Of a stretch of 41,598 nucleotides of DNA, positions 1 through 41,598 are shown one piece after another (the first letter of the stretch is position 1; each line of letters starts with the position of its first letter). Both the position numbers and the translations under genes were made by a program. A model generated the notes under the pieces. It did not search any database and was not told where the DNA came from. It saw only the letters and a list, made by a program, of their open reading frames with translations. Source of the DNA: an uncultured Acetobacteraceae bacterium (lineage in GTDB: Bacteria > Pseudomonadota > Alphaproteobacteria > Acetobacterales > Acetobacteraceae); NCBI GenBank assembly GCA_903918315.1, contig CAIXEA010000150.1, positions 1-41,598 on the forward strand, given 5' to 3'.

Positions 1-154
1 CGCCGCCGGCCGCGTCCTTCTCCTTAAGGATGCGCTCCGCGACCGGGTCGCCGAAGAGCGACTCGTCGGCGCGCGAGGCGTGCGCCGTCGTGCGGTAGCG
101 GCCGGCCTGCGAGGGCCGCGACCGGCTCGAGGCCACGGAGGCCTGGTTGAGCAT
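1..154 (-). CDS. 5' end of an unrecognised eukaryotic gene (partial)
   Basis: An open frame runs from an ATG at 154 leftward off the window edge without a stop, giving 51 residues that begin MLNQASVASSRSRPSQAG and include RYRTTAHASRADESLFG. Third codon positions are almost all G or C, as in the neighbouring CFAP52 and HSP70 exons, so it belongs to the eukaryotic part. It is transcribed away from CFAP52, with 263 bases between the two start codons; divergent pairing with a ciliary gene may mean shared expression, but that is inference. I do not recognise the family. The Ser/Arg-rich start followed by a more conserved-looking ADESLFGDPVAERILKEK segment looks like a real N-terminus rather than a random frame. 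An intron could lie beyond the window edge. Confidence 0.5.
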   Translation of the reverse strand, partial: MLNQASVASSRSRPSQAGRYRTTAHASRADESLFGDPVAERILKEKDAAGG

Positions 155-417
155 CGCCCCGACGTGAGACGTGAGACAAGGGTGGGGGCAGAAGGGCTCA
201 GAGGCTCTTCTCGCTCGCGGTACGGCCCCAAAAGGGCTTGTTCGTTGAGAGGATCCCCCCCCGCCCTGCTGTGAGAGGCCCCTCGAGGCTCTCGAGAGGC
301 TCTCGAGGCGACGAGGGCCTGAACTCGGCCCAACGTTCTACGGTACTTAGTTTTTGTCTGCTTAGCCCTCGCTGAGTCGCCTCCCTTTTTATCCCTGTCC
401 TCCTCCAGGAGGCGCAG
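155..417. promoter_or_regulatory. Divergent intergenic region, eukaryotic part
   Basis: This is the gap between the start codons of the leftward partial gene and CFAP52, and it should hold both promoters. It contains a cluster of CTCGAG/CTCTCGAG inverted repeats at about 284-310 and a pyrimidine-rich stretch before 410. I saw no clear TATA box and no RFX-type X-box, the usual regulator of ciliary genes. The regulatory role is inferred from position only. Confidence 0.3.
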
Positions 418-2790
418 ATGCCAGCGCACGGGCACGGCGGCGCGGGCGCGGGCCGGGAGGCGCCCCGGGCGCCGCAGCTCGAACTCGAGGGCGTGATCGG
501 CTTCGGTGCGTGCAGCGCGCGCCGCCTGCGCATCCCGCTCGTGTGGGCGTCGGCGGCGTCCGCCGCACCGTCGCTCGCCGCGCAGTCGCCCTCGGGCGGC
601 GCGCGCTCCAGTGTGCTTTCCGGCCTCGCCTCGCCGCTCGAGGCGCCCAGCAGCTCGCAACTCGCGCCTGTCCCGCCCTACTCGCTTCCCCTTACCTTGC
701 CCCCCCCCCCCCCCTCGCTCGACCGTCCTACCCCTCCTAATCTATCCCCCGCCATCTATCCCCCGCCAGGCGGCAAGGTCGTGCAGGGCCTGAAGTGGCA
801 CGCGAACGGCGAGCACCTGATCTACCCGCTGGGCTCCTCGGTCGTCGTCAAGTCGATCGTGACGGGCGCGCTGAGCTTCCTCGCGGGCCACTCGTCGACC
901 GTCACGGCCGTCGCGCTGTCCAAGTGCGGCCGCTACATCGCCTCGGGCCAGCGCACGGAGATGGGCCAGAAGGTGCGTTGCGCACGCCGCCTCCCGCCCG
1001 CACCCGCCGCGCGCCGGCCCGCGCTTGCGCGCGCGCATGCGCGCATACACCACGCATGCGCACGCGCACGCGCTACGCACGCGCTGCGCATGCGCTGCGC
1101 ACGCGCCTAGCACGCGCGCCTAGCACGCGCCTCGCACGCATTCTCACCTCTTCTTTCTTCGCCTTCGCAGTGCCCGATCATCGTGTGGGACTTTGAGGCA
1201 GCGGTGGCTAACCTGGCGCGCGGCGAAGGGCGCCATGACGGCGAGCTCGTGCACAAGCTCGTGCTGCACAAGGTGGCCGTGCAGAGCATCGACTTCTCGC
1301 ACGACACAAAGTACCTCGCGTCGCTGGGCGGCCAGGACGACAACACGCTCGTCATCTGGGACCTCTCGTCGGGCCGCGCCATCGTCGGCACGCCCGCGCA
1401 CTCGTTCGCGGCGCTGGCCGTCTCGTGGCCGCACGGCAGCAACGCGATGCTCATCACGGGCGGCCAGCAGCACCTGCGCAAGTGGGAGTTCAACGAGGAG
1501 CGGCGCCGCCTCTTCCCGGAGGACATGAAGCTGACGGGCGTCAAGCGCGTCTTCACGGCCGTGGCGCTGACGGCGGACGACAAGTCCGTCTACGCGGGCA
1601 CGGCCTCGGGCGACGTGCTGCTCTTCTCGGCGGACACGGCGAACTTCGTGACGACCTCGTCGCACCGCTTCAGCCTCGGCATCAGCTGCCTGGCCGTGCT
1701 CGAGGAGGAGGGCTCGCTGCTGTGCGGCACGGGCGACGGCGCGCTCGTGAAGCTCGGCATGCGCGACCTCAAGTTCCAGAAGGCCGCGGAGCTCATGGGC
1801 GCCGTCACCTCCGTGGCACTTGCGGGCGACGGAGCCTCGGCCTTTGTCGGCACCGAGGCCGGCAACATCTACGGCGTCGCGCTGGACAAGCTCGAGGTGC
1901 AGCTGCGCGGCACGGGCCACACGGTGCCCGTCTCGGACGTCTGCTTCCCGCACGGCACGAGCGAGCTCTTCCTGACCGCGGCCGGCAACGACATCCGCGT
2001 CTGGCACTCGGAGAAGCGCACGGAGCTGCTGCGCATCCAGGTGCCGAACCTCATCTGCAACTGCATCGCCATTAGCAAGCAGGGTACGACGATCGTGAGC
2101 GGCTGGGACGACGGCAAGGTGCGCGCGTTCTCGCCCGAGACGGGCAAGCTGCAGTTCACGATCAACGACGCGCATGCCGAGAGCGTCACGTCCGTGGCGC
2201 TGACGAGCGACGGCAAGCGCCTCATCTCGGGCGGCCGCGATGGCCGCGTGCGCGTCTGGAGCATGGGCGGCGGCGGCAAGGGCCAGCTCATGGAGATGAG
2301 CTTCAAGGAGCACAAGAAGGAGGTGACGAGCATCCGCGTCTCGCACAACGACGAGGAGTGCATTACGGCCTCGGCAGACGGCTCCTGCCTCGTGTGGAAC
2401 CTGCGGCGGGCCTCGCGCGCGAACGCCCTCTTTGCCTCGACTGTCTTCCGCGCCATCCTCTACCACCCGGACGAGAGCCAGCTGCTGACGTGCGGAAGCG
2501 ACCGCAAGCTGAGCTACTGGGACACGACGGACTGCACGGCCATCCGCGTCATCGAGGGGAGCACAGAGGAGATCTGCTCGATCGACATTGAGAAGGAGGG
2601 CAAGCTCTTTGCCTCCGGCGGCGTCGACCGCGTCGCGAAGGTGTGGCTCTACGACGAGGGCGAGACCGTGGCCAGCGGCACGGGCCACGCCGGCACCATC
2701 ACCAAGGTGCGCATCAGCCCCGACAACAAGTACCTCATTACTGTGGGCGCGGAGGGCGCCATCTTCCTCTGGCACCTGCCGCGGGTGTAG
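418..2790 (+). CDS. CFAP52: Cilia- and flagella-associated protein 52 (CFAP52/WDR16), three exons
   Basis: The spliced product is a WD40 protein of about 636 residues; human CFAP52 has 620. The exons I infer are 418-505, 770-972 and 1171-2790. Joined, they read through LELEGVIGFGGKVVQGLK and then YIASGQRTEMGQKCPIIVWDF, matching the known order in CFAP52 (ELDAVIGFNG, EHMIYPLG, GEYIASGQ, ILWDY). Later matches are ELLRIQVPNLICN, AFSPETGKL, EECITASADGSCLVWNL and the C-terminal GAIFLWHLP. The family forms two seven-bladed propellers and is a microtubule inner protein of axonemal doublets, so the source organism builds cilia or flagella. Both introns have GT-AG borders and keep the frame. The gene converges on the HSP70 gene 117 bases away. 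A prokaryotic gene caller would report only the last exon, starting at an internal codon. Confidence is high for identity and moderate for the exact start. Confidence 0.9.
506..769 (+). other. CFAP52 intron 1 (spliceosomal)
   Basis: The 264-base intron has donor G|GTGCGT and acceptor CCGCCAG|GC. It carries a long pyrimidine tract with a run of about 14 C before the acceptor. It interrupts a Gly codon (phase 1); removing it restores IGFGGKVV, the expected family sequence. Read unspliced, the frame gives low-complexity Ala/Ser/Pro sequence unlike the family. Confidence 0.75.
973..1170 (+). other. CFAP52 intron 2 with an alternating purine-pyrimidine tract
   Basis: The 198-base phase-0 intron has donor AAG|GTGCGT and acceptor CTTCGCAG|TGC. 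Its middle, about 1021-1140, is built almost wholly of CG, CA and TG dinucleotides with imperfect repeats of GCACGCGCCTAG. The last 30 bases form a classic TTCTTTCTTC polypyrimidine tract. Splicing joins MGQK to CPIIVWDF in frame. Confidence 0.75.
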
Positions 2791-2907
2791 GGGGGGGGCA
2801 GAGGCGAGACGGGACTTCTCTTTAAGTTTGACCACGCAACTTAGGCAGGTGGATCGCTGAGCCGCGGCGCGACGTTAAGGTTTGAAGAATTTCAACGGAG
2901 AACACGT

Positions 2908-4848
2908 TTAGTCAACCTCCTCGATCTTGGGCCCCGGCGCACCGGCGTCGGCGCCGTCCATGCCGGGCATGCCCTCGTCGTCGCCGCCGCCCATGCCGCC
3001 GGGCGCGCCGCCGGGCTGGCCCGAGTAGAGCTTCGCCATGAGAGGCATGATGATCTTCTCAATCTCCTTCTGCTTCTCCTCGAACTCCTCCTTCTCGGCG
3101 CCCGAGTGCGACTCGAGCCAGGAGAGCGTAGTCGAGACGGTCGACTCGATCTTCGAGCGATCGTCTGCGGCGAGCTTGTCCTTGAGCTTGTCGTCGTTGA
3201 TCGAGTTGCGGATGTTGAAGCAGTAGTTCTCGAGCGAGTTCTTCGCCTCGATCTTGGCCTTGTTGGCCTCGTCGTCGGACTTGTACTTCTCGGCCTCCTG
3301 CACCATGCGCTCGATGTCGTCCTTGCTCAGGCGGCCCTTGTCGTTCGTGATGGTGATCTTGTTCTCCTTGCCGGTGCTCTTCTCGACGGCCGAGACGTTC
3401 AGGATGCCGTTCGCGTCGATGTCGAAGGTGACCTCGATCTGCGGCACGCCGCGCGGCATGGGCGGGATGCCGTCGAGGTGGAACTTGCCGAGCAGGTTGT
3501 TGTCGCGCGTCATGGCGCGCTCGCCCTCAAAGACCTGGATCAGCACGCCGGGCTGGTTGTCCGCATAGGTCGAGAAGGTCTGCGACTTCTTCGTCGGGAT
3601 CGTCGTGTTGCGCTTGATGAGCGCCGTGAACACGCCGCCGGCCGTCTCGAGGCCGAGCGAGAGCGGCGCCACGTCGAGCAGCAGCAGCTCGTCCAGCTTG
3701 CCGCCGCTGTCCTGGCCCGAGAGGATGGCCGCCTGCACCGTCGCGCCGTAGGCCACGGCCTCGTCCGGGTTGATGGACTTGCAGGGCTCCTTGCCGTTGA
3801 AGAACTCCTTGAGCAGCTGCACGACCTTGGGGATGCGCGTGCTGCCGCCGACAAGCACCACCTCGTGGATCTCCTCCTTGCTCATCTTGGCGTCCTTGAT
3901 GACCTTCTCGACGGGCGCGATGGTCTTCTTGAAGTAGTCCATGTTCATCTCCTCGAAGCGCGCACGCGTGACGGTCATCTGGAAGTCGATGCCGTCGTGC
4001 AGCGAGTCGATCTCGATGAAGGCCTGCGTGGCCGTCGAGAGCGTGCGCTTGCTGCGCTCGCAGGCCGTGCGCAGGCGGCGCTTGGCGCGCTCGTTCTTGC
4101 TCAGGTCCGTGCCCTTGTTCTTGCGGTGGAACTCCTGCATGCACCACTCGACCATGCGGTTGTCGAAGTCCTCGCCGCCGAGGTGAGTGTCGCCGGCCGT
4201 GGCCTTGACCTCGAAGATGCCGTCCTCGATCGTGAGCAGGCTCACGTCGAAGGTGCCGCCGCCGAGGTCGAAGATGAGCACGTTCTTCTCGCCGCCCTTC
4301 TTGTCGAGGCCGTAGGCGATGGCCGCGGCCGTCGGCTCGTTGATGATGCGCAGCACGTTCAGGCCCGAGATGACGCCGGCGTCCTTGGTCGCCTGGCGCT
4401 GGCTGTCGTTGAAGTAAGCCGGGACCGTGACAACGGCCTGGGTGACGGTTTCCCCGAGATAGGCCTCGGCGGTTTCCTTCATCTTGCCCAGTACGAAGGC
4501 GCTGATCTGGCTGGGGGAGTATTTCTCGCCTCGCGACTGCACCCAGGCGTCACCGTTGTCGCCCTTGACGATTTCGTAGGGCACCATACCCTTGTCTTTC
4601 GCGACCAGCGGATCGTCGTAGCGGCGGCCCATCAGGCGCTTGATCGCATACAACGTGTTGGTCGGGTTGGTGACCGCCTGGCGTTTGGCGGACTGGCCGA
4701 CAAGGCGTTCGCCGTTGTCGGAAAAGGCGATCATGCTCGGCGTCGTGCGGGCGCCTTCGCTGTTCTCGATCACCCGAACTTCGCCGCCTTCCATGATGGC
4801 GATGCAGGAGTTGGTGGTGCCGAGGTCGATACCGATAACTTTACTCAT
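2908..4848 (-). CDS. dnaK: Chimeric HSP70: bacterial DnaK N-terminus joined to eukaryotic cytosolic HSP70
   Basis: The 646-codon frame encodes an ATP-driven chaperone of the HSP70 family. Residues 1-143 are bacterial Dna[21 protein letters not shown], the ATPase phosphate loop, then [13 protein letters not shown]. From about residue 158 ([15 protein letters not shown]) to the end it is eukaryotic cytosolic HSP70: [42 protein letters not shown], a GGMP-rich tail and terminal PKIEEVD, the TPR-cochaperone motif that bacteria lack. Codon use changes at the same place: A- or T-ending codons are common up to Ala144 (GCT) and nearly absent after it. The 5' end lies in the bacterial order hrcA-grpE-dnaK, 132 bases after grpE; the 3' end converges on CFAP52. 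The bacterial dnaK 3' part and any dnaJ are missing. I treat this as two genes joined artificially, so the full-length product should not be taken as real. Confidence 0.85.
4377..4419. other. Eukaryote-bacterium junction inside HSP70
   Basis: The switch lies between codon 144 (GCT, the last A/T-ending codon of the bacterial type) and codon 158, where the eukaryotic GVISGLN begins in place of the bacterial GKIAGLE. The 42 bases between encode [14 protein letters not shown], identical in most bacterial and eukaryotic HSP70s, so the exact point cannot be set. A shared stretch of this length is enough to join two genomes in a short-read assembly graph. Confidence 0.8.
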
Positions 4849-4980
4849 GTGAATGCTCCTTACAGCGGATACCAGCGGCCCGAAGCACCGCGAGCGTCCC
4901 TATGACGAATGATCGGGATGTATGAGGGAGAGTGGGGTTGAGCAAGGGTGGCGGGTGATTTTTTCTGATGCCGGGGATAC

Positions 4981-5577
4981 TCAGCCCGCGATTTCAGCGG
5001 CCGGTGCCTTGGCGACCACGACCATGGCCGGTTTCAGCAGCCGTCCATGCAGAGTCCAGCAAGCAGACCAGGCCTGCATCACGGTGCCGGGCTTGTGTTC
5101 GGTACTTTCCTGCTCGGCCATCGCCTGATGCAGATTGGCGTCGAACGTCTTGCCGACGGGGTCCTCTTTCTTGATGCCGTTGCGTTCGAGGATGCCGATG
5201 AAGCTGCGTTCAACGCCCTCCAGGCCTTCGCGGACCTTGCCGACGATGGCGGGCTGGTCGTTGGCGACCGGGGGCAGGGCGTCGATACCGCGCTTGATGT
5301 TCTCCGCCGCTTCGACCACGTCGGTCGCGAATTTCTGCACCGCGTATTGGCGGGCATCATCGGCGTCGCGGCGGGCGCGGGCGCGGACATTGGCGTTCTC
5401 CGCCTCCGAACGCATCCAGCGGTCTTTCATCTCCGCCAGCTCGGCTTCCAGCTCGCCAATGCGTGCCGTCGCCGCCTGCATCAGCTGTTCCGGGGTTTGC
5501 GGGGTTTCGGGGGAAGCGGCATCCGGGCCGTGCTCGGTCGCCGGATGCGCGGGATTGTGGTCGGGTGCGGTGTTCAT
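4981..5577 (-). CDS. grpE: GrpE nucleotide-exchange factor
   Basis: This encodes a cytoplasmic cofactor of DnaK that speeds ADP release from its ATPase domain. The product of 198 residues matches the family length. A low-complexity N-terminus rich in His, Pro and Glu is followed by the long helical dimerisation segment (about residues 30-95, including ELEAELAEMKDRWMRSEAEN and VRARARRDADDARQYAVQKF). The C-terminal beta domain ends with the family pattern AMAEQESTEHKPGTVMQAW, then LLKPAMVVVAK. I chose the ATG at 5577; a TTG 36 bases upstream is in frame but no better supported. No clear Shine-Dalgarno site precedes either. It lies between hrcA and dnaK on the same strand, the usual alphaproteobacterial order. 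Confidence 0.93.
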   Translation of the reverse strand: MNTAPDHNPAHPATEHGPDAASPETPQTPEQLMQAATARIGELEAELAEMKDRWMRSEAENANVRARARRDADDARQYAVQKFATDVVEAAENIKRGIDALPPVANDQPAIVGKVREGLEGVERSFIGILERNGIKKEDPVGKTFDANLHQAMAEQESTEHKPGTVMQAWSACWTLHGRLLKPAMVVVAKAPAAEIAG

Positions 5578-5692
5578 GGCCGGTGAGTTAGGGCGGCAAG
5601 CGGCTGACGACAAGCCTCGGGAGGAATGAATGTGCCGTGTCTGGCGCGCACCATGATGACAGCCGAGACGGATGGTGTGGTTTTTGCCGTTT

Positions 5693-6835
5693 CTACCCTA
5701 ACAATCGCCCAATCACCCGCGCCGTATAATCCACCACCGGGATGATCCGCCCGTAATTGATCCGCGTCGGTCCGATCACCCCGATCGCCCCCACGATCCG
5801 CCCGCCCTCGCCCCGCGCCGGAGCCACCACCATCGACACGCCGGAGGTTCCGAACAGCCCGCTGTCCGCGCCAATGAAAATTCGCACCCCGTCGGATTGT
5901 TCGGCCAGTTCCAGCAACCGAAGCATGGTCTCCTGCGCTTCCAGCCGCTCAAACAAAGCCTGGATCGCGGCCAGACTCTCGATCTGTGTCACATCTGACA
6001 GCAGCTTCGCCTGGCCGCGAACAATCAGGCTGCCGCCGCGGCCCTCGCCGGTCCAGGTGGCCAAACCGGCCTCCACCACCTGCGCCGACAGCGTGTCCAG
6101 TTCCGTCCGGTTCGCCGCCATTTCGCCGGCGACGTATTCCCGCAGCTCCAGCAGCGGCCGCCCTGAAAGACGCGCGTTCAGATAGTTGCTGGCCTGCTGC
6201 AGGGCGGAAGGAGGGACCCCGGCCGGGATCTCGATCACCCGGTTTTCCACATGCCCATCGGCTGCCACCAGCACCACCAAGGCCCGGCCGGAACCCAGTG
6301 GCACGAACTCGATGTGGCGCAGCGCGCCCTCCGCCTTTGGCGCCAGGACCAGCCCCGCGGCGGCCGATAGGCCGGAGAGCATCGTGCTCGCTTCCGCCAA
6401 TGTGTCTTCCAGGCTGCGGCCGGCGGTGGCGAGGGTTGCGGTGATCGACGACCGCTCATCCTCCGTCAGCTCACCGAAATGCAGCAGCCCATCCACGAAC
6501 AGGCGCAACCCTTGATCTGTCGGCAACCGTCCCGCCGATGTATGTGGCGCAAACAACAACCCCGAATCCGTCAGATCGGCCATCACATTGCGAATGGTCG
6601 CCGCGGACAAGTTTCCCGGCAGCCGGCGGGATATGGTGCGGCTGCCCACCGGCTCACCGGTTTCGACGTACTGCTCGACCACTTCCCGGAGCACAGCGGC
6701 TGAACGGGCATCCAGACCGGGCGGCAGCAACGGCCCCACGCCAGCGATCCGCGTACCCAAACGCGATGCATGGACCTGAGTCGTGCCAACGGAGCGACTC
6801 GGTGACAGGCCTGGCGGGATCATCGGATGGTTCAT
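5693..6835 (-). CDS. hrcA: Heat-inducible transcription repressor HrcA
   Basis: This is the repressor of class I heat-shock genes; it binds the CIRCE operator and is activated by GroEL. The 380-residue length is typical or slightly long. After a variable 40-residue start comes the winged-helix domain (about 40-100) with VEQYVETGEPVGSRTISRR and LSAATIRNVMADLTDSGLL, then HTSAGRLPTDQGLRLFVDGL, all hallmarks of HrcA. The C-terminal half carries the GAF-like sensor region with IFIGADSGLFGTSGVSMVVA and GRIVGAIGVIGPTRINYGRI. It is first of the hrcA-grpE-dnaK set, 115 bases ahead of grpE. I found no CIRCE inverted repeat (TTAGCACTC-N9-GAGTGCTAA) upstream of hrcA, grpE or dnaK, so these genes may answer to RpoH while HrcA acts elsewhere, for example on groESL; that is inference. 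Confidence 0.93.
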   Translation of the reverse strand: MNHPMIPPGLSPSRSVGTTQVHASRLGTRIAGVGPLLPPGLDARSAAVLREVVEQYVETGEPVGSRTISRRLPGNLSAATIRNVMADLTDSGLLFAPHTSAGRLPTDQGLRLFVDGLLHFGELTEDERSSITATLATAGRSLEDTLAEASTMLSGLSAAAGLVLAPKAEGALRHIEFVPLGSGRALVVLVAADGHVENRVIEIPAGVPPSALQQASNYLNARLSGRPLLELREYVAGEMAANRTELDTLSAQVVEAGLATWTGEGRGGSLIVRGQAKLLSDVTQIESLAAIQALFERLEAQETMLRLLELAEQSDGVRIFIGADSGLFGTSGVSMVVAPARGEGGRIVGAIGVIGPTRINYGRIIPVVDYTARVIGRLLG

Positions 6836-7042
6836 CGCTTGGGCTCCAGTGGACGACGGTAGATAGCACCGCCGACCCGGTCAATCGATTAACGGACAAT
6901 CGCGGCAGGCTTTGTGATTGGCGCGCAAGCCGGGTTCGCTTACCCCGATGGCGTGACCGAACCATACCTGCCCCTGGCATCGCCCAGCCCACGCACCGTC
7001 AAAACGCAGGTAAGAGCCCATGCACCGTGAGAGGCCCGGCGA

Positions 7043-7516
7043 TCAGCCCGGCATGGCGATGCGCCGACCGGCGCCTTTGGGCAGCGTGGACGGGGCGTGC
7101 GTTTTGACCAGCGAGGCCAAGGACGCGGTTAGGGCCGGCGGAAAAGGTGCAACCTTGCGCACACGCATATCGATATGCAGCGCCATCAGCTCTTGCACCG
7201 CCGAACGCTCCCCGCTCTCGGCATGGAACATCTCGTGGAAGTAGTGCACGCGCTTGCTATCCGCCGCGAGCAGCCAGGTCCGAACCTGAATCTTATCCCC
7301 CAGATGCACTTCGCGCTCATAGACCGTGTGAGTCTCGGCCACGAAACTCGAATTGCCGCTGGTGGCGCGGTATTCGGAACCAATCCCGATCTGGTCATAG
7401 AACATGTCGGTGGCGAGGTCGAAGACCACGACATAGTAAGCGAGGTTCATGTGGCCGTTGGAGTCGATCCACTCCGGGCGGACCACATCATCATACGATG
7501 TGACATAGCTGCTCAT
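7043..7516 (-). CDS. Hotdog-fold acyl-CoA thioesterase (4HBT type)
   Basis: The predicted 157-residue cytoplasmic protein has the single hotdog domain of the 4-hydroxybenzoyl-CoA thioesterase superfamily. The signature DSNGHMNLAYYVVVFDLATD lies near residue 20, matching the D-x-GHxN-x3-Y pattern, where the Asp is the usual catalytic residue. HLGDKIQVRTWLLAADSKRVHYFHEMF follows, as in thioesterases fused to or associated with L-carnitine dehydrogenase. The substrate cannot be read from the sequence. I chose the ATG at 7516; the frame is open further upstream, but that part is unrelated to the family and runs under the divergent MFS gene. The two genes start only 76 bases apart, so they probably share a promoter region. 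Confidence 0.85.
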   Translation of the reverse strand: MSSYVTSYDDVVRPEWIDSNGHMNLAYYVVVFDLATDMFYDQIGIGSEYRATSGNSSFVAETHTVYEREVHLGDKIQVRTWLLAADSKRVHYFHEMFHAESGERSAVQELMALHIDMRVRKVAPFPPALTASLASLVKTHAPSTLPKGAGRRIAMPG

Positions 7517-7592
7517 GCTGCGGCGCACCTTGTTGGTGAAGGCCGTCCTGGTCAAGCTGCGTCGCAGGACAGCACCGGGACAACGAGACACG

Positions 7593-8960
7593 ATGGACGA
7601 GACCGACGGATTACCGCCCCGGGCACGGGCGCTCGCGATTGTCACCATCACCATCGCCGTCGCCATTTCAGTCCTCAGCACCGCTATCGCAAATATCGCT
7701 CTGCCGACAATGGCGCAGGAGCTGGCGGCAACGCCGGCGACCTCCATTTGGGTTGTCAACGCCTATCAGCTGGCGGTGACGGTGAGTTTGTTGCCGCTTT
7801 CCTCGCTCGGCGACAGCCATGGCTATCGGATCGTCTATCTGTGGGGGCTGGTCGTGTTCACCGTGGCTTCGGTCGCCTGCGGTCTGGCCGACTCACTGCC
7901 GCTACTGGTGGCGGCCCGGGTGGCGCAGGGGATGGGTGCCGCCGGCATCATGAGCGTCAATACCGCTCTCATTCGCTTCATCTTTCCGCGTGCCCGGCTC
8001 GGCAGGGGCATCGCGATGATGGGGCTGATCGTGGCGGTATCGTCGGCCTCCGGTCCGTCCCTGGCCGCGTTGATTCTGTCGGTGTCATCCTGGCATTGGC
8101 TGTTTCTGTTCAATGCCCCATTCGGGGTTCTGGCGGCGTTGCTGGCGCTGCGGTCGCTGCCGCAGACGCCGCGGTCCGGCCAAAAATTCGACGTCACCAG
8201 CGCTGCGCTGAACGCGCTGACATTCGGGCTGATCCTGCTGGGCCTGGATGGCCTGGGTCATGGGCAAAACCGCTGGCAGGTGGCGGCCGAACTGTCGATC
8301 GGTCTCATCTCCGCCGTGGTCTTTATTCGTCTGCAGGGGCGGCGGCTGGCGCCGATGTTGCCGGTCGATCTCTTCCGCTTGCCGATTTTCGCGCTGTCGG
8401 TGGGTACCTCGGTCTGCTCGTACTCCGCCCAGACGGTCGCTTATTTGGCTTTGCCTTTTTACTTCCAGGTCGCTGGCGGGCTGTCTCAGTCCGAGGTGGG
8501 GCTGCTCATCACCCCTTGGCCGGCCATTGTCGTGCTGATCGCGCCCTTGTCCGGGCGGCTGTCGGATCGCTATTCCGCCGGCCTGCTGGGCGGGCTCGGC
8601 CTGGCGGTGCTCACCTTGGGCTTGTTGCTGGCGCGGCAGCTGCCGCCCGATGCGGTGTTCGCCGATGTGGTCTGGCGCATGATGGTCTGCGGCATCGGGT
8701 TCGGTTTCTTCCAGTCACCCAACAACCGCGCCTTGATCAGCGCCGCGCCCCGGCATCGCAGCGGGGCAGCCAGCGGCATGCTCTCGACCGCGCGGTTGAC
8801 CGGTCAGACCATCGGCGGCGTCACCGTGGCGCTCGTCTTCGCCGTCACCCATGGCGACATCGCGCATGGCGTGGGTATGGCGCTGCTGGCCGGGGCCTGT
8901 TTCTCTGGTCTGGCCTGTTGTGTGAGCTTTCTGCGTTTGACCCAACCCGCGTCGGTGTAA
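7593..8960 (+). CDS. MFS drug/metabolite exporter (DHA2-like)
   Basis: This 455-residue inner-membrane protein consists of a dozen or more hydrophobic helices. The first helix is followed by NIALPTMAQEL and WVVNAYQLAVTVSLLPLSSL, the family's motif-D1-like region, then GDSHGYRIVYLWGL (motif A, normally GxLaDrxGrkxxl). VAARVAQGMGAAGIMSVNTA and the later GASSGPSL-type segment (VSSASGPSLAALI, motif C) point to a proton-driven exporter of the 14-helix DHA2 group. The last part reads RHRSGAASGMLSTARLTGQTIGG, typical of this group. The start at 7593 (MDETDGLPPRARALAIV) places the first helix correctly; no strong ribosome site is visible. The substrate is unknown. It is followed 29 bases later by an aminotransferase gene and may be co-transcribed with it. 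Confidence 0.88.
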   Translation: MDETDGLPPRARALAIVTITIAVAISVLSTAIANIALPTMAQELAATPATSIWVVNAYQLAVTVSLLPLSSLGDSHGYRIVYLWGLVVFTVASVACGLADSLPLLVAARVAQGMGAAGIMSVNTALIRFIFPRARLGRGIAMMGLIVAVSSASGPSLAALILSVSSWHWLFLFNAPFGVLAALLALRSLPQTPRSGQKFDVTSAALNALTFGLILLGLDGLGHGQNRWQVAAELSIGLISAVVFIRLQGRRLAPMLPVDLFRLPIFALSVGTSVCSYSAQTVAYLALPFYFQVAGGLSQSEVGLLITPWPAIVVLIAPLSGRLSDRYSAGLLGGLGLAVLTLGLLLARQLPPDAVFADVVWRMMVCGIGFGFFQSPNNRALISAAPRHRSGAASGMLSTARLTGQTIGGVTVALVFAVTHGDIAHGVGMALLAGACFSGLACCVSFLRLTQPASV

Positions 8961-8989
8961 ACTGTGGTTCCGCGACTCCGGAGTTTCCG

Positions 8990-10366
8990 ATGAACGACAC
9001 CCTCACGAATTCCGGCGTTCTGGCCGCCTATCGGGCCCGTACGCCCGGTTCGGCGGCCCTGGCGCAGGAGGCCGCATCGCTATTTCCCAGCGGCATTACG
9101 CATGATTCCCGGCATCTGGAGCCGTACGGAGTCTATGTCTCGCGCGCCCTGGGCCCGCACAAGTGGGACGTGGACGGCAACCGCTATACCGATTTCTATG
9201 GTGGCCACGGTGCGTTGCTGCTCGGCCACAACCATCCGGCCGTGGCGGACGCCGTGGCCGCGGCTCTGGCGGATGGTACGCATTTCGGGGCGTCACACCC
9301 CCGCGAACTGGCCTGGGCGCGCGCGGTGCAGCGGCTGGTACCATCGGCGGAGCGTGTTCGCTTCACGTCATCCGGTACCGAAGCCACATTGATGGCCGTC
9401 CGATTGGCCCGGGCCTTCACGGGCCGTCAGACCCTGTTGCGGTTCCAGGGGCATTTCCACGGCTGGCATGATCATATGGCTGCCGGATATACCAGCCATT
9501 ATGATGGGTCCCCGACGCCCGGTGTGCTGCCGGGGGTGGCTGAAAAATCGATACTGGTACCGCCAAACGACCTCACGGCCCTGCGCGCGGCGTTGGAAAC
9601 CAATGAGGTTGCGGCCGCCATTCTTGAACCCACCGGGTCCTCCTTCGGTCAGGTGCCGATCGATGCTGCCTTTGTGCGGGAACTGCGGCGTCTGACGGAG
9701 GCGCATGGCACGCTGCTGATCATGGATGAGGTCGTGAGCGGCTTCCGAGCCACCAAGGGCGGGGCACAGGCCGCTTATGACGTGCGGCCGGACCTGTCGA
9801 GCTTCGCCAAAATCCTTGCCGGCGGTTTGCCGGGCGCAGCGGTGGCGGGGCGCAAGGACATTCTGGATCAGCTCGATTTCGCGATGTCCGCGCAGGCAGG
9901 GCGGGAAAAGATACAGCACCAGGGCACGTTCAACGCCAATCCCATCTCCGCGGCGGCGGGAACCGCGGCCTTGACGGTGATCGCGGACAGTGATGCCGCG
10001 GACCGGGCCAGCGCGACGGCACAAGCCTTGCGCAAGGCGGTGAACGCCGTCTTTGCCGCGGAGCAGGTCGGCTGGGGCATGTACGGTACCTTCTCCGGTT
10101 TCCATACCTTTCTCGGGGCTCCGGGCGTTGATCTGGCGCCGGGCGCCTTTGTGGCAGAAGGGCGGCCGATGGCGGTTCTCAAGTCCCAACCGGCGGCGCT
10201 GTCGCACAAGCTTCGCCTGGCCCTCCTGGTCAATGGCGTTGACGTGAACGGACGGATCGGTGGTTTTGTATCAGCCACCCATACCGCTGATGACGTGGCC
10301 AATACCGCGGCGGCATTCCAGGCGGCCATTCGCATGTTGCGGACGGAAGGGGAGTTGCCCGAATAA
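8990..10366 (+). CDS. Class III PLP aminotransferase, glutamate-1-semialdehyde mutase-like
   Basis: This encodes a 458-residue cytoplasmic PLP enzyme of fold type I. Visible family marks are DVDGNRYTDFYGGHGALLLG near the N-terminus, VRFTSSGTEATLMAVRLARA (phosphate cup), GHFHGWHD, LIMDEVVSGFR (the Asp that contacts the pyridine nitrogen) and FAKILAGGLPGAAVAG, where Lys274 should form the Schiff base. QHQGTFNANPISAAAG closes the active site. These fit the HemL-like branch. It is unlikely to serve tetrapyrrole synthesis, because alphaproteobacteria normally make 5-aminolevulinate by the HemA (C4) route; a role with another amino acid or amine is inferred. ATG 8990 follows the MFS stop by 29 bases. 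The stop is followed at once by a broken DUF3574 gene. Confidence 0.88.
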   Translation: MNDTLTNSGVLAAYRARTPGSAALAQEAASLFPSGITHDSRHLEPYGVYVSRALGPHKWDVDGNRYTDFYGGHGALLLGHNHPAVADAVAAALADGTHFGASHPRELAWARAVQRLVPSAERVRFTSSGTEATLMAVRLARAFTGRQTLLRFQGHFHGWHDHMAAGYTSHYDGSPTPGVLPGVAEKSILVPPNDLTALRAALETNEVAAAILEPTGSSFGQVPIDAAFVRELRRLTEAHGTLLIMDEVVSGFRATKGGAQAAYDVRPDLSSFAKILAGGLPGAAVAGRKDILDQLDFAMSAQAGREKIQHQGTFNANPISAAAGTAALTVIADSDAADRASATAQALRKAVNAVFAAEQVGWGMYGTFSGFHTFLGAPGVDLAPGAFVAEGRPMAVLKSQPAALSHKLRLALLVNGVDVNGRIGGFVSATHTADDVANTAAAFQAAIRMLRTEGELPE

Positions 10367-10559
10367 AGGAAGACGAGTCCGCCCGATGTGACTGACGCGC
10401 AATGGGCTGCGTTTCGCGATCGGGAGATCACCGGCAACCTGCCAGCGGGCTACACCATCATTGATGCCGAAGGCGCGAGGCGCGGACCCGGCAGCGATCG
10501 CACTGTCCTTGAACGTAGCAAGGTTCTGCAGGTTGCACTCGCCGATCGGCCGCCCTTCG
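10367..10559 (+). pseudogene. Remnant of a DUF3574 gene
   Basis: Directly after the aminotransferase stop, and in the same frame, about 60 codons read SPPDVTDAQWAAFRDREITG, then LPAGYTIIDAEGARRGPGSD and TVLERSKVLQVAL. This resembles the middle of DUF3574 proteins, which have a pattern like TDAxWxxF...PxGxTxxDAxGxWxxxxG...ExSKVL. The N-terminal part with its start and signal peptide and the C-terminal part are gone: the frame has a stop just upstream and continues downstream only as antisense to the cupin gene. No ribosome site precedes the GTG at 10388. I read it as a decayed gene left beside 10563. The family assignment is from memory of its pattern and is moderately sure. Confidence 0.5.
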
Positions 10560-10562
10560 ATG

Positions 10563-11330
10563 TCAGTCGCGGGCCCGAAGCGGGAATTGCATGCAGATCA
10601 GATCCGCGCCTCCAGGGCCGGCGGTCATGGTGGAAACCGCCTCGTCCGGTCCGACAAACACGCAGGATTGCGGCGGCAGCAATTCGCCGCCGGGAACAGC
10701 GGCACTTCCGGCGGAAACCAGCCAGAACTGACCGCCGCCGGTTGCTGGGGCCGGGCCGGTCACGGTGCCGCCCGCGGGCACAGTGTAGCGCCAGGTTCCG
10801 AGACCGTCCTCCGTCTCCGGGATCACCGCCTCGGTCTGGATTTCTTTCAAGGCGGCGAGATCCGCGACGGACAGCGCGGGCAACGGGCCGCAGGTTGCTT
10901 CGCGATGGGCGATCTTGGCCCGTGCCTCCCGCAGGATCTGGCGATTCGCCGGCATGTACCGTGCACCCGGATCCCAGGTGTTGCGCAAGGTGAACCAGGA
11001 CACGCCTCGGTCATTGGCGATGATGGGGCCATAGGCGGAGTACGCATCCGTGTAGTGCACCGCGACGGTGCCGATGGCGTGCTTGCCGAGGCTGCCGCCG
11101 CCCTGCACGACGACCTGATATTGATCCGCGGAATGGAAATGCGGATGCACGACCGCACCGGCGTCCTTTTCGACCAGGAAGGCCATGGGGTAGACGGTGT
11201 TATCCGGCGGTGGGGCCTCGCCTTCCTGCAGGATATTGCGGTTCTTGCCGATAAACGGCGTATTCCAGCCATTGGCCGTGCGACGGCGGCGGGTGGCGAG
11301 TTGGACGGAGGCGTCCGCGGTCTCGAGCAT
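10563..11330 (-). CDS. Cupin-domain protein of unknown substrate
   Basis: The 255-residue protein has a cupin core in its first half: FLVEKDAGAVVHPHFHSADQ followed by YQVVVQGGGSLG gives the HxHx(n)Q/E metal-binding pattern of cupin motif 1. A second possible barrel near the C-terminus reads TWRYTVPAGGTV, FWLVSAGSAAVPGG and SCVFVGPDEAV, lacks the histidines and is probably structural. No signal peptide is seen, so it should be cytoplasmic. Similar two-barrel cupins of proteobacteria have no firm function. It is transcribed toward the aminotransferase, with the DUF3574 remnant between them, and divergently from the SOUL gene 122 bases away. The ATG at 11330 (MLETADASVQLATRRRR) is the natural start. 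Confidence 0.7.
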   Translation of the reverse strand: MLETADASVQLATRRRRTANGWNTPFIGKNRNILQEGEAPPPDNTVYPMAFLVEKDAGAVVHPHFHSADQYQVVVQGGGSLGKHAIGTVAVHYTDAYSAYGPIIANDRGVSWFTLRNTWDPGARYMPANRQILREARAKIAHREATCGPLPALSVADLAALKEIQTEAVIPETEDGLGTWRYTVPAGGTVTGPAPATGGGQFWLVSAGSAAVPGGELLPPQSCVFVGPDEAVSTMTAGPGGADLICMQFPLRARD

Positions 11331-11452
11331 GGATCCCTACCTTGATCTGTCAGTTCGGGCGCAGCCTATACCCATGTACCGCCTGGCGCAAAGTGCGGCT
11401 TGCCCCACCCGTCCGGCATACCCATCTCCAGAGATCAACGGAGGATCATCGT

Positions 11453-12091
11453 ATGTTTGACCAGGCCGTCTACTACGCCAAGACTTTCGTTGAGACCGTG
11501 CCAGCCATCTTCGGCCTGCGCGGCACGTTCGAGCAGCCGCCCTATACCGTGCGCGCCGCGCTGGGCGCGGGGCTCGAAATCCGGGACTACGAGCAGACCA
11601 TGGCCGCTGAGGCCAGTGTTACCGCGGCAACGCGTGAGGCTGCCTCCGAAACCGCATTTCGACTGCTGTTCGCTTATATCACCGGGGCCAATACCGGCAG
11701 CCAGATGATCGCCATGACAACCCCGGTGCAGCAGGCCCCGACCCTGATCGAGATGACGACGCCCGTCCGGGTTGATGTCACCACCGACGGTACGCAATCG
11801 CGGATCGCGATGCGGTTTTCCCTGCCGGCGAAAACCGCGGCCAACCCGCCCGCTCCGAGCGATCCCCGGGTGCGATTGGTGACGGCACCCGCGGTGACCG
11901 TGGCAGCGTTGCGGTATACCGGTAATCCAAGCGAGGCCTCGCGCGTTGCCCACCAGAAGATATTGTTGGAGCGGCTGGCGGCGTCGGATTGGCACGCGAA
12001 TGGCGATCCCTACACGCTGAACTACGATCCTCCGTTCGCGGTGCCTTTCCTGAAACGGAATGAGGTCGTGGTGCCCGTGACCCGACGCTGA
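11453..12091 (+). CDS. SOUL-family haem-binding protein
   Basis: This encodes a 212-residue protein of the SOUL/HBP haem-binding family. Family marks are YTVRAALGAGLEIRDYE near residue 35, AFRLLFAYITGANTGSQMIA around 80, the repeated MTTPV (IAMTTPVQQAP and IEMTTPVRV), and a C-terminal RYTGNPSE...LLERLAASDW...YDPPFAVPFLKRNEVVVPV; the YDPPxxPxxxRRNEV ending is diagnostic. A short hydrophobic stretch near the start is weak as a signal peptide. The ATG at 11453 has a good ribosome site, GGAGG at 11440-11444. In vertebrates the family binds haem or porphyrin; in bacteria the role is unknown. A short palindrome, CCGGGC-TT-GCCCGG at 12095-12108, follows the stop and may end transcription before the SDR gene. 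Confidence 0.88.
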   Translation: MFDQAVYYAKTFVETVPAIFGLRGTFEQPPYTVRAALGAGLEIRDYEQTMAAEASVTAATREAASETAFRLLFAYITGANTGSQMIAMTTPVQQAPTLIEMTTPVRVDVTTDGTQSRIAMRFSLPAKTAANPPAPSDPRVRLVTAPAVTVAALRYTGNPSEASRVAHQKILLERLAASDWHANGDPYTLNYDPPFAVPFLKRNEVVVPVTRR

Positions 12092-12161
12092 CACCCGGGC
12101 TTGCCCGGTCGCGCCACCGCTGCCAGTTTCCTGCGCATAAACGCATTGCAGGAGACGTCAG

Positions 12162-12935
12162 ATGGCCTACAGCCCCTTCGACCTGACCGGAAAGGTCGCC
12201 CTCATCACCGGCGGCAACAGCGGTATCGGTTTGGGCATGGCCCGCGCGATGGCCGAGGCTGGCGCGGATATCGCTATTTGGGGCACCAATGCGGCCAAAA
12301 ACGCCGCCGCCAAAGAGGCGCTCGCCCCAATCGGCCGCAAAGTGCTGACGCTGGAATGCGATGTGGGCGAAGAATCCGCCGTCGAAGCCTCCTTCGCACG
12401 CACGCTGGAGGAGTTCGGGCGGGTTGATGGCTGCTTCGCCAATGCTGGCGTTTCGGGCCGCGGCGGCAAGACCTTCCTTGAAATGAGCAGCGAGGAATGG
12501 CACCGCGTCACGCGCATCAATCTGGATGGTGCCTTCTACACCTTCCGCACCGCCGCCCGGCATATGGTTGAGCGTGGCGGAGACGGCGTCCTGGTCGGCA
12601 CAGCCTCGCTCGCCGCGGTTGAGGCTGCACCGCGCAGTGAGCATTACGCGGCCACCAAAGGGGGCATGATCTCAATGGTGCGCGCGATGTCAGCGGAATT
12701 CGCGCGCTATGGAATCCGTGCTCATTCGATCCTGCCCGGCTGGATTGAGACCAATATGACGGCCAATGCGGTCTCGACCGTCGGCTTCCAAACCAAGGTC
12801 CTCCCCCGTGTGCCGATGCGGCGGTGGGGCACGGGTGACGACTTCGGAGGTATCGCGGTCTATCTCATGAGTTCTGCGTCTAAATACCATACCGGCGATA
12901 CCTTCGTGATCGACGGTGGCTATTCGCTGTTCTAA
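12162..12935 (+). CDS. Short-chain dehydrogenase/reductase (SDR)
   Basis: This is a 257-residue classical SDR, a cytoplasmic NAD(P)-dependent oxidoreductase. The cofactor loop TGGNSGIGLGMA lies near residue 16, CFANAGVSG holds the NAG motif near 90, and the catalytic set is Ser in VGTASLAAVEAA plus YAATK near 160 (Tyr and Lys). The ending YLMSSASKYHTGDTFVIDGG is standard for FabG-like SDRs. Instead of an acidic residue after the second strand the sequence reads AIWGTNAAKN, so preference between NAD and NADP is unclear. The ATG at 12162 follows a good site (AGGAGACGTCAG). The substrate is unknown. The stop overlaps by four bases the stop of the small convergent gene at 12932. Confidence 0.9.
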   Translation: MAYSPFDLTGKVALITGGNSGIGLGMARAMAEAGADIAIWGTNAAKNAAAKEALAPIGRKVLTLECDVGEESAVEASFARTLEEFGRVDGCFANAGVSGRGGKTFLEMSSEEWHRVTRINLDGAFYTFRTAARHMVERGGDGVLVGTASLAAVEAAPRSEHYAATKGGMISMVRAMSAEFARYGIRAHSILPGWIETNMTANAVSTVGFQTKVLPRVPMRRWGTGDDFGGIAVYLMSSASKYHTGDTFVIDGGYSLF

Positions 12936-13192
12936 TCGGCTGACCGTTCGGCGAGTGACGCAAGGCGGAATGTCGCGGTGCCAAGACGCCGCAGCATGAC
13001 AGAGGCGTCGGGATGCGGCGGCAGCGCCCCGTTATGGCGGAAATTTGACCAGCGGACCCAATCCCCACGGTCCAATAGCAGCATGCGACGCTGACGGTCT
13101 GCATCGACCATCAGCGGTTGGCTGACCAGTTCGAGCGTGCGAAACTGGTTGCGCAACACCGCGGCGGTATCGATGGGCGAACAACTGGCCAT
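12932..13192 (-). CDS. Small protein of unknown function
   Basis: I do not recognise this 86-residue product. It starts MASCSPIDTAAVLRNQFRTL, continues with PLMVDADRQRRMLLLDRGDW and ends in RLASLAERSAD; it is rich in Arg and Leu and has no signal peptide or membrane helix. The start at 13192 is chosen because AGAGGGAGGCACC stands just before the ATG, a strong Shine-Dalgarno site. The frame stays open upstream to about 13387, where MVRPSLVMLACIGTGSEP resembles a short lipoprotein signal, so a longer lipoprotein form cannot be excluded. It converges on the SDR gene with a four-base overlap and starts close to the divergent permease gene at 13320. Confidence rests mainly on the ribosome site. 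Confidence 0.5.
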   Translation of the reverse strand: MASCSPIDTAAVLRNQFRTLELVSQPLMVDADRQRRMLLLDRGDWVRWSNFRHNGALPPHPDASVMLRRLGTATFRLASLAERSAD

Positions 13193-13319
13193 GGTGCCTC
13201 CCTCTGGGCTCTCCTCGGGGACCGGTTCGGACCCCGTTCCAATACAGGCCAGCATGACAAGGCTTGGCCTAACCATGCTGTGATGCAGGTCACGCCAGGA
13301 AAGGAGATTGTGGCGGTAC

Positions 13320-14222
13320 ATGATGATGAAATCGACCCAGCACCCCCTCGCCGCCGCCACGCGGGTCGATCGTGTCGCCTCAGCCATCGTCCTGATGTGC
13401 CTCTATGTTGGCCTGATCGTATGCGTTAACGCGATCGGCAAAGTTCTGACCGCATACCACGATCCATTGCAGGTGGTATTTTTCCGTCACGCGGGGGCGG
13501 GTCTGTTGATGTTTTCGGTTTTTGTATCTCGCTACGGCTGGCGCATTCTGCGCGCAGCCCGGCCCCGCACTCAGATCGCGCGGGGATTGTTCGCGATCGT
13601 GTCTTCGGTTCTGTATTTCTCGGCGCTCCGGACCACATCACTCGCAACGGCGGCCGCGATCAGTTTCACGGCGCCGCTGGTGCTGACCACATTGTCCGGT
13701 CCCCTGTTGCACGAGAAGGTGGATATCCACCGCTGGGGCGCCGTGTTGGTCGGGTTCACCGGCGCTGTGATCGTCGTCCGCCCCGGTTTCGGTGGCGCGA
13801 GTGGCTGGGGTGCCCTGATGCTGCTGGGAAGCGCCTGCTGCACCGGTTTCTACCAACTCTTGACCCGCAAGGTCGCTGGCCAGGATCGGGCGGAGACCAC
13901 GGCGATCTGGTCCGGTGTCGTCAGCGGTGGATCGATCAGTCTGTTGGTGCCGTTTGTATGGTCCACGCCGTCCCAGCCCGTGATCTGGGCATTATTCATC
14001 GCGCTCGGCTTGATCGGAGGCACCGGACACTTTCTGCTGGCGCGTGCTTTCGAACGCGGCCCGGCGTCACTTTTATCCCCCTTCAACTACCTGCAATTGG
14101 TTGGGGCGACCGGAACGGGCTTCGCCCTCTATGGCGACCTGCCCGACGCGATGACCTGGTTGGGTGCCGGGGTGATTGTCTCGGCCGGTCTGTATATCGC
14201 GTGGCGTGAACAAAGACGGTGA
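13320..14222 (+). CDS. EamA-family (DMT superfamily) permease
   Basis: The product, about 300 residues, is an inner-membrane transporter with ten predicted helices in two EamA repeats. The first repeat shows HDPLQVVFFRHAGAGLLMF and YFSALRTTSLATAAAISFTA then PLVLTTLSGPLLHEKV, the usual helix-loop pattern with the conserved acidic residue after helix 4; RWGAVLVGFTGAVIVVRPG ends it. The second has LLGSACCTGFYQLLTRK and FNYLQLVGATGTGFALYGDL. Substrates of this group are amino acids, nucleotides or other metabolites and cannot be read from sequence. The start is uncertain: AAGGAG at 13301 is 13 bases from the ATG at 13320, a TTG at 13308 is also in frame, and ATG codons follow in tandem (MMMK). 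Confidence 0.85.
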   Translation: MMMKSTQHPLAAATRVDRVASAIVLMCLYVGLIVCVNAIGKVLTAYHDPLQVVFFRHAGAGLLMFSVFVSRYGWRILRAARPRTQIARGLFAIVSSVLYFSALRTTSLATAAAISFTAPLVLTTLSGPLLHEKVDIHRWGAVLVGFTGAVIVVRPGFGGASGWGALMLLGSACCTGFYQLLTRKVAGQDRAETTAIWSGVVSGGSISLLVPFVWSTPSQPVIWALFIALGLIGGTGHFLLARAFERGPASLLSPFNYLQLVGATGTGFALYGDLPDAMTWLGAGVIVSAGLYIAWREQRR

Positions 14223-14362
14223 TGGGCGGCGGGTGCGGCGAGCAGGTTAAAAATTAGCCTATTGCATTAATAATACGCATATCAGCCGGCCGTCGCGCCT
14301 CGAAATCAGCGCTTCCGCTTGGTATTTGCCGCGTGCGTGGTCGATCTCGGCGAGATGCCTTG

Positions 14363-14378
14363 TTGGTACGCTGTTTGC
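14363..14378 (+). promoter_or_regulatory. Sigma-54 (RpoN) promoter for nirB
   Basis: The sequence TTGGTACGCTGTTTGC fits the sigma-54 consensus YTGGCACGrNNNTTGCW with one C-to-T change in the -24 half and a C at the r position. The GG and GC doublets are exactly ten bases apart, the spacing RpoN requires. It lies about 110-140 bases upstream of nirB, and nitrite-assimilation genes are often under NtrC and RpoN. Transcription would start near 14389. I saw only a weak NtrC-like half palindrome near 14262-14278. Confidence 0.6.
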
Positions 14379-14420
14379 GTGGCTGAAGCGGTCACCTCGC
14401 GCGTTGCCGCAGGTTTCCAG

Positions 14421-14460
14421 GCCTTGGCAATGGCGCCAGGGCAGTGAGCCATCGGCTTAC
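14421..14460 (+). promoter_or_regulatory. Tandem RNA hairpins in the nirB leader
   Basis: Two stems follow each other with one base between. The first is GCCTTGGC (14421-14428), loop AATGGC, GCCAGGGC (14435-14442): eight pairs with one G-U. The second is GTGAGCC, loop ATC, GGCTTAC (14444-14460): seven pairs with one G-U. The second could instead pair GTGAG with CTCAC at 14462-14466, so two folds compete. The first has a six-base loop with A at position 1 and G at position 4, as in hairpins bound by ANTAR antiterminators such as NasR. No U-tract follows, so a terminator is not proven. Confidence 0.35.
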
Positions 14461-14519
14461 TCTCACGGCGATCCCCCCGCGCATCAATGACGATGCGCTG
14501 TCACGATCACGGTGCAATT

Positions 14520-16970
14520 ATGTTGTCTCCCACCATCCGCGAACGCCTCGTTGTCATCGGCAACGGCATGGCCGGCATGCGAACCGTCGAAGAACTGCTG
14601 AAGCTGGACCCCGCGCGGTACGACATCATTGTCTTTGGCGCGGAACCGCACGTGAACTACGACCGCATCATGCTGTCCTCGGTTCTCGCGGGGGAGAAGC
14701 AGGTCGATGACATCGTCATCAATCCCCGCGCCTGGTACGACGACAATGACATCGAGCTGCATGCCGGTGATCCCGTGGTCGCGATCGACCCGGTTGCCCA
14801 TACCGTCACCGCGCAATCAGGCCTGACCGTTCCCTATGATCGGCTGCTGCTGACCACCGGCTCCAAGCCAATCGTGCCGCCGATTCCAGGGTTGAATTTG
14901 CCGGGCGTGTGTGCGTTCCGCGACCTGGCTGACGTCGATACCATGATCGACGCCGCTGCCAACCATAAGCGCGCGGTCGTGATTGGCGGTGGCTTGCTTG
15001 GACTGGAAGCGGCCTGGGGCCTCAAGCGCCGTGGGATGGAGGTCGCGGTCGTGCATCTGATGCCGACGCTGATGGAGCGTCAGTTGGATGAGACCGCGGG
15101 CAAACTGCTGCAGCGCGATCTGACCGAGCGAGGGATCGCTTTTTTTACCAACGGCCAAACCGAGGAAGTCACCGGTACGGACCGCGTTTCCAGCGTCAGA
15201 CTGGCGGATGGCCGGGAGGCTCCGGCCGATTTGGTCGTGGTTGCCATTGGCATCCGGCCGGAAACCACGCTCGCCCGCGCGGCCGGGCTGGAGGTCAATC
15301 GCGGTGTCGTCGTCGGCGATAATATGGCGACCTCCGATCCAGACATCTTCGCTGTCGGGGAATGTGCCGAGCATCGCGGGGCCGTGGTCGGGCTGGTGGC
15401 GCCGATATGGGATATGGCGAAGGTGTGCGCGCACCATTTGGCGGGAGGGGCGGAGATGATCTATGCCGCCCAGGCCACCGCGACGCGGCTGAAGATCACC
15501 GGCATCGACGTTTACTCTGCCGGGCAATTGGCCGCCGGGGAGGATGAGGACGAAGTCATCCTGCGGGACGCACGCCGTGGTGCTTATCGCAAACTGGTCA
15601 TGCGTGATGGCAAGGTCGTCGGCACCGTGCTGTATGGCGATGTCACGGATGGCGCCTGGTATTTCGATCTGATCCGCCGCAAGACCGATGTGTCGGATGT
15701 GGCCGACCGGATGATCCTGGGGCAGGCGGCGACGCAGGCGGGCGGCGGGACGGGGGCGGTCGATGTGGCCGCCATGCCGGACGACATGCAGATTTGCGGC
15801 TGCAACGGTGTCTGCAAGGGGACCATCGTCGATACGATCAGGTCCAAGGGGCTTGCGACCTATGACGCGGTCAAGGCGCATACCAAAGCCTCCGCCTCCT
15901 GCGGCACCTGCGCGCCCTTGGTGCGGCAGATTTTGGCTCAGACATTGGGGATCGAAGTCTCCGGTCCCGCGATCCCGACGGTTTGCAAATGCACCGACCA
16001 TACGCACGAAGACGTGCGGGCGCAGATCGTCAAACAAAAGCTGAAGACGCAGGAGGCCGTGCGGGTGGCGATGGCGTGGAAGACGCCGGATGGATGTGCC
16101 TCCTGCCGCCCGGCGCTGAACTACTATCTGCTGTGTGCCTGGCCCGGTGAGTACAAGGATGACAGCCGCTCGCGCTTCGTGAATGAGCGGATGCACGCCA
16201 ACATCCAGAAAGACGGCACGTATTCGGTGATTCCGCGTCTGTGGGGCGGCACCGCGACTCCCGCCGAACTGGCGGCGATCGCTAGTGTCGCGCAGAAATA
16301 CGACATGGCGGAGATCAAGATCACCGGCGGGCAGCGGTTGGGCCTGTATGGCATCCGCAAGCAGGACCTTCCGGCGGTCTGGGCTGAGTTGAACGCGGCC
16401 GGGCTGGTCTCGGGCCATGCTTACGCCAAAGGTCTGCGCACGGTGAAGACCTGCGTCGGGCTGGAATGGTGCCGCTTCGGCACACAGGATTCCACGACTT
16501 TGGGCAAGAAGCTGGAGCGCCTCACCTGGGGTAATTGGACACCGCATAAATTCAAGATGGGTGTATCCGGTTGCCCGCGGAACTGCGCGGAGGCCTCGAT
16601 CAAGGATTTCGGCGTGGTGTGTGTGGACTCCGGTTTCGAGTTGCTGATTGGCGGTAACGGCGGGATCGAACTCCGTGGCACCGACAAGCTCTGCCATGTC
16701 GCGACGGAGGCGGAGGTGTTGGAATACTGCGCCGCCTTCATGCAGTTGTATCGGGAGGAAGCCCGGTATCTCGATCGCACCGCGCCTTGGATTGAGCGGG
16801 TCGGGATTGCTTATGTGCGCACCCGCATCGTTGACGACCCAGAAGGGCGGCGGGCGTTATATGAAAAATTCGTGCATGCCCAGAGTTTCCTGCAGGACGA
16901 TCCGTGGGCAGAACGGGCGAGCCGGGGCGTGGAAGCGCATGAATTCCAGACGCTCGCGGTGCTGGTTTGA
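14520..16970 (+). CDS. nirB: Assimilatory nitrite reductase (NAD(P)H) large subunit NirB
   Basis: This cytoplasmic enzyme of 816 residues reduces nitrite to ammonium with NAD(P)H. The N-terminal half is an FAD/NAD(P)H module: LVVIGNGMAGMRTVEELL at the start, AVVIGGGLLGLEAAWGLKRR near 160 and DIFAVGECAEHRG near 280. Next are BFD-like [2Fe-2S] segments (CGCNGVCKG and SCGTCAPLV near 423-465, CKCTD, DGCASCRPALNYY). The C-terminal half is the sirohaem/[4Fe-4S] reductase, with TCVGLEWCRFG near 645 and GVSGCPRNCAEA near 685 giving the C-x5-C...C-x3-C ligands. All expected cysteines are present. I prefer the ATG at 14520, which places the FAD motif at residue 10; an ATG at 14487 is also in frame and neither has a clear ribosome site. 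No nirD, nitrate reductase or nitrite transporter follows. Confidence 0.95.
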   Translation: MLSPTIRERLVVIGNGMAGMRTVEELLKLDPARYDIIVFGAEPHVNYDRIMLSSVLAGEKQVDDIVINPRAWYDDNDIELHAGDPVVAIDPVAHTVTAQSGLTVPYDRLLLTTGSKPIVPPIPGLNLPGVCAFRDLADVDTMIDAAANHKRAVVIGGGLLGLEAAWGLKRRGMEVAVVHLMPTLMERQLDETAGKLLQRDLTERGIAFFTNGQTEEVTGTDRVSSVRLADGREAPADLVVVAIGIRPETTLARAAGLEVNRGVVVGDNMATSDPDIFAVGECAEHRGAVVGLVAPIWDMAKVCAHHLAGGAEMIYAAQATATRLKITGIDVYSAGQLAAGEDEDEVILRDARRGAYRKLVMRDGKVVGTVLYGDVTDGAWYFDLIRRKTDVSDVADRMILGQAATQAGGGTGAVDVAAMPDDMQICGCNGVCKGTIVDTIRSKGLATYDAVKAHTKASASCGTCAPLVRQILAQTLGIEVSGPAIPTVCKCTDHTHEDVRAQIVKQKLKTQEAVRVAMAWKTPDGCASCRPALNYYLLCAWPGEYKDDSRSRFVNERMHANIQKDGTYSVIPRLWGGTATPAELAAIASVAQKYDMAEIKITGGQRLGLYGIRKQDLPAVWAELNAAGLVSGHAYAKGLRTVKTCVGLEWCRFGTQDSTTLGKKLERLTWGNWTPHKFKMGVSGCPRNCAEASIKDFGVVCVDSGFELLIGGNGGIELRGTDKLCHVATEAEVLEYCAAFMQLYREEARYLDRTAPWIERVGIAYVRTRIVDDPEGRRALYEKFVHAQSFLQDDPWAERASRGVEAHEFQTLAVLV

Positions 16971-17012
16971 ACATGGATAAATTGTCACGCCTTTGCGCGT
17001 AACACCGTGCCG

Positions 17013-17034
17013 CCTGCCGGGTCTGACCGGCAGG
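17013..17034 (+). terminator. GC-rich hairpin after nirB
   Basis: CCTGCCGG at 17013-17020, loop GTCTGA, CCGGCAGG at 17027-17034 form a perfect eight-pair stem 43 bases after the nirB stop, with further GTG/CAC pairing outside a bulge. No run of T follows, so it may be a weak or Rho-assisted terminator or an mRNA-stabilising structure. Confidence 0.45.
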
Positions 17035-17101
17035 CACCGCATCTGGTGCTTGTGACAACGTGGTAAAAATCCAGTTGTCATCTCATGCAAAGGAGAATGA
17101 C

Positions 17102-17476
17102 ATGACGAAATTCCGGTCCATTCTGGCCGCGTCGGTGCTTGCCCTCGGGGTCTCGGGTTCGGCCCATGCGCAGATGTTCTATATGACGTCGGGCCACGAG
17201 ATGCGTGCCAGCAAACTGATTGGGATGCCGATCTACAACGATCATAACGAAAAGATCGGGATGATCGACGATGTGGTGGTGCCGGAGAAAGGCGGCGAGG
17301 CGATGGCGGTCCTGTCGGTCGGTGGTTTTGTCGGCGGCACAAAAATGGTGGAGGTTCCGCTCAGCCATGTGCATGGCAAGGGCGACAAGGTGATGATGCC
17401 GGGTGCCGACGGTGAGAAGGTCGCGTTGGTGAAGATGCCGGCTTATACCTACGGTCTCCAGGGTGGCGGCGGCTGA
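17102..17476 (+). CDS. Exported PRC-barrel domain protein
   Basis: The 124-residue protein begins with a Sec signal peptide (KFRSILAASVLALGVSGSAHA-type, cleavage likely after AHA near residue 23) and should be periplasmic. The rest is one PRC-barrel domain: MRASKLIGMPIYNDHNEKIG, then MIDDVVVPEKGG, AVLSVGGFVGGTKMVEVPLS and a C-terminal Gly-rich tail. PRC barrels bind proteins, RNA or membranes; exported single-domain versions are common in alphaproteobacteria and have no settled role. AAAGGAGAATGAC before the ATG is a strong ribosome site. It stands alone between the nirB hairpin and a strong terminator, so it is probably its own transcription unit. A link to nitrite reduction is not shown. 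Confidence 0.88.
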   Translation: MTKFRSILAASVLALGVSGSAHAQMFYMTSGHEMRASKLIGMPIYNDHNEKIGMIDDVVVPEKGGEAMAVLSVGGFVGGTKMVEVPLSHVHGKGDKVMMPGADGEKVALVKMPAYTYGLQGGGG

Positions 17477-17490
17477 ACCATGCGCAACCT

Positions 17491-17526
17491 GGCCCGCTCG
17501 ACTGTGCACGAGCGGGCCGGGTTTTT
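17491..17526 (+). terminator. Rho-independent terminator after the PRC-barrel gene
   Basis: GGCCCGCTCG at 17491-17500 pairs perfectly with CGAGCGGGCC at 17509-17518 around an eight-base loop, and GGGTTTTT follows. A ten-pair GC stem plus T run, 15 bases past the stop, is a textbook intrinsic terminator. Confidence 0.9.
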
Positions 17527-17591
17527 GCGGATCTCGATGGAGCGATTTTCATCAGTTGACAGCGGCCGGTCTGGTCTGCGTTCTTCCGGTT

Positions 17592-18473
17592 ATGATTTCG
17601 AAACGCGCGCTGTTAACTGGGCTGTCGTCCCTGGTGATACCCACCGGCAGCGATGCGTCCGACACCAGCACGCGGGATCGGTTTTTTACGGCCAGCGATG
17701 GCACGCGGCTTCACTATCTGGATGCCGGTCCGGTTCACCACGATCGGGTCATCCTACTGGTTCCGGGCTGGACCATGCCTGCCTGGATCTGGGAGGCGCA
17801 AATTCATGCGTTCAGCCAAGGTCATCGTGTCATCGCTTTCGACCCGAGGGGCCAGGGCCAATCTGCCATTGCCGCCAGCGGCTACGAGCCCAATCGCCGG
17901 GGGCAGGACATTGGAGACCTGATCGCGCATCTCAGTATTGCGCGCGTCATGGTTGTTGCCTGGTCGCTGGGCGTGCTTGACACGCTTGCCTATGTCCATG
18001 CGCAGGGCGACACCCGCCTCGCTGGTCTGGTCCTGGTCGACAACTCGGTGGGTGAGGAGCCGGCGCCACCGATGCCGCCGGCCTTGCCCCCCGGCCAGAC
18101 ACCACCGCCGAAACCGCCGCACGCTGAGGAAATGCGCCGCTTTGTGCGAAGCATGTTCCATACGGATCGTGATCCATCTTATCTGGACCGGTTGACCTCA
18201 GCGACGCTGCGAACCCCGGAATGGGCGGCCCGCGCGCTGCTGGCCTATCCTGTTCCGCGTACATATTGGAAAGAAGCGGTCTATGCGGTGAGCCGCCCGG
18301 TCCTGTATGTGGTTCGGCCGAAGTGGGTCCCTCAGGCCCAAAATCTCGCGCTGCATCGCCCTGGTACGGAGACGGAAATTTTCAAGGAAGCTGGCCACGC
18401 CCTGTTCGTCGACGAACCAACGCGCTTCAACGCCGTGGTTGAGAGCTTTATCCGGCGACGAGTCTGGCCATGA
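17592..18473 (+). CDS. Exported alpha/beta hydrolase
   Basis: The 293-residue protein has a short hydrophobic N-terminus (MISKRALLTGLSSLVIP) that may be a signal peptide, then an alpha/beta-hydrolase fold. LVPGWTMPAWIWEAQ forms the oxyanion region, VIAFDPRGQGQS the strand-4 turn, and VVAWSLGVLDTL the nucleophile elbow, with Ser in A-W-S-L-G rather than the usual G-x-S-x-G. EAGHALFVDEP holds the catalytic His near the C-terminus. A Pro-rich insertion (PAPPMPPALPPGQTPPP) sits in the cap region. Substrate is unknown; esterase, lactonase or haloperoxidase-like activity are all possible. The stop overlaps the next start by four bases (ATGA), so the two are translationally coupled. It begins the three-gene set running to 21765. 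Confidence 0.82.
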   Translation: MISKRALLTGLSSLVIPTGSDASDTSTRDRFFTASDGTRLHYLDAGPVHHDRVILLVPGWTMPAWIWEAQIHAFSQGHRVIAFDPRGQGQSAIAASGYEPNRRGQDIGDLIAHLSIARVMVVAWSLGVLDTLAYVHAQGDTRLAGLVLVDNSVGEEPAPPMPPALPPGQTPPPKPPHAEEMRRFVRSMFHTDRDPSYLDRLTSATLRTPEWAARALLAYPVPRTYWKEAVYAVSRPVLYVVRPKWVPQAQNLALHRPGTETEIFKEAGHALFVDEPTRFNAVVESFIRRRVWP

Positions 18474-20917
18474 ATCTGTGGGCGCTGTTCCTGGTCTCGA
18501 GCGCTGCTGTCGGCTACGAGACGGCATTGACCCGCTATTTCGCCGTGGCGAAGTGGTCGGAGTATGGCTACTGGGTGATCTCCATCGTCATGGTTGGTTT
18601 CGCACTGAGTGGGGTAGTACTGGCTCTGTGGCGTGACGCGTTTGCCCGTCATGGGGAGCGCCTTCTGGCGACCTTACCGCCTTTCTTGGTCGCGACGGCC
18701 GCGATCGGCTACTGGCTGGTGACGATCAATCCATTCAATCCCCTGCAACTACAGAATCCCGCCACCTGGCAACCGCAGCTCTGGAACATCGGCCTCTATT
18801 ATGCGGCGCTGCTGCCATTTTTCTTCCTCGCGGGGGTCTTCATAAGCTTGAATTTCGTGCTGTATGCCAATCGCATCGGTCTGGTTTATGGCTACGATCT
18901 CACGGGTGCGGGCGCCGGGGCCGCCATGGTGCTCGTGGCGATGTTTGGTGTCCACGCCTTTAACCTCGTGCCGCTATTGCTGGTGCCGCTGGCGGCCAGC
19001 GCCTTGTTCACCGACCGCCGTTGGCGCATGCGCTCCGTCGTGACAGCGCTGTTGGCCTTGCTGGTCGGGGAGGCCGGACTGCTCACCGATCCGCATGCCG
19101 CGTTCAATGACTTCAAGGCGATCTACGCACCCCTTCACACGCAAGACGCCCAGGTGGTGGCTGAAGTCCTCTCGCCCCGCGGCGATTACGTGCTGCTCGA
19201 CGATTTTCAGGAGCGGGTTGACACCGACATCTCCAACAATGCCGGACTGCTTGGGGTCGGCGGACCGCCCCAGACCTATGGACTGTACCGCGACGGTAAC
19301 CGGATCGCGGCGCTCCCGAAGGATGGAAACTGGGACGTCAGCTACGCGCCAGCAACGCTCGATGCGCTGCCCTACACATTGATCCCGCACGCGCGTGTCC
19401 TGATCGCCGGCGGGTCGGGCGGATTTCGCGCCCGGCAGGCTCTTGCCCTGGGCGCCCGGTCCGTGCGGGTGCTGGAGCCTGAGCCGATCCTGCGCGGTGC
19501 GCTTGAGAAGGGGCTGGGCCCGTCACCGCATTTGCCGGTGGATCCGGCTGTGACCATCAGTGGCGAAAGCCCGATGGCCGCGCATCTCGGACAGGCCGAT
19601 ATTGTCGATTTATCGGCCGATTTCATCGATACCGCGGAAGCCAATGTCACTGCGTACAGCGCGGAAGCGATCGCCCTCTACGTGCGGACATTGCCGCCCG
19701 GCGGGATTGTGTCCATCCCGGTTTCGATCCGTGATTTCCCGGTCTACGCACTGCGCATGTTGGCGGCGGCCCGTGCGGGCTTGGTGGCGGCGGGGGTCAA
19801 TGATCCGGCGCTCCATACCGTGGTCTATCGCTCCGCGTGGTCAGTCAGAATTCTGCTATCGGCCACGGCCTGGGATGAGGCACGGCTCGCGGCGGTCAGG
19901 GCGTTCTGCGATCAACGGTCATTCGATGTCTCCTGGTATCCGGGCATGGACGTCGCCGCCGCGCGGGCGAAAATCTACAATGATCTGCCCCGCACGTCCT
20001 TTGCGCTGGGGGAGGTGGAGGCCACGGGCTCCGATGATGCCATCGCCGATGAGGCCGAAGCGATCCTGTCCGGACGGGATACCCAATCCGCTGCCTCTTT
20101 CAATCTCAGCCCCATTACACTTGATCGGCCATTCTTTTATGCCGCGCTGCGCCTGGATCAGCTTGGCACCATCCTGAGGCGCCTGGAAATTCTGCCGCAA
20201 CAGGAGGTTGGCGCACTGGTCAATCTGGCGGTTTTGGCACAAGCGCTGGTGATTGCCGTCGTTGTGCTGCTGGTACCGCTGGCGGCGCGACGGCGTCTGC
20301 ATGACGGAAGCGGGGCGCGCCAACCGCTTTGGCAGGCTGTGGTCTATTTCCCGGCCCTCGGATTGGGTTTTCTGTTTGTTGAAATTTATTTGATCGAGAA
20401 GGCCAGCGTTTGGCTGAACGACCGCACCAGTGGTTTCGCCCTGGTGTTGACGGGAATGCTGGTGTTTTCCGGGCTGGGCAGCCTGTCAGCGGAGCGACTG
20501 TCCCGCACGCCCCGAATGGCCATGGGATTGATCGCGGCCAGTGTGGTTGTGTGGTCCGTGCTGGTGCTGGCCGGCTTGCAACCGATGATCATGGCAACGC
20601 TGTCCTGGCCTTGGTTGTTTCGAGCCGCCGCACTGCTGGCTGTCATAGCCCCGGTATCGGTGATGTTGGGTCTGCCGTTCCCGCTGGGCTTGAGCCGGGC
20701 CGGGCAAGGCGGGATGCTGCCCTGGGCCTGGGGGCTGAACGGCGCGTTTTCCGTCGTCGCGACGCCGCTCGCAAACCTGATTGCCCGTGAAGCCGGCTTT
20801 GACAGGGTTCTTTTGTGTGCGGCGATCCTGTATGGGGTCGCGCTGTTAACGTTCCCTGTGATGAGGACAAGCCGCACGTGGCCAAGACCGATTTCTTCCC
20901 TACCCGTCGCGGACTGA
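18470..20917 (+). CDS. Polytopic membrane protein with a spermidine-synthase-like domain
   Basis: The 815-residue product has three parts. About residues 1-205 hold six or so membrane helices (SAAVGYETALTRYFAVAKWS early, then YGYDLTGAGAGAAMVLVAMF). About 210-580 form a soluble domain whose VLIAGGSGGFRARQALALGA near 309, then VRVLEPEPIL, resembles the nucleotide-binding motif of spermidine synthases, with ADIVDLSADF at the expected later strand and FYAALRLDQ near the end. About 583-805 add seven or so helices, including LGLGFLFVEIYLIEKASVW and VMLGLPFPLGL. This design occurs in uncharacterised fused transporter/spermidine-synthase proteins. Whether it transfers an aminopropyl group is unknown: the usual acidic catalytic motif (YDxIxxD) is replaced by DIVDLSAD. 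It overlaps the hydrolase by 4 bases and the next gene by 40. Confidence 0.75.
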   Translation: MNLWALFLVSSAAVGYETALTRYFAVAKWSEYGYWVISIVMVGFALSGVVLALWRDAFARHGERLLATLPPFLVATAAIGYWLVTINPFNPLQLQNPATWQPQLWNIGLYYAALLPFFFLAGVFISLNFVLYANRIGLVYGYDLTGAGAGAAMVLVAMFGVHAFNLVPLLLVPLAASALFTDRRWRMRSVVTALLALLVGEAGLLTDPHAAFNDFKAIYAPLHTQDAQVVAEVLSPRGDYVLLDDFQERVDTDISNNAGLLGVGGPPQTYGLYRDGNRIAALPKDGNWDVSYAPATLDALPYTLIPHARVLIAGGSGGFRARQALALGARSVRVLEPEPILRGALEKGLGPSPHLPVDPAVTISGESPMAAHLGQADIVDLSADFIDTAEANVTAYSAEAIALYVRTLPPGGIVSIPVSIRDFPVYALRMLAAARAGLVAAGVNDPALHTVVYRSAWSVRILLSATAWDEARLAAVRAFCDQRSFDVSWYPGMDVAAARAKIYNDLPRTSFALGEVEATGSDDAIADEAEAILSGRDTQSAASFNLSPITLDRPFFYAALRLDQLGTILRRLEILPQQEVGALVNLAVLAQALVIAVVVLLVPLAARRRLHDGSGARQPLWQAVVYFPALGLGFLFVEIYLIEKASVWLNDRTSGFALVLTGMLVFSGLGSLSAERLSRTPRMAMGLIAASVVVWSVLVLAGLQPMIMATLSWPWLFRAAALLAVIAPVSVMLGLPFPLGLSRAGQGGMLPWAWGLNGAFSVVATPLANLIAREAGFDRVLLCAAILYGVALLTFPVMRTSRTWPRPISSLPVAD

Positions 20918-21765
20918 TTGCATCGGCCGCCGCGGCGACTTTGCTGCGCCCCGGTTCGGCTGGTGCCGCGGCCAATGCGGCTTCCTGGACCAAGGCTGCC
21001 TATGAGCAGGCCATGAAGGACTCCGGCCGACCGGTCAGCCTGACGGATGGTCAGTTCGACGCCATTCAGAAGCGCCGTCCAGCGGCGCTGAAACGGATCG
21101 AGGCCTATCTGAAAGAGCGTCTGGGGTCGGCGGATCCAGCGGTGCTGCGCGCGTTCTCAGAAGTGCCCCGCGAATACTACCACTATCAATACCCCGAGCA
21201 TCACGCCACGCCGGGTGAAGCCTACGAAGACACGCCGAAGCCGTGGGCGCTTGGCTATGGTTCGGCTTTGTCCGACTATCTCGGGCAGGCCTATATGACG
21301 CAGGTGTGTCAGCCAAAACCCGGCGATGTGACGCTGGAAATCGGCACTGGCAGCGGCTTTCAAAGCTCGCTGCTGTCGCGCATCGTCAAGGACTCCTACT
21401 CGATCGAAATCATCGAGCCGCTCGGCAAGGCGGTCGGTAAGATCTTCGCTCCGCTGGGTTATGACAACGTCCACTCCAAGGTGGGTGATGGCTATTACGG
21501 CTGGCCTGAGGTCGAAGGGGGGTTCGATATCATCATCGTGACCTGCGCCGCGACCTTCGTGCCGCAGGAACTGCTGAAGCAGATGAAGCCCGGCGGGCGC
21601 ATGGTCATCCCCATCGGCCAGCCCTTCAAGCGCGGTCAGGTCTTGTACATCTACACCAAGGACGCCGACGGCAAAGTGCACTCCAAGCGCGATATGGGGG
21701 TGTTCTTCATCCCGATGACGGGTGCGATCGCCAAAGCGCAGCAGAAGATCAGCGATACCCAGTAG
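20878..21765 (+). CDS. Tat-exported protein-L-isoaspartate O-methyltransferase homologue
   Basis: The 295-residue product starts, by my choice, at the GTG at 20878, which gives VAKTDFFPTRRGLIASAAAA, a twin-arginine signal (TRRGLIA, hydrophobic run, then AGAAANA). GATGAGGACAAG upstream can serve as ribosome site. The mature part is a class I AdoMet-dependent methyltransferase of the PCMT family: REYYHYQYPEHH, LGYGSALSDYLGQAYMTQ (substrate region), VTLEIGTGSGFQSSLLSR (motif I near 150), GDGYYGWPEVEGGFDIIIVT and KQMKPGGRMVIPIG. PCMT normally repairs isoaspartate in cytoplasmic proteins with AdoMet, so an exported form is odd: either AdoMet reaches the periplasm or the protein has another role. 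It overlaps the membrane protein by 40 bases. An upstream ATG at 20815 is possible but would bury the Tat signal. Confidence 0.85.
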   Translation: MAKTDFFPTRRGLIASAAAATLLRPGSAGAAANAASWTKAAYEQAMKDSGRPVSLTDGQFDAIQKRRPAALKRIEAYLKERLGSADPAVLRAFSEVPREYYHYQYPEHHATPGEAYEDTPKPWALGYGSALSDYLGQAYMTQVCQPKPGDVTLEIGTGSGFQSSLLSRIVKDSYSIEIIEPLGKAVGKIFAPLGYDNVHSKVGDGYYGWPEVEGGFDIIIVTCAATFVPQELLKQMKPGGRMVIPIGQPFKRGQVLYIYTKDADGKVHSKRDMGVFFIPMTGAIAKAQQKISDTQ

Positions 21766-21771
21766 ACCCGG

Positions 21772-22887
21772 CTATATCGGGATGGCAGCCCATTCGGCGA
21801 TGCGTCTGGCATTGCCGTCCCAGGTGAAATCCCGATGTTCCAGTTCTGCCCGTGCCGCCTGACCCAGGCGGTGGCGGAGCGTCTCGTCTGTGACCAGACG
21901 CTGGATCGCGTTCCACATGGCGTCTGGATGGCCGGGGTCGAACAGCAGCGCCGTTTGCTCGTGCGTCAGAATTTCGCGGATATTCGGCTGATCCGGTGCC
22001 ACGATGGCGCAGCCCGCGGCCATGTAGTCGAAGATCTTCAAAGGTGATGCGTATTCCGTCACTTTTGGCTGCAAGGCGATGTCAAAGCGCATGACCTGCG
22101 CCGGCACGTCTTCATGCGGCACGATCCCGGTGAAATGAACCCGGTCGGTGACGCCGAGAGCACGAGCCTGGGCCTCCAGTTCCGGGCGGGCGGGGCCGTC
22201 CCCGACAACGGTCAGGGTCATATTCTGGCCGGGCATGGCGGCCACGACTGAATCGAGCCCATGCCAGGTGCGCACGAATCCCACGAATCCGAGCGACACC
22301 GCCGCGCCGTCCGGGCGCCGGGCGTTGGGTGGAAAGCGGTTCAGCACGATGCCATTGGGCACGACCTGGATGCGATCCTCTGGCACCCCGCCGGCGGCGA
22401 GGATATGGCCGAGCACGCGCGTGACTGGCAGTACTTTGGTCGCGGAGCGCCAGGTGAAGCGTTCGAGCGCGAAAGCCAGACCGGTCAGGCGCAGGCCGCC
22501 GAACAGTGAACGTTCGCGGGCCAAGGGCGAATTGACTTCCAGAAACAGCGTTACGCCATGCCGCCGCGCCAGCCATGCGCCAGCCAGGAAATAGAGATTG
22601 CACCGCTCGTAGACAAAATCCGGCCTGAAATCGCGCCATGCCCGCCGTAGCCGCAGATAGGCAGGGATGTTGTAGGCGAGTTCTGCGAGCTCGCCGAGCA
22701 CGCCCGGCAGCAGCCGGCGCAGGCGGGCGACCATCTTGCTCTCGCCGCCGAAGGACGACTCTTCGTAGAAGCTTGGCCCGACCACCATCACCTCATGCCC
22801 GGCGGCCCGGAAGGCGCGGATCAGCTCCTCCACATGCACACTTTGGCCGTCATGCGACTGGATGCGGTGACTGTAGAGAATGCGCAT
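21772..22887 (-). CDS. Glycosyltransferase family 4
   Basis: The 371-residue GT-B enzyme should use a nucleotide sugar to build a surface glycan or glycolipid. The N-terminal acceptor domain opens MRILYSHRIQSHDGQSVHVE and contains PDFVYERCNLYFLAGAWLAR and LFLEVNSPLARER. The C-terminal donor domain has VVPNGIVLNRFPP, LGFVGFVRTWHGLD, LTVVGDGPARPELEAQARAL, RVHFTGIVPHEDVPA and EYASPLKIFDYMAAGCAIVA; the last is the GT4 E-x7-E region, with a Phe-Asp in place of the usual Leu-Glu. No membrane helix is seen. It stands apart from any glycan cluster, converging on the methyltransferase gene six bases away and followed upstream by the CoA-transferase gene on the same strand. Confidence 0.88.
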   Translation of the reverse strand: MRILYSHRIQSHDGQSVHVEELIRAFRAAGHEVMVVGPSFYEESSFGGESKMVARLRRLLPGVLGELAELAYNIPAYLRLRRAWRDFRPDFVYERCNLYFLAGAWLARRHGVTLFLEVNSPLARERSLFGGLRLTGLAFALERFTWRSATKVLPVTRVLGHILAAGGVPEDRIQVVPNGIVLNRFPPNARRPDGAAVSLGFVGFVRTWHGLDSVVAAMPGQNMTLTVVGDGPARPELEAQARALGVTDRVHFTGIVPHEDVPAQVMRFDIALQPKVTEYASPLKIFDYMAAGCAIVAPDQPNIREILTHEQTALLFDPGHPDAMWNAIQRLVTDETLRHRLGQAARAELEHRDFTWDGNARRIAEWAAIPI

Positions 22888-22936
22888 GCGATGGTTCCCG
22901 TGGATGGGCGGCGTATAGCGGGGCCGTGCCCGAAGA

Positions 22937-24130
22937 TCACCCCATCGCGAAGGCGCCGGTGTCGCGCAATGCCGCGATCTGCGCCTCGGAATAGCCGAGG
23001 GCCTCGCGCAGCAGCACCTCGGTTTCCGATCCCAGGATCGGCGCCGCGGTGGTGGCGACGCCCCCCCCTTCGGTCAGCTTGAACGGGGTGCCCAACAGGT
23101 CCTGCATCGTGCCATCAGCATTGCGCGCCTGGACGCGCATGTCATTGGCCAGCACCTGCGGGTGCGTCATCACCTGATCGACCGTGTGCAATGGGGAGCA
23201 GGCGACGCTGCGTGCCTCGAACCGATCCACCCAGTAAGCGACAGATTGCTGACCAAACCGCTCTTCCAGCATCGGAATCAGCACGGCACGCTGTTCCATG
23301 CGCTTCACCGCACCCTCGAAACGCGGATCAAGCGCGAGGTCGGGCCAGTCCAGCGCGTCGCAGAAGCGCTTCCATGCGCCGTCATTGGGCGCGCCGGCCA
23401 GCATGTAGCCGTCGGCGCATTTGAACGCCTGATAGGGGACCAGATGGCCGCTGCCGGAGCCCTGCGGTTCCGGCATGTGCCCGCCCTGCATCCAGCCGAC
23501 GGCGTGGTAGCCCATCAGAGCCACCGCGGTTTCCAGCAATGACCCACGCACCCAGGTGCCGCGACCGGTCTGGGTACGGGCCAGCAAGGCCGTGACGATG
23601 CCGCCATAGCAGGAAATGCCCGTCGACATGTCGATGAAGCTCACGCCGCTGCGGATCGGTGTCCCGCCGGGATAGCCCGTGGTGGACATCGGCCCGGCGA
23701 AGGCCTGCACCATGAGGTCATAGCCACGCTTCTCCGCCAGTGGTCCATGGGCGCCGTAGCCGGAGATGGTGCAGACGACCAACCTCGGATTCGCTGTCTG
23801 CAGCGCCTCCAGGCTGATGCCGAGGCGGGTCGCGGTGTCGGGCAGGAAGCTGTGGATCAGCACATCCGCGGTGGCAGCGAGCTGCTTCAGCACATCCCGT
23901 GCGCCTTGATGTTTCAGGTTCAGCGCCATGCTGCGTTTGCCGCGGTTCACAGAGGTGAAATTGGCGCTCCATCCTTCCCGGCTCATGGGCGGCCAACGGC
24001 GGTTTTCGTCGCCTTCCGGGCTTTCGATCTTGATCACCTCGGCGCCGAAATCTGCCAGCATCTGGGCGCAATAGGGACCAGCCAACACGCGGCTGAGATC
24101 GATGACCCGAATGCCACTGAGTACTTTCAT
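22937..24130 (-). CDS. CaiB/BaiF-family (class III) CoA-transferase
   Basis: The 397-residue cytoplasmic enzyme moves CoA between carboxylic acids. The start LSGIRVIDLSRVLAGPYCAQ, followed by MLADFGAEVIKIESPEGDE and VNRGKRSMALNLKHQ, is diagnostic. SFIDMSTGISCYGGIVTALL holds the Asp that carries the acyl-anhydride intermediate in formyl-CoA transferase. RGSLLETAVALMGY and PHPQ-type segment (VMTHPQVLANDMRV) follow. I chose the ATG at 24130, which has GGAGGAACC upstream; the frame is open 14 codons further. Substrates cannot be read from sequence. The nearby acyl-CoA dehydrogenase at 26961 may serve the same catabolism, but the two are separated by other genes. Confidence 0.9.
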   Translation of the reverse strand: MKVLSGIRVIDLSRVLAGPYCAQMLADFGAEVIKIESPEGDENRRWPPMSREGWSANFTSVNRGKRSMALNLKHQGARDVLKQLAATADVLIHSFLPDTATRLGISLEALQTANPRLVVCTISGYGAHGPLAEKRGYDLMVQAFAGPMSTTGYPGGTPIRSGVSFIDMSTGISCYGGIVTALLARTQTGRGTWVRGSLLETAVALMGYHAVGWMQGGHMPEPQGSGSGHLVPYQAFKCADGYMLAGAPNDGAWKRFCDALDWPDLALDPRFEGAVKRMEQRAVLIPMLEERFGQQSVAYWVDRFEARSVACSPLHTVDQVMTHPQVLANDMRVQARNADGTMQDLLGTPFKLTEGGGVATTAAPILGSETEVLLREALGYSEAQIAALRDTGAFAMG

Positions 24131-24194
24131 CGGTTTGGTTCCTCCGCTTTCGTGGGCTAGCTTGCCGTGCAATCACGATGGGGAGAAGTCAGGC

Positions 24195-24767
24195 ATGTCT
24201 GAATCGATGGAACGGGCGCATGAGACGATGCATCATGACGCGCATGCCCATGGCGATTCCTGGGCTCGGGGTACGGCGGTCCTGGTATCGGTCCTCGCGG
24301 CGGCGCTCGCGATTTCTGAAGTGGCCGGGAAATCGGCGCAGACGAGCTACCTGACCCATCATATCGAACTTTCGGATGGCTGGGCGTTCTACCAGGCCAA
24401 AAATCTGCGCCAGGCCGTGCGTGGATCGGAAATCACCATTCTGGAAAGTCTGACGAACGCCGCTGACCCAGCGATCCAAAAGCGCATACAGGATGCGCGG
24501 GACTACCAGGCGCGCATGCGCGACGATCCCGCCAGCGGTGAAGGCATGAAGCAGTTGGCCGAGAAAGCGAAGCACAAGGAGGAAGAGCGCGCCCACGCCT
24601 ACCACCATTACCACCATTATGAATTCGTCTCGGGCGCGCTGCAGATCGCGATCGTGCTGTCCGCCGCGTCCGTCGTCACCCGCATTCGCCCTTTGACCAT
24701 CGCCGCGGGACTGATCGGATTCACGGCTGGCGGCTTTGGCCTGGGGGTCGCGCTGGGCTGGATATGA
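24195..24767 (+). CDS. DUF4337 membrane protein, histidine-rich
   Basis: The 190-residue protein matches the DUF4337 layout. A cytoplasmic N-terminus with His-rich HETMHHDAHAHGDSW precedes a membrane helix (TAVLVSVLAAALAISEVAG). A helical soluble segment follows with SDGWAFYQAKNLRQAVRG and IQDARDYQARMRDDP, the family's most recognisable part. Two C-terminal helices (GALQIAIVLSAASVVTRI and ITIAAGLIGF-like) end it. A second His cluster, HAYHHYHHYEF, stands just before the last pair of helices. The function is unknown; metal binding by the His runs is only a suggestion. GGGGAGAAG precedes the ATG at 24195. It converges on the antiporter gene seven bases away. Confidence 0.82.
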   Translation: MSESMERAHETMHHDAHAHGDSWARGTAVLVSVLAAALAISEVAGKSAQTSYLTHHIELSDGWAFYQAKNLRQAVRGSEITILESLTNAADPAIQKRIQDARDYQARMRDDPASGEGMKQLAEKAKHKEEERAHAYHHYHHYEFVSGALQIAIVLSAASVVTRIRPLTIAAGLIGFTAGGFGLGVALGWI

Positions 24768-24774
24768 GCCTGGC

Positions 24775-26010
24775 CTAGGCAGCGCGGGGATAAAGACGCC
24801 GCACCAGTCGGGGCATCGTCAGGCCTTGCACAAGGATGGTGAACACCACCACCGCGTAGCAGACCACCAGCAAGGCCCCGCGATAGGGCGACGGGTCCAA
24901 TGTCAATACCAGGGCAACGGAAATGCCCCCGCGCAAGCCGCCCCAGGTCAGCACGGTGATGCTCTTCAGCAGATTTGTGTCCCGGAAATGTAACAGCGCC
25001 GTTGGCAGCGCGACGCTGACAAGGCGCGTCGCCAGGGCCAGCGCGATGCCGGCGGCCGCCGCCAGAACCAGCCTGCCATCGACCTGTAGTGACAGCAGGG
25101 CGAAGCCCATCAACAGAAACAACAGCGCATTCAACAACTCGTCCATCATGTCCCAAAACGCGATCACCTGGCGGCGCGACGCCTCCGACATGGCGGCCTT
25201 GGCGCGTTTGTGATTCATCGCCATGCCCGCGACAACCACCGCCAGGGGGCCGGAAGCATGCACCGCATGCGCCAGGCTGTATGAAAGGGTGGCAAGGGCC
25301 AGTGTGATTGTGAGATCGAGCGCGACGTCGTCCACCAGCCGCAGCGCGCGATAGGCGAGGAAGCCCAGCAGCAGACCGATGCCGATGCCGCCCCCGGCCT
25401 CCCGCATCAGATCCAGCATGGCATGACCCAGGGTCGAAGGCTGGGCGGTTGCGATGTTGACACTGAGTGTAAACAGAACCAGCGCGACGCCGTCGTTGAA
25501 CAGACTCTCCCCGATCACCATTGCCATCGGGGCGGCGGGTAGACCGGCTTCCCGCAGCAGGCCGCCAACCGCGACGGGATCGGTTGGCGCCAGAATTGTC
25601 CCCAGCACGAGGCACCACGTGAAAGGCACTGACCCCGCGAAGATCAGCCAGATGCCGGCGCCGTAGACAACGGCTGCCAGTACCACCCCGATCGTTGCCA
25701 GCGCGAGCACGATCCATTTCTGTGCCCGCAACGCGGTCATGTCGACATGTAATGTGCCTGCGAACAGCATGAAGCCCAGGGCGCCATCCAGGAAGACATG
25801 GGGCAGGTCCATGTCATCGACCAGATCACGCCAAGCCTGCCGTAGTTCCACCACATCGACCGATCGATCGATCAGAATAATCACCACCGACAAGGCGAGC
25901 GATCCCGCCATCAGGCCGATGGTTCGCGGCAGCCGTAGCGTATGATGGTTGATGATTCCAAGGATCGCCACCAAGGTGAGCAAGGTGGCGATCATCTCGA
26001 ACATCGTCAT
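24775..26010 (-). CDS. CPA1-family sodium/proton antiporter (NhaP type)
   Basis: The 411-residue inner-membrane protein has about twelve helices. LGTILAPTDPVAVGGLLREA and MVIGESLFNDGVALVLFTLS hold the two diagnostic parts of the family: the TDP of the unwound helix and the Asn-Asp pair that binds the ion. HASGPLAVVVAGMAMNH and LTWGGLRGGISVALVLTL, containing a conserved Arg, complete the core. The N-terminus lacks a signal peptide, and there is no long cytoplasmic regulatory tail. It probably exchanges sodium, potassium or another monovalent cation for protons. GAGGAAGGCC precedes the ATG at 26010, and a second ATG lies two codons on. It is upstream on the same strand as nothing obvious in ion homeostasis. 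Confidence 0.92.
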   Translation of the reverse strand: MTMFEMIATLLTLVAILGIINHHTLRLPRTIGLMAGSLALSVVIILIDRSVDVVELRQAWRDLVDDMDLPHVFLDGALGFMLFAGTLHVDMTALRAQKWIVLALATIGVVLAAVVYGAGIWLIFAGSVPFTWCLVLGTILAPTDPVAVGGLLREAGLPAAPMAMVIGESLFNDGVALVLFTLSVNIATAQPSTLGHAMLDLMREAGGGIGIGLLLGFLAYRALRLVDDVALDLTITLALATLSYSLAHAVHASGPLAVVVAGMAMNHKRAKAAMSEASRRQVIAFWDMMDELLNALLFLLMGFALLSLQVDGRLVLAAAAGIALALATRLVSVALPTALLHFRDTNLLKSITVLTWGGLRGGISVALVLTLDPSPYRGALLVVCYAVVVFTILVQGLTMPRLVRRLYPRAA

Positions 26011-26118
26011 GCGCAGGGCCTTCCTCTGGCGATACAGCCCGCATCCACAGTGGGTCGGCCCGCGCCGCCGCAGTCGATTGGGGGCGGTGCCATTGGGCGG
26101 CCCCGCCCCTTTGCCCGT

Positions 26119-26535
26119 TCAGGTGATCGGAGCGACGCTGGCCGTGTAGTCGGTTTCAGACACGGGTTCGAACCAGGCAGTGCCTTCGCCGGTATCGGAT
26201 GTTTCGGACATCGCGAGATGCGAGAACAGCTTGTCAGGCGCGGAGCCGTGCCAATGCCGCACGTTCGGAGGAATGATCACGGTGTCGCCGGCGCGGATTT
26301 CCTGCACCTGCTCGCCCTCGAACTGAATGCGGCCGGCGCCGGACAGGCAATACAGGGTCTGACCAACGGGATGTGTGTGCCAGTTGGTGCGCCCGCCGGG
26401 GGTGAACGAGACAACGGTGGCGCGCATCCGCGACGGAGCTTTGCCGGCGACGACCTCATCAGCGAACACGGTCCCAACGAAATTGGTCTGCGGCTGCACG
26501 TTGGTCTTGCGGTTGGACGAACGAATGACGGACAT
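26119..26535 (-). CDS. Single-domain cupin protein
   Basis: The 138-residue protein is one cupin barrel. FTPGGRTNWHTHPVGQTLYC is cupin motif 1 with two of the metal-binding His residues, followed by LSGAGRIQFEG; motif 2 reads AGDTVIIPPNVRHWHGSAPD with the last His. The pattern with a C-terminal HWHGSAPDKLFSHLAM is common in small cupins annotated as quercetin-dioxygenase-like or as partners of carboxymuconolactone decarboxylases. No signal peptide is seen. The substrate is unknown. It is 55 bases downstream of the rhodanese gene on the same strand, so it may be the last gene of an acyl-CoA dehydrogenase, rhodanese and cupin unit. Confidence 0.85.
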   Translation of the reverse strand: MSVIRSSNRKTNVQPQTNFVGTVFADEVVAGKAPSRMRATVVSFTPGGRTNWHTHPVGQTLYCLSGAGRIQFEGEQVQEIRAGDTVIIPPNVRHWHGSAPDKLFSHLAMSETSDTGEGTAWFEPVSETDYTASVAPIT

Positions 26536-26590
26536 CAGGGCGTTTCCTCTGGTTAAGGTTGGGCGGACTGTAAGCAGGCGGCGTCCGGGG

Positions 26591-26947
26591 TCAACGTCCT
26601 TCCGATCGCCAGGCGAGCATGCCGCCCCGTAGTACCGTCACATCCGTCGCCCCGGCCGCCCTTAAATGCGCGGCTGCGGCCGCCGATCGGCGGTCGGTAT
26701 GGCAGACGCAGACGATCGGGCCGTCATGCGCGACGAGCGCCGCGGTTTCACCCGCGAGTTGGTCCAGCGGGATATTGCGCGCGCCTTCGATGTGACCCAG
26801 GGGCCCCATAAATTCCCCGACGCCACGAACGTCGAGCACCAACGGCGCGTTGTCTCCGGTCAGATGCGGGGCAAGGTCCGCTGCGGCAATCCAGCCGGGT
26901 TGCGGATTGGCCGCGCCACCGAACAGGCGGGAGAACATGGAAGCCAT
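26591..26947 (-). CDS. Rhodanese-like sulfurtransferase
   Basis: The 118-residue single rhodanese domain should carry sulfur as a cysteine persulfide or act in thiol chemistry. LVLDVRGVGEFMGPLGHIEG then ARNIPLDQL is the CH2A region. IVCVCHTDRRSAAAAAHLRA contains the active loop, with Cys in C-H-T-D-R-R-S and the typical Arg at the end of the loop. VLRGGMLAWRSEG is the usual C-terminal GGxxxW. The ATG at 26947 has TGAGGAAATC before it, overlapping the region of the acyl-CoA dehydrogenase stop 13 bases upstream, so the two genes form one unit. No signal peptide is seen, so it should be cytoplasmic. Confidence 0.9.
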   Translation of the reverse strand: MASMFSRLFGGAANPQPGWIAAADLAPHLTGDNAPLVLDVRGVGEFMGPLGHIEGARNIPLDQLAGETAALVAHDGPIVCVCHTDRRSAAAAAHLRAAGATDVTVLRGGMLAWRSEGR

Positions 26948-26960
26948 GACGTTGATTTCC

Positions 26961-28127
26961 TCAGTAGGATTTGGGCAGGCCAAGCACGCGCTCGGCCAGA
27001 TAGGACAGAATCAGCTCTCGGCTGACCGGGGCGATGCGCGGGATCAGGCTTTCCCGGAACAGCCGTTCCACGTGGTATTCCTGCGCGTAACCCATGCCGC
27101 CATGGGTCATCACGGCCTGTTCGCAGGCGTGATAGCCGGCCTCGGCGCCAAGGTATTTGGCGGCGTTCGCCTCCACGCCGCATTCAAGGCCCTGGTCGTA
27201 AAGCCAGGCGGCCTTGAAGGCCATGAGGTTAGCGGATTCCAACTCTGCCCAAAGCTTGGCCAGCGGGTGTTGGATCGCCTGATTCTGCCCGATTGGGCGG
27301 CCAAAGACGACACGCTCCCGGGCGTAGCGGGCGGCGCGGTCAATCGCGCAGCGGCCCATGCCCACGGCCTCGGCGGCGATCAGAATGCGCTCGGGGTTAA
27401 GGCCGTGAATCAGGTAGCGGAACCCTTCGCCCTCCTCGCCGATGCGATCCTCGACGGGGATGCGCATGTCGTCGAAGAACACCATGTTTGAATCCACGGC
27501 GTGGCGGCCCATTTTGTGGATCAGCCGGACCTCGGCGCGGGTGCGATCCAGGTCTGTGTAGAACAGCGTCATGCCTTGCGACTTGCGCTTGATCTGATCG
27601 AGTGGGGTGGTGCGGGCCAGAAGCAAAATCTTGTTCGCGACCTGCGCGGTGGAGGTCCAGATCTTGTTGCCGAAGACCCGGTAATGATCGCCATGGCGTT
27701 CGGCGCGGGTGGTGATCTCGGTGGTGTTCAGACCGGCATTGGGCTCGGTGACGCCGAAGCAGGCTTTGTTCTTGCCAGCGATGAGCGGCGGCAGCATGCG
27801 GGCCTTCTGTTCGTCATTGCCATACACGACGACGGGGTTCAGGCCGAAGATGTTGATATGGATGGCAGAGGCGCCGGACATCGCGGCGCCGGATTCCGCC
27901 ACGGCCTGCATCATGATCGACGCTTCGGTGATCCCCAATCCTGAGCCGCCATAGGCTTCCGGCATCGCGATGCCGAGCCAGCCTGATTCGGCCATGGTGT
28001 CAAAGAATGCATGCGGGAAGGTCGCGGTGCTGTCACGCTCCAGCCAATAAGCATCATCGAACCTGGCGCAGATGCGGAGAACCTGATCGCGAATCTGTTG
28101 CTGGGCGTCAGTGAGGGCGAAATCCAT
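26961..28127 (-). CDS. Acyl-CoA dehydrogenase family protein
   Basis: The 388-residue flavoprotein has the full family layout. The N-terminal helical domain (LTDAQQQIRDQVLRICARFD, MPEAYGGSGLGITEASIMMQ) is followed by the middle beta domain (KACFGVTEPNAGLNTTEITT then GNKIWTSTAQVANKILLLAR) and the C-terminal helices (RERVVFGRPIGQNQAIQHPL, MTHGGMGYAQEYHVERLFRE). After VERLFRE the usual YEGT motif, which carries the catalytic Glu in medium-chain enzymes, is replaced by IPRIAPVSRELILSYL. The base may lie elsewhere, as in isovaleryl-CoA dehydrogenase, or the reaction may differ. The ATG at 28127 (MDFALTDAQQQ) is chosen on family grounds. It heads a likely operon with the rhodanese. Confidence 0.9.
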   Translation of the reverse strand: MDFALTDAQQQIRDQVLRICARFDDAYWLERDSTATFPHAFFDTMAESGWLGIAMPEAYGGSGLGITEASIMMQAVAESGAAMSGASAIHINIFGLNPVVVYGNDEQKARMLPPLIAGKNKACFGVTEPNAGLNTTEITTRAERHGDHYRVFGNKIWTSTAQVANKILLLARTTPLDQIKRKSQGMTLFYTDLDRTRAEVRLIHKMGRHAVDSNMVFFDDMRIPVEDRIGEEGEGFRYLIHGLNPERILIAAEAVGMGRCAIDRAARYARERVVFGRPIGQNQAIQHPLAKLWAELESANLMAFKAAWLYDQGLECGVEANAAKYLGAEAGYHACEQAVMTHGGMGYAQEYHVERLFRESLIPRIAPVSRELILSYLAERVLGLPKSY

Positions 28128-28244
28128 GGACGGGGCTTTCAACGTGGCTTGGTTGCGGATGAATGTCCCATGTTTCGCGAAAGACGGCCAGCCAGACGCG
28201 ACGCTCGTGGTTCGAGGATGGGCCATCGTGCAGTGGCCGCTTAA

Positions 28245-29414
28245 TCAGCGATCGACAGGCGCGAGCGCTGCGAGCGTCGCACGGCAGGCTTCCGGTCCAT
28301 CGACACACCCCCGCTCCAACCACCAGGCACGGACGGCACGCAGCAAGGCGCCCACGCGTGGGCCTGGACTGATCTTGAGCGCCAGCACATCGCGCCCCTC
28401 CAAGGGAAACACAGGATGTGGCATTCGGTTCAGGCGCGCGCGCAACCCGGCCCAGCCCGGTTGGTCACCGCCCGCCAGCCAGGTTCGACCCACGAGTACA
28501 GCCCTGTCGGTATCAGCCAAGGCGCGCCGGAGCGCGGCATCATCAGCCGCGGGGACCAGCGAACAGGACTGCCGCAAAGCGATGAGGCGATCACGTTCGG
28601 CCGCGGAAAGCTTTAACCGGGTCGCGACGACCAGGGCATCGCCTGTCAAAAGCGCCGCCAATCGCAGCAGCGAGTCATTGGGTGCCCCCGCCGCCAGCAG
28701 GCGGGCCAGCCCTGGCGCATTCGTCCCTTCCGGCAACAAGGCTGGCAGCACGCCCAATTCGGCCATGAGATCGACGGCATCGCCAGGGTCGGGGGCAGCC
28801 AAAATGCGAGACAGTTCAGTCCACACCCGCTCGACCGACAATCCAGCCAAGCCCGGCACACCATGCCGGATCGCAGCGATCGCCGCCGCATCCGGCGTCC
28901 CGCCGTACCGCGCGAAGAAGCGGAAAAAGCGCAGTATGCGCAGGTAATCCTCGGCGATGCGGGTCGTAGGGTCGCCAACGAACCGCACGATCCCGGCCGC
29001 CAGGTCTGCCTGACCCCCGAAATAGTCGTACACGGTCCCGTCGCGGGTCATGGACATGGCGTTGATCGTGAAATCGCGCCGGGCGGCATCCTCCCGCCAA
29101 TCGTCGGTAAAGGCGACGACGGCGTGACGCCCATCCGTTTCGACGTCGCGGCGCAGCGTGGTGATCTCGAAGCTCTGATTTCCAATGATGGCGGTAAGGG
29201 TCCCGTGAGCCAATCCCGTTGGAACGGATCGAATGCCGGCCTGTGTCAGCGCCGCGGCGACCTCAGCGGGGCGCGACGGTGTCGCGAGATCGATATCGGC
29301 GACGGTCCGCCCCGCCAAGGCGTCCCGCACGGCCCCTCCCACCACTCTCGCATCCGGTAGCACGTCGAGAATCGCCACCAGGGCCGGGTCGGACAGGAAC
29401 GCGGGCCGTATCAT
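28245..29414 (-). CDS. cca: CCA tRNA nucleotidyltransferase / poly(A) polymerase family
   Basis: The 389-residue class II nucleotidyltransferase adds or repairs the 3' CCA of tRNA in the cytoplasm. The head domain opens with ARVVGGAVRDALAGRTVADI then DLATPSRPAE, which contains the GGxVRD flexible loop and the catalytic DxD. TTLRRDVETDGRHAVVAFTD and DAARRDFTINAMSMTRDGTV are the next conserved blocks. DYFGGQADLAAGIVRFVGDP and EDYLRILRFFRFFARYGGTP complete the RNA-binding neck. There is no HD phosphohydrolase domain. The ATG at 29414 overlaps the stop of the DUF6111 gene by four bases, so it is translationally coupled within the leftward operon that also holds Nudix and DUF1285 genes. Confidence 0.94.
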   Translation of the reverse strand: MIRPAFLSDPALVAILDVLPDARVVGGAVRDALAGRTVADIDLATPSRPAEVAAALTQAGIRSVPTGLAHGTLTAIIGNQSFEITTLRRDVETDGRHAVVAFTDDWREDAARRDFTINAMSMTRDGTVYDYFGGQADLAAGIVRFVGDPTTRIAEDYLRILRFFRFFARYGGTPDAAAIAAIRHGVPGLAGLSVERVWTELSRILAAPDPGDAVDLMAELGVLPALLPEGTNAPGLARLLAAGAPNDSLLRLAALLTGDALVVATRLKLSAAERDRLIALRQSCSLVPAADDAALRRALADTDRAVLVGRTWLAGGDQPGWAGLRARLNRMPHPVFPLEGRDVLALKISPGPRVGALLRAVRAWWLERGCVDGPEACRATLAALAPVDR

Positions 29415-29656
29415 TTTGACACGGCGCGTCCCGGGACGATCGCGCCGTTCTCCATATGCTGGGGGATGTAGATCGAATTCGGAGGTGCTGCGTCCTCTGC
29501 CCGCAACCACACCAAACCTCCCGCCATAACAAGAACCATCAACATCCCGACGATGATGGGCCAGCGCCCCAGCGGCCGGTCAGGGAACATCACCCGCCAC
29601 GCGATGAAGGCCGCAAGTGGCGTCAGGAGCAGGGCGATTTCGGCGAAACGGATCAT
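29411..29656 (-). CDS. DUF6111-like small membrane protein
   Basis: The 81-residue protein has two membrane helices, MIRFAEIALLLTPLAAFIAW and GRWPIIVGMLMVLVMAGGLV, and a polar tail ending in NSIYIPQHMENGAIVPGRAV. The short R-x-MFPDRPLGRW loop and the YIPQHxENGxIVPG tail fit my memory of DUF6111 proteins of Rhodospirillales, which occur between cca and a Nudix gene. Function is unknown. It overlaps the cca start by four bases and follows the Nudix gene by 46 bases. Its small size and tight fit in the operon support it as a true gene. Confidence 0.75.
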   Translation of the reverse strand: MIRFAEIALLLTPLAAFIAWRVMFPDRPLGRWPIIVGMLMVLVMAGGLVWLRAEDAAPPNSIYIPQHMENGAIVPGRAVSK

Positions 29657-29702
29657 GAGTTGCGCCTCAGGGTTCGACCGGGCCCAGGATGCGGTGCGGC
29701 CA

Positions 29703-30296
29703 TCAGCCCCGCAAGCGCTCTGCCAGATGCACCAGGATTGCGGCCGTGGCGCCCCAGATGAAGTGCTCGGCGTGCGGCCAGACCCAGAACTCACGATCGC
29801 GGCCGTTGACCTGACGGAGTTCCCGTCGCGGCGCTTGCGGGTCGAGCAGAACACCAATCGGAAGCTCGAAAACCGACTCCACTTCATGCGGTGACGGCCG
29901 GTAGACCAAACCGGGCGGCAGCAAACCCAGCACTGGGGTAATACGGTATCCGGTGCCCGTGACATAATCGGCCATACGGCCCAGAATTTCGACCCGGCTG
30001 GGATCGAGCGCGATTTCCTCCTCCGCCTCACGAAGGGCGGCGGCCTCGGCATGCGCGTCGTCGGGGTCGATTCGGCCACCGGGGAAACTCACCTGCCCAG
30101 CGTGCTTCTTGAGGTGAGCCGTGCGCTTGGTCAACAGAATGCCAGGCGCCGGACCCAAAATCACCGGCACGAGGACCGCGGCAGGGGTTGGGGGCTTTTC
30201 CAACGCACCGATGATCTCCTCACCATAGACCACCGGTGGATGCGGGGTCATGGTCGCGACCTGGATCAGGCGGGTCCGCAGCTGATCTGCGTTCAC
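29703..30296 (-). CDS. Nudix hydrolase, CoA pyrophosphatase type
   Basis: The 197-residue protein resembles YeaB/NudL-type enzymes that split CoA and its derivatives into 4'-phosphopantetheine and 3',5'-ADP. LLTKRTAHLKKHAGQVSFPG, the UPF0035 signature specific to this group, runs into the Nudix box (GGRIDPDDAHAEAAALREAE followed by EEI), with the metal-binding Glu residues in place. The C-terminal EFWVWPHAEHFIWGATAAIL matches the group's usual end. The ATG at 30296 overlaps the stop of the DUF1285 gene by four bases. The DUF1285, Nudix and cca order is a common alphaproteobacterial arrangement. Confidence 0.93.
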   Translation of the reverse strand: MNADQLRTRLIQVATMTPHPPVVYGEEIIGALEKPPTPAAVLVPVILGPAPGILLTKRTAHLKKHAGQVSFPGGRIDPDDAHAEAAALREAEEEIALDPSRVEILGRMADYVTGTGYRITPVLGLLPPGLVYRPSPHEVESVFELPIGVLLDPQAPRRELRQVNGRDREFWVWPHAEHFIWGATAAILVHLAERLRG

Positions 30297-30928
30297 GCGT
30301 CATCCCAATCGGTTTCTTCTGGCGGCAGCGCCCCCAAAGGAAAGAAAACGCCGCGGCTCCAGACGCCCACCATGTCGTGATCTCCAACCCGCTCCGGCAC
30401 GGCCAAAGCCACGAGTTCATAATACGTCGCACGATTGATTCGGGCCTCGATGGCGAAAGCCCCCGCCCCATCGCGCAACACGATATAGGGAACAGGATCC
30501 TCGCTGCCGGGTTCAAAAGCAACCCGGATGGGATGCGCCCTGTCAGCCGTGACGACCTGATCGATGTTGGTTCGGAAAGAGAGCACCTGCTCCGCGCCAT
30601 CGCCGGCCCAGTTCAACTCAACCGCGACGAAGGGCGCATCCTCGACCACGATGCGGCCGCGTTCGGCCGGTGTAACCAACCACCAACTGCCGTCGGTTTC
30701 GCGCTTCAGGACACTGGCGAACAGGCAGACCATCTCTTTGCGCTCGATCGCGCTGCCACGATAGAACCAAACCCCATCGCGCCGAATCACGAACGGCAGA
30801 TCGCCGCATTCGATCGGCGGCCGCCTGGGCGATGGGCACTCACCCCCGATCGTCACACTTCCCGCACCGGCGCTTGCGTCATTCACGGACCCAACTCCCC
30901 TGGACAGGAAGGCTTCCTCTCCGCCCAT
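30293..30928 (-). CDS. DUF1285-family protein
   Basis: The protein is about 211 residues. The family pattern is clear: CGDLPFVIRRDGVWFYRGSA then IERKEMVCLFASVLKRETDG and WWLVTPAERGRIVVEDAPFV near the N-terminal third. TNIDQVVTADRAHPIRVAFE and RDGAGAFAIEARINRATYYE follow, with HDMVGVWSRGVFFPLG at the C-terminus. Structures of the family show a two-barrel fold, but the function is unknown. The start is uncertain between ATGs at 30928 and 30943; no strong ribosome site precedes either. It heads the leftward operon and is divergent from the MoxR gene, with about 80 bases between the starts. Confidence 0.88.
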   Translation of the reverse strand: MGGEEAFLSRGVGSVNDASAGAGSVTIGGECPSPRRPPIECGDLPFVIRRDGVWFYRGSAIERKEMVCLFASVLKRETDGSWWLVTPAERGRIVVEDAPFVAVELNWAGDGAEQVLSFRTNIDQVVTADRAHPIRVAFEPGSEDPVPYIVLRDGAGAFAIEARINRATYYELVALAVPERVGDHDMVGVWSRGVFFPLGALPPEETDWDDA

Positions 30929-31006
30929 GGATATAGGTAGCATGCCCCCGCGCCGGAAAGAGCCTATAGGGGCCGGGCGACGCAAAACCGCTCAGGAGTG
31001 CCCCAT

Positions 31007-32032
31007 ATGCCGTCCGGTATGGCGACCATGCCACAGGCCGTGACCGAAACCGCCGATCCCCGGGTCATCCTGGCGGATGTGGAGGCGCTCGGCGCCCGCA
31101 TCGCGGCGGTTCGTGCTGCTGTCGGCCAGATCATCTTTGGTCAGGACGATGTGATCGACCAAACCCTGATCACCCTGCTGTCCGGCGGCCACGCGCTGCT
31201 GGTCGGTGTTCCGGGACTTGGAAAAAGCCGCTTGGTCGAGACGCTGGGCATCGTTTTAGGTCTGGCAACCAAACGCGTGCAATTCACACCCGATCTCATG
31301 CCCGCGGACATCATCGGCAGCGAGGTCCTGGATGAGGCCGATGGCCGCCGCGCCTTCCGCTTCGTGCCCGGTCCCGTGTTCTGTCAACTGTTGATGGCGG
31401 ACGAAATCAACCGTGCCTCCCCGCGCACGCAATCGGCGCTGTTGCAATCGATGCAGGAACGCCGTGTCGCGGTGGGCGGTATCGAGCACGATCTGCCGCG
31501 GCCATTCCATGTCCTTGCAACTCAAAACCCGATCGAACAGGAAGGCACCTACCCGCTCCCGGAGGCGCAGCTCGATCGGTTTCTTTTGGAAATCGACGTC
31601 CAATACCCAGACCTCGGGGCAGAACGCGCGATGCTGTTGGCTACCAGTGGGCGTATACAGGCGACCCCGGTCGCGACGCTGACGGCCGAACAACTGATGG
31701 CTGCACAAACCCTCATTCGACTGGTGCCGGTCGGCGATACGGTCGTGGATGCCATTCTGGCTTTGGTTCGGGGGGCACGCCCAGAAACCGCGGCGGATGA
31801 TGCCGTAAGGCGTCATGTCGCCTGGGGCCCTGGGCCGCGCGCGGCCCAGGCCTTGATGCTGGCCAGCCGCGCGCGCGCCTTGCTCCAGGGACGGTTGGCA
31901 CCCAGCCTGGAGGATGTTGCTGCTCTGGCACGGCCGGTATTGCGGCATCGTATGGCGCTCAATTTCTCCGCCCGGGCTGAAGGCATCGTGCTGCTGGATA
32001 TCATCAATCGGTTGGTGGAGCGTCTTGGCTGA
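31007..32032 (+). CDS. MoxR-family AAA+ ATPase
   Basis: The 341-residue cytoplasmic ATPase is of the MoxR group, thought to act as chaperones that mature or activate partner proteins with vWA domains. GVPGLGKS near residue 68 is Walker A and LLMADEINRASPRTQSALLQ holds Walker B. MQERRVAVGGIEHDLPRPFH then VLATQNPIEQEGTYPLPEAQ and LDRFLLEIDVQYP carry sensor 1 and the Arg finger region. The C-terminal lid has GPGPRAAQALMLASRARALL, typical of MoxR. The ATG at 31007 follows AGGAG by eight bases. It starts a rightward operon and overlaps the next start. Confidence 0.95.
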   Translation: MPSGMATMPQAVTETADPRVILADVEALGARIAAVRAAVGQIIFGQDDVIDQTLITLLSGGHALLVGVPGLGKSRLVETLGIVLGLATKRVQFTPDLMPADIIGSEVLDEADGRRAFRFVPGPVFCQLLMADEINRASPRTQSALLQSMQERRVAVGGIEHDLPRPFHVLATQNPIEQEGTYPLPEAQLDRFLLEIDVQYPDLGAERAMLLATSGRIQATPVATLTAEQLMAAQTLIRLVPVGDTVVDAILALVRGARPETAADDAVRRHVAWGPGPRAAQALMLASRARALLQGRLAPSLEDVAALARPVLRHRMALNFSARAEGIVLLDIINRLVERLG

Positions 32033-32903
32033 TCCCGTATCCGCAGCGCGCCGTGCCGAGGCCCTCGGCAGCCGGCTGCCGCCGCTGATGGTGGAGGCTG
32101 AGCGCGTTGCTTCCACAGTCGCTCAGGGTGTCCACGGCAGGCGCCGCGTGGGTCAGGGCGACAGCTTCTGGCAGTTCCGGCCCTTCGTGGCCGGTGATCC
32201 GGTGAACCGGATCGATTGGCGGCAATCAGCCAAATCAGGGCAAGCCCCCGCTCAGGGCTGGTTCATCCGCGAGACCGAATGGGAAGCGGCCCAAACCGTG
32301 TGCCTTTGGCGGGACTCGTCCGATTCCATGCGCTGGCGGCGAGGCGGCACGACCGAGAAAGGCGAACGCGCGAGCTTACTGCTATTGGCCCTGGCTTCGT
32401 TGATGCTTCGCGGTGGGGAGCGTGTGGCGCTGATGCGGCCCGGGGCCCGCCCCGTGGCTGGGCGGTTTGGGTTGGAACAGATCGCAGCCGCACTTGCCGA
32501 ACCCGCCGCGGCGGAAGGCCTCCCGCCCAGCTTACCCCTGCCGCGTCACGCGACGGTCGTCCTGATTGGTGATTTCCTGTCACCACTGGCGGCCATTCAA
32601 TCTTTGATTGCCAGGCTCGCCGCGACTCCGGCCAGCGGGTATTTGCTGCAGGTGCTCGACCCCGCGGAAGTCGCGCTTCCCTACGCCGGCCGCATTCGGT
32701 TCCGGGGACTAGAGCGGGAAGGGGAGACGGTGATCCCCCGTGTTGAGGCTATTCGCGACGACTACGGACGGGCACTCAAAGCGCAGCAAGAGGCGCTGGC
32801 CGCCTTATGCGTCGCTGCCGGTTTCGGTTTTGGCGTCCACCAGACAGACCATCCGCCGGAGGCCGCTTTGCTGTCTCTTTACACCGCGCTGGGCCGCACA
32901 TGA
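32025..32903 (+). CDS. DUF58 protein with vWA-like core
   Basis: The 292-residue product belongs to DUF58, the usual partner of MoxR. The signature GRRRVGQGDSFWQFRPFVAG then DPVNRIDWRQSAKSGQ lies near residues 38-75. TVCLWRDSSDSMRWRR contains D-S-S-D-S, an intact DxSxS metal site. I place the start at a TTG at 32025 (MADPVSAARRAEALG), because TTGGTGGAGCGTC just upstream is a good ribosome site and other starts would lie deep in the MoxR gene. The start overlaps the MoxR stop by eight bases, and its own stop overlaps the next ATG by four, so the set is coupled. Confidence 0.9.
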   Translation: MADPVSAARRAEALGSRLPPLMVEAERVASTVAQGVHGRRRVGQGDSFWQFRPFVAGDPVNRIDWRQSAKSGQAPAQGWFIRETEWEAAQTVCLWRDSSDSMRWRRGGTTEKGERASLLLLALASLMLRGGERVALMRPGARPVAGRFGLEQIAAALAEPAAAEGLPPSLPLPRHATVVLIGDFLSPLAAIQSLIARLAATPASGYLLQVLDPAEVALPYAGRIRFRGLEREGETVIPRVEAIRDDYGRALKAQQEALAALCVAAGFGFGVHQTDHPPEAALLSLYTALGRT

Positions 32904-35575
32904 TTTTCGCGGCGCCCTGGGTCCTGACGGCGCTGGTCGGGTTGCCTTTGCTGTGGTGGCTCCTGCGGGTCACCCCCCCGGCCCCACGCACCGAATCATT
33001 TCCCGCGCTCCGCCTGCTTCTCGGGCTGCGCGCGACGGAGGAAACGGCCGCTCGCACACCTTGGTGGCTTCTGGCACTCAGGCTCGTTGTGGCGAGCCTC
33101 GTGATCTGCGGGCTGGCCCGGCCGGTGCTTGACGCCGGCGCCGCCTTGCCGGGCTCTGGGCCGATCTTGCTGGTCGTCGATAACAGCTGGGCCGCGGCGG
33201 CTGGATGGCAGCAGCGGGTGCTCGCGATTGACGGTATTTTGGATCGAGCCGAACGGGCGGGCCGCGGGGTCGCGCTGCTGACCACAGCCACCGATGAGGG
33301 GGGCGCTGCGCCCAGGTTGATCGAGCCAACGCCGGTCGCGGACATCCGGACGCGTATCGCCGCTCTGCGGCCGGTACCTTGGCCAACCGACCGGGTCGGC
33401 GCATCGGCAGCACTCCGAACCTGGCATCATCCGGGGTCAGCCACCGTTTATGTCGGTGATGGGCTGAACGACGGCGCCTATAACACCTTCGCGGCCGCGC
33501 TCGCCGCCGTTGGTCCGATGATTCAGGTTTGCTGCGATGCGGCTCCGATCAGGGTGCTGCTGCCGGCGCAGAACGATCATGAAGGTCTGACGATGCGCCT
33601 GGCGCAGGTGCCACAAACGATCCCGACCCAGGCGGTCGTGCTCGCTCAGGCCGGTGATGGACGTACGCTGGCGCGCGGTGTCATCCCCATTCCTGCGGGG
33701 GCGAAGACGGCGTCCGGCACCATTCCATTGCCCATTGAATTGCGTAACCGTCTGTCACGACTGATGCTGGAGGGCCCTGCCTCAGCGGGCGCGGTGATGC
33801 TGCTGGACGAGCGCTGGCGCCGCCGCCCGGTCGGGCTGCTATCGGGTGATCTGGCCAGCGCGGACGCGCCATTTGCCGGAGCGCTCTACTACCTGAATCG
33901 CGCTTTGGCGCCGTTTGGGGAGGTACGAACCGGCACGCTGTCCGATCTGATCGCCCGGGATTTGTCAGTCCTGGTGCTCGCGGACCGACCGGTCACTGAT
34001 TCCGCGGAGCGGACCATGCTGGCAGCCTGGATCGAGAAAGGCGGTTTTCTCATTCGCTTTGCTGGACCACGCATGGCGGCCGCTGATGCCGACGACGGGC
34101 TATTGCCGGTTCCGTTGCTGGGCGGGGATCGCCAATTGGGCGGGGCATTGTCCTGGAGCGAACCGGCCGGCCTGGCGTTCTTCCCTCCTTCTTCCCCTTT
34201 CGCTGGCTTACCGGTGCCCGCGGAGGTCAAAATCACCCGTCAGGTGCTGGCTGAACCAGGCGCAGGTTTGGCGGGTCACACCTGGGCGGCCCTTTCAGAC
34301 GGCACGCCCCTGGTTACCGCGACAGCGCGCGGCGCCGGTCATATCGTGCTGTTTCATGTCACTGCCAATGCGGATTGGTCCGACCTGCCTTTGTCCGGCC
34401 TGTTCGTCGATATGCTGCGCCGGTTGACCACTTTGTCCGCCGGCGTCGCACCCAGCCAGGATGCGACGATCCTGGCACCGGCCATGACCTTGAACGGCTT
34501 CGGCAGCCTCACGCCCCCGGCTCGTGCGGCTGTGGGTTTGGCAGGGGACGCCTTCGGGCACACGCCGGTTTCGGCCTCCCATCCCCCTGGCCTTTATGGG
34601 CCTGAAAATGGCCGGCGTGCGCTGAATCTTGGAAACGCGATCACGACGCTGGAGGCCGCGCCGATCATCGCGGATGCGCGGCTTGAGACGTTGACGGGGG
34701 ACACGAGGGAACAGCCTCTGGGCCCCTCGCTGCTGACCGTCGCGCTGCTGCTGTCGATCGTTGATTTATTCATTTCGCTGGTCCTGCGCGGCTTGATACG
34801 GGCGCATGTGACCGGTCCGGCGATCGCCGTTTTGTTGGCCTTGGCAGCGCCAGCAAATGCGTTGGAGACCGTGGAGAACCCAGCCCTGGCAACCCGGCTG
34901 GGCTACATCGTAACCGGTGATGGTCAGGTTGATGCGACGTCGCGATCGGGCCTGGCCGGGCTTTCGGAATACGTCAACCGTCGGACCGCGGCGGCACTCG
35001 CGCAGCCGGACCCCGTCACACCCGGTCAGACCGATCTGAGCCTTTATCCGCTTCTTTATTGGCCGATTGTGGCGGATGCGACGCCGTTGTCGGACGAACA
35101 GACCCGGGCGCTGAACACATATATGAACCGAGGCGGGATCATGCTGATCGATACCCGCAATGGAGGAACGGGCGCGGGCTTCGCCCCCGGAACCACCGGT
35201 GCATTGCGGCGGCTCACCCAGGGATTGACGATTCCGGCGTTAACGCCGCTGACAACCGATCACGTTCTGTCGCATTCTTTCTACCTTTTAAACGATTTCC
35301 CGGGGCGTTTCACGGGTGATCCCGTTTGGGCGCAGCAGGAACAGGACCGGGCGAACGACAGCGTGAGCCCCGTCATCATAGGCGGCAACGATTGGGCCGC
35401 CGCCTGGGCGGTGGATACGTCAGGGCGGTATCCTTTCGCCACGATTCCGGGCGGCCAGCGACAACGGACGCTCGCCTACCGATTTGGCGTTAACCTCGTG
35501 ATGTACGCCTTGACCGGCAACTACAAAGGCGACCAGGTCCACGTCCCCGCGATCCTGCAGCGTTTGGGGCAATAG
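32900..35575 (+). CDS. BatA/DUF4159-domain membrane protein
   Basis: The 891-residue protein begins with an N-terminal BatA-type segment (FAAPWVLTALVGLPLLWWLL, then a second helix WWLLALRLVVASLVICGLAR) and a vWA-like domain whose site reads VVDNSWAAAAGWQ, lacking the second serine of DxSxS. A long middle region with GFLIRFAGPRMA and GHIVLFHVTANADWSDLPLS resembles a glutamine-amidotransferase-like fold. Two helices near residues 615-660 are followed by the DUF4159 domain, LATRLGYIVTGDGQVDATSR, LSEYVNRRTAAAL, YPLLYWPIVADATPLSDEQT, GGIMLIDTRNGG and SFYLLNDFPGRFTG. The family occurs almost only beside MoxR and DUF58 and is uncharacterised. It probably sits in the inner membrane with the C-terminal domain in the periplasm. 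Confidence 0.88.
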   Translation: MIFAAPWVLTALVGLPLLWWLLRVTPPAPRTESFPALRLLLGLRATEETAARTPWWLLALRLVVASLVICGLARPVLDAGAALPGSGPILLVVDNSWAAAAGWQQRVLAIDGILDRAERAGRGVALLTTATDEGGAAPRLIEPTPVADIRTRIAALRPVPWPTDRVGASAALRTWHHPGSATVYVGDGLNDGAYNTFAAALAAVGPMIQVCCDAAPIRVLLPAQNDHEGLTMRLAQVPQTIPTQAVVLAQAGDGRTLARGVIPIPAGAKTASGTIPLPIELRNRLSRLMLEGPASAGAVMLLDERWRRRPVGLLSGDLASADAPFAGALYYLNRALAPFGEVRTGTLSDLIARDLSVLVLADRPVTDSAERTMLAAWIEKGGFLIRFAGPRMAAADADDGLLPVPLLGGDRQLGGALSWSEPAGLAFFPPSSPFAGLPVPAEVKITRQVLAEPGAGLAGHTWAALSDGTPLVTATARGAGHIVLFHVTANADWSDLPLSGLFVDMLRRLTTLSAGVAPSQDATILAPAMTLNGFGSLTPPARAAVGLAGDAFGHTPVSASHPPGLYGPENGRRALNLGNAITTLEAAPIIADARLETLTGDTREQPLGPSLLTVALLLSIVDLFISLVLRGLIRAHVTGPAIAVLLALAAPANALETVENPALATRLGYIVTGDGQVDATSRSGLAGLSEYVNRRTAAALAQPDPVTPGQTDLSLYPLLYWPIVADATPLSDEQTRALNTYMNRGGIMLIDTRNGGTGAGFAPGTTGALRRLTQGLTIPALTPLTTDHVLSHSFYLLNDFPGRFTGDPVWAQQEQDRANDSVSPVIIGGNDWAAAWAVDTSGRYPFATIPGGQRQRTLAYRFGVNLVMYALTGNYKGDQVHVPAILQRLGQ

Positions 35576-35578
35576 GAC

Positions 35579-37675
35579 ATGCACCTCGAGCATGCCATCG
35601 CTGCGCTGCGTTTCGATCCCCTGATCCCACCCTGGATCCTCCTCGTGCTGGGAGCATTCGCGGGCATCGTCATCGGCCTTGCTCTGTGGCGGCGGGCGAG
35701 CGGAAGCCTCGTGCGGTTCGCGGCTTTCGCCGTGCTGTTGTTCTGGCTGACAGGCCCCCGACTGGTCAGTGAGACCCGCGAAACCCTGCCAGATATCGGC
35801 CTTCTGGTGGTTGATCAGACCGCATCCATGCTCATCGGTGATCGGAGGCAACTGGCGGAAGCGGCGCGCGCGACACTGATGGATCGCGCCGGACGGATGC
35901 GGGACCTCGAACTGCGCGCCATCACCGTGCCCGAAAGCGGCAACGCGGGAACCCAGCTGTTCTCCGCGATCGAGCGCGCCTTGGCTGACATACCCCGCAG
36001 CCGGTTCGCAGGCACGATTGTGATCACCGATGGCCAGGTCCATGACAGTCCGGCCGGCGAGACAACCGGCGGCCCGGGCGGCGCGCCTCTGAATGTGCTG
36101 ATCCCCGCGAAGGGTGAAGAGTCCGACCGCCGGCTTCGGATCATCGAAGCCCCGTCCTATGGCATTGTCGGCAAGCCGGTCACCATGCGCATCGTGGTTG
36201 AAGACCTCGGCACAACCCGCAAAGCCCCCGCCGTATTGACCATCCGCCGGGATGGCGAACCGCCGCGCAGTCAAAGCGTCGTGGTCGGAAAAGAGCAAAC
36301 GATCACCCTGCCGATTAACCGGGCAGGCCCGAGCATTGTCGAGCTTTCAGTCAATGCCCTGGAGGGCGAGGTCTCCCCGCTGAACAACCGTGCGGTGATC
36401 GAAGTCAACGGTGTACGCGATCGTTTGCGTGTTCTGCTGGTATCCGGTGAGCCCCATTCCGGCGAACGGACCTGGCGCCGGCTGCTCAAAGCCGATCCGG
36501 CGGTCGATCTGGTGCATTTTACGATCCTGCGGCCACCGGAGCGCGACGATCAGACACCGCTCAGCGAATTGGCCCTGATCGCATTCCCGACCCGGGAGCT
36601 GTTTCAGGAAAAAATCGGCGAGTTCGATCTGGTGATTCTGGACCGGTTCCAGAACCGTGGGCTCCTGCCCCCCTTGTATCTTGCGAATATCGCCAAGCGC
36701 GTGCGCGATGGTGGCGCCCTGTTGATGAGTGCCGGGCCGGAATTCAGCGGTGCGACCAGCCTCGCCAGCACGCCACTGGGCAGCATTCTGCCCGGCAAAC
36801 CAATGCGGCTGCATGGGGTCATTGAGGAGAAATTCCGCCCCGAAGTCACTGATCTCGGCCAGCGCCATCCTGTCACGGAAGGGCTCGCCGGCGGTAATAC
36901 CCCGGGTGCTCCCGCCACCTGGGGCCCGTGGTACCGCCGGATCCAGTTGAACGAAGCCCATGGCGATACCCTGCTGCGGACCGCCAACGACGAGCCATTG
37001 CTGCTGTTGGACCGTGTGGGCAAAGGGCGCGTGGCGCTGCTGCTGTCGGACCAGATATGGCTATGGTCGCGTGGACACGAGGGCGGCGGCCCCCAGGCCG
37101 AATTGCTCCGCCGCATTTCCCACTGGCTGATGCAAGAACCATCGCTGGAGGAAAGCGCGCTCACCGCGCATATCAAGGGCGGTCAACTCAGGATCGAGCG
37201 ACGCGCGCTTGACCCCAATGCGGTGCGTGTCGCGCGGGTGATCGACCCGGATGGCCGGACCGAAACGGTGCCTTTGCGTGATATGAGCCCGGGTAAGGCC
37301 GTCGGTGAAACCGTTGCGACCCTCCCCGGGGTCTGGCAGGTGACCGATGGAGAGCACGTTGCCTATGCAGCTTCCGATACCGCCAATCCCATGGAGATCG
37401 CGGACTTGCGGGCCACTGCGACCGTGATCGGTTCGCTGGCCCATAGTTCGGGCGGGGGCGTGCATTGGCTGGGGACAGCCGCGGCTCCGGATATCCCCGA
37501 CCTTCGGCGCACGGAAGCCGATCACCCCGCCTCTGGCGGGTCCTGGATTGGGCTACAGCGCCGTCACGATCATATCGTCACGGGTATCGCCTCGGTCCCG
37601 TTGCTGCCTGCTTGGCTGTCGCTTCCGGTGATTTTGGGACTTTTGCTCATCGCCTGGCGGCGAGAGGGTCGTTAG
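35579..37675 (+). CDS. Membrane protein with vWA-like and amidotransferase-like domains
   Basis: The 698-residue protein starts three bases after the previous stop. Two N-terminal helices (PPWILLVLGAFAGIVIGLAL and LVRFAAFAVLLFWLTGPRLV) precede a vWA-like domain (about 75-190) with VVDQTASMLIGDRR (DxTxS) and VITDGQVHDSP, so its metal site looks usable, unlike that of its neighbour. An immunoglobulin-like stretch follows (NRAGPSIVELSVNALEGEVS). From about 280 a glutamine-amidotransferase-like fold (LRVLLVSGEPHSGERTWRRL, FDLVILDRFQNRGLLP, GRVALLLSDQIWLW) runs to about 520. A last helix (LLPAWLSLPVILGLLLIAWR) ends the protein. It completes the MoxR, DUF58 and DUF4159 set, which likely forms an envelope complex. 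Confidence 0.8.
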   Translation: MHLEHAIAALRFDPLIPPWILLVLGAFAGIVIGLALWRRASGSLVRFAAFAVLLFWLTGPRLVSETRETLPDIGLLVVDQTASMLIGDRRQLAEAARATLMDRAGRMRDLELRAITVPESGNAGTQLFSAIERALADIPRSRFAGTIVITDGQVHDSPAGETTGGPGGAPLNVLIPAKGEESDRRLRIIEAPSYGIVGKPVTMRIVVEDLGTTRKAPAVLTIRRDGEPPRSQSVVVGKEQTITLPINRAGPSIVELSVNALEGEVSPLNNRAVIEVNGVRDRLRVLLVSGEPHSGERTWRRLLKADPAVDLVHFTILRPPERDDQTPLSELALIAFPTRELFQEKIGEFDLVILDRFQNRGLLPPLYLANIAKRVRDGGALLMSAGPEFSGATSLASTPLGSILPGKPMRLHGVIEEKFRPEVTDLGQRHPVTEGLAGGNTPGAPATWGPWYRRIQLNEAHGDTLLRTANDEPLLLLDRVGKGRVALLLSDQIWLWSRGHEGGGPQAELLRRISHWLMQEPSLEESALTAHIKGGQLRIERRALDPNAVRVARVIDPDGRTETVPLRDMSPGKAVGETVATLPGVWQVTDGEHVAYAASDTANPMEIADLRATATVIGSLAHSSGGGVHWLGTAAAPDIPDLRRTEADHPASGGSWIGLQRRHDHIVTGIASVPLLPAWLSLPVILGLLLIAWRREGR

Positions 37676-37679
37676 CAAT

Positions 37680-38255
37680 ATGCCCAAAGGGCGGCTAACA
37701 GCTTTCACGGATGGTGTTATCGCGATCATCATCACGATCATGGTGCTGGACCTGAAGGTGCCAAGCGGCGCTGGATGGGCTGATCTGCGGCCGCTGCTGC
37801 CGGTCTTCCTCAGCTATGCGCTCAGCTTCGTGTATGTCGCGATTTACTGGAACAACCATCACCACCTGTTGCATGCGGCAACGCGCGTGAACGGCGGCAT
37901 ACTCTGGGCCAACATGCACTTGCTGTTCTGGTTGTCGCTGGTCCCGTTCACCACGGCCTGGATGGGTGAGAACCACTTCGGCCAGGTTCCCACGACGGTC
38001 TACGGGTTTTCTTTGCTGATGCCTGGCATCGCCTGGTTCCTGTTGCAGGCGACCATCGTTCGACAGCAAGGCCCACAGGGCCCGCTGGCCAAAGCGCTGG
38101 GCCGGGATATCAAGGGCAAGGCGTCGATCCTGGCCTATCTGATCGCGATCGCCGCCAGCTATTTCGCGGTCTGGATCGCTCAGGCCCTCTTTGTCGCGGT
38201 GGCACTGTTGTGGTTGATCCCTGATCGTCGGATCGAGCGTGTCCTCCAACCCTGA
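37680..38255 (+). CDS. TMEM175-like (DUF1211) potassium channel
   Basis: The 191-residue protein has six predicted helices. The opening GRLTAFTDGVIAIIITIMVL then DLKVP is the RxxxFSDG signature of TMEM175 proteins, whose helix 1 lines the pore of a potassium-selective leak channel in bacteria and lysosomes; the Ser is Thr here, as in some bacterial members. IYWNNHHHLLHAATRVNGGI then LWANMHLLFWLSLVPFTTAW is the second conserved block. One repeat of six helices per chain means a tetramer is expected. It begins four bases after the vWA gene stop and may ride on that operon's transcript, although no functional link is known. Confidence 0.9.
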   Translation: MPKGRLTAFTDGVIAIIITIMVLDLKVPSGAGWADLRPLLPVFLSYALSFVYVAIYWNNHHHLLHAATRVNGGILWANMHLLFWLSLVPFTTAWMGENHFGQVPTTVYGFSLLMPGIAWFLLQATIVRQQGPQGPLAKALGRDIKGKASILAYLIAIAASYFAVWIAQALFVAVALLWLIPDRRIERVLQP

Positions 38256-38358
38256 CCGGATGCCACCATCGGTTGCCGAGGTCCCTGGTCCTTCCGTGAC
38301 GGGCCTGGATCGGCGACAACCGGGTCTGGCGACTGTGACGAGGTAAAAGGGGCGCGGG

Positions 38359-39165
38359 ATGAAGCTGTTCTATCAGAGCATGGGGGTGGCGCGCAGGTCG
38401 GAATCCGGCCCGTATGCGCGCGCTTTGGCCAAGGTGCTGCGGGATGCCGCCGCACCGGGCACCGAAGTGTCCGTATTCGGGCTGGCGCCAGGCAAGGCAC
38501 TGGCCGATCAGTATCGGTATCTCGAATATCTCGATACCGCCGAAATCCTGGAAAACGGCCTGCGATCCGAGCAGGAGGGCTATGACGGGTTTCTGATCGG
38601 GAATGTCTTCGAGCCAGGCCTGCACGCGTTGCGCGAGGTGCTGAACATTCCGGTGTTGGGCCTTGCGGAATCCTCGGTGCATATGGCGTGCCTGATGGGG
38701 GCCAGCTACTCGATCGTCAACGTGAACCCCAAGTTCACCCGAAGGGTCACCGAGAACATCAACAGCACAGGCCTGGGATCGCGCATGATTTCCATCGACG
38801 AGATGAAAATCGAAGGCGGTCGTGCGGTCGATCTGGCCTTTGAGGACGAGGCGGTGTGTCAAAGCGTGGTGGCCCAATTCAGTGCGGCAGCCCGCCTGGG
38901 TATCGCCAAAGGCGCTGAAACCATTATCCCGGCCGGCGGTATCGTCATGACCATTCTGGCCCATGCCGGGGTTCACGCCGTGGATGGCGTGCCGATCGTC
39001 AACGGGCTGATCGCGTTGTTGAAAATGGCGGAAATGGCGGTCCAGGTTCGCCAACTCACCGGCGGTTTCACGAGTAAGCGGATGATGTACGCCCCCCCGA
39101 CCGGTCGGCTTCTCGCAGATATCCGGGCGGTCTATGGCGATCATGTGTATCCTGGCGCGACTTAG
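38359..39165 (+). CDS. Asp/Glu/hydantoin racemase-fold protein lacking both catalytic cysteines
   Basis: The 268-residue protein has the family's two-domain layout. It opens MKLFYQSMGVARRSESGPY, has FDGFLIG-like DGFLIGNVFEPGLHALREVL and IPVLGLAESSVHMACLMGAS in the first lobe and AAARLGIAKGAETIIPAGGI then VMTILAH in the second. In active racemases these places carry Cys (as in GCFGDPG and GCAGM); here they are Asn82 and Ala192. Both catalytic residues are therefore missing, so racemisation by the two-base mechanism is unlikely. It may be a lyase, isomerase or binding protein, or the chemistry may use other residues. AGGTAAAAGG lies before the ATG at 38359. A 14-pair palindrome begins at its stop codon. 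Confidence 0.85.
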   Translation: MKLFYQSMGVARRSESGPYARALAKVLRDAAAPGTEVSVFGLAPGKALADQYRYLEYLDTAEILENGLRSEQEGYDGFLIGNVFEPGLHALREVLNIPVLGLAESSVHMACLMGASYSIVNVNPKFTRRVTENINSTGLGSRMISIDEMKIEGGRAVDLAFEDEAVCQSVVAQFSAAARLGIAKGAETIIPAGGIVMTILAHAGVHAVDGVPIVNGLIALLKMAEMAVQVRQLTGGFTSKRMMYAPPTGRLLADIRAVYGDHVYPGAT

Positions 39166-39202
39166 AGCATGATGACCGTTGATAGGCGCGGTCATCATGC
39201 TC
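39165..39202. repeat. Perfect 14-bp palindrome after the racemase-like gene
   Basis: GAGCATGATGACCG at 39165-39178 pairs perfectly with CGGTCATCATGCTC at 39189-39202 around a ten-base spacer. The left arm overlaps the stop codon (TAG). It could end transcription in either direction, although only a short TCTC follows. GAGCATGATG palindromes recur between genes in several alphaproteobacteria, so it may be a dispersed repeat. The same TTAGAGCATG also occurs at the hemH stop (41457). Confidence 0.7.
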
Positions 39203-39356
39203 TCAACTCTTGCCTGCTCGCGGGATTCAAACTTTCGGTGATTCCACTTCCGGCCATCCCGCACTAACGCGGCCTTGTGTCCGTGTGATGGGTTCCGCCA
39301 TAACGCCAGGGTCGCAACTCAAGGGACATCGATGACACTCCGCCTTGTGTGCCTTC

Positions 39357-40400
39357 ATGGCTGATACCGCAAAGCCCTTGCTGCGTGCATTGGCGGGAGA
39401 GGCCGTGTGGCCGCCACCGATGTGGCTCATGCGACAGGCTGGACGATATTTGCCGGAATACAGGGCCATTCGGGCTGGCGTTACCGACTTCATCGCGCTT
39501 TGCACTACCCCCGAAAAGGCCGCCGAGGTCACGTTGCAACCAATCCGGCGGTACGGCTTCGACGCGGCGATCCTGTTCAGCGATATCCTGGTATTGCCCT
39601 GGGCGCTCGGCCACGGGCTGGAATTCAAAGAAGGGGAAGGCCCGGTCCTGCCGAAGCTTCGGGATGCCGCCGGTGTCGACGCGTTGAACCCGGCTAAGGT
39701 GGCCGCCGCGGTGGCCCCGGTGATGGAAACGGTGCGCCGTGTCGCGGCCGGCCTGACGACGGAAGGCTTTTCCCAGACCGCGCTGATCGGTTTCGCCGGG
39801 GCGCCTTTCACCGTCGCCTGCTACATGGTCGAAGGTGGCGGCTCGCGTGACTTCGCCGCCACGCGGGCCATGGCTTACGCCGATCCGGCGCTGTTCGGAC
39901 GATTGATGGATACGCTGACGGAAGCGACCATCGTGTACCTGTCAGCCCAGGTGGATGCCGGGGCGGAAGTCCTGATGTTATTCGACTCCTGGGCCGGCGT
40001 GCTCGCCCCTGGATTGTTCAGGACCCATGTGATCGCCCCTGCCACCAGGATCATCAACGCGCTGCGGCAGCGCCATCCTGGTATCCCCATCATCGGATTC
40101 CCACGTCTGGCCGGCCTGATGGTGGGTGACTATGCGGCAACCGGCGTCAATGCCATCGGGATGGATACGTCGATGGACCTCACCCGCGCATCCGGTGCTA
40201 TTCCCGCTTCTGTCGCGCTGCAAGGCAATCTGGACCCCATGGCCCTCGTAGCCGGTGGGGTTGCGCTGGCGAACGAGACCGATGCGATCCTGGCTGCGAT
40301 GCGGGGGCGGCCGTTCATATTCAACCTTGGTCATGGGATCGTGCCCCAAACCCCGCCGGATCATGTCGCTGCCTTGGTGGAGCGCGTCCGTGGCGCGTAA
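39357..40400 (+). CDS. hemE: Uroporphyrinogen decarboxylase
   Basis: The 347-residue cytoplasmic enzyme converts uroporphyrinogen III to coproporphyrinogen III in haem synthesis. The N-terminal signature WLMRQAGRYLPEYRAIRA, with the substrate-binding Arg residues, and the central GFAGAPFTVACYMVEGGG are diagnostic. FSDILVLPWALGHGLEF holds the catalytic Asp. FDSWAGVLAP and the C-terminal LQGNLDPMALVAGG then FIFNLGHGIVPQTPPDHV complete the fold. Length is normal. I chose the ATG at 39357; a GTG four codons upstream is possible and no strong ribosome site is seen. The stop lies 11 bases inside the next gene, hemH. Confidence 0.96.
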   Translation: MADTAKPLLRALAGEAVWPPPMWLMRQAGRYLPEYRAIRAGVTDFIALCTTPEKAAEVTLQPIRRYGFDAAILFSDILVLPWALGHGLEFKEGEGPVLPKLRDAAGVDALNPAKVAAAVAPVMETVRRVAAGLTTEGFSQTALIGFAGAPFTVACYMVEGGGSRDFAATRAMAYADPALFGRLMDTLTEATIVYLSAQVDAGAEVLMLFDSWAGVLAPGLFRTHVIAPATRIINALRQRHPGIPIIGFPRLAGLMVGDYAATGVNAIGMDTSMDLTRASGAIPASVALQGNLDPMALVAGGVALANETDAILAAMRGRPFIFNLGHGIVPQTPPDHVAALVERVRGA

Positions 40401-41460
40401 GATCGCCATTGTCCTGTTCAACCTCGGCGGTCCGGATCGCCCCGAGGCCATCAAGCCGTTTTTGCAAAACCTGTTCAGCGACCCCGCCATTCTGCGGGTG
40501 CCGTTTTTCATACGGTTCTTTCTGGCGCGGATCATTGCCCGCGCCCGCCTGAAACCCGCGACGGAGAATTACGCTTTTTTGGGTGGCAAATCGCCGTTGC
40601 TGGAACTGACGCAACAGCAGGCGGCGGCGCTGCAAGGCGCGTTGGACGATATGGACGCGCGGTGCTTCATCGCGATGCGCTATTGGCACCCCTTCAGTCT
40701 GGAGACCGCCCGCGCGGTGAAGGCATGGGGTCCGGACGAGATCGTCCTGCTGCCCCTGTATCCGCAGTACTCCTCAACGACCACCGGCAGTTCGCTGACG
40801 GCCTGGCGAACGGCGGCGGCTCAGGCTGGTTTGGCGGCGCGCACCACGACGCTATGCTGCTACGCGACCGATAGCAGCTATGTCGCCGCCACCGCCGCGA
40901 TCGTCCGCGGTGCCTATGACCGCGCGCGCGCATCGCTTGATCCGACCGTGCCCTTGCGAGTCCTGTTCTCCGCTCACGGGCTGCCGGAAAAGATCGTCAA
41001 AGCCGGCGATCCCTACCAGGCGCAGATCGAGCAAACCGCGGCGGCCGTGCTGGCCGATTGGGGTGCCTCCGGCCTTGATACCGTTGTCTGCTATCAATCC
41101 CGCGCCACCCCGGTGAAATGGATCGGCCCCAGCACGGATGAAGAAATTGAGCGCGCCGGACGCGACGGCGTCGCGGTCCTGGTCATTCCCATCGCGTTTG
41201 TGTCAGAGCATTCCGAAACCCTGGTCGAACTTGATATCGAATACCGGCATCTGGCGGAAAAGGCCGGCGTCAAAGGCTATTTCCGAGTGCCAACGCAAAC
41301 CACCGATCCCGCGTTCATCGAAGCCTTGGCCGGTTTGGTGCGCAGAAGTCTGGACGCTGGTCCCGGCCTGTGCAGCCATGGCGGCAGGCGCCTCTGCGCG
41401 GCGGAGCACACGGACTGCCCTTTCGCGCTGGCATCAACTGCCGGTGAAAAACCGCATTAG
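40390..41460 (+). CDS. hemH: Ferrochelatase, with a C-terminal cysteine cluster
   Basis: The 356-residue enzyme inserts iron into protoporphyrin IX. It starts at the GTG at 40390 (MARKIAIVLFNLGGPDRP), overlapping hemE by 11 bases. AFLGGKSPLLELTQQQA, YWHPFSLETARAV, LPLYPQYSSTTTGS, FSAHGLPEKIVKAGDPYQ with the metal-binding His, YQSRATPVKWIGPSTDE and PIAFVSEHSETLVELDIEYR are all family blocks. The C-terminus has three Cys (CSHGGRRLCAAEHTDC), and TLCCYATDSS carries two more in the middle. Caulobacter and animal ferrochelatases bind a [2Fe-2S] cluster with one internal and three C-terminal Cys, so this one probably does too. The stop TAG falls where an IS630-type element begins. Confidence 0.95.
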   Translation: MARKIAIVLFNLGGPDRPEAIKPFLQNLFSDPAILRVPFFIRFFLARIIARARLKPATENYAFLGGKSPLLELTQQQAAALQGALDDMDARCFIAMRYWHPFSLETARAVKAWGPDEIVLLPLYPQYSSTTTGSSLTAWRTAAAQAGLAARTTTLCCYATDSSYVAATAAIVRGAYDRARASLDPTVPLRVLFSAHGLPEKIVKAGDPYQAQIEQTAAAVLADWGASGLDTVVCYQSRATPVKWIGPSTDEEIERAGRDGVAVLVIPIAFVSEHSETLVELDIEYRHLAEKAGVKGYFRVPTQTTDPAFIEALAGLVRRSLDAGPGLCSHGGRRLCAAEHTDCPFALASTAGEKPH

Positions 41461-41598
41461 AGCATGTCCGACTTATATCCGTTCATATCCTGAGTGTCGG
41501 ATGTAGTTGGCGCATTCCTCTGGCGTGAAATGGTCGATGAGCTTTCCGATACGATGCCAAACCTCGGCGATGGAGCGCTCATCGGCTTTGCGGAGTAG
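41459..41598 (-). mobile_element. 3' end of an IS630-family insertion sequence
   Basis: The end of an element abuts the hemH stop. IS630 elements insert at TA, and the stop TAG at 41458-41460 could be target TA plus the first base of the element, GAGCATGTCCGACTT. The other end is outside the window, so neither the inverted repeat nor the target duplication can be checked. Confidence 0.55.
41473..41598 (-). CDS. IS630-family transposase, C-terminal end (partial)
   Basis: Reading leftward from the window edge, 41 residues run LLRKADERSIAEVWHRIGKL then IDHFTPEECANYIRHSGYER to a TAA at 41473. The pattern RxIGxLxxxFTPxECANYxRxxGY is the common C-terminus of IS630-type DDE transposases in alphaproteobacteria. 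The catalytic domain lies outside the window, so activity cannot be judged. The stop is 12 bases from the hemH stop, with the genes convergent. It is too short to carry any catalytic residue. Confidence 0.8.
   Translation of the reverse strand, partial: LLRKADERSIAEVWHRIGKLIDHFTPEECANYIRHSGYERI

Follow-up and report, generated by a model that had tools for sequence, protein, structure and literature searches.

In the GUNC paper, misassemblies are treated as relatively rare compared with mis-binning, a point against the misassembly reading adopted below, and chimeric contigs of the misassembly type in MAGs are fragments of two sources wrongly placed in one contig (PMC8201837). The contig that we describe here shares this two-source structure. 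It differs from the chimeras described there in that its second source is eukaryotic and its join keeps a reading frame open, and it thus mimics a fusion protein.

The two closest protein types are alphaproteobacterial DnaK and eukaryotic cytosolic HSP70 (HSPA1/HSPA2 type). The locus resembles alphaproteobacterial DnaK in residues 1-144, in the genes upstream, and in an orphan remainder that lies with dnaJ on another contig (C233), but is unlike it from residue 159 of the frame onward. Conversely, it resembles eukaryotic cytosolic HSP70 in residues 159-646 and in the terminal EEVD, but the protein is without the cytosolic N-terminal part.

The window (the whole stretch of 41,598 bases that was analysed) is contig C150 of the draft bacterial genome G000 (5,040,268 bases, 241 contigs), which is probably a metagenome bin of a genus to which an uncultured Rhodopila sp. 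also belongs. We conclude that the window is very probably a misassembly, that is, a chimeric contig of this draft. There is no biological novelty in its HSP70 frame. With this result, a false case of transfer from a eukaryote to a bacterium, and of an EEVD chaperone in bacteria, falls away. A warning pattern also emerges: the draft looks good by quality (completeness 100, contamination 1.38), and the fused frame passes one DnaK cut-off. If left in public databases, the chimera could seed wrong annotations.

A composite HSP70 frame

A single open frame (2908-4848, reverse strand) starts with ATG, encodes 646 amino acids with no internal stops, and terminates in ...PKIEEVD, such that EEVD is at the C terminus. 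It consists of an alphaproteobacterial DnaK start and a eukaryotic cytosolic HSP70 end. The earlier note had read it as one HSP70 frame running from a bacterial DnaK start to an EEVD end, and the length of the frame and the PDB scores of both parts agree with that reading. The features of the locus are as follows:

418..2790, forward strand: CFAP52, a eukaryotic WD40 ciliary protein; predicted exons at about 418-505 (start provisional), 770-972, and 1171-2790
2908..4374, reverse strand: C-terminal three quarters of a eukaryotic cytosolic HSP70, residues 159-646, its own N-terminus missing
4375..4416, reverse strand: shared tract, residues 145-158, [14 protein letters not shown], assignable to neither side
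4417..4848, reverse strand: 5' part of bacterial dnaK, residues 1-144, by DNA identity, upstream hrcA-grpE, and codon preference (residues 138-144 by codon use only)
4981..5613, reverse strand: bacterial grpE (Pfam GrpE, 142.4 bits; cut-off, 25.8)
5693..6835, reverse strand: bacterial hrcA (TIGR00331, 286.6 bits; cut-off, 197.2)

Searching the two halves separately, as had been advised, gives different nearest relatives. Among PDB chains (best 60 of 114), residues 1-157 score 242 bits with mitochondrial Hsp70 and 232 with DnaK, versus 169 with cytosolic HSP70; by these scores they are not a cytosolic-type N-terminal part. The eukaryotic part was compared with PDB chains and prokaryotic genome collections. 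Its PDB scores (2908-4374) are 719 bits with HSPA2, 707 with HSPA1A, and 705 with a Heat shock protein 70A; for a slightly longer C-terminal query, the highest score with a DnaK chain is 446 bits (best 60 of 95).

DNA comparisons within the genus follow the same division. Nucleotides 1-200 of the frame's dnaK have 80-91% ungapped identity to 15 complete same-genus dnaK genes, and nucleotides 546-700 have an ungapped identity of 0.39-0.46 to 18 same-genus sequences. With gaps allowed, window positions 3289-3873 are 72% identical to same-genus dnaK, and the bacterial part is 84-86% identical. Judged by these alignments, the frame is not close to same-genus DnaK along its full length. Scored as a whole against NCBIfam models, it exceeds the cut-off of PRK00290.1 for bacterial DnaK (839.0; cut-off, 648) and falls below that of TIGR02350 (815.3; cut-off, 822.55).

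A switch in codon use at the join, also claimed earlier, is borne out. Codon preference reverses sign along the frame, and a single break fits best after residue 144 (residues 139-147 lie within 4 bits). The test is partly circular because its eukaryotic table was trained on residues 171-646 of the frame itself together with the last CFAP52 exon (1,015 codons), residues 1-170 being kept out of training. The bacterial table comprises 11 hand-chosen ORFs (5,215 codons), some of which were checked by family search. GC3 rises from 0.82 in residues 1-136 to 0.98 in residues 159-646.

The flanks belong to the respective halves. On the bacterial side, the gene order hrcA-grpE-dnaK is upheld by matches of hrcA and grpE above their TIGR00331 and Pfam cut-offs; grpE also matches 21 GrpE models in the NCBIfam search, every one below its own cut-off. 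Beyond the 3' end lies the spliced ciliary gene that the sequence had suggested: each of the top ten PDB matches to its last exon is a CFAP52/FAP52 chain, its two predicted introns (506-769 and 973-1170) are of the GT-AG type, and exon lengths of 88, 203, and 1,620 bases preserve the reading frame. The flank at 1-2900 matched only itself among the 40 scored of 114 first-look candidates; in the search with the end of C233, 40 of 73 were likewise scored. The two sides of the join come from different organisms.

The displaced half of dnaK

An Hsp70-family search of the draft genome found four places: the window frame, a partial frame on C233, and two weak matches. The partial match begins at profile position 135, and the dnaK match extends to base 55,995 of the 55,997 bases of C233. 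Read on the coding strand, C233 opens at dnaK nucleotide 407 (equivalent to window position 4442), proceeds to a normal DnaK end, and continues into dnaJ. Its DnaK protein is 95.8% identical to that of the relative G009 over residues 137-639. In the draft, bacterial dnaK has a single start and a single end, and grpE also occurs once. We thus observe directly that the displaced continuation of the native dnaK is present on another contig of the assembly, where it is cut at the corresponding position.

The two contigs also fit together. In three relatives from the same genus (G009, G001, and G003), the dnaK locus is continuous, and C150 and C233 abut there without a gap. At one locus (L129), the last base of C233 and window position 4443 fall on adjacent bases, 10352 and 10353. 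At two others (L128 and L130), the last base of C233 falls on 6325 and 5964; the window alignment begins 8 and 7 bases in and extrapolates to 6324 and 5963, so adjacency there is extrapolated. DNA identity to the three relatives is similar for both contigs (C150, 83.9-85.9%; C233, 85.0-88.0%). An assembly join had been thought the likely cause, and an orphan half that ends at nucleotide 407 and abuts the window on three relatives strengthens that view. Because of this orphan half, the fusion is not to be read as gene transfer.

Position and origin of the join

The change had been placed within 42 bases, with the protein eukaryotic from residue 158. The eukaryotic character does extend to the terminal EEVD, but the first clearly eukaryotic residue is V159, residues 145-158 being unassignable. 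The 42-nucleotide tract (4375-4416) is directly observed in bacterial relatives: of 19 same-genus dnaK sequences, 5 carry it without any change. The shared run reaches 48 bases in G010, and all five matches stop precisely where the eukaryotic residues start. Six bacterial records of the genome collection carry the 48-nucleotide version, in dnaK-like frames. The join is most likely inside 4375-4416, and its widest bounds are 4375-4442, somewhat beyond the 42 bases first proposed.

Those wider bounds replace a join at 4436-4442 that was first read from V140 and from the 7-base agreement with C233. They were widened because AVVTVP also occurs in the bacterial dnaK of G015 and G001, and because codons 139 and 144 are of bacterial appearance. 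The agreement between C150 and C233 extends over only 7 bases (nucleotides 407-413), and the two contigs differ at 9 of 68 positions over nucleotides 407-474, six of them ahead of the tract. Together with mixed codon signals (GTT139 and GCT144 look bacterial, ACG141 leans eukaryotic), these mismatches indicate that the tract in C150 is not simply C233 sequence, and one has to suppose either a second strain in a strain mixture or a break that came slightly earlier. Thus, one of two situations holds: C150 and C233 stem from two closely related strains binned together, or the join is at 4436-4442, which would need the eukaryote to use two codons seldom found in its other genes. The contig is chimeric under both alternatives.

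As to origin, a short-read assembler probably followed the bacterial hrcA-grpE-dnaK region into an extremely conserved stretch of the ATPase domain and switched there to a eukaryote's cytosolic HSP70, the eukaryote being GC-rich, flagellated, and presumably present in the same, mixed sample. The switch would be caused by identical or near-identical bases in both genes over 40-odd positions, and the remaining bacterial dnaK and dnaJ would be left as the cut end of C233. We infer that the join formed in the graph at small k and was then carried to large k. The 42-nucleotide tract, if also present in the eukaryote, is a plausible bridge for such a join. From codon preference alone, the probability that both organisms share all 14 tract codons is about 5e-5; an exact match would be unlikely for any single pair, but assemblies sample very many pairs. 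A cellular mechanism is unnecessary: the sole process is the joining of two HSP70 genes via their most conserved stretch.

At the right end of the window (41458-41597), 139-140 bases are 100% identical to the starts of three other contigs of the draft (C132, C86, and C63). The same end is 99% identical over 114 bases to C87:13818-13931 and 80% identical over 139 bases to C98:783-921. This end is a repeat where contigs stop, and its 139-140 shared bases would be consistent with a maximum k near 141. A stratified-lake dataset in which Alinen Mustajarvi was sampled was assembled using Megahit with default settings (PMC8121793).

Other explanations were weighed. The chimera could have arisen in the tube, by PCR or template switching in the library at the same conserved tract, and then been assembled. 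Conserved tracts also favour such products, and C150 and C233 overlap by 7 bases versus the 139-140 at the right end of the window, unlike a simple graph branch. We nevertheless regard this origin as unlikely, since library chimeras are usually rare, and one would have to be abundant enough for assembly over both flanks. Recombination in nature, whereby the bacterium acquired an HSP70 from a eukaryote, together with the adjacent gene, and the HSP70 became fused in frame to dnaK, would be consistent with a frame that stays open through the join and with an overall GC that is similar on both sides. It is, however, very improbable given that the bacterial 3' half and dnaJ persist at the end of another contig, which stops at the corresponding position, and that the flank retains two predicted introns and ciliary coding. 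Furthermore, an EEVD-terminal DnaK is found in none of the 29 relatives' loci whose ends were examined. There is likewise very little chance that in a minority of cells DnaK and HSP70 are truly fused in frame, with an EEVD end and a eukaryotic flank acquired along with it, while the others keep the dnaK of C233.

The C-terminal part might also be proposed to derive from a giant virus and not from a cellular eukaryote, as HSP70s are numerous in IMG/VR (at least 593 of 600 matched stretches encode relatives). However, the best 80 IMG/VR loci reach only 46-54% identity in their best segment, positions 2908-4374 score 705-719 bits with cytosolic HSP70 chains, and the neighbouring gene is a CFAP52 with introns. 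A viral source is therefore extremely improbable. Misassembly with the HSP70 of a cellular eukaryote remains the explanation that we favour.

dnaK in relatives and searches for other eukaryotic DNA

The DnaK search spanned 40 genomes, G000 itself among them. A whole, one-frame dnaK is present in 15 of the 23 same-genus relatives (G001-G023), while in seven (G002, G005, G011, G014, G015, G022, and G023) the gene is broken, gapped, or partial; no dnaK was found in the remaining genome, G013, which is 64% complete. These seven genomes suggest that dnaK often breaks in such drafts. In G005, the dnaK locus (L035, G005:C115:143500-151500) contains six N runs of about 250-320 bases, and 2-5 residues are duplicated flanking some of them. 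A reading of these as six insertions of 249-319 bases was rejected, because N runs with few other bases are scaffold gaps; a repeat search at this dnaK found nothing. The locus consists of scaffolded dnaK pieces and is a further sign of dnaK breaking assemblies.

Sixteen same-genus DnaKs (L006-L020 and L033) have an internal EEVD a few residues before a lysine-rich end. Thus, only a terminal EEVD is diagnostic, and a plain text search for EEVD would mislabel these proteins.

The draft may contain wider eukaryotic contamination. A histone search of G000 found none. An actin-family match on C91 (43.4 bits; cut-off, 27) lies in a 386-aa frame that also has a weak Hsp70 match; this is probably MreB, as the same search also matches in bacteria, E. 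coli among them. Open frames of G000 also hold five Ser/Thr protein kinase domains, of either bacterial or eukaryotic origin, on C225, C124 (two), C22, and C89. Among the relatives, it is G010 that places the genus: at least 3,000 consecutive bases of it are identical to CAIZFE010000098.1 from an uncultured Rhodopila sp.
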